Shown here: positions 1 to 64,000 of the stretch, one piece after another
How positions within the stretch are numbered: the first letter of the stretch is position 1
Layout: every line of letters starts with the position of its first letter
Origin: Burkholderiales bacterium
GTDB lineage: Bacteria; Pseudomonadota; Gammaproteobacteria; Burkholderiales; Burkholderiaceae_B
DNA length: 64,000 nucleotides
Assembly: GCA_027484315.1 (NCBI GenBank)
Contig: JAIXTE010000089.1
Coordinates: forward strand, 1-64,000
Reading direction: 5' to 3'
The notes under the pieces: model-generated
What the model was told of the DNA's origin: nothing
What the model saw: only the letters and a program-made list of their open reading frames with translations
The model's database searches: none
Translations under genes and position numbers: made by a program

Positions 1-978
1 AAAACCGCAATAAGCGAGAATTAGGGCAAACGTCAGGAAAATAAAGTTGGGCATGCCAGGGATTAAGCCCAAAACGCCAACTACTGAGGCTGTGATATAA
101 AAGGGTTTAGGATGACTAAGGAGTTGTTTATTGACCTGGGTGCCAATATCATCACCCTGCCCTACCCTTGCCACCACAAGGCCCGCTGCAATGGAGATCA
201 CCAACGCCGGGATTTGCGCAACCAAACCGTCTCCTATCGCTAGCAACACGTAGACGTTTCCTGCGTCACTAAAAGATAGGCCATGCGAGGCCATCCCGAT
301 CGATATTCCGCCGATAATGTTGATAAACAAAATAAGGATACCGGCGACCGCGTCGCCACGAACGAACTTACTTGCGCCATCCATTGCTCCGAAGAACTCC
401 GCCTCGGATGATAAATCCGCCCGCCTTTCTTTGGCTTCTTTCTCCCCAATGAGCCCAGCATTCAAGTCGGCATCAATCGCCATCTGCTTGCCCGGCATAG
501 CATCAAGAGTGAAACGAGCTGAAACCTCCGCAATCCTCCCGGCGCCCTTGGTGATTACAACGAAGTTGATCACAACGAGAATTGCGAACACCACAATACC
601 TACAGCCAAATCGCCGCCAACCAGGAACTCCGAAAAGGATTCAATAACTTTTCCGGCGGCATCCGTGCCAGAGTGACCGTTCATTAAAACTACGCGTGTA
701 CTCGCTACGTTGAGGGCAAGGCGCAGCAAGGTGGTAATCAACAAAATACTGGGGAAAACGGCGAATTCCAATGGTTTCTTTGTGTACATGCTCGCGATTA
801 GCACCATGATTGAAATCGCGATATTGAACGTAAAAAAGACATCAAGAAGGAACGGTGGCAGCGGCAATACCATCATCGCCAAGATGGCCATGATAAATAC
901 TGGAACGCCTATGTTTTTAAGCTCAGAAATATTGACGTTTAAAGGAAATGACGAGATCCCCGATTTTTTCGTTTTCAT
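1..978 (-). CDS. flhA: Flagellar export protein FlhA (N-terminal part; runs off the window start)
   Basis: Minus-strand translation from ATG at 978: MKTKKSGISSF...NIGVPVFIMAILAMMVLPLPPFLLDVFFTFNIAISIMVLI...FPSILLITTLLRLALNVASTRVVL..., characteristic FlhA membrane domain; adjacent to flhB. Confidence 0.95.
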   Translation of the reverse strand, partial: MKTKKSGISSFPLNVNISELKNIGVPVFIMAILAMMVLPLPPFLLDVFFTFNIAISIMVLIASMYTKKPLEFAVFPSILLITTLLRLALNVASTRVVLMNGHSGTDAAGKVIESFSEFLVGGDLAVGIVVFAILVVINFVVITKGAGRIAEVSARFTLDAMPGKQMAIDADLNAGLIGEKEAKERRADLSSEAEFFGAMDGASKFVRGDAVAGILILFINIIGGISIGMASHGLSFSDAGNVYVLLAIGDGLVAQIPALVISIAAGLVVARVGQGDDIGTQVNKQLLSHPKPFYITASVVGVLGLIPGMPNFIFLTFALILAYCGF

Positions 979-2111
979 TTATCACTCTCTAGTGGATCCA
1001 TTCCCTTGGGTATGTCATCGTTTGTAGGTAACTCTGTTTCTGCATGACGGCCTTCGGATAGTGCATAAACATAGGCCAGCACCTTTGCTACGGCCTTGTA
1101 TAGCCCATCCGGAATCTCACGGCCTACCTCTACGTTTTTATAAAGACTCCTGGCCAGCGGAGGAGATTCAATTATTGGAACTTCGGATTTCCCTCCGATC
1201 TCCCTGATACGCGCCGCGACTTCATCGACACCTTTGGCAACCACAAGGGGCGCTGATCGTTTGTCTCTTTCGTACTTGATTGCAACCGCATAATGCGTAG
1301 GGTTGGTAATGATCACGTCAGCGGACGGGATTGATGACATCATTCTCTTTTTAGCCATCTCGCGCTGGATAGATCTTATGCGGGCCTTTAAATGGGGGTC
1401 CCCGTCTGATTCCTTGTTTTCCTTCTTTAGTTCATCAAACGACATCCTCAATTTTTTAGCGTGCCGCCAAAGCTGGTAGGGGACATCAAAGGCTGAGATA
1501 AAAAAGTATATGGCTGCGAGTATTAGGGTATTCTCCAGCGCCATATAACTAACCTTGATAATGGCGGCTTTTAGACCGAGGGAGGAAAGCGCTGAATAAG
1601 CAGCAAGGTCAAGGTAAACCAGGTAGAAACCCACGCCTCCAACTGCCATCGTCTTGAAAATGGCTTTCGCCAACTCGGCCAGTCCGTTTGTGGAAAAAAT
1701 GTTCGAGAGGCCTTTGACTGGATTAAGTTTGGAGATGTTGAAAGAGAGAGGCTTCCAGGACCAGTTTAAACCCCCGATACAAACGGAGGCGAGTACAGCT
1801 ACAAGAATCAACGCGCCCAAATACGGGAGAAGTGCAAAGAGAGACATCGTAAGTGCACTGACAAACCGAATGCTCATCATTGCCGGATCAAATGCTTCTC
1901 GACGGTCGAACGAGAGGGTTTCTTGGAACAGCGCCTTAAGGTCGGAGGATAACCCCGGACCAAAGAAGTAAAGTGAGGCCACCGCCACCAATAGCAGAGA
2001 AGCTCCACTGAACTCACGGGATCGTGCAACGTCACCATCCTCGCGCGACTTTTGAATCTTTCGCTCGGATGCTGGGAGGTCCCTGTCTTCGGATTGGCTT
2101 TCGCTCGACAT
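975..2111 (-). CDS. flhB: Flagellar export switch protein FlhB
   Basis: 378 aa with NPTHYAVAIKYERD autocleavage motif and FlhB cytoplasmic domain; stop overlaps flhA start. Confidence 0.97.
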   Translation of the reverse strand: MSSESQSEDRDLPASERKIQKSREDGDVARSREFSGASLLLVAVASLYFFGPGLSSDLKALFQETLSFDRREAFDPAMMSIRFVSALTMSLFALLPYLGALILVAVLASVCIGGLNWSWKPLSFNISKLNPVKGLSNIFSTNGLAELAKAIFKTMAVGGVGFYLVYLDLAAYSALSSLGLKAAIIKVSYMALENTLILAAIYFFISAFDVPYQLWRHAKKLRMSFDELKKENKESDGDPHLKARIRSIQREMAKKRMMSSIPSADVIITNPTHYAVAIKYERDKRSAPLVVAKGVDEVAARIREIGGKSEVPIIESPPLARSLYKNVEVGREIPDGLYKAVAKVLAYVYALSEGRHAETELPTNDDIPKGMDPLESDK

Positions 2112-2190
2112 AAATTAATAAATTTACTTATGACCCCCATCATAGCAAAAGATGGTGAGAGAAAACTATTATTTATGTCCGGCTAAGAAA

Positions 2191-2219
2191 AAAAAATAGG
2201 GGCTCAAGGCCCCTATTTT
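2191..2219. terminator. Intrinsic terminator hairpin, likely bidirectional
   Basis: AATAGGGGC-TCAAG-GCCCCTATT stem flanked by A-run and T-run, just downstream of the 2225-3757 minus gene. Confidence 0.75.
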
Positions 2220-2224
2220 CGAAT

Positions 2225-3757
2225 TTACTCGGTTTTCTCACGTCTTTTAACGTAGCCGCTCCGAATAGCCTTGTGGGCGTATCGACACGGTACTTTTTGA
2301 AGGCGGGCAATTGCAGCCAGGTACGCCCCGTGGGGACTGTAATCGTGTTCCCATTTGAAAAGGGTAAAGAACTTTTCTTTTGCCGCGTTGTATGGCACTT
2401 CCTTGTTCTTTTTAAAATATCCCATCACAAATTCTGTGAACTCTTTCGCGCCTTCCTCGTTGTAAGGCAGATCCCTTCCGATTAGGCCCCAGTCGTCCCC
2501 CGCTGGGGCAATTTTCCCCCAAGTGCTTACCTGAAACGTAGACCGAAGGTTTCTGGTTTTCTTTAGATTCTCAACGATATCCTTTGCGGACATTGGGCCC
2601 TCATTTTTCAAAAGAAGGTTTTCAATTTCTTGAGAAATCAACCTTGATCCTGTTTTTTCATCCGCCCCTTTTTCCTTCGATGTAAAGCGGTGATAACCAA
2701 GATACATAATAAATTTGGACTTCTCGGTGATTACGCTGAGGTCCTTGTAGCTGCTTAGGTCCCCCTGTTTGATCACCCCTTTATCGATTAGCTCGTTATA
2801 AGCCTCTTCGTGATGCAGGGCACTCTTGGGGGACTCGTTCACCATCCTGACCAACGCTTTCTCTATTTTGGCTCGTGTGTCCTTGTCTATTTTTAAGTGT
2901 TTCTCAACACCAAAGAGGCTTGGCCCGAAATTAAAGATCATTGGATGATCAATACAAATATTCCTGATGTACGTCATCGTTGGGGTCTTTTGAGTCATCT
3001 TGGACACAGCGTCCCTGATGTCTTTTACGAACATAGGTTGCGTCGACTCTTGAAGTGCTTCAAGAACATAAGAGGATTCAGACAGCACTGTTCCCAGGTA
3101 ATCACCTTCATCACTAAATCGGAAGCTCTGCAAAGCAAGATCCACAATAAAGTCAATTGTCTTCTTACGATCAAAGATGGGCGGGATCTTCGAGATAATG
3201 ATCGCCTTTGCAACCAGAGAAGCGCCCTCAATGTTACTTCGTGCCTTAATTGAGCACGAATTCCGGATCGACTTGACGGCTGAGGATCTAAGGGCGTTTA
3301 TCTGGGCCTCGCGTAACTCGCAGAGATATCCAGTGACATTCGTTACCTTTTTCGGGCTGCCGCTCTTCTCAATCAAATAGGACAGGAGGTCTAAGTATTC
3401 GGACGCGCTGGGGAAATACTTTTCAATCTCCGGGCCGGAAATTTTTATAAGCTCTGCTGATTCCTGGTCTGCCAAAGTGACGAGTTTTTCAACGTAATCA
3501 GTTACGTCCTTCAAGTCGCCCTCGAAACAGTCCTTCTCTATAACCCTTACGCGTTCCTTTGTCAGGTTAAATAGATCGCCTACATCTGACAGCGTCATGG
3601 GCTCGCCAAAAATGCCGGAGCGCAGCGTCACTATGGCCTGAGCGCGGCTTTCTAGCGACAGAAGCTTATTTGCGAAAAGAGCCTCCACTTTGTGTGGGGA
3701 TGCCGCTTTTTCGATTAGTAATTCTTTATTGACAGTTTTTGTTTTTTTGTGTATCAT
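2225..3757 (-). CDS. Protein with sigma-70 region-4-like HTH at N-terminus and possible HARE-HTH-like winged-helix repeats
   Basis: SRAQAIVTLRSGIFGEPMTLSDVGDLFNLTKERVRVIEKD resembles sigma-70 region 4; start reassigned to internal Met (MIHKKTKTV). Confidence 0.55.
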   Translation of the reverse strand: MIHKKTKTVNKELLIEKAASPHKVEALFANKLLSLESRAQAIVTLRSGIFGEPMTLSDVGDLFNLTKERVRVIEKDCFEGDLKDVTDYVEKLVTLADQESAELIKISGPEIEKYFPSASEYLDLLSYLIEKSGSPKKVTNVTGYLCELREAQINALRSSAVKSIRNSCSIKARSNIEGASLVAKAIIISKIPPIFDRKKTIDFIVDLALQSFRFSDEGDYLGTVLSESSYVLEALQESTQPMFVKDIRDAVSKMTQKTPTMTYIRNICIDHPMIFNFGPSLFGVEKHLKIDKDTRAKIEKALVRMVNESPKSALHHEEAYNELIDKGVIKQGDLSSYKDLSVITEKSKFIMYLGYHRFTSKEKGADEKTGSRLISQEIENLLLKNEGPMSAKDIVENLKKTRNLRSTFQVSTWGKIAPAGDDWGLIGRDLPYNEEGAKEFTEFVMGYFKKNKEVPYNAAKEKFFTLFKWEHDYSPHGAYLAAIARLQKVPCRYAHKAIRSGYVKRREKTE

Positions 3758-3841
3758 TGTGTTGAAAAACTCTCGTTTTTTGTTTAGTTGTGTGATTGTG
3801 CAACTAATTTCAAACAAAGTCAACACCACTTTATTTATTTG

Positions 3842-6800
3842 TCAACCCACCTGCATTTTGAGCCCTCGACTCGGCTCGGGTTTCCTAAGATCGGTTTTTA
3901 GCGAGTCTAAGACGGCAAGGTCGTTGAGTTTTTCATCCCTCACGATATCGCTATGATAGATAACGGATTTCTCCATGAGTTGGTACTTTTCGGTTCTCGA
4001 CGAACTTAGCCAGTTAAAGGATCCGGATATCATGACGTCATCGTCAATGTATATGACTTTCTGGTGCATCTTATTCACGAGGCCCACTTTTGCGCCGGCT
4101 GATTCTAGTTCTTGTAAAACGACAGCAAATTCATCTTCGCTATAGTTCTGAAGATTAGAATCCTTAGCTAAAAAGATTTGGACATCAACGTTGCGGTTTG
4201 ATGCGTCAGCAATCATTTCAAGGATTCCATCGGACTCCATGACATGCCTTGTGATCCACGGACTAACTATCATCAGGTTGTTCCGCGCCATCTTGAATGA
4301 ATTGCTAAGGGCTTGTCTGTGACCCTCTAGATTCGAGATGAATTCCGGCGGGGTTTTTGTGTTAATCGGCTTTATTAAGTCATCTCTTAGGAGGTTCTCA
4401 ATTGGTATTTTTATCTCGTTTGACGGCTTCGAAAATAGATACTTTCCGAGCAGCGAGGATGGCTTACCCTCGCGCAGCGAAAAAATAGTGGTGTCCCCAA
4501 ATACTAAGAAGGCATCCTTCGCGCGGCTAACTGACACGTTGAGCATGCTGGGACTTTCATCAAAAAAGAAGTCAGATTCTCTGTCATGTTTTGAGTAGAC
4601 AGGGCTAAACAGAACGATTGGTTTTTCTGCGCCCTGGAGTGAATGAACTGTGCCGACCGTGATATCTGAGATGTCTTGGTTTACATCAACATTTAGCCCC
4701 ATACTTTTGTAAGTTTCGCCGAGCGCTATCTTAAGGTTTTCAGGGCCTTCGGACAAAAGCTTTTTTATCAAAGAAGACTGAGGACGGAAAGGTGTAATAA
4801 TTGCGGCAATTTCACTTAACTTCTTTTTATAGTCATAAACTAATTTTGGAGCGTTGCTCAAAATCCAATGAGCTATCATTTTCGCTTCAAGTGTGTTGAG
4901 CCTTGACCCAGCGTCTGGACGATCACTTTTACCAGGTATATGCGCATAGCCCATCGCGGGAAGCCTTACCAGCGATCTCTCGTCATCTTTTTTGGACCCG
5001 CGCATAGGAATGAGCTTGTTTTGATAACAGAGCTCGTTACAAAAAGCGATGAGGTCATCATACCCCCGCCTGTGCTCATAGAGGTGAAGGCCCGGGGCAA
5101 GAGATAAGTCGGAATGCAGTCGAGATGCATTTTGGGCGATCTTCATGATGCTTCCGGAACTCGACGAAAATCCAGAGTTTTCCAGATCTATAAAATTGAG
5201 ATCCTCGCTTATAAGTCCAGCGGATTCTGCGTTGCAGAAGTCCATTCCTTTGGTCACCGACCACACTGGCTCAATTTGAAACGTATCGCCAACGACAAGA
5301 GCCTTTTTTGCAAAAGCGAAACCCGTTATGCCCACCTCGGGTGTAACCTGCCCGGCTTCGTCAACAATAAGAAGGTCAGCAAAGTTAAAGGCGATCGAAT
5401 TCTCAAGCCTGTTTTTGAATGAGAAATATTTTGGTAGGGAATGGAAAGTAGAAACAAAACAGGGCGTCAACATTGCGCGCCTTCCATATATTTTCTGCAA
5501 CTCCGACTCGCTGAAGGGTTTGCCAAAATATGTTTTGTCTGGATTTCCCGCCCACAAAGTGGCGTTCATTTCCTGTAGCCATCGGGCTTCCCAATAATGG
5601 GTGGCCAATTTGAAAAGGGGCTGTCTTATTTTAAAGTCGGCGGCCCGGTCAAGAGCTTCGATCTGAATAGAGTCAGGATTCTCAATTCCCAGTTTTCGGG
5701 CTGTGAGAATGAGCTCCTGCTTTGCCTCGTTTAAAAGTTGTGAGTTGTGGTCAAGCGTGCCGGCGAAATTAGATAGTAAGAGAGCGTTTTTTTGGCAAAT
5801 CTCAATACAATTGGACAGAATCGATTCGAATTCTTCCGGGGAAACAGTGATCTCGGATAGGTGAGAAATCTCGGAAAGCCTATAATCCTCGATCAGAGCG
5901 TTGATGAATTCCTTCAGTTTTCCTGCTGGGAATCCCCTGGATACAAGACGAGGATCCAGGATAATCGTTTTGTAGTCCAGCCATTCCTTATGCGCGACCT
6001 CGTACGTCTCCTGCCTTGACTGCAGCTCAAAGGCCTTTGCCCTAGCTGAATCAGGCTCCATGAAACCCAAGCACCCCTCAGTTCTAAGCTGTTCAACTTT
6101 ATGGCGTGCTGAAGAGAGAATTTCGATTGAGTCTTCTATGCCTTTTAAAATGGACCAGCCTTTTTTTAGCGAGGTGGACATGATGGCAGTTGCCTGGGAT
6201 AGGGTTGTATCGTCCTCCCGTTTAAAGCATTTTTTAAACCTCGCTAAAAAATTCTGTATCGTCTTATCCTTATCGGAGGACTCCAGGGCATTAACTTTTG
6301 AAAGGTCAAAAAAATCTGTCTGGGAATCCCTGAAATAAGTCCCGTACGAATCCAGTCCATCAATCCATCGTCCATAAAAGCTTGAAGCGGGATTCTCCTC
6401 TATGGAGGAAAAGGAGGTCAGGATGTTTGTGACCGCCTGGTTGTTTGTTGAGCAGGCAACTGTTATGGGGGGATATCTATCGCCGCGGATCGCAGATTGA
6501 ACCCAGTTAGAGGCAACGACGCTCTGCAGCAGAGTTGTCTTTCCCGTTCCCGGCGGGCCGTTTAAAGTCAGGACCTCCCCGTCTCGCAATGTTCCCAAAT
6601 TGGTCAGAGCAAGGCGCTGAGCGTCAGCCAAAGGAAAACTAGGGCTCATATGGCCTGCTCTAACCGCCATAGCGTCACATGCCGGTTTTACCTGGGCGAC
6701 ATGTTCAAGCCCATCCCCACGGAGCATGGTAGAAAGCAAAGGGGCGTCCTTTCCCTTCAGCAGATTTCGTTCAAGCTCGTCGTAAACAAATTCAAGATTT

Positions 6801-7399
6801 TGGGTTATGGAGGTGACGGCAGGGCAAAGCTGAACGCTGGAGGACCTTTCGTAGACACTGTTTTTTTCCAAAAACTCTGAGCAGACTGCATCCTGCATAG
6901 CAGATACGTATTCTAGGAGGCCTGCAATGGATTCCGCCTTCCATGGACTGGAAACAATAAACCTATCGAAGTCTTCAAAAGTCCCCAGTACAACATTTGT
7001 AAAGGAGCCCTCCGATGTCATCTTGTTTGCAAGCAACCCCTTTTGAATAATTGGTTGCGTAGAGGATACCGAGATGGAGCCATCATTTGAGAGTACAAGT
7101 TCAGCAGTGGCGCAGTAGATCTGATGAGGCAAGTTGCGATTGCCATCAAATTGTTTTTTGACAATTTTACCCAGATACGCGGTTACGCGTACCTCTTTGA
7201 CAAATTCAGACCCCCTTGAAAATCTGTGGAACTCCTCTTTTGTTATCGAGGCCGACAAGCTTTCATCTGACAGAGCCAACTCTACGGGGGCGATGCCATC
7301 ACGTACGGAAGGGTAAAGAGGAGGCTCCCCAGAAAGAGATTTTCTGAGGTAGGCTAATTTTTGTATAAATTGATCCCGGTTCGACATACTTGAGTCCAT
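3842..7399 (-). CDS. Superfamily 1 (DNA2/NAM7/Upf1-like) helicase with C-terminal phospholipase D-like domain
   Basis: Walker A LNGPPGTGKTTLL, DEAGQ Walker B, VGTVHSLQGAEKPIV and LNVSVSRAK motifs; C-terminal HQKVIYIDDDVMISGSFNWLSSSR is an HKD motif. Confidence 0.85.
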   Translation of the reverse strand: MDSSMSNRDQFIQKLAYLRKSLSGEPPLYPSVRDGIAPVELALSDESLSASITKEEFHRFSRGSEFVKEVRVTAYLGKIVKKQFDGNRNLPHQIYCATAELVLSNDGSISVSSTQPIIQKGLLANKMTSEGSFTNVVLGTFEDFDRFIVSSPWKAESIAGLLEYVSAMQDAVCSEFLEKNSVYERSSSVQLCPAVTSITQNLEFVYDELERNLLKGKDAPLLSTMLRGDGLEHVAQVKPACDAMAVRAGHMSPSFPLADAQRLALTNLGTLRDGEVLTLNGPPGTGKTTLLQSVVASNWVQSAIRGDRYPPITVACSTNNQAVTNILTSFSSIEENPASSFYGRWIDGLDSYGTYFRDSQTDFFDLSKVNALESSDKDKTIQNFLARFKKCFKREDDTTLSQATAIMSTSLKKGWSILKGIEDSIEILSSARHKVEQLRTEGCLGFMEPDSARAKAFELQSRQETYEVAHKEWLDYKTIILDPRLVSRGFPAGKLKEFINALIEDYRLSEISHLSEITVSPEEFESILSNCIEICQKNALLLSNFAGTLDHNSQLLNEAKQELILTARKLGIENPDSIQIEALDRAADFKIRQPLFKLATHYWEARWLQEMNATLWAGNPDKTYFGKPFSESELQKIYGRRAMLTPCFVSTFHSLPKYFSFKNRLENSIAFNFADLLIVDEAGQVTPEVGITGFAFAKKALVVGDTFQIEPVWSVTKGMDFCNAESAGLISEDLNFIDLENSGFSSSSGSIMKIAQNASRLHSDLSLAPGLHLYEHRRGYDDLIAFCNELCYQNKLIPMRGSKKDDERSLVRLPAMGYAHIPGKSDRPDAGSRLNTLEAKMIAHWILSNAPKLVYDYKKKLSEIAAIITPFRPQSSLIKKLLSEGPENLKIALGETYKSMGLNVDVNQDISDITVGTVHSLQGAEKPIVLFSPVYSKHDRESDFFFDESPSMLNVSVSRAKDAFLVFGDTTIFSLREGKPSSLLGKYLFSKPSNEIKIPIENLLRDDLIKPINTKTPPEFISNLEGHRQALSNSFKMARNNLMIVSPWITRHVMESDGILEMIADASNRNVDVQIFLAKDSNLQNYSEDEFAVVLQELESAGAKVGLVNKMHQKVIYIDDDVMISGSFNWLSSSRTEKYQLMEKSVIYHSDIVRDEKLNDLAVLDSLKTDLRKPEPSRGLKMQVG

Positions 7400-7506
7400 G
7401 ATCTATTTTGCTGCAGTCAAAACGGTTTATGCAAAGATTTCCGATCACAATTTTCAGTTATTGATATTTTGTTGCTTTATGTGTATGATTAATGATGGAG
7501 GTCATA

Positions 7507-8109
7507 ATGAAAAGTCATTTCATCAATTTATTGGCTGAGGCACTAAAGAGCTTAAGGGCCGACGAATCCTTTTTTTCCGCAGGGTTGGTCTCGTATGTTG
7601 AGCAAAAGGGGAATATTTCAGTTGCCCTGGACTTCTTTAACGATAAAAACGGGATAAGCGCGAATACTCAGTGGTCTGATTCGATCGAAAGAATAAAAGA
7701 TATTTCGACTTTTAAGAGTGGTTCCAAGCCCATAATGTTCTTTCAAATACGAGCAGTAAAACATACGGGACTTAGCTCTGAACCTCATTTGATATTGATC
7801 AAATCAATACATGAGAAGATAGGCCTATCGCTGCTGGAAGTAACATTGATTATGGAGGAATCACGAGAGACGGGTTTCTTTGTAAATTACCCGGACAAGC
7901 AAATAACCTTCCCATACATAGAAAGCTTATATCTTGAGACACTGGAAAGTTTCTTGCAGTCCGAATCGCTGAAGAAGAGGATCCATAGAACAGAGGAGCC
8001 TGAGGATCTGCTGTTCCACAGATTCGTCTCCATGTATCAATCGGGAGAAATGTCGGACAAGGGCTTCTATAAAAATTTTGACGTAACAAAATTAATTCGA
8101 CAACACTAA
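7507..8109 (+). CDS. Hypothetical protein
   Basis: about 200-aa ORF; GGAGG RBS 5 nt before ATG at 7507. Confidence 0.6.
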   Translation: MKSHFINLLAEALKSLRADESFFSAGLVSYVEQKGNISVALDFFNDKNGISANTQWSDSIERIKDISTFKSGSKPIMFFQIRAVKHTGLSSEPHLILIKSIHEKIGLSLLEVTLIMEESRETGFFVNYPDKQITFPYIESLYLETLESFLQSESLKKRIHRTEEPEDLLFHRFVSMYQSGEMSDKGFYKNFDVTKLIRQH

Positions 8110-10064
8110 CCCACTTTGAATGCCCTTGATGACGTCGCTCTGGTACTTAGAGACGCACGATAGCGACGCTCCACCTCTTCAAACTGAGTAATCTCCTTTT
8201 CTGAAAGGGAAGAAATATCTCTTGTTTGAGAAAACTCATCGATGTATAACTTGTCGATAAATTCTGAAGCTCTATCAAATGCGAGAAGAAAGTTCTTCTC
8301 AATCTGCTCGTCATTTAAATCTTGGGTTGTACCAATGTAATAGTCGATTATCTTATCAACGGACGAGTGATGCTGAGGATTTTCCTTCTTAAATTCCAGG
8401 AAATCCGAAATCAAGTTGGTCCAGTTTTTCGAATCAGAAAAGCGCACCAGGTCTCTAACAAAGGATAGGTCTGGCGTATCAACACCAAGATCGATAGCCT
8501 TGTTTATTAGATCGTAAGACCTCTTTCCAAATGACTTCTTTGCGGAAACAAAGGAAGCAAGACACATTACCGGGTTTAACCTTACGTCTTTAGAGTTATC
8601 CACGACATCCGCGTAGGACGGAATTTGAATTGAGTCGACTGCGTTGTAAGACCTTACGGTCTCGAAGAAATCTCCAACAGGAACGTCTAATTTAAGAGCC
8701 ACGGAGCGTGCGAGGCTGGAACGCATAGAGTTGTCCTTTGCTCTCGAAATAATCCTGGCCAACTCCTCCTGCACTGACGCGAAGAAAACAGGATCAACGT
8801 TGGGGTTCTTAAGTATCGAAAAGGAAGGATCAAAATTATCTCGTTTTCGTAGTTTGTGGACAACTAGATCGACAAGCACTTCATGGATGTGTGATCGCTG
8901 ATTAATACAATCACTGAAAATCGTCTTCCGCCTTTCAGCCTCCGCCAGGATCACTTCTTTAGGCTTGGTCATGTCCTCGGCCTTAAAGCTCAAAAAGCTA
9001 TCGGGATCCTTACCCTCAGGGGAACGCATAAAAGTAACCGACTTTGAAGCAGTGAGAAGCGGCATGGCATTCGATATGGCGCTAAGTGCAGCCCCTTGAC
9101 CGGCATAATCGCTATCAAAACAAAAAATGATCTCGTCGCAATTCGCAAAGAGGTCCCTAACTTGGTTCTCTGAAAGTGAGGCACCTGAGGACGCGATTGT
9201 ATTTTTGAATGCCGAGGTGTGGCATGAAACCACATCAAATTGGCCTTCCACAACCAGAGCTCGTCGAGTTTTCTTTATCTCTTCAAGGGCCTGATACCAC
9301 CCAAAAAACTCTGAAGATTTATCGAAACCGGAGGATGCTGAACTGTTGATATACTTCGGCAGCTTCGAATCCACTGACGGTTTGTACACTCGACCGCTAA
9401 AACCAACTACGTCTCCCTTTTTATTTTTGAATGGAAATATTATCCTGTTGTTGAAGAAATCGAACCTCTCTCGATTCTCGTTCTCCCTTACGAGGCCGGC
9501 CTCAATTAAAAAGTTGTTCGTCTCATAGTCAGGGAACAATTCTTTAAGGCAGTTGTACCCTGCGACTCCCATGGAGAACCCCATGATAGCGTTCTTACCT
9601 TTACCTCTTGATATCAAATACTTTTGTGCCTCAGGATAAGACGGACTCAAGAGATTTGCGTGATAGAACTCCGCCGCCTTATTAAGAACCTCGGTGATTC
9701 GCTTTTGCCTTACGTATTCCCTCCGCTCGTCTTCTGTGAATTCCTTTTTAGATCTTGGGAGCTCTATGCCTGTAATTTCAGACAGGTGAAGCATTCCCTC
9801 CATAAATGAAAGGCCTTTTTTTATCTCAAGAATAGAAATGGGGTCAAACCATTTGTCACATCTGAAACAATGTAGCCGGCCATTCTTGATGCCAGCAGCG
9901 CCCCGCCCGGAGGTTCCAGTGCAACCAGAATCCATGCAAATAAAGCTATTTGGGCCGTCCTTGTAAACAGCACCTTCGCTACAATCTGCGATCAGTTTCT
10001 CTAGGTCGACAGACTTAAAGATTTTTTCTTTAGCCAGGAGAAATGCGTCTTCCATATTGCTCAC
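8106..10064 (-). CDS. DnaG-type DNA primase with atypical zinc ribbon
   Basis: N-terminal CMDSGC...GRLHCFRCDKWFDPI zinc ribbon; RNA-pol-like core YLISRGKGKNAIMGFSMGVA...NNRIIFPFKNKKGDVVGFSGRVY; TOPRIM ALVVEGQFDVVSCH...IIFCFDSDYAGQGAA. Confidence 0.85.
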   Translation of the reverse strand: MSNMEDAFLLAKEKIFKSVDLEKLIADCSEGAVYKDGPNSFICMDSGCTGTSGRGAAGIKNGRLHCFRCDKWFDPISILEIKKGLSFMEGMLHLSEITGIELPRSKKEFTEDERREYVRQKRITEVLNKAAEFYHANLLSPSYPEAQKYLISRGKGKNAIMGFSMGVAGYNCLKELFPDYETNNFLIEAGLVRENENRERFDFFNNRIIFPFKNKKGDVVGFSGRVYKPSVDSKLPKYINSSASSGFDKSSEFFGWYQALEEIKKTRRALVVEGQFDVVSCHTSAFKNTIASSGASLSENQVRDLFANCDEIIFCFDSDYAGQGAALSAISNAMPLLTASKSVTFMRSPEGKDPDSFLSFKAEDMTKPKEVILAEAERRKTIFSDCINQRSHIHEVLVDLVVHKLRKRDNFDPSFSILKNPNVDPVFFASVQEELARIISRAKDNSMRSSLARSVALKLDVPVGDFFETVRSYNAVDSIQIPSYADVVDNSKDVRLNPVMCLASFVSAKKSFGKRSYDLINKAIDLGVDTPDLSFVRDLVRFSDSKNWTNLISDFLEFKKENPQHHSSVDKIIDYYIGTTQDLNDEQIEKNFLLAFDRASEFIDKLYIDEFSQTRDISSLSEKEITQFEEVERRYRASLSTRATSSRAFKVG

Positions 10065-12010
10065 ATGTAAACCTTTCTGTGTTTAACCGCTACCTTAAGC
10101 AGAGATTCGTCACCACCGCGCTCGGTAAAATTTTTCCTTGCCGCGTCTCTCACTATAACCGACTTGTGATTTGACGCTATCTGCGCCAGATAGGAGAGAT
10201 CGAGTTGCGGGTTTTGAGCTGCGAAATGCTTCAAGTTGCGACGATCGAGGGTTTCAATTTGGTTTTTAACAATATCAATCGGGCACGCGGGGCTTTTAAG
10301 GCATGCGGCCTGGACAACAAAATCGTCAGATCGAGCCCAAATCTGGCTGATGTCCTCAGATGTAACTGGGCCCTTGGTCACGAAAGCAAGGTGAACATCG
10401 GATATGTTCTCGTTCACGATTGCAAATCGAACTGCAGGTGTAACCTCCGATTTACAGGCAATCTCCACTTTAAACGATGTGGGCGATCGAAAGAATGCCT
10501 TAGAAACAAGGGCTGGAGTTGAACTTGGGTGCGAGATAATAATCTTGGCCACCGCAACAGAGGAGTCCTCGTTGTAGGCATCAATGAGCTGGCTGGTCGT
10601 AACTTTATGGTTTCGCAGAGCTGATCTTTTTACGTACGAATCGGTGCTAAGAAGGAGAGTCTGTAATGCATCTAGCGAGAGATTATTATTCGCCGCAACG
10701 TGACCCAACAAAACTGGATCTGTTTCGTTTTTCGCTGCGTGCTCAAGCATTTTAGTTGGGGCGAAGGACTTTTGAACGGCGACCCTACGAAGAACCAGGT
10801 CACCCTCATTCATGTAGGCCGCAATGGTTGCTTTAACTCCCGCATTCTGATGATTTAGAGCAGACAACGATAAATTATGATTGCCTTTTTTAATGAGCAG
10901 CTCAAGCGCTTTATCTGTGAGCCCATCAATTTGCTCGGTAAAACGACAAAGGATCGAAACATCATCCTGCTTGGAAATGGCGTTTATCAAAGTGTCCTCT
11001 GAAGCCGAGGGGTGGCGCAGCGCTTGCAGTACGAGATCAAAGCGATGAGACCTCGCCATAGACTCAAGTTGGGCTGCGCTAACCTCGGACTTCCTCTCCA
11101 GGAGGTATACGAGTTCCTTTGGATTATCGGAATCTGGATCAGGCTCGGGGAGTGTGGCCACACCCAGTTTTTCGCATGCTCGGGCACAGAAGGTAAAGGG
11201 TATGGCACGTTTAATAAACTGAAAATCTGCTGCATCAGTTTCGTTTGATGCGCCAGGTTTATTGGCTTGCAATTTAGGCCATACGTAGAGATCATCCTTG
11301 TCCATAAATTGCATTGTTTTTTCATGAAGTTGGTATTTCCCACCCGACTTCGCGATGAATACAAACAACTCGTCAGAACCAAAATAATTGTCAAAATGGG
11401 AAGCCATAGAAGTGCACCAGCGAGTCCCGGCCGAGTAAAGCTTGGAGGCGTCATAATTTTTGAGACCTATGACTTTGCCATCATCACCGTCATAAACAAC
11501 AAATGCTCCTTCTGCCTTCTGTTTTTTGGCGAGTGCCTTCTTAGATTCTGCCTTGGGAGCGCTCTGTTGAGCAAGAACGGCGGTCTCAAGGTGAGCTAAA
11601 CTTGTGTAACGAAGCAGGTCCTGGATAGGAAGGGACGTGCGATGTGTAACGTAGCCTGCAATAGCATCTCGCACGCGACCCAATTCGGAGAGTTGGAAAT
11701 CACCGTTCGAATAGCGGGTCGTTAACCATTGGGTATATTGCCCATTTGTTGAAATGTCAGCAGCTCTGCGAAGATTAGTAATGAGTTTCTCATTGCTGAG
11801 CCCTCCCGACGATGGGTCGGCAGCTATAGCTTCAGTAAGCCTCCTGTTCTCAGAAAATAATCCAAGAACGTGGGCGACCCTTTTATTGATGTCCTGATAC
11901 TTCTGACCGGCTTGGGATGCATCGCTTTCTCGTTGGCTAACGAGACGACTCTCAACTTCAGTTAATGGATCTTTGAGCTGGTAATCTGTGCCTGTAGCGC
12001 CGTTGGCCAT
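10061..12010 (-). CDS. Unknown protein with a GTRWCTS motif domain and C-terminal HEAT/LRV-like repeats
   Basis: SAGTRWCTSMASHFDNYFGSDELFVFI; repeated pattern e.g. ALNHQNAGVKATIAAYMN...VAANNNLSLDALQTLLLSTDSYVKRSAL. Confidence 0.6.
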   Translation of the reverse strand: MANGATGTDYQLKDPLTEVESRLVSQRESDASQAGQKYQDINKRVAHVLGLFSENRRLTEAIAADPSSGGLSNEKLITNLRRAADISTNGQYTQWLTTRYSNGDFQLSELGRVRDAIAGYVTHRTSLPIQDLLRYTSLAHLETAVLAQQSAPKAESKKALAKKQKAEGAFVVYDGDDGKVIGLKNYDASKLYSAGTRWCTSMASHFDNYFGSDELFVFIAKSGGKYQLHEKTMQFMDKDDLYVWPKLQANKPGASNETDAADFQFIKRAIPFTFCARACEKLGVATLPEPDPDSDNPKELVYLLERKSEVSAAQLESMARSHRFDLVLQALRHPSASEDTLINAISKQDDVSILCRFTEQIDGLTDKALELLIKKGNHNLSLSALNHQNAGVKATIAAYMNEGDLVLRRVAVQKSFAPTKMLEHAAKNETDPVLLGHVAANNNLSLDALQTLLLSTDSYVKRSALRNHKVTTSQLIDAYNEDSSVAVAKIIISHPSSTPALVSKAFFRSPTSFKVEIACKSEVTPAVRFAIVNENISDVHLAFVTKGPVTSEDISQIWARSDDFVVQAACLKSPACPIDIVKNQIETLDRRNLKHFAAQNPQLDLSYLAQIASNHKSVIVRDAARKNFTERGGDESLLKVAVKHRKVYM

Positions 12011-12130
12011 ACAACAATCTCAGTAAAAATATGTATGACAATTTTGACTAGCTATCCCCTATAAGGCAAAGAATCGGAGTTGTAAATTACAGAAAGCCAT
12101 CAACCGTAAAAGGTAGGGTGCAACCATGAG

Positions 12131-12892
12131 TCAATAAATTAAACCTACAACGCTCGTATAGAGGGATCGCTCGGGATTTGAGTGATGCTTAGCGTTCTTA
12201 AGAATTTCCGTCGTTTCAATGAGGCCTTTTTTCCCCCTAAGAATAGGAAGGTTGCCCTCATGCTTTGTTGCCTGAATGTCGCCTATGACTCTACCCACTT
12301 CCTCGGCCAGGTCGCGAGTCCATCCTTGCATGGGTAGGGCCCATTGCTTTGTCGCAATCGCTAAGGGTAGGGAGCCAACGCTAAGATGTTTTTGGAACGC
12401 ATACTGGGTCATATAACCTGCCCTAACATGACGCAGGGCCTCAACAGGGTCTACAGGCGTTGTGGAGGAAGTGGAGAATCTTTGCCCACCCTCTTCGTTG
12501 AGCGGATTGATCTGGCGAACAAGCTTCGAGAGGATCTCATTTGCTTGCAGCAGATAACTCAGAACAAGCTTATCTATGTGTCCGAACTCAACCTTAGAGC
12601 AAACCCAGAGTACGTTTGCTCTAACAGTATTCCAGGAGTCACAAAGAGATGAAGTCTCATCTAAGTGACCACAGTTCTCGTCAGGAATAGCAAGATGTCT
12701 CTGGCCGTCAATAAGCCTGGGGTCGACGAAGGGAAGAATCATACCAACAGCCGACTCAAGGCAATTAATGGCCGGCCCAATAGTATAAGTAGAGATTTTT
12801 TTCAAGTTTTGAATTTCACGAGTGAGCTCATACCAAGTGAAATCGATGATTTCGCACGTAGGCCTTCTGAATATTTGCGCTCTTACACCCAC
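12131..12892 (-). CDS. Hypothetical protein
   Basis: 253-aa ORF, GTG start with upstream GGAG; preceded by a recurrent motif. Confidence 0.5.
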   Translation of the reverse strand: MGVRAQIFRRPTCEIIDFTWYELTREIQNLKKISTYTIGPAINCLESAVGMILPFVDPRLIDGQRHLAIPDENCGHLDETSSLCDSWNTVRANVLWVCSKVEFGHIDKLVLSYLLQANEILSKLVRQINPLNEEGGQRFSTSSTTPVDPVEALRHVRAGYMTQYAFQKHLSVGSLPLAIATKQWALPMQGWTRDLAEEVGRVIGDIQATKHEGNLPILRGKKGLIETTEILKNAKHHSNPERSLYTSVVGLIY

Positions 12893-13063
12893 AGAAATCT
12901 CCTAAACTTTAAATAAATTTACTTATGATATGTATAGTAAAACATTAAAATAACCGGTGCGCAAGAGTTGCTTTTGCATTTTGAAGTCGGTGTTTGCTTT
13001 GAGAACGGTTAAATGCGGTACTAAGATTGGAAATTATTGGAAAAACAATGATCTGGAGCAAGC

Positions 13064-14257
13064 ATGGAGAAATTTCCAACAAAGGATTTCAAGTCTCAGG
13101 GCAACCTGATGGTTTTGAGAAATCTAGCGCCAAGCTCAGGTTCGAGCTATCTATGCCTTGATGTTAGAACGGCCGATGGGTCACCTGAGTCGGATGTCAT
13201 CGAGTATGCCCATTTTTTTGTGGATTCAAATGGTAGCGCCTCAAGCTGCTGGACCCTGGTCAGACCGGACACCGGAGTTACAAAGGAACAAAGTCAATTA
13301 TGGGGAATCTTCGATGAGGATTTAAGAGAGCGCCCTCCCCTTGAGGTCTTGGCTCCTTGGATCGAGAAGACCACAAAGGATTCAGTAATAATCTGTCCGC
13401 AAGGGTCAAGGGAAAGAATTCAGGAGTTTTTAAGAAAACTTGAAGATCTAAACGGACCAACCGGGAGCACTAAAGAAAGGTCAATTATAGATATTGACCT
13501 GATCTTAAAAATGTATCAGGACTCGGATCCAGGAAGGAACTCCACTCCGTTGGCCATGGCTGAGAAGCTAAGCAGGCCTATCGACCCAACGTCAAGAGTG
13601 TACAGGGATGTCATGATCGCCGTGGGTGTACTCGATAAGACATTGTATGAAATTGGCTCCCGGGGAATCTCCCGCGCTTTCATAAAGTTCAATCCCGCTG
13701 CAAATCCTGAGCCTAAGGGTGACGCACGAACAGATAACAAAGTCCCACCTAAACCCGTAGACCCAGCTAAACCGAGTGACAAGGAAATGGGCAAAGCGGC
13801 AGAGGATGACAGGGAATTAAATGACGAGAAGGTTCAATCGGACAGGATCCAGGCATGGGTAGAGGAACGCGTCAAGAATAACGACATCTTTCCGGTGTTT
13901 GACTTGAACTATCTCGTAACCAAATTGACACAGAAATTCCCGTTGGATGGGTATAACGACAAAAAGAAGGATCTTACTTCTATTGGATTTGCGCTGTCTG
14001 ATCAACTAAAGAAGGGGATGCTACAGCCGTCCAGAATAATCCACAAAGATCTCACTGCTGAGGTTGGACCGGTAGTGTGTGGATTTCTTAATGACAGCAG
14101 TCCCACTTTGACTTCGGTAAAAAAGGCTGTTGATGAAAAAACCAAGAGGAATGTCGATTACGTATTGATCAGGGCCTGCTTGATGCTGCTGAATCACCCC
14201 CAGTATTCCAACATAACAAAAAAAAACGTAAAAAATAGCTCGCCGCAGTTGAAATAA
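13064..14257 (+). CDS. DnaQ/DEDD-exonuclease-fold protein with apparently degenerate active site
   Basis: CLDVRTADGSPESDVIEYAHFFVDSNG...WTLVRPDTGVTKEQSQLWGIFDEDLRERPPLEVLAPWI follows the DnaQ exonuclease pattern but DxE is DVR. Confidence 0.55.
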   Translation: MEKFPTKDFKSQGNLMVLRNLAPSSGSSYLCLDVRTADGSPESDVIEYAHFFVDSNGSASSCWTLVRPDTGVTKEQSQLWGIFDEDLRERPPLEVLAPWIEKTTKDSVIICPQGSRERIQEFLRKLEDLNGPTGSTKERSIIDIDLILKMYQDSDPGRNSTPLAMAEKLSRPIDPTSRVYRDVMIAVGVLDKTLYEIGSRGISRAFIKFNPAANPEPKGDARTDNKVPPKPVDPAKPSDKEMGKAAEDDRELNDEKVQSDRIQAWVEERVKNNDIFPVFDLNYLVTKLTQKFPLDGYNDKKKDLTSIGFALSDQLKKGMLQPSRIIHKDLTAEVGPVVCGFLNDSSPTLTSVKKAVDEKTKRNVDYVLIRACLMLLNHPQYSNITKKNVKNSSPQLK

Positions 14258-14286
14258 TTGTATCTTGGTGATAGGAGGTGATTTAC

Positions 14287-14481
14287 ATGCAGAAACAGGC
14301 GAACAAAAACTCTACTTGCGTCAAACCGAACACATTTAAGGCGTCAGATGAGCTACTTAAAATAGCGGGTGTGGCAATCCCGGTAGACGTGCCCGTTTTA
14401 GATAAGCGTCCAATTGCAGATCCGAGGTCGAGAGACAAAGGAGTGAGCATAGTGGTGAGGGGGATTCGCCAAAGCAAGTGA
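14287..14481 (+). CDS. Small hypothetical protein
   Basis: AGGAGGTG RBS before ATG at 14287; overlaps next ORF start. Confidence 0.5.
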   Translation: MQKQANKNSTCVKPNTFKASDELLKIAGVAIPVDVPVLDKRPIADPRSRDKGVSIVVRGIRQSK

Positions 14482-14831
14482 GGATAATGATCGAGTCGGT
14501 CACGGAGCGTTCAGGGGCTTGGAAATACGCCGCCTTGAGTGAAATACGAAAGATTGCATCAAAGAACCCAGGGGCTATGCTGCTAACGGAACAGCTAAGA
14601 GCGATGGTTGAACCAATAATAGGCGCTCCTCCAAACGACGGTCGAGCTTGGGGCGGAGTCATGATCAAGGCGATGAACCTGGGTCTTGTTGAGAACTCGC
14701 TACAAAAGCGAGGCGCGGTTACCTCACATGGCGGACAGAAAACTGTTTGGGTCATGAAAAAGGAGTTGCCGTTAATCAGCTATTCCGAGCAAGCAAAAGA
14801 GTTCATAAAGAACTGCGTGAGAGGCCAGTAG
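14478..14831 (+). CDS. Small hypothetical, possible winged-helix protein
   Basis: 117-aa ORF; LTEQLRAMVEPIIGAPPNDGRAWGGVMIKAMNLGLVENS. Confidence 0.5.
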   Translation: MRIMIESVTERSGAWKYAALSEIRKIASKNPGAMLLTEQLRAMVEPIIGAPPNDGRAWGGVMIKAMNLGLVENSLQKRGAVTSHGGQKTVWVMKKELPLISYSEQAKEFIKNCVRGQ

Positions 14832-14840
14832 GGAGCATCG

Positions 14841-15164
14841 ATGAATAGGTCCCTTAATATGGTTATTTTGAGTGGCAAGGTGTTATCTGTTGGTCAGGAT
14901 CCGGATGGTGGATTGATAGAGTCGAATGAAGGCAAGGTCTATAGGTTCGGATCGGCTGCATACAAGGACACTACGCTATGCCCAGGGGTACTTGTATCTT
15001 TTGAGGACGCGGGGAATGGGTGCGCAAGGAATCTAGAAATACTTCAGGTGAGATCCACACCTGGGCGTTTTTCCTTAGTGCCAACCCGAATGAAATATCT
15101 GGTCACCACTGCAGTGTTAATCCTACTTTTGGCGTTGATATCTGCTGTAAGGGGCTACCTCTGA
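14841..15164 (+). CDS. Small OB/cold-shock-like protein with C-terminal TM helix
   Basis: GKVLSVGQDPDGGLIESNEGKVYRFGSAAYKDTTLCPGVLVSFE then hydrophobic YLVTTAVLILLLALISAV. Confidence 0.45.
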   Translation: MNRSLNMVILSGKVLSVGQDPDGGLIESNEGKVYRFGSAAYKDTTLCPGVLVSFEDAGNGCARNLEILQVRSTPGRFSLVPTRMKYLVTTAVLILLLALISAVRGYL

Positions 15165-15258
15165 CTCAAACAGTGGAGTCATTCTGCTGATTAGGATCGG
15201 AGTTTGTTGAGATAAAACAAGCCGGGCGATATTGTTGATCTGTGATAAGGAGAAATTC

Positions 15259-15744
15259 ATGGAAATTGTAAAGCAACTAAGACCAGGCGAATATTTCAGG
15301 CAAATCGCCATGAGCCGTGGCGCCGTTGTGCTCCCTGACTCAAACACCGGGGAATTTAAGGTGAAGGTGATAGGCCAAATTTACTCCGATCACCACAAAA
15401 CGAAAGAAGAGGCTCTTCGAAGCTTCTTTGAGAATGAGCCAGATGTGGATTTTGATTTCGTAAATAACCATGAGTCATTCATGTCAATGAAGGAGGGCGA
15501 ACCGCTCACACTTGACGGGGTTGACCACGTCCTTGTTGAGGTTTTTTCTAGATCTGGCTTGGTGGAATCGAAGAACACCGAGATAAAGGTCGCGGAATTG
15601 TCGGGGCGAACCAAAATTATGCGGGCTGAGCAGATTGCCTCCTCTGTGGTTGATCTGGATAGTGCAAAGCAATCCGATCCAATCTTGGATGAAATGCTAA
15701 ATCGAAAAACCTCGAATTCCTCGCAAATAAGCTTTAATTTTTAG
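15259..15744 (+). CDS. Hypothetical protein
   Basis: ORF with AAGGAG RBS before ATG at 15259. Confidence 0.55.
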   Translation: MEIVKQLRPGEYFRQIAMSRGAVVLPDSNTGEFKVKVIGQIYSDHHKTKEEALRSFFENEPDVDFDFVNNHESFMSMKEGEPLTLDGVDHVLVEVFSRSGLVESKNTEIKVAELSGRTKIMRAEQIASSVVDLDSAKQSDPILDEMLNRKTSNSSQISFNF

Positions 15745-15797
15745 CCTTAATTTTCGGCGTGTTAACCTTTCCTAGTGTCTTCAACAGGTAAAGATTA

Positions 15798-16622
15798 ATG
15801 CGCTTCAAATCATTTCTAAAGGGTTCATTTAGGGCCCGCTCGGTCGCCTTCCTTTTATTCTTGATTGCATTAGCTCCAATAAATAGCTCTATGGCAGAGG
15901 AAGGATTAGCGATTGACCCGGTTGTTGAGCAGCTTATAAAGCAAGAGAAATACGAACAAGCCTACGATGTACTGCTTAAAGACGGAAGAAATGGTAACGC
16001 CTCCTCATTAACATTGGCCGGCGATCTCGTCATTAACGGCGCAGTGAAGGGGGTACGTCCGGAAGAAGCAATAGCTCTATACCTTGACGCTACAAGTAAA
16101 AACGAAGTTGAAAGCATGATGCGTCTGGCTTTCATTTTCAAAAATGGCTTCGGTTCAATTAAACCTGATGCCATTAAGGAAGTTCAATACCTACAAATGG
16201 CGGCAAACCGCTCCCATGCGATAGCTTATAGCGCTCTCGGGTGGGTACAAATGACATCACGTGATAACAGAATACAAAATCAACCTGCGGGTTTGAAAAA
16301 CATAAAGAAGGCCATCGATCTCGGCTCACCTTACGGGATAGTTAGGCTGGGAGAGGCTTACTGGCAAGGCATGGCCGGACTTAAGAGAAATCAAATCGTT
16401 GGCCTGGCGCTTTACGAGCATGGAAAGTCCCTTGGCGTGGAGGGAAGCGAGCCAGCTATTGAGGATCGCTCGAAAGAGGTTCTCTCACTGCAGGATGTAA
16501 AAGTGTCCTACCAGAAGCTTCGCAAGGACTTAAAGAGCATGCCGTATGAGAAAGCCTTGGAACTGCACTTCCAAGCCAACCCCGCGCACTTTGACTACAG
16601 ATCGGTTCAGCCAAAAAAGTAA
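15798..16622 (+). CDS. Secreted Sel1/TPR-repeat protein
   Basis: Signal peptide VAFLLFLIALAPINSSMA; Sel1-like repeats (EAIALYLDATSKNEVESMMRLAFIFKNGFG...). Confidence 0.7.
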   Translation: MRFKSFLKGSFRARSVAFLLFLIALAPINSSMAEEGLAIDPVVEQLIKQEKYEQAYDVLLKDGRNGNASSLTLAGDLVINGAVKGVRPEEAIALYLDATSKNEVESMMRLAFIFKNGFGSIKPDAIKEVQYLQMAANRSHAIAYSALGWVQMTSRDNRIQNQPAGLKNIKKAIDLGSPYGIVRLGEAYWQGMAGLKRNQIVGLALYEHGKSLGVEGSEPAIEDRSKEVLSLQDVKVSYQKLRKDLKSMPYEKALELHFQANPAHFDYRSVQPKK

Positions 16623-16719
16623 TTTAATATTTAAAAAATTTCAATACCATTACTTTTTTCTCTAAAATTGTATTGATAGAAAATCTAATCAAAAAACGAT
16701 TACATAAGGGTCGATCAAT

Positions 16720-17532
16720 ATGAGCAGAGTAATTGTTGTCACGTCCGGGAAGGGTGGCGTGGGCAAAACAAATACGAGCGCAAGCTTTTCTGCAGGACTT
16801 GCTATGCGCGGGTACAAAACCGTCGTCATTGACTTTGATGTTGGACTGAGGAATCTGGACCTGGTTATGGGCTGCGAGCGTCGTGTTGTTTACGATCTCG
16901 TTAACGTAATTCAAGGTGAGGCGACGTTGAATCAGGCTTTGATCAAAGACAAGCAAGTCGACAAGCTATACATTCTCCCCGCAAGCCAGACGAAAGATAA
17001 AGACTGCCTCACTGAGGCGGGCGTAGAAGCTGTAATCGATGAACTGTCTCGAATGGGGTTCGACTACATTGTATGCGACAGCCCGGCCGGTATTGAGCGG
17101 GGTGCCATCATGGCGCTAACCTTTGCCGACGAGGCAATCGTTGTTACAAACCCGGAGATCTCCTCAATACGGGATTCAGACAGAATTATCGGTGTACTAC
17201 AATCCAAATCGAAGAGAGCAAAGCAAGGCGGGGTCGCGGTTAAGGAACACCTTCTGATTACAAGGTACAACCCCACGAGAGTCACAAATCAAGAAATGCT
17301 CTCGATCGAGGATGTTGTCGGCCTTCTGCGCGTACCGTTAATAGGGGTTATCCCGGAATCTGAAAAGGTATTGGCTTCTTCAAACTCAGGTACTCCAGTT
17401 ATCCATCACGAAGGGGATCCTGCATCAAACGCATACAAAGATACCGTTGGACGATTCCTCGGTGAGGAGATTCCTCTGCGGTATAAAAAAAAAAAAAAAA
17501 AGGGTTTCTTCAAAAGACTGATAGGAGCCTAA
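16720..17532 (+). CDS. minD: Septum site-determining ATPase MinD
   Basis: SGKGGVGKTNTSASFSAGLA deviant Walker A, IDFDVGLRNLDLVMGCERRVVYDLVNVI, C-terminal amphipathic KKGFFKRLIGA. Confidence 0.95.
   Translation: MSRVIVVTSGKGGVGKTNTSASFSAGLAMRGYKTVVIDFDVGLRNLDLVMGCERRVVYDLVNVIQGEATLNQALIKDKQVDKLYILPASQTKDKDCLTEAGVEAVIDELSRMGFDYIVCDSPAGIERGAIMALTFADEAIVVTNPEISSIRDSDRIIGVLQSKSKRAKQGGVAVKEHLLITRYNPTRVTNQEMLSIEDVVGLLRVPLIGVIPESEKVLASSNSGTPVIHHEGDPASNAYKDTVGRFLGEEIPLRYKKKKKKGFFKRLIGA
17485..17501 (+). repeat. Homopolymeric A17 tract inside minD
   Basis: Direct count of 17 consecutive A residues encoding the poly-Lys stretch. Confidence 0.95.
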
Positions 17533-17533
17533 A

Positions 17534-17818
17534 ATGGGATTTTTCACCAGTTTATTAAAACCTAAAGAAGAAAATACCGCACACGCAGCGAAGGAAAGAC
17601 TGCAACTAATGATTGCAGCGCAAAGAGCGTCCGTTGGGCATGATAGAAGCGAAACCTTCATAGATCCGAAGTTGATGTACAAAATACAAGCTGAGGTCGT
17701 TCTCGTTCTAGAGAAATATTTGTCTATAAATCGCGACGAGATGAAGATTGAGATTTCTCAAGTTGACGATCGGACAGAAGTGCTTGAACTGAATGTCCCG
17801 ATTTTAGATAAAAAGTAA
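17534..17818 (+). CDS. minE: Cell division topological specificity factor MinE
   Basis: 94 aa; AKERLQLMIAAQRA anti-MinCD helix, immediately after minD. Confidence 0.93.
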   Translation: MGFFTSLLKPKEENTAHAAKERLQLMIAAQRASVGHDRSETFIDPKLMYKIQAEVVLVLEKYLSINRDEMKIEISQVDDRTEVLELNVPILDKK

Positions 17819-17829
17819 GACCAAGAAGA

Positions 17830-17853
17830 AAGGGGCTCAATAGCCCCTTTTTT
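17830..17853 (+). terminator. Intrinsic terminator after minE
   Basis: AAGGGGCT-CAAT-AGCCCCTT hairpin followed by T-run. Confidence 0.85.
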
Positions 17854-17894
17854 CTGGACGACGTAAAGTCACGCGCACTAAGGTGCGATACGTG

Positions 17895-19970
17895 TCAAAG
17901 GCCAGGAGATTTGTTTTTGAGTTTCCGGTTTGATTCTTCTGAAATCTTCAGAAGACTTTGAGCAAAAACACCCATAGCTGTTCTTGGCTTAACATGGCTG
18001 TCTGCTATCCAATTTCCAATCTCGCTGGACGACTCCACGAGTGACTTAAGATGCTGATTAAATGCATCAGCCCCCCTCTTAGATTGCCTAGGCTTTGCTG
18101 GAATCTCTCCTGAACCCTTCGCATTAAAGTATTCAGTGGCGTACCCGGGCAGGGTTTCGAAGTCAGAATCCAATAAGAATGATTTAGCCGACGCCTGCTC
18201 TACCGTTGAAACTCCGCGTATCAACCCGCTAGACGATAAAAATGCAAATGCTTCCTGATTGGGGTTTCTGCGAAAACGGCTGTCTTTATCTTCATTCTTA
18301 AAGAAGGATACGCGCTTCAAATCTGGATGGGCGCCATCTTTAGCAAAATTTTGGAGTGACAACCTATTGGATTCAAGATTCTGTGAGGATATGGTGAATG
18401 CCCCCAGTCTTGTTTCCCAGTATTCAAATGAGTTTGATGTAACAGCACCTGGAAAAAATGACTGTATTCCGGTGTAAACGGCCAATGACAACACGGCATC
18501 CATTGTGGGCCTTGAGTGTCCGGCGCAAGCGGATAGCCGATTTATGGAATCGATGTGATTCTCAAGGTTGCGAACGTTCTTACGATCCGAGAAGTCCATG
18601 AGAGAAAGGTCGATTCCCATAGGAAGCTGTTTTGGATTATTCAAAACAAGATTCTTGAGGGACCTGATAATTGAGTGACCGGGATTGTCGGCTGGAGAAA
18701 AGCCCTGCATATGGTTGAGACGAAATTGCTCTCTGCTAAATCCTACATCGCCAGTGAAGCCATCGACGTGAATCGCCACTTCATGATCCTTGATGATCAA
18801 CCCTGAGTAAACAAGCGTGGCAAAACGATCAAATGCTTTTGATCTACTGCATCTGTCGGACACGTAGTCCACAAATCTTGAAACGCTCTCAAACCCAGCC
18901 TGACACTCGCCCAGAGATTGTAGTAATGCTGAGGATGACGAAACCCGAAACTTCGGCGCCGCGCTATCCGCGGAGTGGGTTCCTGCTCGTAAACTATCGA
19001 TTTTCTCTGCAGCGTTCCTTACAACATCAATGGGAATCGTGCTGAGTGCTGACAGACCTTTTTGTGAAGGGGCCTCTCCTGAGGCTACATAGTTGAGTAC
19101 ATCGAGCAAGCCTGGAGATTGAATTTTGAGCAGACAAAGTTTTGCAAATAGAATTGACGCGTCCTTTAGGAAATCCTCGGGGGCCTCTCCTTCTTCGAAA
19201 AAAGACATAAGCTTTTCGTGTATTTGATGGGGATCCCTACTCCAGATAGCATCGAATGCACTTTGGTCTCCAACAAAATTAATCTGACCTCCAGAGACAA
19301 CAAGTCTGTTTTCCCCGAATTCCGGGATTTGGTATCCATTTTTTGATTGTGACTTGGTCAGCTTTAAGGCATAAATCCTCGACAAATACTCAGCGATTCC
19401 AGCATCTTGGCTGTCAAGACGAAACTCTGAAACAAGTGCTTCAGTTGCAACGTCCGACGTATTGCTTACAATGATTCCCCCGAGGCTGTCCGTGGGGGAA
19501 GGTTTAAACCGGTCGATAAAATCAAGGGTATCCTGGTTGCCACGAAAAAATACGCCCTCCTTATCTATAACAAAACCTTCCAGATCCTTCATTCGTCCGC
19601 TTTTCTCCAACACATCCATGAAGTTTGATTTCTTCACGAATTCATAAAGAGGCGATTCATACTTCTTGTTGTCCAGAGCGTAATTAATGAGATCGGGGAG
19701 ATCACCCCTGGGGATCGAAAGCAAATTAAGCTTGGCTATGAACTGGGATGCTTCTGCTATCGCCGGCTGATCTAGGGATCGGGTTTGCTTGATGTTGGCT
19801 AGACCAATGGCAACGATAGACGGATTCAGGTTTTCGATAAGGATGCCTGCCTCGACTTCCCGTTGATCTTCCGATGGACGTGGGATTTCAGAAGGTTGAG
19901 CCAGGCTTTCTGCGGGAGAATGCTGAATCCTGGCCCTCGACTGATATCCGGTGAGTCTCATATCATCCAA
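17895..19970 (-). CDS. Hypothetical protein (691 aa)
   Basis: Long ORF; no family recognised. Confidence 0.6.
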   Translation of the reverse strand: MDDMRLTGYQSRARIQHSPAESLAQPSEIPRPSEDQREVEAGILIENLNPSIVAIGLANIKQTRSLDQPAIAEASQFIAKLNLLSIPRGDLPDLINYALDNKKYESPLYEFVKKSNFMDVLEKSGRMKDLEGFVIDKEGVFFRGNQDTLDFIDRFKPSPTDSLGGIIVSNTSDVATEALVSEFRLDSQDAGIAEYLSRIYALKLTKSQSKNGYQIPEFGENRLVVSGGQINFVGDQSAFDAIWSRDPHQIHEKLMSFFEEGEAPEDFLKDASILFAKLCLLKIQSPGLLDVLNYVASGEAPSQKGLSALSTIPIDVVRNAAEKIDSLRAGTHSADSAAPKFRVSSSSALLQSLGECQAGFESVSRFVDYVSDRCSRSKAFDRFATLVYSGLIIKDHEVAIHVDGFTGDVGFSREQFRLNHMQGFSPADNPGHSIIRSLKNLVLNNPKQLPMGIDLSLMDFSDRKNVRNLENHIDSINRLSACAGHSRPTMDAVLSLAVYTGIQSFFPGAVTSNSFEYWETRLGAFTISSQNLESNRLSLQNFAKDGAHPDLKRVSFFKNEDKDSRFRRNPNQEAFAFLSSSGLIRGVSTVEQASAKSFLLDSDFETLPGYATEYFNAKGSGEIPAKPRQSKRGADAFNQHLKSLVESSSEIGNWIADSHVKPRTAMGVFAQSLLKISEESNRKLKNKSPGL

Positions 19971-20220
19971 CCGAACTTAGTGAACGCTGGGATGGACGAG
20001 GAAATCTGGCCTGAAGGGATTTGGTGTTTTTAAGCCATTTAATCGGCTTCTCGGACAACATGACCGAGTAGTCGATGGCTTGGTTTGAACGCAAGAAGGT
20101 CAGGTCTAAATGAGATAAATCCTCATGGTTGATTACTGAAAACTGGTTGACCCCAATACGGGACACCTGAAATTTAAAGTCAGGATTGCTGCAATGGACC
20201 ACAGAAAAAAGTACTAACAT
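19963..20220 (-). CDS. Small hypothetical protein
   Basis: 85-aa ORF overlapping the start of the 691-aa gene; GGGAGATGGGG upstream. Confidence 0.5.
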   Translation of the reverse strand: MLVLFSVVHCSNPDFKFQVSRIGVNQFSVINHEDLSHLDLTFLRSNQAIDYSVMLSEKPIKWLKNTKSLQARFPRPSQRSLSSVG

Positions 20221-20290
20221 ACCCCATCTCCCACATGATATTTTTACTTACGATATGTATGCTAGCACAAAGTACCAGACAGTCAAGTTA

Positions 20291-20580
20291 ATGAGACCAC
20301 CAAAACGCAGAACCAAGGGCACCCTGAAATAGTATCGAGAACCCCAATTGGAAGTTGAACTCTCACGGTAGAAGAGACGACATAAAGTATGAGGATGTTC
20401 TTAACTAATGGAGCCGGGAAGGAGGATTAAGTAAAGCTGTAGCGCCTACATGACCGCAGGTATTGGACAGTAGCGGCTATCGGTTTGATGGGAAGGTCAA
20501 TCAGTGCAACAAGCCCGAAGGGCGATAAAGGGCTTGTTGTAAGGAACCCGATATAAGTGCGGTTCTACGGATTCCTTACA
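20291..20580. ncRNA. Candidate structured RNA of unknown class (strand unresolved, + favoured)
   Basis: No ORF of 60 aa or more in the supplied track; 10-bp perfect stem CAACAAGCCC/GGGCTTGTTG (20507-20516/20530-20539) directly abutting a 10/11 stem TAAGGAACCCG/CGGATTCCTTA (20540-20550/20568-20578). Confidence 0.4.
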
Positions 20581-20596
20581 GTGGTACAACCTTTCG

Positions 20597-22009
20597 TTAA
20601 TAACCTTCGGGAACGCCGTAGTAATCAACAAATTTGGCTGTCTGCGACAGAAATCGTAGGCGCACTGTGCCTATGGGGCCGTTTCTCTGCTTGCCAATAA
20701 TGATCTCTGCCACGCCACGATCGGGGGTGTCTGGATTGTAGACCTCATCACGGTAAACGAACATGATCACATCGGCATCCTGCTCGATCGCCCCACTCTC
20801 GCGTAGGTCAGACATGATTGGTCGCTTGTTGGCGCGCTGTTCAAGTGATCGATTAAGTTGAGAGAGAACCACCACGGGGCAGTCGAATTCCCTGGCTATC
20901 TTCTTGAGGTCGCGAGATATAGAGGATATTTCTTGCTCCCTGTTATTTGAGGGATTGCTTGAGTTCATCAATTGAAGGTAGTCAATCAAAATCAGCCCAA
21001 TCTTACCCACCTTTCTAGAAAGCTTCCGCGCTCTGGATCTGACATCCGATGGACTCAGGGAATTTGACTCGTCTATATATAGATCGCAATCTGAAAGTTT
21101 TTCCACTCCGTGGGTAAGGCGATTCCAGTCAGGGTCTGCAATCCTTGCGGAGCGAAGGGCTTGTAGGCCAATCCCCGACTCGCTACTCAAAGCCCTAAGA
21201 GAAAGGGCTGCGGCAGGCATCTCAAGGCTGAAAACGAGAGCGGAGGTTTTTTCGATTTGACAAATATTTTTAGCCAATTCAAACGCGAAACTGGTTTTCC
21301 CCATACTAGGCCTGCCAGCGACGATGACGAGGTCCTGCTTTTGAAGCCCGGAAAGATCCTGGTCAAGATCGGCGAACCCTGTCTTAAGTCCGGAAATACC
21401 ACTTGTATCACCAGAATGATACAGGTCATCAATCTTTTCGATATTTGCGACCAAGGCATCGGAGAGTCTGACTAGATCGGTCTTGGACTTACCCTCGTCA
21501 AATAAACCAGAAATCGAATCAGCCAGGACGTCTACGATTCCAGCGCTGCCTTTGTCAAAATCTTGGACAGCCTGGTTTTTGAATGTCCCGAGTAGTTGGA
21601 AAATCTTCCTGCGGTTAGAGTGCTCCTTGACGACTTTTGCGAAATCCAGAGCGTCGTCTGGGTTTGCGGCCAAATAAGAGAGCTCTTGAAGATCCTTAAC
21701 GCTAACAGACCCAGTAATGTCTTTTGATTTTCCAATCGATGCGGCTACGGAAATAACGCCTATTTTTTGCCCATCTTCAAAGAGAGACAGTATTGAACGA
21801 AAGGATGCCTTGCAAAGGGGGTCAACAAAGTCAGCAATGGAAACAGTCTCACAAACTGACTCTATAAGCGCTCCAGTGGCCTCACGACTACCCAAGCTGG
21901 ACAGCAATATTGCCCCGACAAGACCCTTCTCGGAGTCGGCGCAACGCCTTAGAAAATCTGCCGGCAGGCTGTCTGTTGAGGCTCTCTTTGTCTCTAGCAT
22001 GGCTTTCAT
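20597..22009 (-). CDS. dnaB: Replicative DNA helicase DnaB
   Basis: 470 aa; VAGRPSMGKTSFAFELAKN, LILIDYLQLM, LKKIAREFDCPVVVLSQLNRSLEQRANKRPIMSDLRESGAIEQDADVIMFVYRDE. Confidence 0.95.
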   Translation of the reverse strand: MKAMLETKRASTDSLPADFLRRCADSEKGLVGAILLSSLGSREATGALIESVCETVSIADFVDPLCKASFRSILSLFEDGQKIGVISVAASIGKSKDITGSVSVKDLQELSYLAANPDDALDFAKVVKEHSNRRKIFQLLGTFKNQAVQDFDKGSAGIVDVLADSISGLFDEGKSKTDLVRLSDALVANIEKIDDLYHSGDTSGISGLKTGFADLDQDLSGLQKQDLVIVAGRPSMGKTSFAFELAKNICQIEKTSALVFSLEMPAAALSLRALSSESGIGLQALRSARIADPDWNRLTHGVEKLSDCDLYIDESNSLSPSDVRSRARKLSRKVGKIGLILIDYLQLMNSSNPSNNREQEISSISRDLKKIAREFDCPVVVLSQLNRSLEQRANKRPIMSDLRESGAIEQDADVIMFVYRDEVYNPDTPDRGVAEIIIGKQRNGPIGTVRLRFLSQTAKFVDYYGVPEGY

Positions 22010-22151
22010 AACACTCCTGTTTTTTTATTATTTATACACTATTTCCCTTGTTTTTTCAATAGCCCATCCAATAATGTTGATAAAGCACATCTTTTTTGGA
22101 GCATCAATATTTTGTTGCCTATAATTTATTCAACTGTGTAAGAGGATAAAC

Positions 22152-22472
22152 ATGTCCACGACTTCTAGCTCAAGATCAATAAATGACCTCATAGAAAGCG
22201 GTCGTCAAAAAAGACTCCAGATAAGCCCGGAGGAACAACGGGAAGCTACAAGACGAATACTTGATAGAGTGCGTCAGCCAAACAGCGTATCAGACGCACC
22301 CGAGGTAGGGGAAACAAGCGGTCTAATTGCGAAGCTAAAACCAAGTTCAATCAGGCAGAGGGGGTTGTTCTGGTTGAGCCAGCTCGGCGCCTTTGCTGAG
22401 GCCATGATGAAAGGAAAGTACAACAGTGCCATGGCTATCAGGGCGTACGAAATGGTTCAATCGATTTCCTAA
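22152..22472 (+). CDS. Small hypothetical protein
   Basis: 106-aa ORF with AGAGGA RBS. Confidence 0.5.
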   Translation: MSTTSSSRSINDLIESGRQKRLQISPEEQREATRRILDRVRQPNSVSDAPEVGETSGLIAKLKPSSIRQRGLFWLSQLGAFAEAMMKGKYNSAMAIRAYEMVQSIS

Positions 22473-22480
22473 GGTGTTAA

Positions 22481-23941
22481 GTGAATCCAGTTAAATCAAA
22501 AACAAAATCAAACTCCATGGCTCCCCTTTTGGGTGGGGCTGTCCTAATAGCCGATAGGAATCCATCCGCTCAAAAACCCCTGAAGGATGAGCTGAATTCC
22601 CTTGGAGTTAGAAATATTGAATCTGTCACCGACCTGGGTGAGCTCATGAGGGCCACAAAGAAGTCGTACGACATCATTTTTCTTGATTCCCATTTTAGCG
22701 AGAAACGCAGTGCCGGCTCTATTCTCGAAGAGCTCCGTCTATTGAAAGTTCCATCAAAAACAATGATCTTCGTGATTTCCAACGATCGAAGTTCCGGCTT
22801 CCTTCAGATGCTAATAGAGCACGAGCCAGATGAGTACATCATCAAACCGTACTCGGCAGAAGATGTATCCAAGAAAATCATAAAGGCCTACCAACGAAAG
22901 AAAACGCTACTGCCGATTGATGAGTTGTCTTCCGCGGGAAAAGTTGGTGATGCGCTTGAGGCCGCCGAGCGGCTCTCTGAAGATTTCCCGCAGTACAGAA
23001 AGGAAATTTTTAAAAAGAAGATTGGCTGCCTTGTCAAAAATAACCAGGATGAAAAAGCTCAAGAGTTGCTGAGGCAACAAGTTGTTAAGGAATCTCACCC
23101 TTGGATGGAGGTTGCCCTTGCTAAACTACTTATTGCGCAAGGTGAACTGGAAGAGGCTGATTCGTGGCTGAGAAAGGCACTGAACACAATGCCGGAGTAC
23201 TCCGATTCGGCTGATACCCTGGCCATGTTGCTTCATAGCCAAGGGAAGTCAGATGAGGCGTTAATGGTCCTTGAGGGGCTTGGCGCCGCAGGACAAGGTA
23301 GCGTGCGGAGGGTTCGATTTATGCACGGGCTTGCCGCCATCGTAGGTAACCGGCAGTTAGAAAAAAATCTGATCAACAAAGCGATTGACCGATCGGGTTA
23401 TGGACTACTTGCAGAGGTAAGGGATTATCACCGGCTGGCTTTGATGTACTGCGATGAAGGCAGGATTGATGAAGCGATACAGTCCTGTATTCCGATAAGA
23501 CAATTCGCTGATCCTGTCGATATCGAGGTCATTGAGCCCCTTGTCCGAATAAATGCCGCGCTAAAAAATGGCGAAGAAGGTAAAGCTAGGGAAATACTAT
23601 TCGCATTGGGTAGAAAAATTGACCTTCGCGAACCTAGCCTGTCTTGCTCTGCTTGTTTTGAGCTTGCCAAGGCCTGCTTACAGCTCGGGAAGGAGTCAGC
23701 GGCTGAGAAATATCTGGGATACATCAAAGACAGAAAACACGACTTCTACTTTCAAAGCGAGATCGATGCTCTGTCCAGTGATATTGATGAAGCTCTAAGG
23801 GAAAAGAAACTCGACTCAGAAGGTGAGACGGCTCCAAGGCAGATCGAGAGTAAACCTGTTCTTGATGTTGGTAGCGCCAGGGTGAACGGGGATCTTGCTA
23901 AAAAACTTCAGGGCGTTCTAGCCACGCCGGGTGGACAATGA
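22481..23941 (+). CDS. Response regulator receiver-TPR protein
   Basis: Receiver domain VLIADRNPSAQK...YDIIFLDSHF...IKPYSAED then TPR repeats. Confidence 0.8.
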   Translation: MNPVKSKTKSNSMAPLLGGAVLIADRNPSAQKPLKDELNSLGVRNIESVTDLGELMRATKKSYDIIFLDSHFSEKRSAGSILEELRLLKVPSKTMIFVISNDRSSGFLQMLIEHEPDEYIIKPYSAEDVSKKIIKAYQRKKTLLPIDELSSAGKVGDALEAAERLSEDFPQYRKEIFKKKIGCLVKNNQDEKAQELLRQQVVKESHPWMEVALAKLLIAQGELEEADSWLRKALNTMPEYSDSADTLAMLLHSQGKSDEALMVLEGLGAAGQGSVRRVRFMHGLAAIVGNRQLEKNLINKAIDRSGYGLLAEVRDYHRLALMYCDEGRIDEAIQSCIPIRQFADPVDIEVIEPLVRINAALKNGEEGKAREILFALGRKIDLREPSLSCSACFELAKACLQLGKESAAEKYLGYIKDRKHDFYFQSEIDALSSDIDEALREKKLDSEGETAPRQIESKPVLDVGSARVNGDLAKKLQGVLATPGGQ

Positions 23942-24129
23942 GCATGGGGAAGAGAAAGAAAGGCGAAGTTATCTATTTTCCTGACAAGGAGCAAATAGAG
24001 CCCCGATTAAGCGAACCTCAATCTATGGCCCGGTTCTTTGCGTTAGTTTTTTTTAGCGGGCGTTGGGGATGGAATCTTAAATCAGATTTTGGCCCGGCTG
24101 TGGAACACGGAAAGACATCAAATAAATAG
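23938..24129 (+). CDS. Small hypothetical protein
   Basis: 63-aa ORF overlapping preceding stop codon. Confidence 0.35.
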   Translation: MSMGKRKKGEVIYFPDKEQIEPRLSEPQSMARFFALVFFSGRWGWNLKSDFGPAVEHGKTSNK

Positions 24130-24180
24130 GTTAGCCTGGGCCGAAAAAGTAACAGGATTTTAAAAATTAGCCACAAGAAG

Positions 24181-24807
24181 CTAATCGGAATTGAAAACAG
24201 TTGTCTCAGTCAGGTCAATTAAGATCCTCTCTCCCTCCTCGGTGAGAGTGGCCTCATGAACGGTCCTCTCCACCCCCAGTTTGTTCCGAATGGAAACCTG
24301 CTTAGCACAAAGGATGGGCAGGGCCGGAGACTTCTGGGCTCCCTTCTTTTTTTGAAATAAGTACTGATCTAAGGGCAGGCTTCCCGAAGAGGTGAAGTTA
24401 TCAATAAATCGACGCGTTTCGTTTTCATTTAATCCCATCACTTCAGCCGATGGCTCGATCAGTGCGGGCTTCCCCTCGATAACTTTTAAACATAAAAACA
24501 GGAAAAGAGCGGCCTCGAAAACGAATACCCTGTCGTCCTTAAGCCCTCTAAGTAGTGAGGTACACGTTAAAGCCTTAATAACAAGACTGGCGTCTAAAAC
24601 ACCCAATTCAGCAAGCTTTCGTCTGTCAAATCCAACCCCCCTGCCCTTTGGTTTTGCCGGGGATTTTCTTTCTTCTGGGTCGTCTGTTTCGTTGACCTGG
24701 AAATCAGAAAAGAGGTCTTCTTCAACGATCTTTCGTATTTCGTCATTGATCTCGACAGGCCTGTTTTTTGTTGAACTGATCACGTGCTCACCTTGACTGA
24801 AAGACAA
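24181..24807 (-). CDS. Hypothetical protein
   Basis: 208-aa ORF. Confidence 0.5.
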   Translation of the reverse strand: MSFSQGEHVISSTKNRPVEINDEIRKIVEEDLFSDFQVNETDDPEERKSPAKPKGRGVGFDRRKLAELGVLDASLVIKALTCTSLLRGLKDDRVFVFEAALFLFLCLKVIEGKPALIEPSAEVMGLNENETRRFIDNFTSSGSLPLDQYLFQKKKGAQKSPALPILCAKQVSIRNKLGVERTVHEATLTEEGERILIDLTETTVFNSD

Positions 24808-24847
24808 ATGATAGTTTATTCTACTTTATATATGGTACGCAAATATA

Positions 24848-26779
24848 TTGCCTACTCCCGGCAAAAAAAGGCCTCTAATGTTTGGTAAAAAGAAAAGCGA
24901 AATACGTACAGGTCGAGATCTGGCCGCTGAGAGGCTGCGTGGTGCAATACATGAGCAGCAAAGAGATTCAATGGCCAAGGAGGCACAGAGAGTCTCTCAG
25001 CTAGAAGATGCTGTTAAAAACGTAAACTACCCCAAACAAGAACACACTAGTGTGGGAGAACCCCCGAGAGACAGTACTCCATCAGTTGCCTCTCTTTTGG
25101 GGCCAAGGAAAACTATTCAGCTTGATCAGATCTCCGCTGGAAGACCTGAATCCGCTGACGAAGAACATAACGAGTCCTGTCTGCCAACGACATGGAGGAA
25201 GCTAGACTCGGAGATGGTTTCTACGATGAAAACCAGATTGATCAGTGAAGAGTCACCTTTGAGCGCCGATAAGAACCCGCGATCAGGCGAACACTCCATT
25301 CGTGATAATGCGCGAGGCCAGATTAAAACGAGCATGGCGGCCGGAACTGATTTCGAGGGTTTTGCCGATTTTGTTAGACGTAAGGATGCTCTTGCCATAG
25401 ACATGAATGCCCTTTCGGATAGGTCGCACAAGGATGAAACCGCCTTAAAGAACTGCCAGGCGCGGGGCATTAAAGATGGTGGCTCGCTATCACTCGATAT
25501 AGAGACATCACTGCTTGATTTAGAAAAGGGGCTTTCACAGCCGGTATATTCTTATGATCTAGATTTTTCGGTGGATCTATCCAGCTCAGTTGCAGGTGAA
25601 GTCGATCCTGAGAGACTTCCAATCCTGTCGGAGGCAGTCGAAGAGAAATGCCTTGCGCAGCTAAACGTCACATCGAGTTACGGCATAAGCCACTCAACCG
25701 GCTTTCCTGGGCTTTTTTATTCGCTGTTGATGTCGCTTAAGAAACATAAGACAGTAGAGTATGGAGTGCAGGTCGTCCAGATAGAGGGGGATGATCATAA
25801 AAACAATAACCTTGCCCTTTTTTCCAGTCCGGGCGCCGTCGGACCAGCGGCCTCACATTGCTTGATCAGAAGCAAAGAAGTGAGGGCCCCTAACTCTAGA
25901 AATGAACCATTTCATCTGTTCAGACCAAGGATCTTGCCGGTCGGGTCAACGTTAGGAAAGATATACGACAGGGACGTTGAATGCGGCCCCTTCTCTAAAT
26001 GGCTTTCTCCGGTGTCGAGTTCCGATCAAACCTTAGTAATCAGGGAATCGGTCGAGCATCTCCTCGCGAACCTTCGTCAATCACTGGAGCTTTATGTAGC
26101 AGAGGCGCAAGCCATTTCCAGGTTATTAAAAGAGCAAAAGATGATTCCGAGCACATCTTTGTCTGGAAATCTAAAGTTTTCAAGATTGTTCTTCGAGAGA
26201 AATCAGAGGGTGCTATCAAAGGCCGCGATTCCTGTTTTGACACAAAAGGCAAGCCAGGTTGACTCCCTGGTTTGGGAGTACCTTAGCGACGTCGAATGTC
26301 TCACTGAACAGCACTACAAAAATGTCCCCCAAGGTGAATGCCCGGTGGAGTTGGCTTTGTTACATTGCCTCGCCAGGGTTGCCAAAGATAAGCGGTGTTC
26401 TCTGGCAATGCTCCGTGGCATGGCCTTGCTTGACTCCATGCTAAAAACGGGCTCCGGAATCCAACCCACTCAAGCCCCAGAAAACGCTGCCGGAATCCAA
26501 GTTCACATTAAAGAGCAGATCGAAGAATCACTTGCGGATTTCTCACTGGAGTTTGAGAACTCGCCAGTAAGGTTTATTGAAAGCTCATTCTTTGATAGGT
26601 GGGTGTATTCGTCCTCAATAGTTGAGGTGGTCCAAGTTAAAGGCGAAGAGCCCTTTGCCATTGGGGCATTGATCGACTCGATCATCCACCAATTTCACGA
26701 CCTGCAGGTGAAGATAGAAATACTAGGGCTTTCAAGGCCTGATCTGGCTGCGCTCTCCTACGACCTTCAGCAATCCTGA
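24848..26779 (+). CDS. Hypothetical protein (643 aa or slightly shorter)
   Basis: Long ORF; alternative start at MFGKKKSEIRTG. Confidence 0.6.
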   Translation: MPTPGKKRPLMFGKKKSEIRTGRDLAAERLRGAIHEQQRDSMAKEAQRVSQLEDAVKNVNYPKQEHTSVGEPPRDSTPSVASLLGPRKTIQLDQISAGRPESADEEHNESCLPTTWRKLDSEMVSTMKTRLISEESPLSADKNPRSGEHSIRDNARGQIKTSMAAGTDFEGFADFVRRKDALAIDMNALSDRSHKDETALKNCQARGIKDGGSLSLDIETSLLDLEKGLSQPVYSYDLDFSVDLSSSVAGEVDPERLPILSEAVEEKCLAQLNVTSSYGISHSTGFPGLFYSLLMSLKKHKTVEYGVQVVQIEGDDHKNNNLALFSSPGAVGPAASHCLIRSKEVRAPNSRNEPFHLFRPRILPVGSTLGKIYDRDVECGPFSKWLSPVSSSDQTLVIRESVEHLLANLRQSLELYVAEAQAISRLLKEQKMIPSTSLSGNLKFSRLFFERNQRVLSKAAIPVLTQKASQVDSLVWEYLSDVECLTEQHYKNVPQGECPVELALLHCLARVAKDKRCSLAMLRGMALLDSMLKTGSGIQPTQAPENAAGIQVHIKEQIEESLADFSLEFENSPVRFIESSFFDRWVYSSSIVEVVQVKGEEPFAIGALIDSIIHQFHDLQVKIEILGLSRPDLAALSYDLQQS

Positions 26780-26825
26780 TTATCAACGGTGTGCCAGGAT
26801 AGCAAAAACAACTGAGACTAACACA

Positions 26826-27026
26826 ATGAATAAAGCGACGATCATAGGCAATCCGGGGAAGAAAACCGAAGTGAAGGCGGCCCCTGAGGGAAGTATTCTT
26901 TTGTCGACAAGCGTAGCAACAATCATTCAATGGAAAAATAATAACGCCGGGGGAAAAAAGACGGCAGCGCACCGGTTCAACATTCTGGATGGTCGCGACA
27001 AAGTAAAAATTATTCGGGAAGCCTGA
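26826..27026 (+). pseudogene. Truncated single-stranded DNA-binding protein (SSB)-like ORF
   Basis: MNKATIIGNPGKKTEVKAAPEGSILLSTSVATIIQWKNNNAGGKKTAAHRFNIL resembles the SSB N-terminus (MNK.xLIGNLGKDPEV...SVAT...W..TEWHR) and stops at 66 aa. Confidence 0.55.
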
Positions 27027-27124
27027 TGAGAAACGCTCTCACGAGAACCGCTGCTTCCGGTGGCGCACCGGTGGAACTTGGTGAAGACATCGATTTTGCG
27101 CAGATGCACTTGAGGCTTATCTGA
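27026..27124 (+). CDS. 32-aa ORF translationally coupled to the SSB-like ORF
   Basis: TGATG overlap on both sides: MRNALTRTAASGGAPVELGEDIDFAQMHLRLI. Confidence 0.35.
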   Translation: MRNALTRTAASGGAPVELGEDIDFAQMHLRLI

Positions 27125-28140
27125 TGCAAGAAAAAGATAAGGAATTGTGTGCCGTCGCTGTCGTGCAGCAATGTATGAATTTCCCGTTTGGATACAGCGC
27201 TGAATCAGAGATATTCAAGGGTCTGATAGCCGATTTTGATGCGGCTGAAAGCGAATTCGAAGAAGCCAGATTTATATCAAAACTACGATCTCTGGGGGCG
27301 ACTCCACGAAGTGAATATAAAGAGATGCCCGACGAATACCTTATGAGGATTGTTGCCCGCGGAGTGTTTCTATACGAGTCAATGGTAGCCGATTGCCTAA
27401 CAGTGTTGTACACGGCGCTCGACTTCACAAATGATGAGTGGGATCGGAAGAAAAAGGTTTCTGAGCAACTGAGGCTTTACGCAAGAAAATACACTGGGAT
27501 CAACGGCCTACTGATTGTCAATCCAAGCGATGTCCCTGGGGATGCGTTCTACCGTAGTTGCGAAAAAAAATCTCTTCTGTGGCTGACGAACTTCATTGAA
27601 TTCGAAGATGTAAAAATGTTTGACTCCGTGGTCTCAGGCGTCACCCTCGGTATAAATCTATCCGAAGGTGATTTCTGTATATCACCTCGATTCCAAGGGG
27701 TTAAACGATCGGCACTTACCGGTTGTGTACAAAGAAGTATTACAGCTATGCAGTTATCGTTCGATTTCATCTTCAATCTGGCTGATGAAATACTTTCGCA
27801 GCTCAATAAAACCCTGGATCTATTTGACCAGTCGGGCGCTTCTACCGATCCGATGGGGGATCCCGAGTTTGGTTCTTTGTACCAGCATGTATGTCAGATA
27901 TGCGATAGCTTTACACCTCTTTTTTCTGCCCCAAAATATGACGTACAAACCTGGAAAAACGGAATGTGGTTGCTGGAAGAGACGCTTCATGGCAATCCAT
28001 ATGCGTGGTCTGAGCGGCATGTACGGCCACATGTTTTCGCATTGAAGGGCAGTAGGCTATCCAGAATGGACGGGGTTCTTATTCCTACGCCATCGACATC
28101 AAGGTTGGTTCGGAGGAGCACTGAGGCATGGCTTAACTAG
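27124..28140 (+). CDS. Hypothetical protein
   Basis: 338-aa ORF, start coupled to preceding stop. Confidence 0.55.
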   Translation: MQEKDKELCAVAVVQQCMNFPFGYSAESEIFKGLIADFDAAESEFEEARFISKLRSLGATPRSEYKEMPDEYLMRIVARGVFLYESMVADCLTVLYTALDFTNDEWDRKKKVSEQLRLYARKYTGINGLLIVNPSDVPGDAFYRSCEKKSLLWLTNFIEFEDVKMFDSVVSGVTLGINLSEGDFCISPRFQGVKRSALTGCVQRSITAMQLSFDFIFNLADEILSQLNKTLDLFDQSGASTDPMGDPEFGSLYQHVCQICDSFTPLFSAPKYDVQTWKNGMWLLEETLHGNPYAWSERHVRPHVFALKGSRLSRMDGVLIPTPSTSRLVRRSTEAWLN

Positions 28141-28710
28141 GGTTAGTTGATCGTTGGACATACGAAGGTCAAATAACCTGATTACGTCCATCCCCAGGAT
28201 AACCTCACTACCTGCGGTAGGAAGAAGCAAGGCATTCACTAAAAACTCGACTCCGGCAAGCGAAACTGCTTGTTTTGCTAGAACCCTTGCCGGTACCAAG
28301 CCTCCCGAGGTCTCTACGACAAGTACCTCATGAGAAACCAATTCGGCGCCTCCTTCCAGATTCAGTAAATTGACCGGAATCGCCGTCTGGCTCGCACCGG
28401 TATCCAATAGGTAAACCATTCTTGTTCCGTTAAGCTTTCCCTCTAGAAAGAAGTTATCCCCTGTTTTTCTATAAAGCGAGGGTTTTCCGCAACCAGTGGT
28501 TGAGCTAACAAGAACAGAGAGGGGTTTGCTGTAAGTAACTGGGGCCGCAGAATAACCTGAAATCGAGAAGTAGAGATACGTAAAAGCAGCCCCAGCCAGG
28601 GACATTGTGACGCAAAGTACCGTGAAAGCGACTATTTGAACTGCCGTGGAAGCCTTATCGTAGATGCGCATGGTTATTCCGCTTTTTAGAGCACTCATAT
28701 TCTTGTGCAA
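28099..28710 (-). CDS. Membrane-anchored retropepsin-like (clan AA) aspartic protease
   Basis: N-terminal TM; VYLLDTGASQTAIP catalytic motif and VILGMDVIRLFDLRMSNDQLTLVK. Confidence 0.8.
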   Translation of the reverse strand: MHKNMSALKSGITMRIYDKASTAVQIVAFTVLCVTMSLAGAAFTYLYFSISGYSAAPVTYSKPLSVLVSSTTGCGKPSLYRKTGDNFFLEGKLNGTRMVYLLDTGASQTAIPVNLLNLEGGAELVSHEVLVVETSGGLVPARVLAKQAVSLAGVEFLVNALLLPTAGSEVILGMDVIRLFDLRMSNDQLTLVKPCLSAPPNQP

Positions 28711-28770
28711 AGTAATTTCAACAACCTATGATACAGACATGATTACAAATTCCAAAAAAAGAGGCTATTA

Positions 28771-29397
28771 ATGAGTTATTGGAACCGTGTGCATGGCGTA
28801 GAGGATCGCTCAAATGAGAGGGGAGAGCCGGGGGTTGTTATCAAAAACCTAAAGGGTGAAGATGTTGAATTCGTTCAGGGCACTTTCGAGAGCCTTGATA
28901 GCCCGGCAACCCTGGCTGGAATTCGGAAGGCCTCAACAACGCTTGCCGATGATGCCGAGATAGTGGACTCTCAAACGATTGCCTCACTAAAAAGCGAAGG
29001 TAGAGTGGTGCGTTACTCAGCAGGCCGAGAAATCTACAACTCAGAACTGGGTAATGATGCCCCGCCTCCTTTTATTATTGAGGTGTCCATGGCATATGCT
29101 TCGGAACAAGACATAGTCCGAACACTCAGGGATCATAAGGTTGACGTGATCAGGGAAATTACGCAGGGTGATGTAGGATTCGGGACGATAAGAGAATCTG
29201 GCGGGTTGAACCAATCTGACTCGAATTACGTCCTGCTGGGGGTGGGTTCTTCAGAAGTCTCTGTCATAAAGATTCACTCTATTGATGGGTCCCCCCCTAC
29301 CCAGGGGGACCTAAGTCAACTTATTGAGCAATCAAGAGAGATGGGGATGTCACGGATGGCTCCACCGCCGAATAGATCTTCATCACCGTCGATGTGA
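28771..29397 (+). CDS. Hypothetical protein
   Basis: 208-aa ORF followed by a terminator. Confidence 0.55.
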   Translation: MSYWNRVHGVEDRSNERGEPGVVIKNLKGEDVEFVQGTFESLDSPATLAGIRKASTTLADDAEIVDSQTIASLKSEGRVVRYSAGREIYNSELGNDAPPPFIIEVSMAYASEQDIVRTLRDHKVDVIREITQGDVGFGTIRESGGLNQSDSNYVLLGVGSSEVSVIKIHSIDGSPPTQGDLSQLIEQSREMGMSRMAPPPNRSSSPSM

Positions 29398-29414
29398 CAT
29401 CGGCTTACTAAATG

Positions 29415-29440
29415 AAAAGGGAGCGGCGCTCCCTTTTTTT
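29415..29440. terminator. Intrinsic terminator
   Basis: AAAAGGGAGC-GGC-GCTCCCTTTT hairpin with T-run. Confidence 0.8.
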
Positions 29441-29708
29441 ATTTGGTAATTCCAGGGCGCTTAGATAGGAAAGCCAAGGTGAGCCAAGAAAATGCTCCGG
29501 CGTAGAGAAACACATCCTGCTCAAGTGCGGGATCAAAAATCACAAGCTGGGAAAACAAAACAAAGATCGCTATGGGAATCAAAAGGGACGAGCCGGAAAG
29601 GCTGACATTGAACTTGGGCAACTGGTGATAAGAGAGCACAAACCTGCACAGAAATGAGAAAGCCTGAAAGCCGAGCATGAAAAATATTAGGCTAGTCCAG
29701 AAGCTCAT
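29439..29708 (-). CDS. Small membrane protein
   Basis: 89-aa ORF with several hydrophobic segments. Confidence 0.45.
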   Translation of the reverse strand: MSFWTSLIFFMLGFQAFSFLCRFVLSYHQLPKFNVSLSGSSLLIPIAIFVLFSQLVIFDPALEQDVFLYAGAFSWLTLAFLSKRPGITK

Positions 29709-29769
29709 AACTCAACGCCAGAATAAAATTTAACACGCAACCGCCGGCATGCCACACAGCAACGGCCCC

Positions 29770-29961
29770 TTAAGAACCTTCCTTGTCCTGAGTTCCAAAG
29801 CGAATGCTACGGACATTCTGCTGCAAGCAATATTTTTCAGACACCAATTTATTGGCACAAAATAAGATTGATTGTTGCGCCACCAGGGGTTCTGAATCCT
29901 GCTTTTCTGCAAATTCTATCTGAACGTTGAGCTCATAAGAAATATTGAGTGCTGCGTACAT
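29770..29961 (-). CDS. Possible small protein
   Basis: 63-aa ORF in an otherwise non-coding stretch: MYAALNISYELNVQIEFAEKQDSEPLVAQQSILFCANKL... Confidence 0.25.
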   Translation of the reverse strand: MYAALNISYELNVQIEFAEKQDSEPLVAQQSILFCANKLVSEKYCLQQNVRSIRFGTQDKEGS

Positions 29962-30360
29962 ATAGTTGTCGTCTTGTTAACAGTTGGAAACAAAAATGGC
30001 TCTATAAACTCAAAAAAATACAGGCTCTGGACTGATACTCAGAACGTTTTCACTTGGATTCAACTTAATTCAGTAGGTTTACACACTGTAACAATCTTGA
30101 ATATTTTTGAGCAACATCTATGGGTCTATAAATGCAGAATTTGTCGGGTTTCCGACATTTGACACTTTAAGTGCCACTATATCGCGGTCAAAATAAGAAG
30201 AATTACTACGTATTTTTACTCAATCGATAGGATAGCAGACAAAAATCGGCTATGTGCAAGAAGTGGTTGGAATTTGATTGGTCAAATGGACCGTAAAAAC
30301 CTGTCTTTGGTTGGAAACTATCCGTTACACCTAATTTGGTGCACTTTTAAAACACCAAGC

Positions 30361-30786
30361 TTAGGACGATCTCTCAACCCAGTCCTGCACCATCAGACCA
30401 GGAACCCGAGAGAATTCTCCAATATTGTTGGTCACCAAAACACATTGTTCAGACAGGGCATGGCCAGCAATAGCAACATCATTGATCCCAATGGGCGTAC
30501 CTAACGTCTCCAAGGTTTTTTTGAGAATGGCTGCGTGCTCGACAGCCTCACGGTCCCAGGGAAGCACCCCATCCATACGTTCAACAAATTCATGCACAAC
30601 GTGTATCAGTTTTGGAGAGGCTTTTTTGCTATTGGCACCATAAAGCAGTTCTGCATAGGTGATGGCCGAAATAACAAGGCGACTGCGCGACTGAACCATT
30701 TCTTTGAGCCGATGCAAGACGCTGACTGGCTTTTCACGAATAATGAATGAGCAGATGTTGGTATCCAACATGTAGACGTTTTTCAC
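30361..30786 (-). CDS. vapC: VapC PIN-domain ribonuclease toxin
   Basis: MLDTNICSFIIREKP...ISAITYAELLYGA...GTPIGINDVAIAGHAL...LVTNNIGEFSRVPGL. Confidence 0.93.
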   Translation of the reverse strand: MKNVYMLDTNICSFIIREKPVSVLHRLKEMVQSRSRLVISAITYAELLYGANSKKASPKLIHVVHEFVERMDGVLPWDREAVEHAAILKKTLETLGTPIGINDVAIAGHALSEQCVLVTNNIGEFSRVPGLMVQDWVERSS

Positions 30787-31010
30787 AGCACCACGCGCCC
30801 TAGCTCAACCACGCTGGGGCGTTCAATCAAGAAGTCTGCATCCGCTTTTTCAATAGATGCGAAACTTTCCCAGCTCTTGCGAACTGGGCGCAGTATAAGG
30901 GCATCACCATCACGGGTGATTTCCAGTTCAGAGACGCCCTCAAACTCGAATTCTTTGGGCAAACGGATCGCTTGGTTTCGTCCGTTTTTAAACAATGAAA
31001 CAGTTCTCAT
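30783..31010 (-). CDS. vapB: VapB AbrB-like antitoxin
   Basis: MRTVSLFKNGRNQAIRLPKEFEFEGVSELEITRDGDALILRPV; overlaps vapC start. Confidence 0.92.
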   Translation of the reverse strand: MRTVSLFKNGRNQAIRLPKEFEFEGVSELEITRDGDALILRPVRKSWESFASIEKADADFLIERPSVVELGRVVL

Positions 31011-31253
31011 GCCAGTACTCCTGTTGTTTAGACTTAAGCTTGACACCTCACATGGCATATGTCAAGCATATGCTCAATGATTTAGGCGCAACTTCTAGGT
31101 GCAGTTCAACCAGTTTTTGCACAGTACAGACGGTTTGACAAATCCAGAAAAAACAGGCTTCCAACCACTTATTGCACATGGCCCAAAAATCTTGTGAGAC
31201 CCCCACCCAAACGCGGGGTAGGAAAAAAAGAGACAAATTGTCAGCTTTCTTAT

Positions 31254-31280
31254 TAATCACTCAGAAGATGATGCCGTAAA
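31254..31280 (+). promoter_or_regulatory. Candidate sigma-28 (FliA) promoter of the first flagellin gene
   Basis: TAATCACT-N11-GCCGTAAA vs consensus TAAAGTTT-N11-GCCGATAA; exact 11-nt spacing, about 90 nt upstream of the ATG. Confidence 0.5.
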
Positions 31281-31367
31281 CCGAGTCATGCAGAGCAAGC
31301 GAATTTCAAACGCGACTGCACCAATTACTCAACAGTAAAACGACATCAAAAACACAGGAGTGTCAAA

Positions 31368-32591
31368 ATGGCCCTAGGCATCAATACCAACGTTCAGTCA
31401 CTGATCGCTCAGAAAAACTTGTTCCGCAGCGGATCTTCCCTCTCAACTTCGATCGAGCGCCTGTCTTCGGGTCTGCGCATTAACAGCGCACGTGATGATG
31501 CAGCCGGACTGGCAATCTCGGAGCGTATGAGCGCCCAGTTGCGCGGCATGGAAGTTGCGAAACGCAACGCCAACGACGGTATTTCTGCGCTGCAGGTGGC
31601 CGACGGCAACCTTTCTTCCTTGGGTGACAGCCTGCAGCGTATGCGGGAACTGGCAGTTCAGGCATCAAACGGAACATTGAGCGCGGACGATCGCGAAAAC
31701 CTGAATCTTGAATTCATCCAGTTGTCCGAAGAATTGAGCCGAGTTGCAGGTGGCGCTGAATTCAACGGCGTACAGTTGCTCAAAGGCGACGGTACGACCC
31801 CTGGCACCCAGTTGATGTTCGAACTGCAGATTGGTTTTGCCTCTGACTCTCAACTGAATATCGCCTTCGATGACGTAAATGCGTTCATCGACACTTTCCG
31901 CGAGGGCCAAGAATTGGTTACTGGCCTTACTTCAGCCGACGGCACCGACATTACTCTTGGTGATCTGGGTACTCCTGCTGTGGTCGGCGGCGTTGGAACA
32001 GAAGACCTGACTGACGCAACGTCTTTCACTGGCACTTTGGACGTTGATCTGGATGCTGACGGTGTTGGTGATTTCACGGTAACAAGCGACGGCACCCAAT
32101 TCACCAAGGTTGGCGGTACAACTCTTGTGGCGGGATTGACTGATTTGAGCGCGGTTACCCTGGGTGAAGTTGGCCTACAGCCAGTTGACGGTACACAGTT
32201 GTCTCCATCATATTTCAATATCGGCGGCACATTCCAGATCCAATTGGCCACGGATGGGACGAACGTAACTACCGTCAACGCGACAAGCAAACTATCGGGC
32301 CAAAATGGTTCGACGGCTCAATCCGTGTTGGACAAGATCGACTCACTGTTGGATACGGTGAACAACCAACGCGCCACATTGGGTGCCGGTATCAACCGCC
32401 TGGATGCTGTTATCAACAACCTGGAAACCTCTCTGGTTAACTTGGGTGCAGCTCGCGGCCGTATCGTTGATGCAGACTTCGCTCGCGAAACTGCCAACCT
32501 GACACGTACGCAGATCCTGCAGCAGGCTGGTACCGCCATGTTGGCGCAGGCGAACCAGTTGCCAGCCAACGTGCTGTCACTGCTTGGCTAA
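31368..32591 (+). CDS. fliC: Flagellin
   Basis: MALGINTNVQSLIAQKNL...SSGLRINSARDDAAGLAISERM...; C-terminal NLGAARGRIVDADFARETANLTRTQILQQAGTAMLAQANQLPANVLSLLG. Confidence 0.97.
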   Translation: MALGINTNVQSLIAQKNLFRSGSSLSTSIERLSSGLRINSARDDAAGLAISERMSAQLRGMEVAKRNANDGISALQVADGNLSSLGDSLQRMRELAVQASNGTLSADDRENLNLEFIQLSEELSRVAGGAEFNGVQLLKGDGTTPGTQLMFELQIGFASDSQLNIAFDDVNAFIDTFREGQELVTGLTSADGTDITLGDLGTPAVVGGVGTEDLTDATSFTGTLDVDLDADGVGDFTVTSDGTQFTKVGGTTLVAGLTDLSAVTLGEVGLQPVDGTQLSPSYFNIGGTFQIQLATDGTNVTTVNATSKLSGQNGSTAQSVLDKIDSLLDTVNNQRATLGAGINRLDAVINNLETSLVNLGAARGRIVDADFARETANLTRTQILQQAGTAMLAQANQLPANVLSLLG

Positions 32592-32608
32592 TCTGGCAAA
32601 TCCAGTTT

Positions 32609-32681
32609 TCAGATGGGGGAGACCCCATCTGAGAGCCCTAAGCAAAGCGTTTAAAAGACGAACTTTTTGCTTAGGGCTTTT
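32609..32681 (+). terminator. Two tandem hairpins downstream of fliC
   Basis: TCAGATGGGG-GAGA-CCCCATCTGA (32609-32632) and AGCCCTAAGCAAA/TTTGCTTAGGGCT (32634-32646/32666-32678) followed by T-tract. Confidence 0.85.
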
Positions 32682-32742
32682 GCGCTAGTAGCTCAGAAGC
32701 TCAAAGTCAATCCGATCCGGAACAAAAATTACGGAGAAAACA

Positions 32743-35394
32743 GTGTCCTCAATCTCTTCAAATCAGCAAAGTCTAATTGCTCAGAGTTTTTTGAATAAAA
32801 ACAGGAACGCCTTTCAGACATCCCTTGAGAGGCTATCGAGCGGTCTTAGGGTAAATAATTCGAGAGACGATGCGTCTGGATTATCAGTTGCAACTAGATT
32901 GGACGCCCAGGCTCGGGCATACGATATCTTTCAGCGAAACGCGAATGATGCGGTTTCTTACATGCAAATTGCCGATGGAGCACTCTCAAATATATCAGAC
33001 AACCTTTTGAGAATGGATGAATTGCGAGTTCAAGCCTCAAGCGCTTTTCTCACCAATAAAGACCGCGCCGCTCTGGATAAGGAATACCAAGAGCTTATTG
33101 ACGAAAACGATCGAATCATCGAAAACACGGAATACAACGGAATAAAAATTTTCGGTGTTGGTAGGGAGTTGTTGACGACTAAATTAGGGAACGAGAATGT
33201 CTCGTTTGATTTGAGCGCCTCTCTGTCGTTAGAAGGTAGGGGCACAAAAGGAGCACTTCAGGCCATCTTCAACACTGCGGGGATTGGTTCGACCCCGGAA
33301 TCGTTAAACATCTCTAACGGTGCAGTGCTTGATTTCGTGTCAGGCAACACGGGCACATATAACGTTAACGTGGCTCAACTGGCACGTTCCTTCCAGTACA
33401 GAGACACAGTCGGAGCTGGTCCCTTTGGGATAGCCGCAAACGTACTGAACTCGAATATGGCTGTGGCAGGTTATCTTGCAGGACCGCCCGGAACTTACAA
33501 TGTGAACGTTGCTACAGTTGCTTCCAATTACGTATACACAGATGCGGTTGGTGCGGGCAACCCCAATCAAGGAATAAATGCAGCATCATTTGCCGCCACA
33601 AATTCCAATCCAGCCGTTGCAACTATCACTGCCGCTGATGATTCGAATGCCCAATATTCACTGCAGGTAAATACAATTGCACAGGGACAGGTCAATACCA
33701 TTACGGGCGTTGCAGCGACTAACGGATCAGCCGATACAAACGGGGGTTTCGTCAATGGTGACTCATTTAATAGATTTAGGATCACATTCGGAGATGGATC
33801 TACCGTAAACTTTAATGTGAATGGCGGAGGCGGTGCCGCGAGGGGAACCTACACCACTGCTGCCTATGTGGCAGCGTTTAACGCAGCATCAGGCGGACGG
33901 GTAACGGCAGCTTACAATGCTGGTACGGGCACGCTTACCTATACTCAGAACTCCACAGGTACAAATAACTCATTCACACTGGAAAACCGAAGTGCTACGG
34001 CTGGCATAGTAGACAACGAACAAGGAGCTGGCAGCTTTGCGCCGGCCGATATATTTGAAACGAATGCAGGGAACACTACTGTAGCTGCGCAAAATGCTAC
34101 GGGCAACCTTAACGGGCAGGCCTTTACATCTCAGACAAACAATGCTATCACAGTGAACGCGGCCGGCGATGCAGGAAGAACTGCAACCTTTAATGTTCTA
34201 AGCGCTGGGACGACAAATTTCGACGAAAGAAACGCTACCGTAAACAGGTTTGCCATCGCGTTTGGCGACGGCACTCCAGGGGTAACGTTGAATTTGGGAT
34301 CCGGAGTCTATTCGGCAATGGACTTCGTGAACGCCTTTAACGCTTCAGCCGCGGGAGCGAAGTTCCAAGCCAGCTATGACATGGTTAGCGGGAATATCAC
34401 CTACACAGGGTTGGAAGACGGCGCGAATGAAACACTCAACATTACCAACACTAGCACCCAAAATGACGATGGTGTCAATGGGGCATTTGCGCCGTCAGAC
34501 GTTTACAACGTTGGAGCTGCACAGATAACAGCCACTGGAACAAACTTCACTGGAACTGTAAATGGCACCGCTTTCAACTCAGCGACTGGAAGTGGCCTAA
34601 CCGTCGCAGGCCTGACGTTTAACGCGCTCTCCTTGGGCAACTCAACGATCCAGGTAATACAAGCGTCTGTTAACCAGTTTGATGTTGACTTCGGGGATGG
34701 ATCAAGTTTCACCCTGAATTTAGGAACTGGGTTGTTCAGTGCTACTGATTTCGTAAACCAGTTCAATGCCCAGGCGGCTGGTAAATATACAGCGGCATAC
34801 GATGGGAATAACATCACCTACACCTCACTCGTAAGTGGATCAGTAAATTCCCTCTCTGTGGTGAACCTTGGTACCGCATCCAATAACGTCTTTAATACTG
34901 CTGACGCGGCCGTTATTCAATCGGGACAGAACACCACTGGTGATGTTAATGGCGTGGCATTTAGTTCAACTACAACGACGGTTTCAACGCCAGACCTCAC
35001 TTTCCTCGCAAAGGCGCCAGGATCAACAACAATTGATTACGTGGCGGAGGAAGCCGGGGAAGTTGATTTTCGATTCATCGATATCAAAACCGTCATGAAT
35101 GCTCGGGATGAGACCGACAATCTTAGAGTTGCAACGAATGCGATTACGAGTTTACGAGCCAAGGTTGGTGCCAACATCAACAGGCTCGATGCAACGATAC
35201 AGAACTCCCAAATTGCCGGTGCGGCATACTTTGAGGCAATGGGCAGGATCCTTGATGCAGATTTTGCAAAGGAATCGTTGGATTACACAAGACAACTGAT
35301 TCTACAGCAAGGTGCAATCTCTGTTCTCTCTCTGTCAAACGCATCGAATAGCAGGGTTCTGGATTTAATCGGGACTGGTTTGCAGCAAGAATAA
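32743..35394 (+). CDS. Large divergent flagellin with repeat-bearing central region
   Basis: Flagellin N-terminus SLERLSSGLRVNNSRDDASGLSVATRL and C-terminus GRILDADFAKESLDYTRQLILQQGAISVLSLSNASNSRVLDLIG; long repetitive insert. Confidence 0.9.
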   Translation: MSSISSNQQSLIAQSFLNKNRNAFQTSLERLSSGLRVNNSRDDASGLSVATRLDAQARAYDIFQRNANDAVSYMQIADGALSNISDNLLRMDELRVQASSAFLTNKDRAALDKEYQELIDENDRIIENTEYNGIKIFGVGRELLTTKLGNENVSFDLSASLSLEGRGTKGALQAIFNTAGIGSTPESLNISNGAVLDFVSGNTGTYNVNVAQLARSFQYRDTVGAGPFGIAANVLNSNMAVAGYLAGPPGTYNVNVATVASNYVYTDAVGAGNPNQGINAASFAATNSNPAVATITAADDSNAQYSLQVNTIAQGQVNTITGVAATNGSADTNGGFVNGDSFNRFRITFGDGSTVNFNVNGGGGAARGTYTTAAYVAAFNAASGGRVTAAYNAGTGTLTYTQNSTGTNNSFTLENRSATAGIVDNEQGAGSFAPADIFETNAGNTTVAAQNATGNLNGQAFTSQTNNAITVNAAGDAGRTATFNVLSAGTTNFDERNATVNRFAIAFGDGTPGVTLNLGSGVYSAMDFVNAFNASAAGAKFQASYDMVSGNITYTGLEDGANETLNITNTSTQNDDGVNGAFAPSDVYNVGAAQITATGTNFTGTVNGTAFNSATGSGLTVAGLTFNALSLGNSTIQVIQASVNQFDVDFGDGSSFTLNLGTGLFSATDFVNQFNAQAAGKYTAAYDGNNITYTSLVSGSVNSLSVVNLGTASNNVFNTADAAVIQSGQNTTGDVNGVAFSSTTTTVSTPDLTFLAKAPGSTTIDYVAEEAGEVDFRFIDIKTVMNARDETDNLRVATNAITSLRAKVGANINRLDATIQNSQIAGAAYFEAMGRILDADFAKESLDYTRQLILQQGAISVLSLSNASNSRVLDLIGTGLQQE
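33769..35050 (+). repeat. Three degenerate tandem protein repeats in the large flagellin
   Basis: Repeats begin NRFRITFGDG (33769), NRFAIAFGDG (34243), NQFDVDFGDG (34672), each with AYVAAFNA/DFVNAFNA/DFVNQFNA, ...TYT..., TGNLNGQAF/TGTVNGTAF/TGDVNGVAF. Confidence 0.85.
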
Positions 35395-35485
35395 TGATGA
35401 AGAAAAAGCAAAAAATTTCTCTAGACAGACAGCTAATGATTACCATTGAAGCATGGCAGTTCCTTCATAGAAACCGGGGGCAATG

Positions 35486-36382
35486 ATGGACCTAAAAAAA
35501 ATCGATTTATCGCTGTTCAAGAAACAGGATGTTACCCCGGTCGCGAATGTGCCAACATCGTCGGGTAGCCCCTCCTCTCGTTTATTGGTAAAGAAGGTAG
35601 CTAATCCTGGCAAGTTGGCCCCTCTGAAAAACGATCTGCAGGAACGTATTTCAAAGGCGAGAGCGTTTGACACCCAGTCCGGCCTAATCCAACTACGTGA
35701 CTCACTGAAGTCGCTTAGCAAGGAGCTACAAAAACTACAGAAGGAATTGGGACAGGATCCGATCGCTTTTGAACAAGTTGATGCTGGATCTATGTCCAGG
35801 TCGTCGCTTGATCTAAAGACCGTCAGAGAAATACTTTCTGAAACCAGTGGCCTCTCAAGCGCGGAAAGAAAAGAAATCAAGGGGTCACTTTCTCGGATCA
35901 ACAGTGAGCTCAAAACAATTCAGGAGAATATTCGAGCGCAGAACCGAGAGTTCTTCGGAACGGAGAATCTGAAAGACAAAGAGCCTTCCTTGAATGGAAT
36001 GGAAATCGTTGAAGATGCGAGACGCACGACCATCGCATTGAAGCAGGATATCGAGAAAAAATTAGATGGATTCCCGGTAGAAGATCGGGATGACTCCAGT
36101 TTAGCCGTTGAAGACCCTGATGACCTCTCTGGGTTGTCCCAATCTTCTATCGATACACTGAGCTCAAGGAGCCTCAAAAATCAGGCGGGTACGGTGATCA
36201 GCTCGTTTAAGAAGGACAACGATTCAAGTCTATTGAGTCAAGCAAATCCCGATCGGGAAAAAATAATTCAGATATTGTCAACAAGCGCAATAGATAAAAG
36301 CGACGAGGACAGTGTTGTTGAGAATCTGAGCGATGTAAACAAAGGCTCAAATTTAGTTTCGGCGAACGCCGACAAAAACTAA
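35486..36382 (+). CDS. Unknown Ser/Lys-rich protein between flagellin and fliD
   Basis: about 298-aa ORF in the flagellar filament cluster; no family recognised. Confidence 0.5.
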   Translation: MDLKKIDLSLFKKQDVTPVANVPTSSGSPSSRLLVKKVANPGKLAPLKNDLQERISKARAFDTQSGLIQLRDSLKSLSKELQKLQKELGQDPIAFEQVDAGSMSRSSLDLKTVREILSETSGLSSAERKEIKGSLSRINSELKTIQENIRAQNREFFGTENLKDKEPSLNGMEIVEDARRTTIALKQDIEKKLDGFPVEDRDDSSLAVEDPDDLSGLSQSSIDTLSSRSLKNQAGTVISSFKKDNDSSLLSQANPDREKIIQILSTSAIDKSDEDSVVENLSDVNKGSNLVSANADKN

Positions 36383-36403
36383 CCGGACAGGATAGGAAAA
36401 AAC

Positions 36404-37990
36404 ATGTCAACTATTGGCTCAGGTCTAGACATCAATGGGATCGTATCGAACCTAATTTCAATCGATCGCAATCAGAGGATCACTCCTCTTCAAGTGCGCC
36501 AGGTGGGATTAAATGCGAAGCTTTCTTTGTATGGCCAGATAAAGAGTGCGTTTAGTAAATTTGAGGACTCAGCTAGAGACGTACTTAAGAAGTTCGAGTC
36601 CTACCAAAACGCATACACAAGCACTGAAAAGAAAACAATAACCAATAATGGTAACGGCACGGTTTCAATACGAACCCCAGGTAACGGTCTTGGTGAGTTT
36701 GTCGCGGTCAAATCCACGACGAATAGTGCGCCCGGCGTGGCGTCATTGACAACAAATCCGGATTACGGTGTGTACAACATCGACGTACTAAACCTCAATC
36801 AAAGTCAACAAACTAGGATTAATACCGGTAGTACGGACCAAAATACCGTCTTTGGTGGAGGCACGCTAAACATCGCCTTCGCTAGTGGTCGGAATGAGGT
36901 CATCAATTTTTCCCAGCAGCAGAACCGTAATGATCCCGATATTGATCCCTCTGCCCAGGATGTAGTAAATGGCATTAATGCGGCGAATGTTGGTCTTACT
37001 GCAACCTTCGATTCAAGCACAGGTGACATAGTTATTGAGAGCTCTTTGCCGGGCGCTCAGAACGCATTTACACTGTCAACGGAAAACGAAGTTAACCAAC
37101 GGATGATGGGCTTCAACCCGGAGTTCGGGCCTAATGATGGAAATGACAACAACAACTCGGGCTTCTCTCGTTTGTCCAACGGAGTAATTTCGAGGATTGC
37201 GAAGGATGTGACAGTATCTATCGACAATGGCACAACGGCTTCAACGTTTTCGGACGTGAATGGGCAGTTCAACGAATTAGGTATCAACTTCACTGCACTC
37301 TCTATCGGTTCAGCTCGAATTGAAACATTCGATAGACAGGATCCTAATCCTGATTATGTTGCGCCGACCATCGAAAACAGGGCTGTGATGGCAGGGGACC
37401 CCGCCCCCGGCGAAACACGAGTTCTTACAGGTCCAAACACCTCAGAATTGACCGGTTCGATCAATGCTTTCATTAGCGAATATAACTCGCTGGTGGCTAG
37501 ATTGAAGAAGTCACAGTTAAAGGGTGATGAACTGGATAGGGATACTACACCGTTTCGACTTGAGGCGAAGCTGCGGGATATCTTTAACCAGGTAGTCGGA
37601 GGAACGGAAACCAAAGCTGACATCGGATTCTCCATTTCTAAAGAAGGCGTCCTTAGCGTTGATAAGGATAAGTTGGCTGAAGAACTGCTGAACGATCCGG
37701 ATTCCTTTGAGAGGATTTTCAGTGATTCAATTGCCAAGGATTTCGCCGATTACTCAAGACGAGTAAATAGCGATGGTGGAGCTGTCGAAGCGAAACTCGC
37801 ATCACTTAACAGGATGGTTGGCGACCTTAGGAAAAAGGAAACCAAGGAATTTGATCGTCTTGGTGTACTTGAAAAGCAGTACAGGAACACGTTTATCGCT
37901 CTTGATAAGGCGCTGACTGACCTGCAGGCCTCCCAGTCTTTCTTAACAAGCGGACTTGCTCAGTTGCAAGCCCAGTTTGGTTCAAGATAA
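36404..37990 (+). CDS. fliD: Flagellar filament cap protein FliD
   Basis: STIGSGLDINGIVSNLISIDRNQRITPLQVRQVGLNAKLSLYGQIKSAFSKFED; C-terminal coiled coil. Confidence 0.95.
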   Translation: MSTIGSGLDINGIVSNLISIDRNQRITPLQVRQVGLNAKLSLYGQIKSAFSKFEDSARDVLKKFESYQNAYTSTEKKTITNNGNGTVSIRTPGNGLGEFVAVKSTTNSAPGVASLTTNPDYGVYNIDVLNLNQSQQTRINTGSTDQNTVFGGGTLNIAFASGRNEVINFSQQQNRNDPDIDPSAQDVVNGINAANVGLTATFDSSTGDIVIESSLPGAQNAFTLSTENEVNQRMMGFNPEFGPNDGNDNNNSGFSRLSNGVISRIAKDVTVSIDNGTTASTFSDVNGQFNELGINFTALSIGSARIETFDRQDPNPDYVAPTIENRAVMAGDPAPGETRVLTGPNTSELTGSINAFISEYNSLVARLKKSQLKGDELDRDTTPFRLEAKLRDIFNQVVGGTETKADIGFSISKEGVLSVDKDKLAEELLNDPDSFERIFSDSIAKDFADYSRRVNSDGGAVEAKLASLNRMVGDLRKKETKEFDRLGVLEKQYRNTFIALDKALTDLQASQSFLTSGLAQLQAQFGSR

Positions 37991-37999
37991 AACAAAATC

Positions 38000-38049
38000 A
38001 GAGTAATTCAGGCGTTGTCTTCGAGAGCAACCGACTCCTGAATTACTCT
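38000..38049. terminator. Long inverted repeat between fliD and a convergent minus gene (possible bidirectional terminator)
   Basis: Perfect 13-bp arms AGAGTAATTCAGG/CCTGAATTACTCT separated by 24 nt. Confidence 0.5.
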
Positions 38050-38328
38050 TCTTACATTCGAATCCAGTGTCATTAAGAATTTCGTTTTCCTAAGCTTCAA
38101 GCTCAGTTTGGATTCGAATTTCCTTTTTTCGTCTGCAATTGTTCGCAACGACGGCCCCCCATTTTCTGAACTCAAAAGTCTAAGCAAAGCGCTATTACTC
38201 AGTATTCTGCCGTGACGGTCTGCACAAACGGTGAGAAGCGTATCAACCTTTTCACGGGTAGTAAACATTGTAGTGGCGAGCTTTAGAGCCAGTTGCTCGA
38301 CATCAAGTGGAACTCTTGGATCGGACGA
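38008..38328 (-). CDS. Hypothetical protein
   Basis: ORF with internal Met start MSSDPRVPLDVEQ overlapping the end of the upstream gene. Confidence 0.5.
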   Translation of the reverse strand, partial: SSDPRVPLDVEQLALKLATTMFTTREKVDTLLTVCADRHGRILSNSALLRLLSSENGGPSLRTIADEKRKFESKLSLKLRKTKFLMTLDSNVRRVIQESVALEDNA

Positions 38329-38818
38329 CATAGAGCAACTCTCTGATTTGGTTAATAACACCGGCAGGGTCTTTGTTTATGGCCTCTGCAGAAAAACGAA
38401 GAATGGACCACCCGTTTAGCGTTAGTAGGTTCTGTTTAATACGATCCTTTTTGAAATCAGAGAGGTACTTACCATGATGCTTCCACCCATCAACCTCAAT
38501 GCAGATCTTGTATTGTGGAAATGAGATGTCCAAGCTGAATCGTCTTCCCGGCACCGCGCCCTTAAATTCCAATTTTGGCTCCTCTCCATTGAATGCATCG
38601 ACCACCAGGGCCCACAGTTTTTGATGGATGGGAGACAATATAGACACATCAACATCGTTTGCAGAGAATGCATCCGATTTACCTTTGGACTTGGGGGTTC
38701 TTGTGCGTACCCGGGTGCCGTCAGAAGACGGAGACGTGATTGCCTCCTGATACGCTATGGAAACCCTCGAACCCAAGGCGCGTTTAGCCTGGCCGAGGGT
38801 CTTAAAACGAACCGACAT
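38303..38818 (-). CDS. DUF559/Vsr-like PD-(D/E)XK nuclease-fold protein
   Basis: RRFSLDISFPQYKICIEVDGWKHHGKYLSDFKKDRIKQNLLTLNGWSILRFSAEAI. Confidence 0.75.
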   Translation of the reverse strand: MSVRFKTLGQAKRALGSRVSIAYQEAITSPSSDGTRVRTRTPKSKGKSDAFSANDVDVSILSPIHQKLWALVVDAFNGEEPKLEFKGAVPGRRFSLDISFPQYKICIEVDGWKHHGKYLSDFKKDRIKQNLLTLNGWSILRFSAEAINKDPAGVINQIRELLYVVRSKSST

Positions 38819-38822
38819 TTTT

Positions 38823-39785
38823 TTAGCGGCCTTTCACCGAAAGTGGTGGAGGAGAGAACGTTGCTATGGGTGGCGAAATCCTCACGTTTTTTACAGCCGC
38901 GGGCACGACAGGTTGCTCGGACTCTATCGATATGCTTTTCGCCGTTTCCTGTTCCGAGTTTCGGCTGGGCTCCGTAATCGACTGTTCAGTTAGCGCCTGG
39001 GTTTTATGATCGGGCGTCTTAAAGGTTGGGGTGGGTATGGTCTTTGCCGGGCCGACCCCCAAACGGGCTGGCGCCTTCGAACTCTGCAGTGGGTTGGGGT
39101 CGCTGTTAGACCTGGCACCAGGTGAGTTGATAGCAAGTTGCTCCAACCTGTCCATTTCCTTCTGAATATTTGGGCCCTGTATAGGATGGAAGTTGTAACC
39201 GCCCTTGATTGGAGTTGTCTCCTCCCAGCTAGAGTCGGATCCGCACCCTGTTGCCTCAGACTCGACATTGTTTTTCATGGAAACACTGTCTTTCTCGTCT
39301 AGCTTTACGCGGGGTACATCAGTAATTTTTGTTTCTAGTGCTCCGGCAATCTTCTTGTTGATAGCATCCAGAGGAATTCTTGATTTCGATCGAACTTCGC
39401 TTGGTGTTGTCATTGTTTTGGAAGTGTTCGATGGGATAGTGCGCGGCTCCGCTGTTTCAATATCCTTCTCTGTTTTGTTGGCGCCACCGCCGCCACGGGC
39501 TACGCGTCTAATGCGCTCCTGAGGGGATTCTACGATCTCCGATGCAAATGAGTGAGCGACGAGGCGGCCGCTGTCCGGGGAGGTCTGCTCAAAAAAGCAC
39601 TGCGCAACAAAAGATTTGTTCAGGTGGTCGCTCGTAAGCTCGGGGTTCGCATCGCGATAGAACAAAAAAAGCGTCTGGTTTTCATCACTAAATTTAACCA
39701 CTTGTGATTTTTTTCCATCGGGAGAGAATTCCTCTTTTATATCTTCAATAACTCCCAGCAACACCAGGTTGTTGATAGTAAACAT
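38823..39785 (-). CDS. Unknown protein, possible OB-fold N-terminus and disordered C-terminus
   Basis: MFTINNLVLLGVIEDIKEEFSPDGKKSQVVKFSDENQTLFLFYRD... then low-complexity. Confidence 0.5.
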   Translation of the reverse strand: MFTINNLVLLGVIEDIKEEFSPDGKKSQVVKFSDENQTLFLFYRDANPELTSDHLNKSFVAQCFFEQTSPDSGRLVAHSFASEIVESPQERIRRVARGGGGANKTEKDIETAEPRTIPSNTSKTMTTPSEVRSKSRIPLDAINKKIAGALETKITDVPRVKLDEKDSVSMKNNVESEATGCGSDSSWEETTPIKGGYNFHPIQGPNIQKEMDRLEQLAINSPGARSNSDPNPLQSSKAPARLGVGPAKTIPTPTFKTPDHKTQALTEQSITEPSRNSEQETAKSISIESEQPVVPAAVKNVRISPPIATFSPPPLSVKGR

Positions 39786-39881
39786 TATTTCTCCCAGACT
39801 TATCTGATTTGCATGACTTAAATTATTTCATATTTCTACATTAAAGTCAACATCCATTAAAATAAAGTAAAGGAGAAACCA

Positions 39882-40469
39882 ATGAACCTAAACAAGAGAT
39901 TCCAGTATCTACGAGAGGAGATCAAGACTGAAAGCCGAAGCTCTATCGACGGTAATCCAAAAGCCCTGCTCGACGTTGAGTTCGTAAGGGCGAAGAGAGA
40001 GGTTGCCAAAACATTTGATGCCCAGCTCCTAATGATCAACCCTTTGGTGATATACCGAAAGGTAACGGAACAGCAATTAGTTTCGAAAAAACTACTTGGA
40101 CTACTGGGAGGCGGAACAGATTATTTAAACGTATTGAGTGATCACACAAGCCTGTACGATGGGGGTTTCGAACCAGATAAGTTGGCCCCGGCAATAGGAA
40201 GTAGGTCAGCCTCACTGGTTAAGGATCTGACTACGGAAGATAAAAACAATGCGCTTGTTCAGAGTATCGATGAAACGAAGGATTTGCTCAGGAAAACATT
40301 ATTGGCTAGTAGTTGGGCTCGTAGCCAAGCAGAACCAAACGAATTCAATCCACTAATGGACAATACGGATTACCTGATGGCTGACTTCGAAGAAATGGGC
40401 ATTGACGGGTTCCCCGATTCAGATAGTGAGACGGTAGCCAAGAAGAATGAACCAGGGCCTACGATGTAG
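39882..40469 (+). CDS. Hypothetical protein
   Basis: 195-aa ORF with AAGGAG RBS. Confidence 0.55.
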   Translation: MNLNKRFQYLREEIKTESRSSIDGNPKALLDVEFVRAKREVAKTFDAQLLMINPLVIYRKVTEQQLVSKKLLGLLGGGTDYLNVLSDHTSLYDGGFEPDKLAPAIGSRSASLVKDLTTEDKNNALVQSIDETKDLLRKTLLASSWARSQAEPNEFNPLMDNTDYLMADFEEMGIDGFPDSDSETVAKKNEPGPTM

Positions 40470-40511
40470 GTTTAGACTAGCGTCGAATTTGGATATAGCG
40501 CGAAATAATTT

Positions 40512-40667
40512 CTAGGACTTAGCGTTTTCATCTTGGCGCTTCTTTATCGATTCCTTGATTGCCAAGTCTAGAGCACGTCGTTTATCGGGCGTTTGAGATA
40601 TTATTGAGTGCACTTTGTGCCTGAGCTCCCAGATCCTCTGTTTTATCATCTTCTCCTCGGGAATCAT
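40512..40667 (-). CDS. 51-aa small protein coupled to a lipoprotein gene
   Basis: Own translation: MIPEEKMIKQRIWELRHKVHSIISQTPDKRRALDLAIKESIKKRQDENAKS; start overlaps the lipoprotein stop. Confidence 0.45.
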   Translation of the reverse strand: MIPEEKMIKQRIWELRHKVHSIISQTPDKRRALDLAIKESIKKRQDENAKS

Positions 40668-40999
40668 CTAGCATCCCTAGGAATAAACATGGACTCGCCA
40701 ATGGACTCTACTTTTGTAAATTCCACGTGTCCGTCCTTTGTTATAAGCGAGCCTGTTGGAAGTATATCGAGAGCGTGCGTTGAGTTTCCCTCGTCGTACT
40801 TCAGAGTTACTTGGGAGCCCTTAATGAAATACGTTCCAGGCGCACTTGACCCGCGTGTTTCAAGGAAGAATGATTTGTCAGCAAAGAACTCCATAGAGCC
40901 AATAGGCCCCTCGAATCTACCGCTGATAGACGGGCTTTCGCTGGGATCCTTTGCGCATGACGCGACAAGAAAAAGAAAAGCCAAGAAAAACAACTTCAT
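40664..40999 (-). CDS. Lipoprotein
   Basis: Lipobox in MKLFFLAFLFLVASCAKD; GGAGG RBS upstream. Confidence 0.7.
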   Translation of the reverse strand: MKLFFLAFLFLVASCAKDPSESPSISGRFEGPIGSMEFFADKSFFLETRGSSAPGTYFIKGSQVTLKYDEGNSTHALDILPTGSLITKDGHVEFTKVESIGESMFIPRDAR

Positions 41000-41044
41000 T
41001 TAAAACCTCCTTTGAATACATTTTATCAGCGATGTTGCCGGAGG

Positions 41045-42676
41045 TTAAAAATTCAATGTAGAGGTAACGCTTTTTGATTCCATTCTTCTGACCTGCTCCA
41101 CATGGCTACGAAGAAAGCTAAGATCAATTTCTCCGTGAGTTGTAGAACTTACATTTTGTTCCCCAGGGTTGGTTACTCCGCCCTTACCTTTCGAGATCTC
41201 CTCTGATATCTGAGGCCTTACGCCACGAAGAAGCATCTTTAGTTCGTCTCGGATCACGGAGACATCTAGATGTTCCGTGGCGCGAGTAAGGGCGACGTAG
41301 AGGAGCATTATTTCATCGGCGTTCGTATAAATGTGAAGCCCGGCATCATCTTTTTGATGATTAACGAACTCACACAATTGCACTTTCTTTGCTTCCATCC
41401 CTTTGAAGCGATGAACCGTGGTGACTATGTTCTCGCAATCATCAATGGGAGCCACCGTTTGAGTTATCTTTTCTAATTGATCAATCCCATACTCGCGAAT
41501 GAGATTCACGTAGGTTCTATACTCGGACCCATACGGACTCTCTGTGAACTCTTGGAAGTCGTACCAGTTTTTGAAGGTCCCAAAGAAATGATCCTGTGGC
41601 TGCCCTCCTTCCATAAGCACTCTGGCGTTTTTAGCGAAATTCGAAAAGCCCAACATCTCCTTCGAGTCGATGGCCGTTCTCTCCCCTCTCTCAAGAGCTT
41701 CCGCTAACACGTTAATGGCGCCGGCGTTAGTTCTACATAAATACACATCCGGCGCTGCGCCACCGCCATCGAAGTCAACGATGGTGTCCCTGGTTGCCAG
41801 TCCTCTGACAGGGACTTCATTTTTAAGAAGCCTTAGGGTGCTTGTTGCCAGGTCCCCTACATTTTGACCAAATCGGAAACTTTGAGAGAGGTGGTACTCA
41901 GGCAGATCAATCTGATCAAGAGCGTTTATAGCTCCTCTCCACCGGTAAATTGATTGAAACGGATCGCCAACCCAAATCTTGGGAACTGGTTGATCGCGCA
42001 TGATATCGAGAACAACAGGCCCCAAATCTTGTGATTCATCGAACAGGATTGTGCATCCCTCGATTTTGGGCTTCATAAGCTGGAAGAGTTTAACGTATAC
42101 CTCGTGAATAATTCCACGGTTGCAATTGGGGTCTATCTGCTCGTTCCAGAGATGCACGAGATGAGGATAAAGTCGATCTCGAATGTCCTCCGCCTTGTCA
42201 TTGTCGCAGCCCGGGGGTAGCTCTATGTGCTTACGCGATATATCAAGGTCAGCGCTGATACAGTAATTTTCGAGACTCTTTTGGAGCAACCTTCCCATGT
42301 AGGTCTGAGAAAGTGCTACGTAACGTCCATTTCGATTCACAAATGACCCAGGTTTCAAATTCAGCCTTTTAGCTAAAAACGACGGGGGCTCCTTGGAAAA
42401 GGATAGCTTTTCTTGAATTTCGGGAGAGGCAAAGCCAAAGGCAAATGCGTTAAATGTTATGGGGGTGACGTTGCTTGTAAATGTACGCTTAGCTTCGAGT
42501 TCATTGCTCTTGTTAAAAACAATGTACAACACCTTAGGGTCGTTTGTGTACTGAAGAAGCCTTGCACTCTCTTTGCAAAAGAATGTCTTTCCGGAGCCTG
42601 CCTTCGCGATCAGCTTAAAACTGTGACCATCCATGACCGCACCAAGACCTTGCTCCTGCTCGCCGGTGTACTGCAT
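41045..42676 (-). CDS. UvrD/Fbh1-like superfamily 1 DNA helicase
   Basis: LIAKAGSGKTFFCKESA, ILFDESQDLGPVVLDIM, VGDPFQSIYRWRGAINAL, LSQSFRFG, VHRFKGMEAKKV, LYVALTRATEHLDVS. Confidence 0.92.
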   Translation of the reverse strand: MQYTGEQEQGLGAVMDGHSFKLIAKAGSGKTFFCKESARLLQYTNDPKVLYIVFNKSNELEAKRTFTSNVTPITFNAFAFGFASPEIQEKLSFSKEPPSFLAKRLNLKPGSFVNRNGRYVALSQTYMGRLLQKSLENYCISADLDISRKHIELPPGCDNDKAEDIRDRLYPHLVHLWNEQIDPNCNRGIIHEVYVKLFQLMKPKIEGCTILFDESQDLGPVVLDIMRDQPVPKIWVGDPFQSIYRWRGAINALDQIDLPEYHLSQSFRFGQNVGDLATSTLRLLKNEVPVRGLATRDTIVDFDGGGAAPDVYLCRTNAGAINVLAEALERGERTAIDSKEMLGFSNFAKNARVLMEGGQPQDHFFGTFKNWYDFQEFTESPYGSEYRTYVNLIREYGIDQLEKITQTVAPIDDCENIVTTVHRFKGMEAKKVQLCEFVNHQKDDAGLHIYTNADEIMLLYVALTRATEHLDVSVIRDELKMLLRGVRPQISEEISKGKGGVTNPGEQNVSSTTHGEIDLSFLRSHVEQVRRMESKSVTSTLNF

Positions 42677-42677
42677 T

Positions 42678-42950
42678 TCAGTAAAGCCCCATCATTTTTA
42701 CATGGAACTCGCTTAGCAACTGCTCTTCCGATGACTCGTATTCTGGGCGTCGTTGTACAAAAAGTGGAGAAGCCACAGAAAGGGCGGCCGAGAGTTTGAT
42801 GTCGGCAGCGAACCGCTGACGAATGGTTTCGAAAAACACTGGGTTATCCAGCCTGTGCTTAATCTTCTCAAAAAGGGAGGGTTGCACATCCTTGAAAAGG
42901 CAAATTATTGAGGCTACGTAGTTCTCAAAAGAGAGTGTGTTGGCAAACAT
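42678..42950 (-). CDS. Small hypothetical protein
   Basis: Likely start MFANTLSFENYV with AAGGGA RBS. Confidence 0.5.
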   Translation of the reverse strand: MFANTLSFENYVASIICLFKDVQPSLFEKIKHRLDNPVFFETIRQRFAADIKLSAALSVASPLFVQRRPEYESSEEQLLSEFHVKMMGLY

Positions 42951-42969
42951 AGTCGATCCCTTGGAAAAA

Positions 42970-45366
42970 TTACATACTTGCACTTCGAACCGGTGAGGGT
43001 GATTGACGTTGATCCCCCCCAAATCCGAAGTGTTGCTTAAATTCATGACCGCGAGGCTGCTCAGCAATCCGTTTTCTTGCGTAGTCGTAAGCACCAGTTC
43101 TTAACTCCGGATCAGAGTAGAAACGAGTCTGATCGTTAGACGATAGCCCAAGTGAAAGCATGCTTGTTTGCTTTAATCCATAAGGCACCGGGTCACGAAT
43201 GGACTTTGAAAGCGCATCAACAGCCGCTCTCTCTGGTAACTGGCCTTGCTTAAGATTCCTGGCGAAATCCCACATCAATCCTTCTGCGAAAGATGCGGGG
43301 TCCTCGTTTTCAGGAATAAAGAATGACTTCGGAAACGAAATGTCAGCGCCTGTTGAATCAAGGTACCCATTTTTAATGAGAAGGTCCCTCGGTGGCGGCC
43401 TGTTGCCCCAAAAACTCCTCACGGTATTGTCACGAATAAACTCCTCTTTGTCCCTTTTAAATGCTTCGAACAAAAGAGGAAGAAGTGGATGAGCCAGCTT
43501 CATTCCCTTTGGTGGAGAATACTCGGAAGAAATAAGTGATGTAGGATCAAGCGGATTAGTTCCTGTCCTTTTAAAGGGAAATGAAGGGTCAAAGGTCGGG
43601 TTCTCGGATTTCAGCTTTCCAAGCGTCATACTTTCGAAATCGGACTTCACTCCCTCCAGGCCAAACCCGGTGGCAGTATTTGGATGCCCTACCGCGCCTG
43701 GTACCCTCCCCGAGCAAACGAAAGAATTCTTTTCGATTCCGAAGTCCTTAAATTCCACAAAGTCTTTAAGCTGTTGAATTGGGTCTGAAATTGAAGGTAA
43801 TCGATCGTCTATATAGAGGAAAAGGGGCAACTCTATAGGCATGGAGCCTGAAAATGGCCGGCCGTGAGATCTGCATTCGGCATGTTTAGCCTCGCCTACT
43901 GCGTCTGCATTGCTAAACAGCATGGCTGCGTAAATCAGAGGCAATTCCGGGTGGGCAAACTTATGGCCCTTGGGAGGCTTAACGAAACTAGCCTCGTTAA
44001 GCGATGCCAATGGGCCATCCGCTGGAACCTCATATTTAACGCCGAACAACTCAATCTTTGCAAATAAAGCTTTGCGCTCATTGGATTGAGGTTCAACGCT
44101 TGGAACACCTTGGCCTGATTTAGGAGCGGACTGTTCCGGAGATTGTTGAGTGCCATCTGATTTCTCTACTACGCCATTTGATTCTTCCATGGGGGCAGAT
44201 AATGGCTGACCTGATGTTACTACCTTGGCCAAGGAGTCCTCGAATTGCGATTTTAAAATTGAGGTCAAATTTGAAGCTCTAACTAACGTCCTGGCAAAGC
44301 CCTCAACAGATGAAACTTTATCTCTGGCAAAGAGAGGGGCGAAAAGCGCTTCCGCGTCGCAACGGACGTCGAACTGGGAAACGTCATAGCCCTCAAGTGC
44401 TACCTTCTTGCGTTGGTCGAGATAGCGTTTTGTACTCTCAGAATATTTATCAAATGCATCAGTCACTTCAGTGCGGTTAGTGATGCGGTAAAGGAAGCCA
44501 CCGAAACCATTTCTTTTGTCCAGGTTGTCTTTAAATCTGTTTACCTCGGACATCAGTTTTTCATGACATTCTTTTAATTCATTTAGGTCAGCGGTTAGAT
44601 CATCAGTGATCTCGCTTGTTGCCTCTTTTGTGCCCTTACTAACGGGGAAGATGACCGAACCGGCGAGCCCAAGGTTACCGTCGTAAGGGCGGATATCAAG
44701 TTTCGAAAGGGGAGACTTGCTTGGTCGATCGAATCTAAGCGGATTGTTTGACAGCACAAAGCCGGAAAGTATGTCTTCCTCCGACAAGCCATCAACCGAA
44801 AACTCCGACACCGATAAAAGCAGGCGATCGAACTTTGACAACTCGGTTCGGAGTTTAATTTTGGAAAGCATTTCATCGGACAAGTAGGGTATGGACATAC
44901 CACTATTCAACTGCGAGGCAATTTCGGCGAGTGAGTACTCCCTGTATTGACGTGCCTCTTCCCTTAGCTTTTGGGTTCGCTCTCTAATGGGCGCGCTCAA
45001 CTCACCGTTAACGGCCGGCGGTGGGGTTTCTGAATAGGTCCTTTCTGCTTTGTTCGGGATCTCAGACCTCTGGGGCTCTGATGGCTTTTGTGGCTCGTGG
45101 AGCTGTACTGGCGCATATTCTGGGGAGGCTGGCTTAAGGTTTGTCGAGAGAGGGAAAGGCGTGACGTTGCTCTTTTTCCCAGCCAGGAGATCCGTTGGGT
45201 CCGTATTTTCGGGGAGTGTGACGTCTTTAATGATGCCATTTTCAAAATCTATTGGATCTGCCATATCCTCTAGAATGAGCGTCTCACCGGAAAGTCCATC
45301 GCCTGCAGAGAACGACGCCCTGGCGATTTCAATATCGTCTGGTGGTGGGATCTGATCGTCGTTCAT
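42970..45366 (-). CDS. Unknown 798-aa protein with an internally repeated motif
   Basis: PPKGHKFAHPELPLIYAAM and PPKGMKLAHPLLPLLFEAF; no family recognised. Confidence 0.6.
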   Translation of the reverse strand: MNDDQIPPPDDIEIARASFSAGDGLSGETLILEDMADPIDFENGIIKDVTLPENTDPTDLLAGKKSNVTPFPLSTNLKPASPEYAPVQLHEPQKPSEPQRSEIPNKAERTYSETPPPAVNGELSAPIRERTQKLREEARQYREYSLAEIASQLNSGMSIPYLSDEMLSKIKLRTELSKFDRLLLSVSEFSVDGLSEEDILSGFVLSNNPLRFDRPSKSPLSKLDIRPYDGNLGLAGSVIFPVSKGTKEATSEITDDLTADLNELKECHEKLMSEVNRFKDNLDKRNGFGGFLYRITNRTEVTDAFDKYSESTKRYLDQRKKVALEGYDVSQFDVRCDAEALFAPLFARDKVSSVEGFARTLVRASNLTSILKSQFEDSLAKVVTSGQPLSAPMEESNGVVEKSDGTQQSPEQSAPKSGQGVPSVEPQSNERKALFAKIELFGVKYEVPADGPLASLNEASFVKPPKGHKFAHPELPLIYAAMLFSNADAVGEAKHAECRSHGRPFSGSMPIELPLFLYIDDRLPSISDPIQQLKDFVEFKDFGIEKNSFVCSGRVPGAVGHPNTATGFGLEGVKSDFESMTLGKLKSENPTFDPSFPFKRTGTNPLDPTSLISSEYSPPKGMKLAHPLLPLLFEAFKRDKEEFIRDNTVRSFWGNRPPPRDLLIKNGYLDSTGADISFPKSFFIPENEDPASFAEGLMWDFARNLKQGQLPERAAVDALSKSIRDPVPYGLKQTSMLSLGLSSNDQTRFYSDPELRTGAYDYARKRIAEQPRGHEFKQHFGFGGDQRQSPSPVRSASM

Positions 45367-45463
45367 GGGTACTCCGCAAAAATATTGTTTATTTAATCAA
45401 ACTTTACGTGACTTTTTGCTTCGGTGATAACATTTCTCTATATCCAACCGCAGAACGCAAAAA

Positions 45464-47194
45464 ATGCTCACACAACCCGCCCAACTGCTAGATTTCAAAA
45501 CCTTAAGGCGGCAAATACCAGTGCTTCCAGTAAAAGAATATGGAAGCAGGTACGCACTCGACTTTTCAACAAAGGCTTTTACTCAGGATGAGATCAAAAC
45601 AAGGGTCTCCGATTGTTTCAAGCGAGTTTTTGAAAAATTTGGATATGAGAGCAGAGGCATTGATCTGGATGCCTTCAATGAAAGATGCCTCAAGCAGATG
45701 TTGGGTGCGAAATTCTCAGGTGATGCCACAAAGTTCGCCATTGACGAGGATCATTTCGTTTTTGTATACAAGACCACATCGTTTTTCACTTTCGACGCGC
45801 TTTTAAGAGAATTCCACAAATCAGAAATCCTGAAAGCATATAAAAGGAACGATGACCTGGATGTTGACACGATTTGCGCCGACTACCCGGAATTGCGTGA
45901 GGAGCTAACACCAACGGGGATAAGAACGCCAAACCGTACGGATGACTTTGAGGATATAGAGGAATTCGGGGAGCCATCACCGCGGAAATCTGATGAGACG
46001 GATAGCTCTTTCCTGAGCGCTCTGAGGAAGAGCCCATATGAATTCGGCTCTGGCTTTGAAGACATTCTTGATGACAAGGGATCGAATAACCTAGTGATTG
46101 AGCCAAAGAAACAAAGGCTCGACTCCAGGGACCAAAGAGCAGCCGCATTCGAGTCTTCTAAAGTGGAGACGAGAACCCGTTGGGCCAGCATGAGCGAGGC
46201 AGAGGTAAACGAAGTGCTTGGGGTAGGCTCCTCAAAAAGCGGAATCTCATACAAATCTAACGACGCCGACATATTTAACTTCGGAAGCGATCTGGATAGA
46301 TCAGAGAGTCCAAGTACCTCAACCAGAAAGGATGAGCCCGATGATCAGGGTGAGAAAGTTGGCGTTGATGGTGAAACCGGTAACGCGAAAGTCAATACGC
46401 CACAACGAAGCGGAGGTGACGACTGGACGGACAGTTTCAACCTGGACGAATCAAGGAGCGAGAGTTTCCTTGAAAAAACGCCCGATATGCAAGATGAAAC
46501 AGGCAATATAGCGAAGCCTGCCTCCGCAGCCCAAGAAGAAGACCAAAAGCAAGGGCAGGCAACCGACTTTGGTGGATGGGATTTCCTAACGGAGGAGCCT
46601 TCAAGCGTAGCCACCAAGTCTGAGATACCCAACGCCACCGATTCTTCATTTAACAGTCGTGACATGAGCGAAGATCTCGTGGATAAGGGCGGTCCGTCCA
46701 GTGAACAGTCCGACCCGGCGAATACCGTTGACGGTGGTGATTTTTTTGATTTTCAGCAGCCTACTGCTTTGCAAACCCATTCAGCCTCTCAGCAGGAGCA
46801 AATTAGTCCACTGGGGATAGAAAAGACGCCAATATCAGAGCCGTTTGATTTCGCTGGCGGTGAAAGTGATCAGTCGAGGGAGCCCGCAGAAGAGAACCAA
46901 ATTCCTGCTCAAAGCAGTGTGTCTGAAAACGCCACAACCCTGGTCGTCCCCGCTTCGGAATTAGAGGAGTTCAGTATGGACGACGAATTTACGTTACCGG
47001 AGAAGTCCGGGCAAGCGCAGCCGGATTACGGATTTGAGTTCAACTCTGAGGGGAATAGCGAATCATCGATTAAGAGCGACGAGAAAAGGCAAGCGGAAGC
47101 ACCAGAGAACCTGTCAACTACGGATGGTGATGAAAAGAGCTCCGGCGACTCTAAAGGCGGCGTGGGAGCATCAGACAGGTGGAGTTTTGACTAG
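45464..47194 (+). CDS. Unknown acidic, Ser/Glu/Asp-rich protein
   Basis: 576-aa ORF; about 150-aa ordered-looking N-terminus then low-complexity acidic tail. Confidence 0.55.
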   Translation: MLTQPAQLLDFKTLRRQIPVLPVKEYGSRYALDFSTKAFTQDEIKTRVSDCFKRVFEKFGYESRGIDLDAFNERCLKQMLGAKFSGDATKFAIDEDHFVFVYKTTSFFTFDALLREFHKSEILKAYKRNDDLDVDTICADYPELREELTPTGIRTPNRTDDFEDIEEFGEPSPRKSDETDSSFLSALRKSPYEFGSGFEDILDDKGSNNLVIEPKKQRLDSRDQRAAAFESSKVETRTRWASMSEAEVNEVLGVGSSKSGISYKSNDADIFNFGSDLDRSESPSTSTRKDEPDDQGEKVGVDGETGNAKVNTPQRSGGDDWTDSFNLDESRSESFLEKTPDMQDETGNIAKPASAAQEEDQKQGQATDFGGWDFLTEEPSSVATKSEIPNATDSSFNSRDMSEDLVDKGGPSSEQSDPANTVDGGDFFDFQQPTALQTHSASQQEQISPLGIEKTPISEPFDFAGGESDQSREPAEENQIPAQSSVSENATTLVVPASELEEFSMDDEFTLPEKSGQAQPDYGFEFNSEGNSESSIKSDEKRQAEAPENLSTTDGDEKSSGDSKGGVGASDRWSFD

Positions 47195-47368
47195 AAGAAG
47201 TCTCAATTGATACAGACAGACTTTCGTTTGGACGGTTAATAGAGGCGCTTGAGTACGCTGCAGCACCCTTGCAGCGCAAAAGTCAAAAAGTTGCTCAAAA
47301 ATCATTCTTTTTTTTATAACTAGCAAATAAGAATAGAATTTGATGGTACTCCTTAAAGAAGAGCAACC

Positions 47369-47845
47369 ATGCTAGACCAGATAAAGCAATCCCTGCATTT
47401 TCAGTCGGAAGCCTTGGATATGCGTTCCAAGCGACAGTCGCTGATTTCCTCAAACATATCGAACGTCGATACCCCGGGTTACAAGGCTGTGGACGTGAGT
47501 TTCTCCAAGGCGCTGGGGGAAGCGACAGGTGTGGCACCCAAAAAGAACAAGCCTGGGGTAGCCGACAGCCCTATTCCAGCACTAAAGATGACAAGTGGGT
47601 CAGACAATACGAGTGTGAAAAGAACACATTCCGGCCACCTCACAGGGAGCCCGTTAGACAACTCCAGTTTCGCTAGAGCCGTCAAATACAGACGGGGAGA
47701 CACTGCCGCACTTGACGGTAACTCGGTGAATATAGAGCGCGAAAAGGCAAATTTCGCGGAAAACACTGTCAAATACGAAGCGTCGCTTCGAGCAATCAGC
47801 GGACGCATTAAAACACTCAAATCAGCAATCAAAGATGGAATCTAA
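47369..47845 (+). CDS. flgB: Flagellar proximal rod protein FlgB
   Basis: LDMRSKRQSLISSNISNVDTPGYKAVDVSFSKAL; followed by flgC. Confidence 0.95.
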   Translation: MLDQIKQSLHFQSEALDMRSKRQSLISSNISNVDTPGYKAVDVSFSKALGEATGVAPKKNKPGVADSPIPALKMTSGSDNTSVKRTHSGHLTGSPLDNSSFARAVKYRRGDTAALDGNSVNIEREKANFAENTVKYEASLRAISGRIKTLKSAIKDGI

Positions 47846-47856
47846 GGGGTTACTCG

Positions 47857-48276
47857 ATGTCTTTATTTAACTCGTTTAAGGTTGCCGGCACTGGACTTAT
47901 GGCTCAGTCGACAAGGCTAAACACCGTTGCCTCAAACATGGCAAACGCCGACACCGCGGCGTCAAGTGAGGCTGAGGTTTACAGGGCTCGTAAAGTGGTT
48001 TTTGAAGCCGAGATGGACCAGGCTTCACGTGGTCGAGCCAAGGCTTCGAGCATGGTGAACACCAAAGAAATCGTTCAGATTGATACGCCGGCAAAAAAAG
48101 TTTACGACCCGGCCAGCCCCGTCGCAGATGCTGATGGTTACGTGTATATGCCAAACGTTGACGCAGCGGAAGAGATGGTCGAGATGATTGCGTCATCAAG
48201 ATCCTATCAAATGAATGCAGAAGTCATGAACACATCAAAACAGTTGATGCTAAAGACTCTCAGCATGGGCGAATAA
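47857..48276 (+). CDS. flgC: Flagellar proximal rod protein FlgC
   Basis: MSLFNSFKVAGTGLMAQSTRLNTVASNMANADT...ASPVADADGYVYMPNVDAAEEMVEMIASSRSYQMNAEV. Confidence 0.96.
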   Translation: MSLFNSFKVAGTGLMAQSTRLNTVASNMANADTAASSEAEVYRARKVVFEAEMDQASRGRAKASSMVNTKEIVQIDTPAKKVYDPASPVADADGYVYMPNVDAAEEMVEMIASSRSYQMNAEVMNTSKQLMLKTLSMGE

Positions 48277-48320
48277 AATTCGTCTCGCCTAAACGTAATA
48301 AAACGACAAGGGGTTAGGAA

Positions 48321-48977
48321 ATGAGTGTTAGTGGACTAAATGAAGCCTCAAGAAGCTCGGCTTCCAAGTTTGGCGGTGGCGCAGAAGAAATTCAGGATCG
48401 ATTTCTGAAGCTTCTCACAGCTCAACTAAAAAATCAGGATCCCCTGGAGCCAATGGATAACTCCCAGGTGACTTCACAGATGGCTCAGCTCAGCACGGTA
48501 ACTGGCATTCAAGATCTGAATAAAACCATGGCCGGAATTTCCGATTCATTCGCTTCTGCAGACCTTTTGAGGGCGACCTCATTGATTGGTCGTAGCGTTG
48601 TGGTTGAGGGAGATAGGCTTGCCGTGAATAAGGATTCAGACACTCTGGCATCCTTTGATCTTGGGAAATCAGTGGGCAGCGCTACCCTGGAAGTAAAGGA
48701 TGCGGCTGGACGCGTGATTTACCAAGAAGATCTTGGTCCCAGAGGCGCTGGCCGCCATCAAATTGTCTGGGACGGAAAAGACATGAATGGAGATAAGCTG
48801 CCAGAGGGACTCTACAAATTCAGCGTCACCGGGATAAATGGTACAGAACAGGTGGATGCGCGTGAACTGGAGCAGCGTGTTGTTCTCGGCGTCCACAACA
48901 CAGGCGGGGCTCTGCAATTCAATATTGGTGGTGGTGAGCAAGTCGGCGTTGAAGATGTCTTAGAGTTTGGGGCGTAA
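48321..48977 (+). CDS. flgD: Hook-capping protein FlgD
   Basis: FLKLLTAQLKNQDPLEPMDNSQVTSQMAQLSTVTGIQDLN. Confidence 0.95.
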   Translation: MSVSGLNEASRSSASKFGGGAEEIQDRFLKLLTAQLKNQDPLEPMDNSQVTSQMAQLSTVTGIQDLNKTMAGISDSFASADLLRATSLIGRSVVVEGDRLAVNKDSDTLASFDLGKSVGSATLEVKDAAGRVIYQEDLGPRGAGRHQIVWDGKDMNGDKLPEGLYKFSVTGINGTEQVDARELEQRVVLGVHNTGGALQFNIGGGEQVGVEDVLEFGA

Positions 48978-48979
48978 CC

Positions 48980-49717
48980 ATGGATAAATTGGTCTACATC
49001 TCAGCGGTAGCGGCAAAGTCTGCGCTGCAGCGCCACGAGAACGTATCAAACAACCTGGCCAACGTATCCACGCCGGGTTTTAAAAGTCAGCTAATGGCGT
49101 TTCAAAGTGCCCCTTTGAAGAGCAGTGAGGGACTAGCATCGCGCGCGTTCTCGATGGAAACCACTGTGGGCTTTGATGACGCAGAGGGCTCCCTCCAGCA
49201 GACCGGAAGGTCCCTCGATCTTGCAATCCAAGGTAAGGGGTGGTTTACCCTACAAACAGCGAATGGTGAGGGCTATACAAGGTCTGGTCACTTTCAAACC
49301 AATGCCGATGGCGTGCTTGTAAATTCAAGCGGTTTGTCGGTTGTTGAAGAAGGGGGTGGAGAGATCGTTATCCCCGCCGGATTCAGGTTTGACGTATCAG
49401 ATGAAGGCGTTATCTCTGGTGTCGACCCTGGGCAGAATGAAATCGTGCGATTGGGCAGAGTCAAGCTGGTCAATCCTGCTAAGGATGACATTGAGAGAAG
49501 CGATGACGGACTGTTCAGGCTAAAGAGTGGCCAGGATGCAGACTCTGATCAGGCTGTCCGATTAGCCTCTGGTTACCTTGAGAGCTCGAATGTGAATGCG
49601 GCCGGCGCCATGGTGGACATGATATCCACTCAACGGGAATTTGAAGCCAATTTGAAAATGATCAGCTTGGCCGAGGAAAACTCAAAGCGGGGCGATAGCC
49701 TCCTTGGTCTAAATTAA
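48980..49717 (+). CDS. flgF: Flagellar rod protein FlgF
   Basis: MDKLVYISAVAAKSALQRHENVSNNLANVSTPGFKSQLMAFQSAPL; 245 aa. Confidence 0.93.
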   Translation: MDKLVYISAVAAKSALQRHENVSNNLANVSTPGFKSQLMAFQSAPLKSSEGLASRAFSMETTVGFDDAEGSLQQTGRSLDLAIQGKGWFTLQTANGEGYTRSGHFQTNADGVLVNSSGLSVVEEGGGEIVIPAGFRFDVSDEGVISGVDPGQNEIVRLGRVKLVNPAKDDIERSDDGLFRLKSGQDADSDQAVRLASGYLESSNVNAAGAMVDMISTQREFEANLKMISLAEENSKRGDSLLGLN

Positions 49718-49730
49718 AGGAAATTACAAA

Positions 49731-50513
49731 ATGATGAAGTCCCTTTGGATTGCCAAGACAGGTCTAGATGCTCAGCAAACGCAACTTGATGTGGTCTCGA
49801 ATAACCTGGCAAACACCTCTACCTCCGGATTTAAGCGCTCAAGAGCGGTTTTTGAAGATCTGATGTATCAAACGGTACGACAGCCAGGATCCGAAACAGG
49901 GGAAAACGCTTCGGTTCCCTCAGGTTTGCAGATTGGTTCTGGAGCACGCCCTGTTGCCACGGTCAAGAATTTCGCCCAAGGCAATTTGAACCCCACGAAC
50001 AACCTGTTTGATGTTGCTGTAGATGGACGAGGTTTCTTCCCAATTGTGATGCCGGACGACACAATTAATTACACCAGAGACGGAAGTTTTCAGCTCAACA
50101 ACCAGGGCGAAATTGTCACGTCAAACGGGTATCGACTACAGGGGCCTATTCAGGTTCCGGCTGAAGCCGTGAATGTGACCATCGGTCAGAACGGGATTGT
50201 AAATGCCTTCTTCAACAATGACCCGAATCCCCAGGTGATCGGTCAGATCAACCTTGTTGATTTTATCAATCCAGCAGGTTTGCAAGCGAAGGGTCAAAAC
50301 TTGTTTCAAGAAACAGCCGCCTCTGGCGCCCCTCAGGAAGGGACTCCAACAGAGAACGGATTGGGGGCTCTTAACCAGAGTTACATTGAGACCAGCAACG
50401 TAAACGTGGTTGAAGAACTTGTAACAATGATTCAAACGCAGCGCGCTTACGAGATCAACTCAAAATCTATCAGCACGAGCGATCAAATGCTTGGCCGACT
50501 GACACAACTTTAA
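49731..50513 (+). CDS. flgG: Flagellar distal rod protein FlgG
   Basis: MMKSLWIAKTGLDAQQTQLDVVSNNLANTSTSGFKRSRAVFEDLMYQTVRQPG. Confidence 0.97.
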   Translation: MMKSLWIAKTGLDAQQTQLDVVSNNLANTSTSGFKRSRAVFEDLMYQTVRQPGSETGENASVPSGLQIGSGARPVATVKNFAQGNLNPTNNLFDVAVDGRGFFPIVMPDDTINYTRDGSFQLNNQGEIVTSNGYRLQGPIQVPAEAVNVTIGQNGIVNAFFNNDPNPQVIGQINLVDFINPAGLQAKGQNLFQETAASGAPQEGTPTENGLGALNQSYIETSNVNVVEELVTMIQTQRAYEINSKSISTSDQMLGRLTQL

Positions 50514-50527
50514 TCGCGAATAACAAA

Positions 50528-51262
50528 ATGATGTCTAAGAAACTTTTGGCGCTATTGCTTACTCTGGGTTCAATGAGCGGATGCGCGAGTTTTAACCCTT
50601 CAGTGGACTTCCCTGATGAAATGGGAGCTTCCACGAAGCCAGCAGGTAAGCAAGAAATGAGGATCGCACAAGAGGATCCCAATAGCGCGCAGTTTCACAA
50701 AGAAATGGCGATGGCGAGAAATCAGTCAACCGATGGATCGTTGTTCAACTCAAGTACATACTCCGGCCTCTTTGAGGATCGACGGGCACGACAAGTTGGG
50801 GATCTGCTGACAATCGTGGTGCAGGAAAGCATTGATTCCCAGCAACAAAATGAAACCTCGGTTTCCAGAAGGGATGATATCTCTTTGAGGACCCCTGAGA
50901 TCCGAGGGTTCTTCAATTTGCGGGGTATTGACGGATCAGCGACGTCGGACAAGGATTTCAGCGGAGAAGGCGCAACGAGAGCAAATAACCGCGTTACCGG
51001 TACGGTTGCGGTGGTCGTCACTGAAGTTCTGCCAAGCGGGAACCTGAGGGTCAAGGGTGAACGACAAATCGGGACAAATCGTGAAGTCGAGTACATCAAG
51101 TTTTACGGTATTGTAAATCCCGAAACAATCAGGTCGGGTAACCGGGTCGCCTCCACGGAAGTTGCAGAGGCACGTATTGAATATCGAGGACGCGGTCAAG
51201 TTGATTCAGCTCAGGCTATGGGCTGGATGTCGAGATTCTTCTTGTCTGTAATGCCGTTCTGA
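50528..51262 (+). CDS. flgH: Flagellar L-ring lipoprotein FlgH
   Basis: Lipobox LGSMSGCASF; DRRARQVGDLLTIVVQESIDSQQ. Confidence 0.96.
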   Translation: MMSKKLLALLLTLGSMSGCASFNPSVDFPDEMGASTKPAGKQEMRIAQEDPNSAQFHKEMAMARNQSTDGSLFNSSTYSGLFEDRRARQVGDLLTIVVQESIDSQQQNETSVSRRDDISLRTPEIRGFFNLRGIDGSATSDKDFSGEGATRANNRVTGTVAVVVTEVLPSGNLRVKGERQIGTNREVEYIKFYGIVNPETIRSGNRVASTEVAEARIEYRGRGQVDSAQAMGWMSRFFLSVMPF

Positions 51263-51280
51263 GGGAAAGCCGGATATCTT

Positions 51281-52387
51281 ATGAATAAGCTAAAAAAATC
51301 GATCTCACTGCTGGCTCTGTGTTTTGTCTTCACTGCTCAAGGAGCAAACGCCGCAAGAATTAAGGACATCACCACAATACAAGGGGTACGCGAGAACCCA
51401 TTGTATGGTTACGGGCTTGTTGTTGGCTTAGATGGAACGGGTGATCAGACATCTCAAACGAGATTTACTGCTCAATCTATCGAATCGATGTTGACAAAGC
51501 AGGGTGTAAACCTGCCCCCAGGCATCTCTCTGCAGACGAAGAACGTTGCATCGGTAATGGTGACTGCGAACATGCCGCCAATGGGAAATCCGGGCAAAAA
51601 GATTGACATCACCGTCTCGTCCATTGGTAACGCGAAAAGCCTGAAAGGTGGAACCCTTTTGATGACACCATTAAAAGGAGCTGATGGACAGATATACGCA
51701 ATTGGTCAAGGAAACCTGGTTGTCGGTGGCGCCGGCGCGGAAGCGGGCAGATCGAGCAAACGGGTGAACCACCTGTCAGCAGGAAGAATTCCTGAGGGTG
51801 GAGTCATTGAACGGGCAATTCCATCAAAGGTTCTTGAGTCCAGCACAATTAAACTGGAATTGAAAGATCTTGATTTCGGTAACGCAGATCGAGTGGTAAA
51901 GGCTATTAATGCCAAATTCGGTAATGTCTCAAGACATATTGCAAGCGGTCTGATTGAGCTTGATGTCCCCTCAGACATGAATCAAAAGCTGGCATTCGTA
52001 TCAATAGTTCAGCAACTGGAAATAGTTGAAACGGAACTGGTGGCCAAGGTAGTTATTAATTCCCGGACGGGTTCGGTGGTGATGAATCAAAAGGTTTCAT
52101 TGGGACCAAGTGCTGTTTCGCACGGAAACCTCACTGTGAGTATTGATTCAATACCGATAGTGAGCCAGCCAAACCCTTTTGCTCAGGGTGAGACTGTCGA
52201 GACTTCCCTTGACCAGATAGAGATTAAAGAATCCGGCGGCGAGTTGATAAAGATAAATGGTAGCAGCAGCCTAAACGACGTGATTAACGGGCTGAATCAG
52301 TTAGGCGCGAGCCCGACAGATTTGATCAGTATCCTGCAAGCACTTAAAACGGCCGGTAGCTTGAAGGCAGATCTGGAGATTATTTAA
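51281..52387 (+). CDS. flgI: Flagellar P-ring protein FlgI
   Basis: Signal peptide; RIKDITTIQGVRENPLYGYGLVVGLDGTGDQTSQTRFTAQSIESMLTKQGV. Confidence 0.97.
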   Translation: MNKLKKSISLLALCFVFTAQGANAARIKDITTIQGVRENPLYGYGLVVGLDGTGDQTSQTRFTAQSIESMLTKQGVNLPPGISLQTKNVASVMVTANMPPMGNPGKKIDITVSSIGNAKSLKGGTLLMTPLKGADGQIYAIGQGNLVVGGAGAEAGRSSKRVNHLSAGRIPEGGVIERAIPSKVLESSTIKLELKDLDFGNADRVVKAINAKFGNVSRHIASGLIELDVPSDMNQKLAFVSIVQQLEIVETELVAKVVINSRTGSVVMNQKVSLGPSAVSHGNLTVSIDSIPIVSQPNPFAQGETVETSLDQIEIKESGGELIKINGSSSLNDVINGLNQLGASPTDLISILQALKTAGSLKADLEII

Positions 52388-52388
52388 G

Positions 52389-53183
52389 GTGGATACGCAT
52401 CTTCCTCCCCTGCCCGCTCTTGAAGCTCCGGCCATTATCCAGATACAAAAGAATTCCGCGACAAATGATGTAAGGAATTCGTTGGATTTGAATGGTCTCG
52501 CACTGTTAAGGAAAAAAGCGGGCGGTAGTGAAGAAGAAAGATCTCAAGCGATCGATGAGGCCGGCACCCAAATTGAAAGCATCTTCATCCAAAGGGCCCT
52601 GGGCTCGATGAGAGAGGGCTCCAAGCACTTCAAAAGTGGGCTCTGGCAGTCAAATGCCGGAGATATGTATGAAGGGATGCACGACCAAGAGATCGCATCA
52701 ACATTATCAAAAACAGGCATTGGAATATCCAAGCCGCTGGTAGAGCAGCTAAGAAGGCAATCGGGCATTGTCCCGCCTAAGCCGCCAAAAAAACCCTCCC
52801 CCTATCCGCTAAAAAAACCTGGTGGCAATCCAGATGTTCCTAGTGACTTAAAGGTGGGCAAACCCAACCCGACTTACTCGCAGAACGGTGTTGGTGATAG
52901 TGCCTCTGCCCAATTGGATGCGGAAAACCTTCGTTTATATCAGAACGACGATAAGCTGGAGAAAGTGCTTAGAGGACTGAAAGGCAAGTACTCCCTCAGT
53001 GAATTGACTTCTACAGTTGAGCAGGAACAGGAAGATACGACTCACGTGGAAACCATCACAATTCAGGAAGGCCTTGCTGGTCCCGATGATCCCTTTGTGA
53101 CCAATATCAAGGAAAAACAAACCCTTGAATTCTATAGCCCGTTAAACCAGGTAATCCAGAAGGTCACCTTCGGAATAAATTAG
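52389..53183 (+). CDS. flgJ: FlgJ-like rod-binding protein without recognisable muramidase domain
   Basis: Rod-binding core IFIQRALGSMREGSKHFKSGLWQSNAGDMYEGMHDQEIASTLSKTGIGISKPLVEQL; Pro/Lys-rich linker then unknown C-terminus. Confidence 0.85.
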   Translation: MDTHLPPLPALEAPAIIQIQKNSATNDVRNSLDLNGLALLRKKAGGSEEERSQAIDEAGTQIESIFIQRALGSMREGSKHFKSGLWQSNAGDMYEGMHDQEIASTLSKTGIGISKPLVEQLRRQSGIVPPKPPKKPSPYPLKKPGGNPDVPSDLKVGKPNPTYSQNGVGDSASAQLDAENLRLYQNDDKLEKVLRGLKGKYSLSELTSTVEQEQEDTTHVETITIQEGLAGPDDPFVTNIKEKQTLEFYSPLNQVIQKVTFGIN

Positions 53184-53215
53184 AGTCTTAACGATTTTTA
53201 TTTTTTCCAGAAATA

Positions 53216-54979
53216 TTGACGGTAGTATTTCCTAATAAGCATACCAAAGAGATTCCTATGTCTTCGATTCTGAATAATGCCCTGTCCGGCCTAATGGCTT
53301 CACGAACAGCGCTGACGACAACCAGCAACAATATTGGCAATGCCAATACAGAAGGCTATAGCCGTCAACGCGCAGTGTTCGCCGACCGAGGATCGGATCT
53401 GCAAGGAGGCGTTTATGTTGGGCGAGGGGTTAACGTATCCCAAATCCAGCGCGGGTATTCTGATCTGATCAACGGAGAGGTAAACCGGAATCTTTCGCTG
53501 AGCGGATCGTTCAGAACGAGCCAGTCACTGCTGGGCAGGATTGACACCCTGATTGCAGCGGAAAATGTAGGCATCAACGGGGCCTTCGTGGATTTTTTCG
53601 AGTCAGCACAAGACTTGTCCGTGAGGCCCACTGATATCGTTTCAAGAAACTCCTTCTTGTCAAGAACTCAAAATCTGACCAGTCGGATCAACGATCTGGA
53701 TCGGCTTTTCAACACCGTTATTGACGAGTCATCTAATGGCATAAAAGACAGTGTTACGTTGATTAACGAGCTTTCGAAGCAGATATCAGACCTGAATATC
53801 AAAATTCAAAGTAGCAAGAGTTCTACGCCAGGTTCTCCCGGGTCAAACGATTTGAGTGATCAACGTGACCTTGCGGTTCAAAAGATGGCAGAGCAAATAG
53901 AGATCAATCGTGTTGTTCAGGAAGACGGTTCTTACGCGATCTTCATGAAAAACGGACAGCCACTAGTAGCGGAGTCTGTTGCCTACCAATTGCAAACAAG
54001 GACCAATCCTACTGATTCGACAGAAGTCCAGGTGGGTGTAAATGCTCTGATAGGAACGCAAACAGAATTCATTCCTTTCCCGGACGGGAAGTTTGGGTCT
54101 GGCAGGCTCGGAGGCCTATACGAGGCCCAGAAGAAAACCAATGAGTACAAGAACGCACTTGGATTGGTTGCTGTAAGGCTAGCGGAAACAGTCAATGCAG
54201 CCATAACTTCTGGGTTGGATCAGGATGAGAATCCAGGATCGCCTTTATTTGGCTTCTTGGGTTCCGGTGGCGCTGTGAACGGATTTAGTAGCGTAATTGG
54301 AAACCAGTTCAATTCGGATCTCAATAGCACTCTCTCAATTACCTCGATTGATACAAGCGTGACACTTCCAAAAGAGTATGAGGTGTACAGAAATTCTTCC
54401 GGCGACATGTTTGTTCGCGAGAGAGGACAGTTCGTTGAAGGTGCACCAGTGACTGAGACGCCACCCGGTTCAGGCATTTTCGATGCAAATGGCCTTTTCG
54501 AATTCTCCGTGAGTGGCTCTTTTGCAAACGGGGACTCGTTTATTGTGGCGCCGGTGAAAAATGCGGCGACAAACTTGAGGGTTCTTATTGAGGACCCATT
54601 CCAACTTGCAACAGCAGGTGTTCCGGATATTGGAGACCCCTTTGCGCCAGGAGACAATAAGCCAATCCTTGATATTGTTGAATTGCAAAACAAGGTAAGC
54701 GTCTATGCCAATACACCAAGTTCAGGAACCTCTCTGATCGGAGCATTCAATCAGCTCGTCAACAACGTTGGGAACGACAAGCGTGAGCTGGATACCAATC
54801 TGGCTGCTCAAGACGCCCTGCTTAATCAGGTCCTGGCTGACAAGGATGCTTTCTCTGGTGTGAACTTGGATGAGGAGGCTGCAAACCTTATTCAGTATCA
54901 GCAGCTATACCAGGCTGCTAGCCAAGTAATCAGCATCGAACGAACGCTGTTTGACAGCTTTTTGAACGCAACACGATAA
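53216..54979 (+). CDS. flgK: Hook-filament junction protein FlgK (likely start at MSSILNNALSGLMA, 53258)
   Basis: SSILNNALSGLMASRTALTTTSNNIGNANTEGYSRQRAVFADR; C-terminal ANLIQYQQLYQAASQVISIERTLFDSFLNA. Confidence 0.95.
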   Translation: MTVVFPNKHTKEIPMSSILNNALSGLMASRTALTTTSNNIGNANTEGYSRQRAVFADRGSDLQGGVYVGRGVNVSQIQRGYSDLINGEVNRNLSLSGSFRTSQSLLGRIDTLIAAENVGINGAFVDFFESAQDLSVRPTDIVSRNSFLSRTQNLTSRINDLDRLFNTVIDESSNGIKDSVTLINELSKQISDLNIKIQSSKSSTPGSPGSNDLSDQRDLAVQKMAEQIEINRVVQEDGSYAIFMKNGQPLVAESVAYQLQTRTNPTDSTEVQVGVNALIGTQTEFIPFPDGKFGSGRLGGLYEAQKKTNEYKNALGLVAVRLAETVNAAITSGLDQDENPGSPLFGFLGSGGAVNGFSSVIGNQFNSDLNSTLSITSIDTSVTLPKEYEVYRNSSGDMFVRERGQFVEGAPVTETPPGSGIFDANGLFEFSVSGSFANGDSFIVAPVKNAATNLRVLIEDPFQLATAGVPDIGDPFAPGDNKPILDIVELQNKVSVYANTPSSGTSLIGAFNQLVNNVGNDKRELDTNLAAQDALLNQVLADKDAFSGVNLDEEAANLIQYQQLYQAASQVISIERTLFDSFLNATR

Positions 54980-54988
54980 GGGTAAATC

Positions 54989-55915
54989 ATGACGGTACGG
55001 ATGAGCACACAAGCGTTCTATAAACAGAACACTGATCGATTGCTTGAACAGCAAACAAAAATCGCAAAACAACAGAATCAGATCTCAAGTGGTGTAAAAG
55101 TTGTAACGCCGTCCGAAGATCCGATAGCTTTCGCGACTGCGCAGCGCGCGGAAAATTCCTTGTTTCGTATCGAACAATATGCGAGAAATATGGCTTTTGC
55201 AAAGAACTACCTCACCGAGTTAGAGGTTGGTATCGCTGCGTCTTCAGAAACAATGATCGGAGTTCGAGAAAAGATTATTCAGGCTCAGAACACGATCGTG
55301 TCCCTCACAGACAGAAAGATTATTGCAAACGAACTGCGTAGCAAAATGGATGAAATGCTGAGCTACGCGAATACCAAAGACAGCGCAGGAAACTTTTTAT
55401 TCAGCGGAACACGTACAGCTACCAAGCCATTCGATGTGGCAGATGGATATCAGTTCGCCGGCACGCCCTCCCCTGACAGTGGGATCTCATTCCAGGTTGC
55501 AGATGGTCGAGAAATGGATCTTTCCATTAACGGTCAAGATGTATACACCTACACTGACGGAACGGGAAACAACAGATCGTACTTTGCCGTTCTTCAGGAT
55601 GCAATTGATGTTCTAGAGGATCCGACCGCAATGAATTACAACCAGGTATTGGGGCAGCTCGCCGCCGAAGCTGATCAAATTTTCGACAACGCGCAAATTG
55701 CGCGCGGTCGGATCGGTGACAAAATTAATGAAATTGATTCGTTAACAGCGGGCTTCAAGATCATTACCACCGAGCTCCAGAGCATCATTACTCAGGAGGT
55801 CGCAACGGACCTGACCGAGACGATAAGTAGTCTTGCACAGTCGAATATACTGCTGCAGGCAGCGCAGCAATCGTTCGCATCGACAAGCAAACTCTCCTTA
55901 TTCGACTACCTGTGA
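54989..55915 (+). CDS. flgL: Hook-filament junction protein FlgL
   Basis: MRMST-like start, QNQISSGVKVVTPSEDPIAFATAQRAENSLFRIEQYARN. Confidence 0.94.
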   Translation: MTVRMSTQAFYKQNTDRLLEQQTKIAKQQNQISSGVKVVTPSEDPIAFATAQRAENSLFRIEQYARNMAFAKNYLTELEVGIAASSETMIGVREKIIQAQNTIVSLTDRKIIANELRSKMDEMLSYANTKDSAGNFLFSGTRTATKPFDVADGYQFAGTPSPDSGISFQVADGREMDLSINGQDVYTYTDGTGNNRSYFAVLQDAIDVLEDPTAMNYNQVLGQLAAEADQIFDNAQIARGRIGDKINEIDSLTAGFKIITTELQSIITQEVATDLTETISSLAQSNILLQAAQQSFASTSKLSLFDYL

Positions 55916-56907
55916 CCACTAGCACGCTTATAAGTATCGCCAAGGACTCGCAACATGGAACGTACGAGTTCCTGAAGGGTCTCTATGAGCACTTTCATGA
56001 TGTGATCCTGGTCGATGTAGGTAACGGGTTTGATCAGATTGTTATAGACCAGCATTTTAGCGACTCAATCTTGCTAAAGATCGGTTCCTCCTCTGGGCTT
56101 GAACGGTCTCTAATAAGCGCGTTGTCCATGGTAGAAACTGACAATGTTCTATTCCTTCATCCTTGGGAGAGGATTTCCAACAAGGTAAGTGCTCAAGCAC
56201 TTCGTGGTTTAGTTGATTCCGAGATCGATGATTGCTTAAGTATTCCAATATATGAGTCATCGCTTGGGATTATTCGATGGAAGCAGAGACTATTTTCATC
56301 CACGGTAGGGGCCATAAAGATCTCTCAGTCGTTACTAGGGATTAACGGCGCCTCGACCTGCGGCAGCCATAGAAGATACCTCCCGGTAAATAGCAACAGA
56401 GATGGAGCGCTCGGCTGCCTCAGGAAAGAGTCAGCCTTCGAATCTTTACGCGACACTTTTGCTCAACACGAACTTCTGGTTGAGAGTGGATTTGACGCCC
56501 TTATTGCAGGTAGCCTGTCACAGGCCTTAATAGAGTTCCAAAACGCCGTGAGGGCTTTGGCGAACAAGGCTGGATATGAAAATCATGAGCATGCTGCACT
56601 TTCTGGATACTATTTGTCCTCCCTTAAAATGGGAATGTTCGAACAGATCATAGACAGCACTTTTGAGCATCACGATTTAATAGGTAGGAGTTCAACACTT
56701 TCCTACCTCGTAGCTGAAGCTATGCGAGGACAGCTAGAGCAAACTAAAAACGACAATCTTGCGGATGGAGCAAGAAAACTATATAGAAATGCAATGGCTC
56801 TTGGCGAGACTAATCAATACGACTTTCATTTAGTGGGGTCTTCAACAAAGTTAAGCCAAGATGGACTAAATAATTTAAAAGCAGGGGCAGAATTATGTTT
56901 GGAGTAA
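55912..56907 (+). CDS. Unknown protein, weakly glycosyltransferase family 2-like
   Basis: HDVILVDVGNGFDQIVI...SSGLERSLISALSMVETDNVLFLHPWERIS; between flgL and fliS. Confidence 0.4.
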   Translation: MTTSTLISIAKDSQHGTYEFLKGLYEHFHDVILVDVGNGFDQIVIDQHFSDSILLKIGSSSGLERSLISALSMVETDNVLFLHPWERISNKVSAQALRGLVDSEIDDCLSIPIYESSLGIIRWKQRLFSSTVGAIKISQSLLGINGASTCGSHRRYLPVNSNRDGALGCLRKESAFESLRDTFAQHELLVESGFDALIAGSLSQALIEFQNAVRALANKAGYENHEHAALSGYYLSSLKMGMFEQIIDSTFEHHDLIGRSSTLSYLVAEAMRGQLEQTKNDNLADGARKLYRNAMALGETNQYDFHLVGSSTKLSQDGLNNLKAGAELCLE

Positions 56908-57278
56908 GCGCTTATACCAAGGTGGAAATCGAGACAAGTGTAAACAGTGCATCGCCGCACAAGTTGGTGATTATGCTTTACGAGGCTGTCATCAAAGAAA
57001 TGGATCAGATGAAACTAGCTATCGTAAGAAAGGATTACGACGCTAAATCCAAGCACGTTGACAAGGCGCTACGAATCATTTCCGATGGACTTCGTTCATC
57101 TCTTGATATGACCAAGGGCGGTGAAATCGCAGAACAATTGTTTGATCTTTACACGTTTCTGAATCGTGAAATATTGAATGCCTCTGTTGCGAATTCGACT
57201 GAAAAAGTGGACATCTGCAAAGAGATCCTGGTTCAGCTCAGAGATGCCTGGCTTGATCTTTCAAAGGTGCCCCTATGA
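56895..57278 (+). CDS. fliS: Flagellin chaperone FliS
   Basis: YTKVEIETSVNSASPHKLVIMLYEAVIKEMDQMKLAI...KHVDKALRIISDGLRSSLDMTKGGEIAEQLFDLYTFLNREI. Confidence 0.95.
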   Translation: MFGVSAYTKVEIETSVNSASPHKLVIMLYEAVIKEMDQMKLAIVRKDYDAKSKHVDKALRIISDGLRSSLDMTKGGEIAEQLFDLYTFLNREILNASVANSTEKVDICKEILVQLRDAWLDLSKVPL

Positions 57279-57607
57279 GTTTTTCTGAAGTCATCGACAC
57301 TCTATCGGCTATCAATCAAGCGATGCTGACCGCAGCCGAGGAAGGTGATTGGGATTCATTCCTAGCGTTGGCGACCGAAAGAATAAATAAGGTTCAGGAC
57401 TACTATGAGACGCTAGAGACAGCGCTCTCCGCTGATAAGGAGACGATCTCGGGATACATTGAAAGGATCCAAGATCTCAATCAAGACTACGAAGCAATAA
57501 GTGTCCTTATCAAGAGCAGAATGGAGGGTATATCAAAAGCTCTTGTTGCCTTAAAGAATGGCAAAATGGTTGACTCCTATTACCTCAATAAAGAGGTCTC
57601 TGCTTAA
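57275..57607 (+). CDS. FliT-like flagellar chaperone candidate
   Basis: Helical 110-aa protein directly after fliS: IDTLSAINQAMLTAAEEGDWDSFLALATERINKVQDYYETLE. Confidence 0.65.
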   Translation: MSFSEVIDTLSAINQAMLTAAEEGDWDSFLALATERINKVQDYYETLETALSADKETISGYIERIQDLNQDYEAISVLIKSRMEGISKALVALKNGKMVDSYYLNKEVSA

Positions 57608-58710
57608 TGGTATCCGGTCCCCAGGGCGCAACAGGTGCAGTAGGTCCGGTTACGCCCGTAATGAGGGCCGCACCAATCATTGCAACAGTACAAAAAGAAA
57701 CTCTGCCGGCCGGTTTTGCGAAGACCATCAGCGGGGCGCCACAGGTGGCCACCATGGTATCCATGGAATCCAATGGTCGAGCAACAGTCAATATTGGAGG
57801 ACAACTTTTAACCGTAAAGTTTCCGCTACCCAACATGATCAAAACAGGTGATCAGTTCTCTATTCTGCTACGACTCGGGGGAGAATTCTCGACTGCAGAA
57901 AAGACCATAACCTCCGATCCAGGCAGGCCCTTTTCTAATAATTCGGCATTACCATCGGCTAACCAAAGCACACCAGTCACCATATCTCGTCCCGGCGAAC
58001 TTATTACCAACGTCATCAACTCTGCTGTAGCTAAGGGTTTGGCCCCCTATATGAGCGTTGCGGAGGACCTTCGGAATGTCAGGCGACAAATATCGGATTT
58101 AAATGGACGGTCTATGATTGTTCATGGATCGGAGGCCCGTGGACTGTTGATTGCGAGCCTGGCTGACTTCATATTCGGATCTGTTGATAGAAGTGGCGTC
58201 TTCTACGAATCACACCTAAAGGACTGGCTGGCCGGGAGGCGCACGCTTTCGCAAATAAAAAAGGAACCCCAGAACTTCTTGTCGATTCAGAGCGGCTATG
58301 AAGATGGAATCACAGAAATACCATTGGGCGGAGACAAAGACAAATTATCCTCACTTGTCTCGAATCAGATAAATGCATTGCTCACAGGTAAATTCCAAAT
58401 AGTGCTTGAGGGTTTGTTTCCATATCCAGTCGAACTGAATTTCGAACGGGAGTTTGATGACGCTGACTCAAGACAATTTCCCGGCGCAAAGAGTCCTTGG
58501 GTGGTGAACATTAAGATGTACCTAGAGCAGCTTGGGCTAGTGGAAGGTAAAGTGAGAGTCCACGAGGATGTTTTGGATCTTCAAATCGCATGCTCGCCAC
58601 CACTGCATGAAATCTTGACGAAAACAATTCCGGGTGCGCGGGAGGACCTGGCGCAAGCTGGGGTAGTTGTTAATAGCATATCCGTAAAAGTTCACGAGCT
58701 CTATGTCTAA
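57607..58710 (+). CDS. FliK-like hook-length protein (C-terminal Flg_hook-like domain)
   Basis: C-terminal WVVNIKMYLEQLGLVEGKVRVHEDVLDLQIACSPPLHEILTKTIPGAREDLAQAGVVVNSISV. Confidence 0.7.
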   Translation: MVSGPQGATGAVGPVTPVMRAAPIIATVQKETLPAGFAKTISGAPQVATMVSMESNGRATVNIGGQLLTVKFPLPNMIKTGDQFSILLRLGGEFSTAEKTITSDPGRPFSNNSALPSANQSTPVTISRPGELITNVINSAVAKGLAPYMSVAEDLRNVRRQISDLNGRSMIVHGSEARGLLIASLADFIFGSVDRSGVFYESHLKDWLAGRRTLSQIKKEPQNFLSIQSGYEDGITEIPLGGDKDKLSSLVSNQINALLTGKFQIVLEGLFPYPVELNFEREFDDADSRQFPGAKSPWVVNIKMYLEQLGLVEGKVRVHEDVLDLQIACSPPLHEILTKTIPGAREDLAQAGVVVNSISVKVHELYV

Positions 58711-59059
58711 AAGAATCAGGCCAAGTCAGCTAATCGAGAAGCTTAATCCTACCGAGAAAGTCAGGGCCAACCTGTGTTCAGAAGGGGATGACAAAAGACT
58801 TACCAGTGAGGCGATAGCCCTCTCCTATTTTTCGAATTCCGGGGCTCCAAAGATCGTAGCCAAGGGCCGGGGTATGGTTGCCGAAAATATTATTGCCAAG
58901 GCAGAAGAAAGCGGTGTTTTTGTGCATGAGTCAAGAGAGCTACTGATGCTTCTTGGCGGAATAGAACTAGACAAAGAAATCCCTAGCTCTTTGTATCACT
59001 CCATCGCTGTCCTTTTGAACTGGGTGCATGAGGCTGAGACAGTGGCCACAAACTCCTAA
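58703..59059 (+). CDS. FlhB C-terminal-domain paralog (FhlB/FlhX-like)
   Basis: AIALSYFSNSGAPKIVAKGRGMVAENIIAKAEESGVFVHESRELLMLLGGIELDKEIPSSLYHSIAVLLNWV. Confidence 0.85.
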   Translation: MSKRIRPSQLIEKLNPTEKVRANLCSEGDDKRLTSEAIALSYFSNSGAPKIVAKGRGMVAENIIAKAEESGVFVHESRELLMLLGGIELDKEIPSSLYHSIAVLLNWVHEAETVATNS

Positions 59060-59161
59060 TCTAGACAGTCAGCGCCTGCGCTTATTTTTCCTCCTCCCAA
59101 TAAATTCCCCACAACCTGTTTTTTTCTGGATGCATAGAAAACAATGGTAGTATTGTTTTGC

Positions 59162-59185
59162 TTACTATGCGTATAGTAAAACATT
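59162..59185 (+). promoter_or_regulatory. Palindromic site upstream of fliF
   Basis: Perfect TTACTAT-GCGT-ATAGTAA; GTATAGTAAAACATT is identical to 12932-12946. Confidence 0.5.
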
Positions 59186-59216
59186 TTCTAAAAAACAAAA
59201 TTACCAAGGTTTCCAT

Positions 59217-60998
59217 ATGCAAGGTGATTCTCTAGCTGCCTCTGGCGGCGCCCAAGGACTAAATCTAGGTCTAGGCAACAACCAGGGTTTACCTAAGACG
59301 GGTGTCCAGTCGATCAAAGCGCGATTTGACGATCTGCCGAAGGCAAACAAACTAGGTATCGCCATTGGGCTGCCGTTGATTCTGGCCATAGGGTTTGCAA
59401 TGATCCTTTGGGCTACATCAACCTCATACAAGGTCCTGTTTAATGGACTGAGCGATCAAGATGGCGGTGAGATTGTTGCTGCACTCACCAACATGAAAAT
59501 TCCATATAAATACTCCTCCTCGGGAACGTCAATCCTGGTGCCCGAAGACAAGGTTTACGATGCAAGACTTGCGCTGGCTTCTCAGGGTCTTCCAAAGGGG
59601 TCAACAAAAGGCATGGAGGTTATGGATAGCCAGGCTCTCGGCGTAACCCAATTCCAAGAGCAAGTAAACTATCAAAGAGGACTAGAGGGTGAGCTAGCAA
59701 AAAGTATTCAATCCCTCGATGCAGTCGAATCTGCACGTGTGCACCTTGCGATGCCCAAGCCTTCGATTTTTGTCAGGGATGAAGAGAAGCCCTCTGCCTC
59801 CGTAGTCGTGTCTCTGTATCGCGGAAAGTCCCTGACGCAATCGCAAATTGATGGGATTGTTCACCTTGTATCTTCATCTTTGCCAAACCTCAATCCCAAA
59901 GCTGTCTCAATTGTGGATCAGTCTGGAGCTCTTCTCACGAAGAATGATGAAGATGGTGTAAATGGAGCGACAACATCTCAGATGAGCCTCCAGGAAAAAA
60001 GGGAGAGGTCTTACGAGCAGTCGATTGTTGAAATCCTTACCCCTTTGTTTGGCCGGGAAAACGTCAGGGCTACCGTGTCAACTGACATGAATTTCAACGC
60101 AACAGAAAGAACGAAAGAGCTATACACACCGAACAATCAGGAAACGGCGGCCATTAGAAGTAAGCAGTCGAGTTCCACAGTAGATGGCGATGTGAGAAAC
60201 CCCTCGGGAATACCTGGCATCCTTGCAAACACACCGCCGGATGGGGCGCTTGCACAAATCGGTGGAAACCCACGTGATCTTACGCCGCCCTCCCCCAACA
60301 AGGATGTTGCTGTCCGTCAAAGTGATGAAGTCGTGAACTATGAGGTCGACCGAGAGGTTGTTCAGACCAAAGAGCAGGTCGGAACGGTAAATCGGTTGAC
60401 GGCGGGCGTTGTAATCAATTACAAGACAATCACAGATGGCGCCGGCGCTGTAAGAGAGGTTCCCTTGACCCCGCCTGAGCTAGCCGAGATCTCGGCTTTG
60501 GTGAAGAAGGCCATTGGCTTCAACGAGAGCCGTGGAGATGAACTGAATATCGTGAACCAGCCGTTCAACCGTGCAGTGGAAGCGGATGTCGGGTTCTGGA
60601 ATCAACCTCAGACCCTGGATACCCTGAAGTCAATAGGAATGCCTTTGGCTGTTGCCATGGTAATCGGATTCCTAATATTCGGATTGCTAAGGCCGCTGCT
60701 GAAACCTCTAATGGCGAATGACGCGAAAGACGGACCCGACTTGCTGCCAAATACGGCCGGCAATGTTCCTCTGCTTGCCTCTGCCGGTGGGGATTCTGAA
60801 GATGACGAATTTTATGTTTCCAAAGTTGACAAGGAATCCTTACGCCTGGAGAAGGAGCGTGAGGAGCGATTGGAAATGGTCAGAACATTGGCGAAGGAAA
60901 ACCCAGAGATCTTGGCTTCAGTGGTTAAGAACTGGATTGGCGGAGTGCCAATGGCAAAATCAGTGTCGATGAATACACCTACGAACGGAGCTGCTTAA
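59217..60998 (+). CDS. fliF: Flagellar MS-ring protein FliF
   Basis: YKVLFNGLSDQDGGEIVAALTNMKIPYKYSSSGTSILVPEDKVYDARLALASQGLPKG. Confidence 0.97.
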   Translation: MQGDSLAASGGAQGLNLGLGNNQGLPKTGVQSIKARFDDLPKANKLGIAIGLPLILAIGFAMILWATSTSYKVLFNGLSDQDGGEIVAALTNMKIPYKYSSSGTSILVPEDKVYDARLALASQGLPKGSTKGMEVMDSQALGVTQFQEQVNYQRGLEGELAKSIQSLDAVESARVHLAMPKPSIFVRDEEKPSASVVVSLYRGKSLTQSQIDGIVHLVSSSLPNLNPKAVSIVDQSGALLTKNDEDGVNGATTSQMSLQEKRERSYEQSIVEILTPLFGRENVRATVSTDMNFNATERTKELYTPNNQETAAIRSKQSSSTVDGDVRNPSGIPGILANTPPDGALAQIGGNPRDLTPPSPNKDVAVRQSDEVVNYEVDREVVQTKEQVGTVNRLTAGVVINYKTITDGAGAVREVPLTPPELAEISALVKKAIGFNESRGDELNIVNQPFNRAVEADVGFWNQPQTLDTLKSIGMPLAVAMVIGFLIFGLLRPLLKPLMANDAKDGPDLLPNTAGNVPLLASAGGDSEDDEFYVSKVDKESLRLEKEREERLEMVRTLAKENPEILASVVKNWIGGVPMAKSVSMNTPTNGAA

Positions 60999-62008
60999 TG
61001 TTACAAGAGAAGGCTGAACAGGGTTTAGAGAAGAGCGCAATCTTGATGTTGGCACTCGGCGAAGAGGGGGCCTCCTCCGTATTAAAACACTTGACTCCCA
61101 AGGAAGTTCAACGATTGGGCACGAAGATGTCGAAGACGCAGAACGTCACGATAGATGCCGTGGATTCAATCATGAAGGAACTGCTCGAATTCACCAATAC
61201 GCAGAGCGCACTGGGAATCAACTCAAGCAGCTACATCAAAAATGTGCTGAACAAAGCGCTGGGCGAAGAGAAAGCAAGTTACCTTCTGGATACGATCCTC
61301 ACCAGCAGTGACACCTCTGGCATTGAGGCTCTGAAGTGGATGGACCCACAATCTGTATCCGAATTGATTAAAGGCGAACATCCGCAGATCATCGCGACAA
61401 TCATGGTTCACCTTGACAAGGACCACTGCGCTGCGATCCTGAACCATCTAAATGAGAACCTGAAGTCAGATGTTGTTCTTCGAATTGCAACTTTAGATGG
61501 TATTCAGCCCAACGCATTGAAAGAATTGAATGATGAATTGTCGAAGCTGCTAACAGCCGGTGGAGATAAGATGAGCAAGAAAGCATTGGGTGGCCCGCGG
61601 ACTGCCGCTGAGATCCTGAATTATGTAGGCGCCACGAGCGAGAAGCATATTTTGGAAAGCATCGCATCTGTGGATTCAGAGCTCTCCGCAGCGATCCAGG
61701 ATGAAATGTTCACCTTCGAGAACATCCTCGATATATCTGATCGGGATGTGCAAAGAGTACTCAGGGAAATTGAGACGACTAAGCTGGCAGTGTCAGTTAA
61801 AGGAGCTTCTGAGGATGTTAAAAAGAAGATCTTCAACAACATGGGTGTTAGAGCAGCAAACGCGCTTAGAGACGAGATTGAGATGAAGGGCGCCGTAAGA
61901 ATATCCGAAATTGAAACCGCCCAGAAGGAAATCATCAAGGAGTTCAGGGACCGGGCCGATCGGGGGGAAATTACAATTCTGAAGGGTGGAGAGAGCGCCC
62001 TTGTATAA
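60998..62008 (+). CDS. fliG: Flagellar motor switch protein FliG
   Basis: KSAILMLALGEEGASSVLKHLTPKEVQRLGTKMSK; EHPQIIATIMVHLD. Confidence 0.97.
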   Translation: MLQEKAEQGLEKSAILMLALGEEGASSVLKHLTPKEVQRLGTKMSKTQNVTIDAVDSIMKELLEFTNTQSALGINSSSYIKNVLNKALGEEKASYLLDTILTSSDTSGIEALKWMDPQSVSELIKGEHPQIIATIMVHLDKDHCAAILNHLNENLKSDVVLRIATLDGIQPNALKELNDELSKLLTAGGDKMSKKALGGPRTAAEILNYVGATSEKHILESIASVDSELSAAIQDEMFTFENILDISDRDVQRVLREIETTKLAVSVKGASEDVKKKIFNNMGVRAANALRDEIEMKGAVRISEIETAQKEIIKEFRDRADRGEITILKGGESALV

Positions 62009-62879
62009 GCTAAATAAGGAATTGGCCCCCAAGGTAAATGCATTCCGAGGACTCGAAAGTTTTGATGTCCCGGAGAAGCTTGAGAAAAAGATTGAATTGC
62101 CACTTGAGCCCATCGAAAAAATCGGCGTTTCTCAAGCCAAGTTGGATGCAGAATACCTGAGATTAAAAGAGTGGGAAGCCAGTCTAATCACCCGTGAGCA
62201 AGACCTTGATGAAAGGGCTCGTGCAGTCTTTGACATTGCACAGAACGATGGGCTTCAATCAGGTTACCGCGAGGGTTGGGAAATATCTGGGCGCGAGCGT
62301 GAGTTGCTCATAAACCTGTCGTCGAGCATTGAATCAGAATTTATTGCAGTCCGAACCTCGCTTGCGCCTTGTGCACTTGAGTTGGCTGTTCACGCAGCAC
62401 GCCATGTTGTTCATGAGTCCTGCAGCCTAAGTATTGAGAACACATATAAAAATCTGTCTGCTGTTGTGTCTGGTTTGGACCTCAACACAGGCCTAATTGA
62501 GATCTCGTGCAATAGCAGGACAGCAAAAACATTAGAAAATCAGAATGTAGCTGAATCTCTCCGAAACAGGTTCACAATAAAAATCGACGAGTCGCTAGAA
62601 GACATGGGGTTTCTGGTCACCCACGGAAAGGGTTCAATAGACTCAACAATTGAAACGCGATGGAAACGAGCGCTAAGTCAAATCCATTCGGGTGTCGAAT
62701 ATGCAGCACGCTCTGACCAAGATGAAGTTGGGAGTGTTTTTGAGGCTAGAAGGTTATCAGACATCTCCAAACATGATCAAGCGACTGCCCCGCCCCATGG
62801 CGACCAGGTTCCGAATAAAGAAATAAATGTAGAGCAAGGTGTGCCTGGCGACAGTGATGAGTTCCTCAGGAGAAAATAG
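61986..62879 (+). CDS. fliH: Flagellar assembly protein FliH
   Basis: Between fliG and fli[12 protein letters not shown] and [17 protein letters not shown]-type helices. Confidence 0.85.
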
Positions 62880-64000
62880 TGCAGGATGTACTTAACTATC
62901 TTGTTGAATGTAAATCGCTTGTTCTGGGCAATCTTGGAGCAAGGAATGTTGGCCAATTGTGCAGAGTTTCCGGTCTTCTCCTTGAGGTGGAAGGACTGAA
63001 GCTTCCTGTAGGAAGCGTCTGTGTGGTTGAGCAGGTCGACGGAGAGAAAGTAGATGCTGAGGTTGTTGGATTTAACTCCGACAAGCTTTTCTTGATGCCC
63101 CTTGAACAAATTTCAGGTCTTCTTCCGGGCGCCAAAGTTTATGCGGAGGAAATGCCTCCCTCGTATCCGGTGTTTGGACAGCAAATAAAAAAGCCCTTTT
63201 ATCAAACAAACGGCATCAAGTACCTACCCATGGGCGATGAGCTGCTGGGACGCGTAGTAGATGCACAGGGCAAGCCCCTGGACAGCAGCCCTACCCCGCG
63301 ATCCTCCTCTTACGGTTGCCTGAAGAGCCCACCAATAAATCCATTGGAAAGAACCCCCATTTCGGAACCGCTTGACGTTGGGGTGCGAGCAATCAATTCG
63401 ATTCTCACCGTTGGCAAGGGTCAGCGGATAGGTTTGTTCGCTGGGTCCGGCGTGGGCAAATCGGTTCTTCTTGGCATGATGGCAAAATACACCAGAGCAA
63501 GCAGGGTAGTCGTTGGGCTGATAGGCGAACGCGGCCGGGAAGTAAAAGAGTTCATCGAGCAAAATCTGGGTGAGGAAGGACTGATGCGCTCGGTTGTCGT
63601 TGCAGCACCTGCTGACTGCTCCCCTCTGCTGCGGATGCAGGGCGCGGCATACGCAACCTCGATTGCGGAGCACTTCAGGGAGCAAGGACATGACGTTCTG
63701 CTCATAATGGATTCACTTACGAGATATGCAATGGCGCAGCGCGAGCTTGCTCTATCAATGGGCGAGCCCCCGGCAACCAAAGGATATCCACCATCAGTAT
63801 TTGCTAAATTACCCGCTCTTGTTGAAAGGGCTGGTAACGGAAAGACCGGTGGGGGTTCTATAACTGCGTTCTACACAGTTCTCACTGAGGGTGATGACCA
63901 ACAAGATCCAATCGCTGATTCAGCCAGGGCTATCTTGGATGGCCATATAGTTCTTAGCCGGAGCCTGGCAGATGCCGGTCATTATCCAGCGATTGATATT
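62879..64000 (+). CDS. fliI: Flagellum-specific ATP synthase FliI (5' part; runs off the window end)
   Basis: GTG start overlapping the fliH stop; own translation [47 protein letters not shown]...[16 protein letters not shown]. Confidence 0.96.

Follow-up and report, generated by a model that had tools for sequence, protein, structure and literature searches.

We describe a 936-bp unit of a Burkholderiales genome in which vapBC, a toxin–antitoxin (TA) operon, lies between ISL3-type ends. This unit is very probably a non-autonomous mobile insertion cassette whose passenger is the TA pair and which an ISSm4-like ISL3 transposase mobilizes in trans. It occupies positions 30248–31183 of the window, that is, of the whole stretch of 64,000 nucleotides that was analyzed. 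TA modules are plainly mobile, but it is often unclear by what route a small one passes from one chromosomal site to another. In the genome studied here, a probable source of transposase occurs together with two different TA cassettes bearing the same ends, and several insertions are marked by duplications. Having the whole set in a single genome makes both the trans-mobilization of TA modules and a possible stabilization of satellites by addiction directly testable.

Boundaries of the unit

The unit is delimited by 25-bp terminal inverted repeats (TIRs) identical at 23 of 25 positions, and the octamer CAAAAATC is present on both sides as a target site duplication (TSD) of 8 bp, as in elements with ISL3-family ends. 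An earlier note on this DNA had claimed such TIRs, abutted by a perfect 8-bp duplication, at 30240–31191, and we could confirm both; random windows contain nothing comparable. When the whole window was scanned for spans of up to 3 kb with 25-bp ends and an 8-bp direct repeat, the vapBC unit was the sole span reaching 23/25 and 8/8, the runner-up scoring 16/25 and 7/8. The same scan of six Markov-1 random windows gave a maximum of 17/25 and 7/8. Searched as a pattern, the TIR is matched twice in the window, versus 0.00 matches expected, and the ends recur at 10 further places in the genome. We give practically no credit to the explanation that an inverted repeat and an octamer surround an ordinary chromosomal vapBC by chance, which the recurrence of the TIR in the genome and the random-window scan refute.

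As the earlier note had also stated, vapB and vapC are the only recognizable genes: profile searches found no further gene family inside the unit. Lacking a transposase of its own, the unit is therefore a cassette and not an IS. The coordinates of its features are compiled in Table 1.

Table 1. Features of the vapBC cassette (window coordinates) and copies of the mazEF cassette
Feature	Position	Strand	Remarks
Left 8-bp target duplication CAAAAATC	30240..30247	.	abuts left TIR
Left TIR (end B) GGCTATGTGCAAGAAGTGGTTGGAA	30248..30272	+	
Subterminal half-repeat GGTTGGA, end B	30309..30315	+	position 62 from end
vapC	30361..30786	-	141 aa, GTG start; PIN-domain tRNA(fMet)-endonuclease-type toxin
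Passenger block: vapBC and ~70 bp upstream	30377..31080	-	homology to vapBC of two TIR-less relatives
vapB antitoxin, starts MRTVSLFKNGRNQ	30783..31010	-	AbrB/MazE-type DNA-binding domain; ATG at 31010
TTGACA...TGTCAA inverted repeat upstream of vapB	31040..31065	.	candidate operator/promoter, read from sequence
End A module	31101..31183	-	80-82% identical to right end of mazEF cassettes
Second TGTGCAAN5GGTTGAA repeat, end A	31105..31123	-	positions 61-79 from end
Right TIR (end A) GGCCATGTGCAATAAGTGGTTGGAA	31183-31159	-	
Right 8-bp target duplication CAAAAATC	31184..31191	.	abuts right TIR
mazE/mazF cassette copies	L015:2069-2750; L016:1301-2236; L018-L022		

The vapBC passenger

The passenger has the layout expected of a type II VapBC system, a PIN toxin with an adjacent antitoxin whose gene comes first; the two genes share 4 bp at the start of vapC. 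VapC is a PIN-domain protein (PF01850, 3e-14) that aligns along its length with solved tRNA(fMet)-specific VapC proteins, 6ifc included. VapB is MazE/AbrB-like (PF04014, 6e-11; the search was run on the frame from 31013, the ATG being that at 31010). NCBIfam names the two proteins VapC and VapB, VapB scoring over its model cut-off and VapC under its own. A sigma-70 scan upstream of vapB detected no consensus promoter; expression of vapBC is predicted from the inverted-repeat region listed in Table 1.

By its VapC and VapB families, and by the alignment of VapC with 6ifc and other tRNA(fMet)-specific VapC proteins, the pair is like chromosomal and plasmid vapBC operons of the enterobacterial type. 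It differs from the vapBC copies of the two relatives checked, both of the same family (G028 and G002; DNA identity 71% and 67%), in that those lie outside such TIRs. Homology to these copies is limited to element positions 126/130–833, and positions 854–936 match instead the right end of the mazEF cassettes described below. Where these alignments end shows that the cassette joins ISL3 end modules to an independent vapBC operon.

An ISL3 transposon with the same ends

Allowing 0–3 mismatches, the TIR pattern was found at 12 places in the genome (G000, 155 contigs), and the reversed pattern used as control at 0. Besides the two TIRs of the vapBC unit, these comprise the ends of an element in contig C120, those of an element in contig C33, and six copies at contig ends. 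The C120 element (C120:14955-25872, corresponding to L017:1956-12873) is 10,918 bp long, has matching ends and is flanked on both sides by the perfect TSD TTAATTAG. Its genes are hsdM, one for a RhuM/Fic protein, hsdS, three small ORFs and hsdR, followed directly within the right end by a gene for an ISL3-family transposase of 433 aa (PF01610, 1.1e-55; PF13542; PF14690). The element is thus a transposon carrying a type I restriction–modification (R-M) system. The TIRs of the vapBC unit hence match those of an element encoding an ISL3 transposase. No other intact ISL3 transposase was found in the genome, with the reservation that the assembly has an estimated contamination of 5.4% and contig C120 could in principle derive from another organism. 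The second PF01610 match, a 401-aa frame, reads by inspection as a protein resembling fatty-acid desaturases and ending in an ISL3-like tail. As to the remaining genes of the C120 element, the RhuM/Fic protein corresponds to the PADLOC candidate PDC-S23, and two of the three small ORFs match no family.

The nearest plasmid relatives of the C120 transposase are of the ISSm4 family (69% identity) and are encoded directly behind type I R-M genes (hsdMSR). ISKpn25, of 8154 bp, is a named ISL3 element with an R-M operon as cargo (PMC8796155). Transposons of the ISKpn25/ISSm4 type have transposases 64–69% identical to that of C120, hsdM-hsdS-hsdR ahead of tnp, GGCTATNTGCA...GGTTGAA ends and a second TGTGCAA...GGTTGA repeat at end A. 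The vapBC unit differs from them in being 936 bp long, in having no transposase, and in carrying vapBC in place of the R-M genes.

The likeness between the elements extends beyond the 25 terminal bp. At end A of each of them, TGTGCAA-N5-GGTTGAA appears again at positions 61–79, 55–57 bp inside the first copy. At end B, GGTTGGA alone is repeated, at position 62 in the vapBC unit, 63 in the mazEF cassettes and 73 in the 10.9-kb transposon, whose end B is the one next to the transposase gene. This asymmetry is common to the vapBC cassette, in which end A is at the right and end B at the left, the mazEF cassettes and the R-M transposon. The vapBC unit thus shows the subterminal repeat layout of the ISSm4 group, and end A is recognizable as well in Azospira (with a perfect TSD), Burkholderia and ISSm4 elements. 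From this common subterminal architecture we infer that the same kind of transposase reads all these elements.

The earlier note had likened the ends to those of IS1595/ISXO2-type elements. The ends of the unit do begin with GGC, the duplication is of 8 bp, and the genome has an IS1595-family transposase gene, at a distance of less than 0.8 kb from the C33 mazEF cassette. That gene, the sole PF12762 match of the genome, belongs to an IS in contig C33 (L023:1014-2059) which has its own perfect 8-bp duplication (AATTGTTC) and ends (GGCTCTGTTAGCGTTTCGTA / AGCTGTGTTAGCAATTCGTG) unlike those of the vapBC unit, starting with GGCTCTGTTAGC... and not with GGCTATGTGCAATAAGTGGTTGGAA. As the transposase bracketed by TIRs of the vapBC type is instead of the ISL3 family, the IS1595/ISXO2 assignment was abandoned, and we regard an IS1595-type cassette as very improbable. 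The IS1595-family IS is located 674 bp upstream of the C33 mazEF cassette.

Sister cassettes carrying mazEF

A second cassette on ends of this kind, carrying mazE and a PemK/MazF-like toxin gene, is present at five or more sites of the same genome, its copies having near-identical ends. The C33 element (6800–7735) is also of 936 bp and is flanked on both sides by the TSD GAACATTC. Two further sites are split by contig breaks: ATTTATGC flanks both the C6-left and the C113-right copy, whose overlap is of exactly 119 bp, and TTTTTATT flanks both the C92-left and the C11-right copy. Matching 8-bp duplications are therefore found at three mazEF sites, at two of them across contig breaks. The octamers of the C149-left (GTTTATTT) and C142-right (GAAATTTG) copies do not pair. 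Because the flanking octamers differ from site to site, the mazEF cassette, as far as can be read from its flanks, has moved repeatedly. Identity between the C33 cassette and the pieces in C6 and C113 is about 89%, whereas the left ends of C6, C92 and C149 are identical across the 117 bp present, which suggests that some movements are older and others more recent. In C33 the mazF-like gene contains a frameshift; in the pieces from C6 and C113, which were read apart and unjoined, its frame is open. When the motB-side flank of the C6 copy was compared with relatives, short matches alone were obtained. Six contigs of the assembly end within the mazEF cassette; such cassettes fragment assemblies.

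The earlier note had proposed a transposed, non-autonomous unit with a TA passenger, to be given up if these ends occurred on no further copy and on no related IS. Further elements with these ends, an ISL3 transposon among them, were found, the same ends enclosing other cargo between other perfect 8-bp duplications, which supports that proposal. An alternative is that the vapBC unit arose by deletion from an ISL3 transposon that formerly held both vapBC and a transposase gene of its own, and is now an immobile fossil. A fossil would fit with the single copy of the vapBC cassette found in the genome, with the two positions at which its TIRs differ, and with its having little in common with the other cassettes outside the 83-bp right end. 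We nevertheless consider it unlikely. The unit has a perfect TSD, neither its end designs nor its genes are damaged, and its sister cassettes, which are built alike, have moved more than once.

Distribution outside this genome

The end patterns were searched in 269 genomes belonging to the family, in another 368 from the class and in another 398 from the phylum, and were found in none other than the genome studied here; this subtype of ends is therefore rare. A TIR scan of a collection of genomes of 84,980 species revealed one further place, in Acidithiobacillus sulfuriphilus (NZ_RIZI01000150.1). The unit found there (L052:1775-2540) is 766 bp long, lacks a transposase, has the second repeat at end A and carries a gene for a VapD endoribonuclease (6.5e-39 to 6zn8). 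Its flanks, GGAAAAAC and GGAAACCC, match at 6 of 8 positions only. VapD being a third kind of RNase toxin, this unit hints that capture of TA-type cargo on these ends may be recurrent, faintly so because it is one example with an imperfect duplication. The other TIR-like matches in A. sulfuriphilus are single ends without a clear partner. Between two such outward-facing, ISL3-like single ends of this species lies a MazEF-like pair, named so by ORF reading (L089:4327-4955).

No match to the 100-bp end A was obtained in plasmids. Viral contigs gave two matches: a remnant of an R-M transposon (L057) and a cargo-less MITE. The latter (L099:1073-1215) is of 143 bp, with ISL3-like ends and a TSD matching at 7 of 8 positions.

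Proposed mobilization and relation to known systems

Mobile insertion cassettes (MICs) consist of IS-type ends and passenger genes, have no transposase and are activated in trans by a cognate transposase (PMC3129680, PMC4133298). The vapBC unit is built likewise: TIRs, a TSD and passenger genes, no transposase, and a partner transposase in the genome. As to its mobilization, two ISSm4/ISKpn25-like ISL3 end modules would enclose the complete operon, and an ISL3 transposase acting in trans, in this genome most likely that of the C120 R-M transposon, would recognize the 25-bp ends and the subterminal repeats. It would then move the cassette into AT-rich DNA, making the 8-bp duplication. Since vapBC retains its own upstream region, it would probably be expressed at the new site, and cells losing the cassette would be killed or arrested by the toxin, favoring its retention. 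The assignment to the C120 transposase, the direction of derivation and the addiction benefit are what we infer from the elements present.

Type II TA modules, among them a PIN–AbrB/MazE pair, are repeated passengers of Tn3-family transposons (PMC7157771). Unlike the vapBC unit, those transposons are autonomous, have ends of 38–40 bp and carry the TA genes next to the resolution site; our unit is ISL3-ended, lacks a transposase and has nothing but the TA pair as cargo. With its 25-bp GGC ends, its 8-bp TSD and no tnpA, it is not a Tn3-family TA transposon.

ISL3 transposons with R-M passengers, MICs and TA passengers in the Tn3 family are hence already known (PMC8796155, PMC3129680, PMC4133298, PMC7157771). 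A full-text search of openly licensed papers returned no description of ISL3-ended cassettes with TA passengers, and in the literature found no MIC combining ISL3 ends with a TA passenger is described; the novelty of TA cassettes on ISL3 ends is a lead, not a proof. Tentatively, and with somewhat less than even confidence, we propose that pairs of ISSm4-type ISL3 ends act as a modular carrier and have taken up addictive cargo several times, R-M genes in the autonomous element and vapBC, mazEF-like genes or vapD in the satellites. Addiction would hold the satellites at their new sites and so compensate for the absent transposase.

Insertion site

The left flank of the vapBC unit has no match in 60 relatives, none of which is close enough to show an empty site, and the DNA upstream of the flagellin genes of relatives has no left-flank gene in common with the window. 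The cassette lies 184 bp upstream of a flagellin gene (window 31184–31368), and a sigma-28-like sequence, GCCGTAAA, at about 31273 would, as read from the sequence, remain intact beside it.
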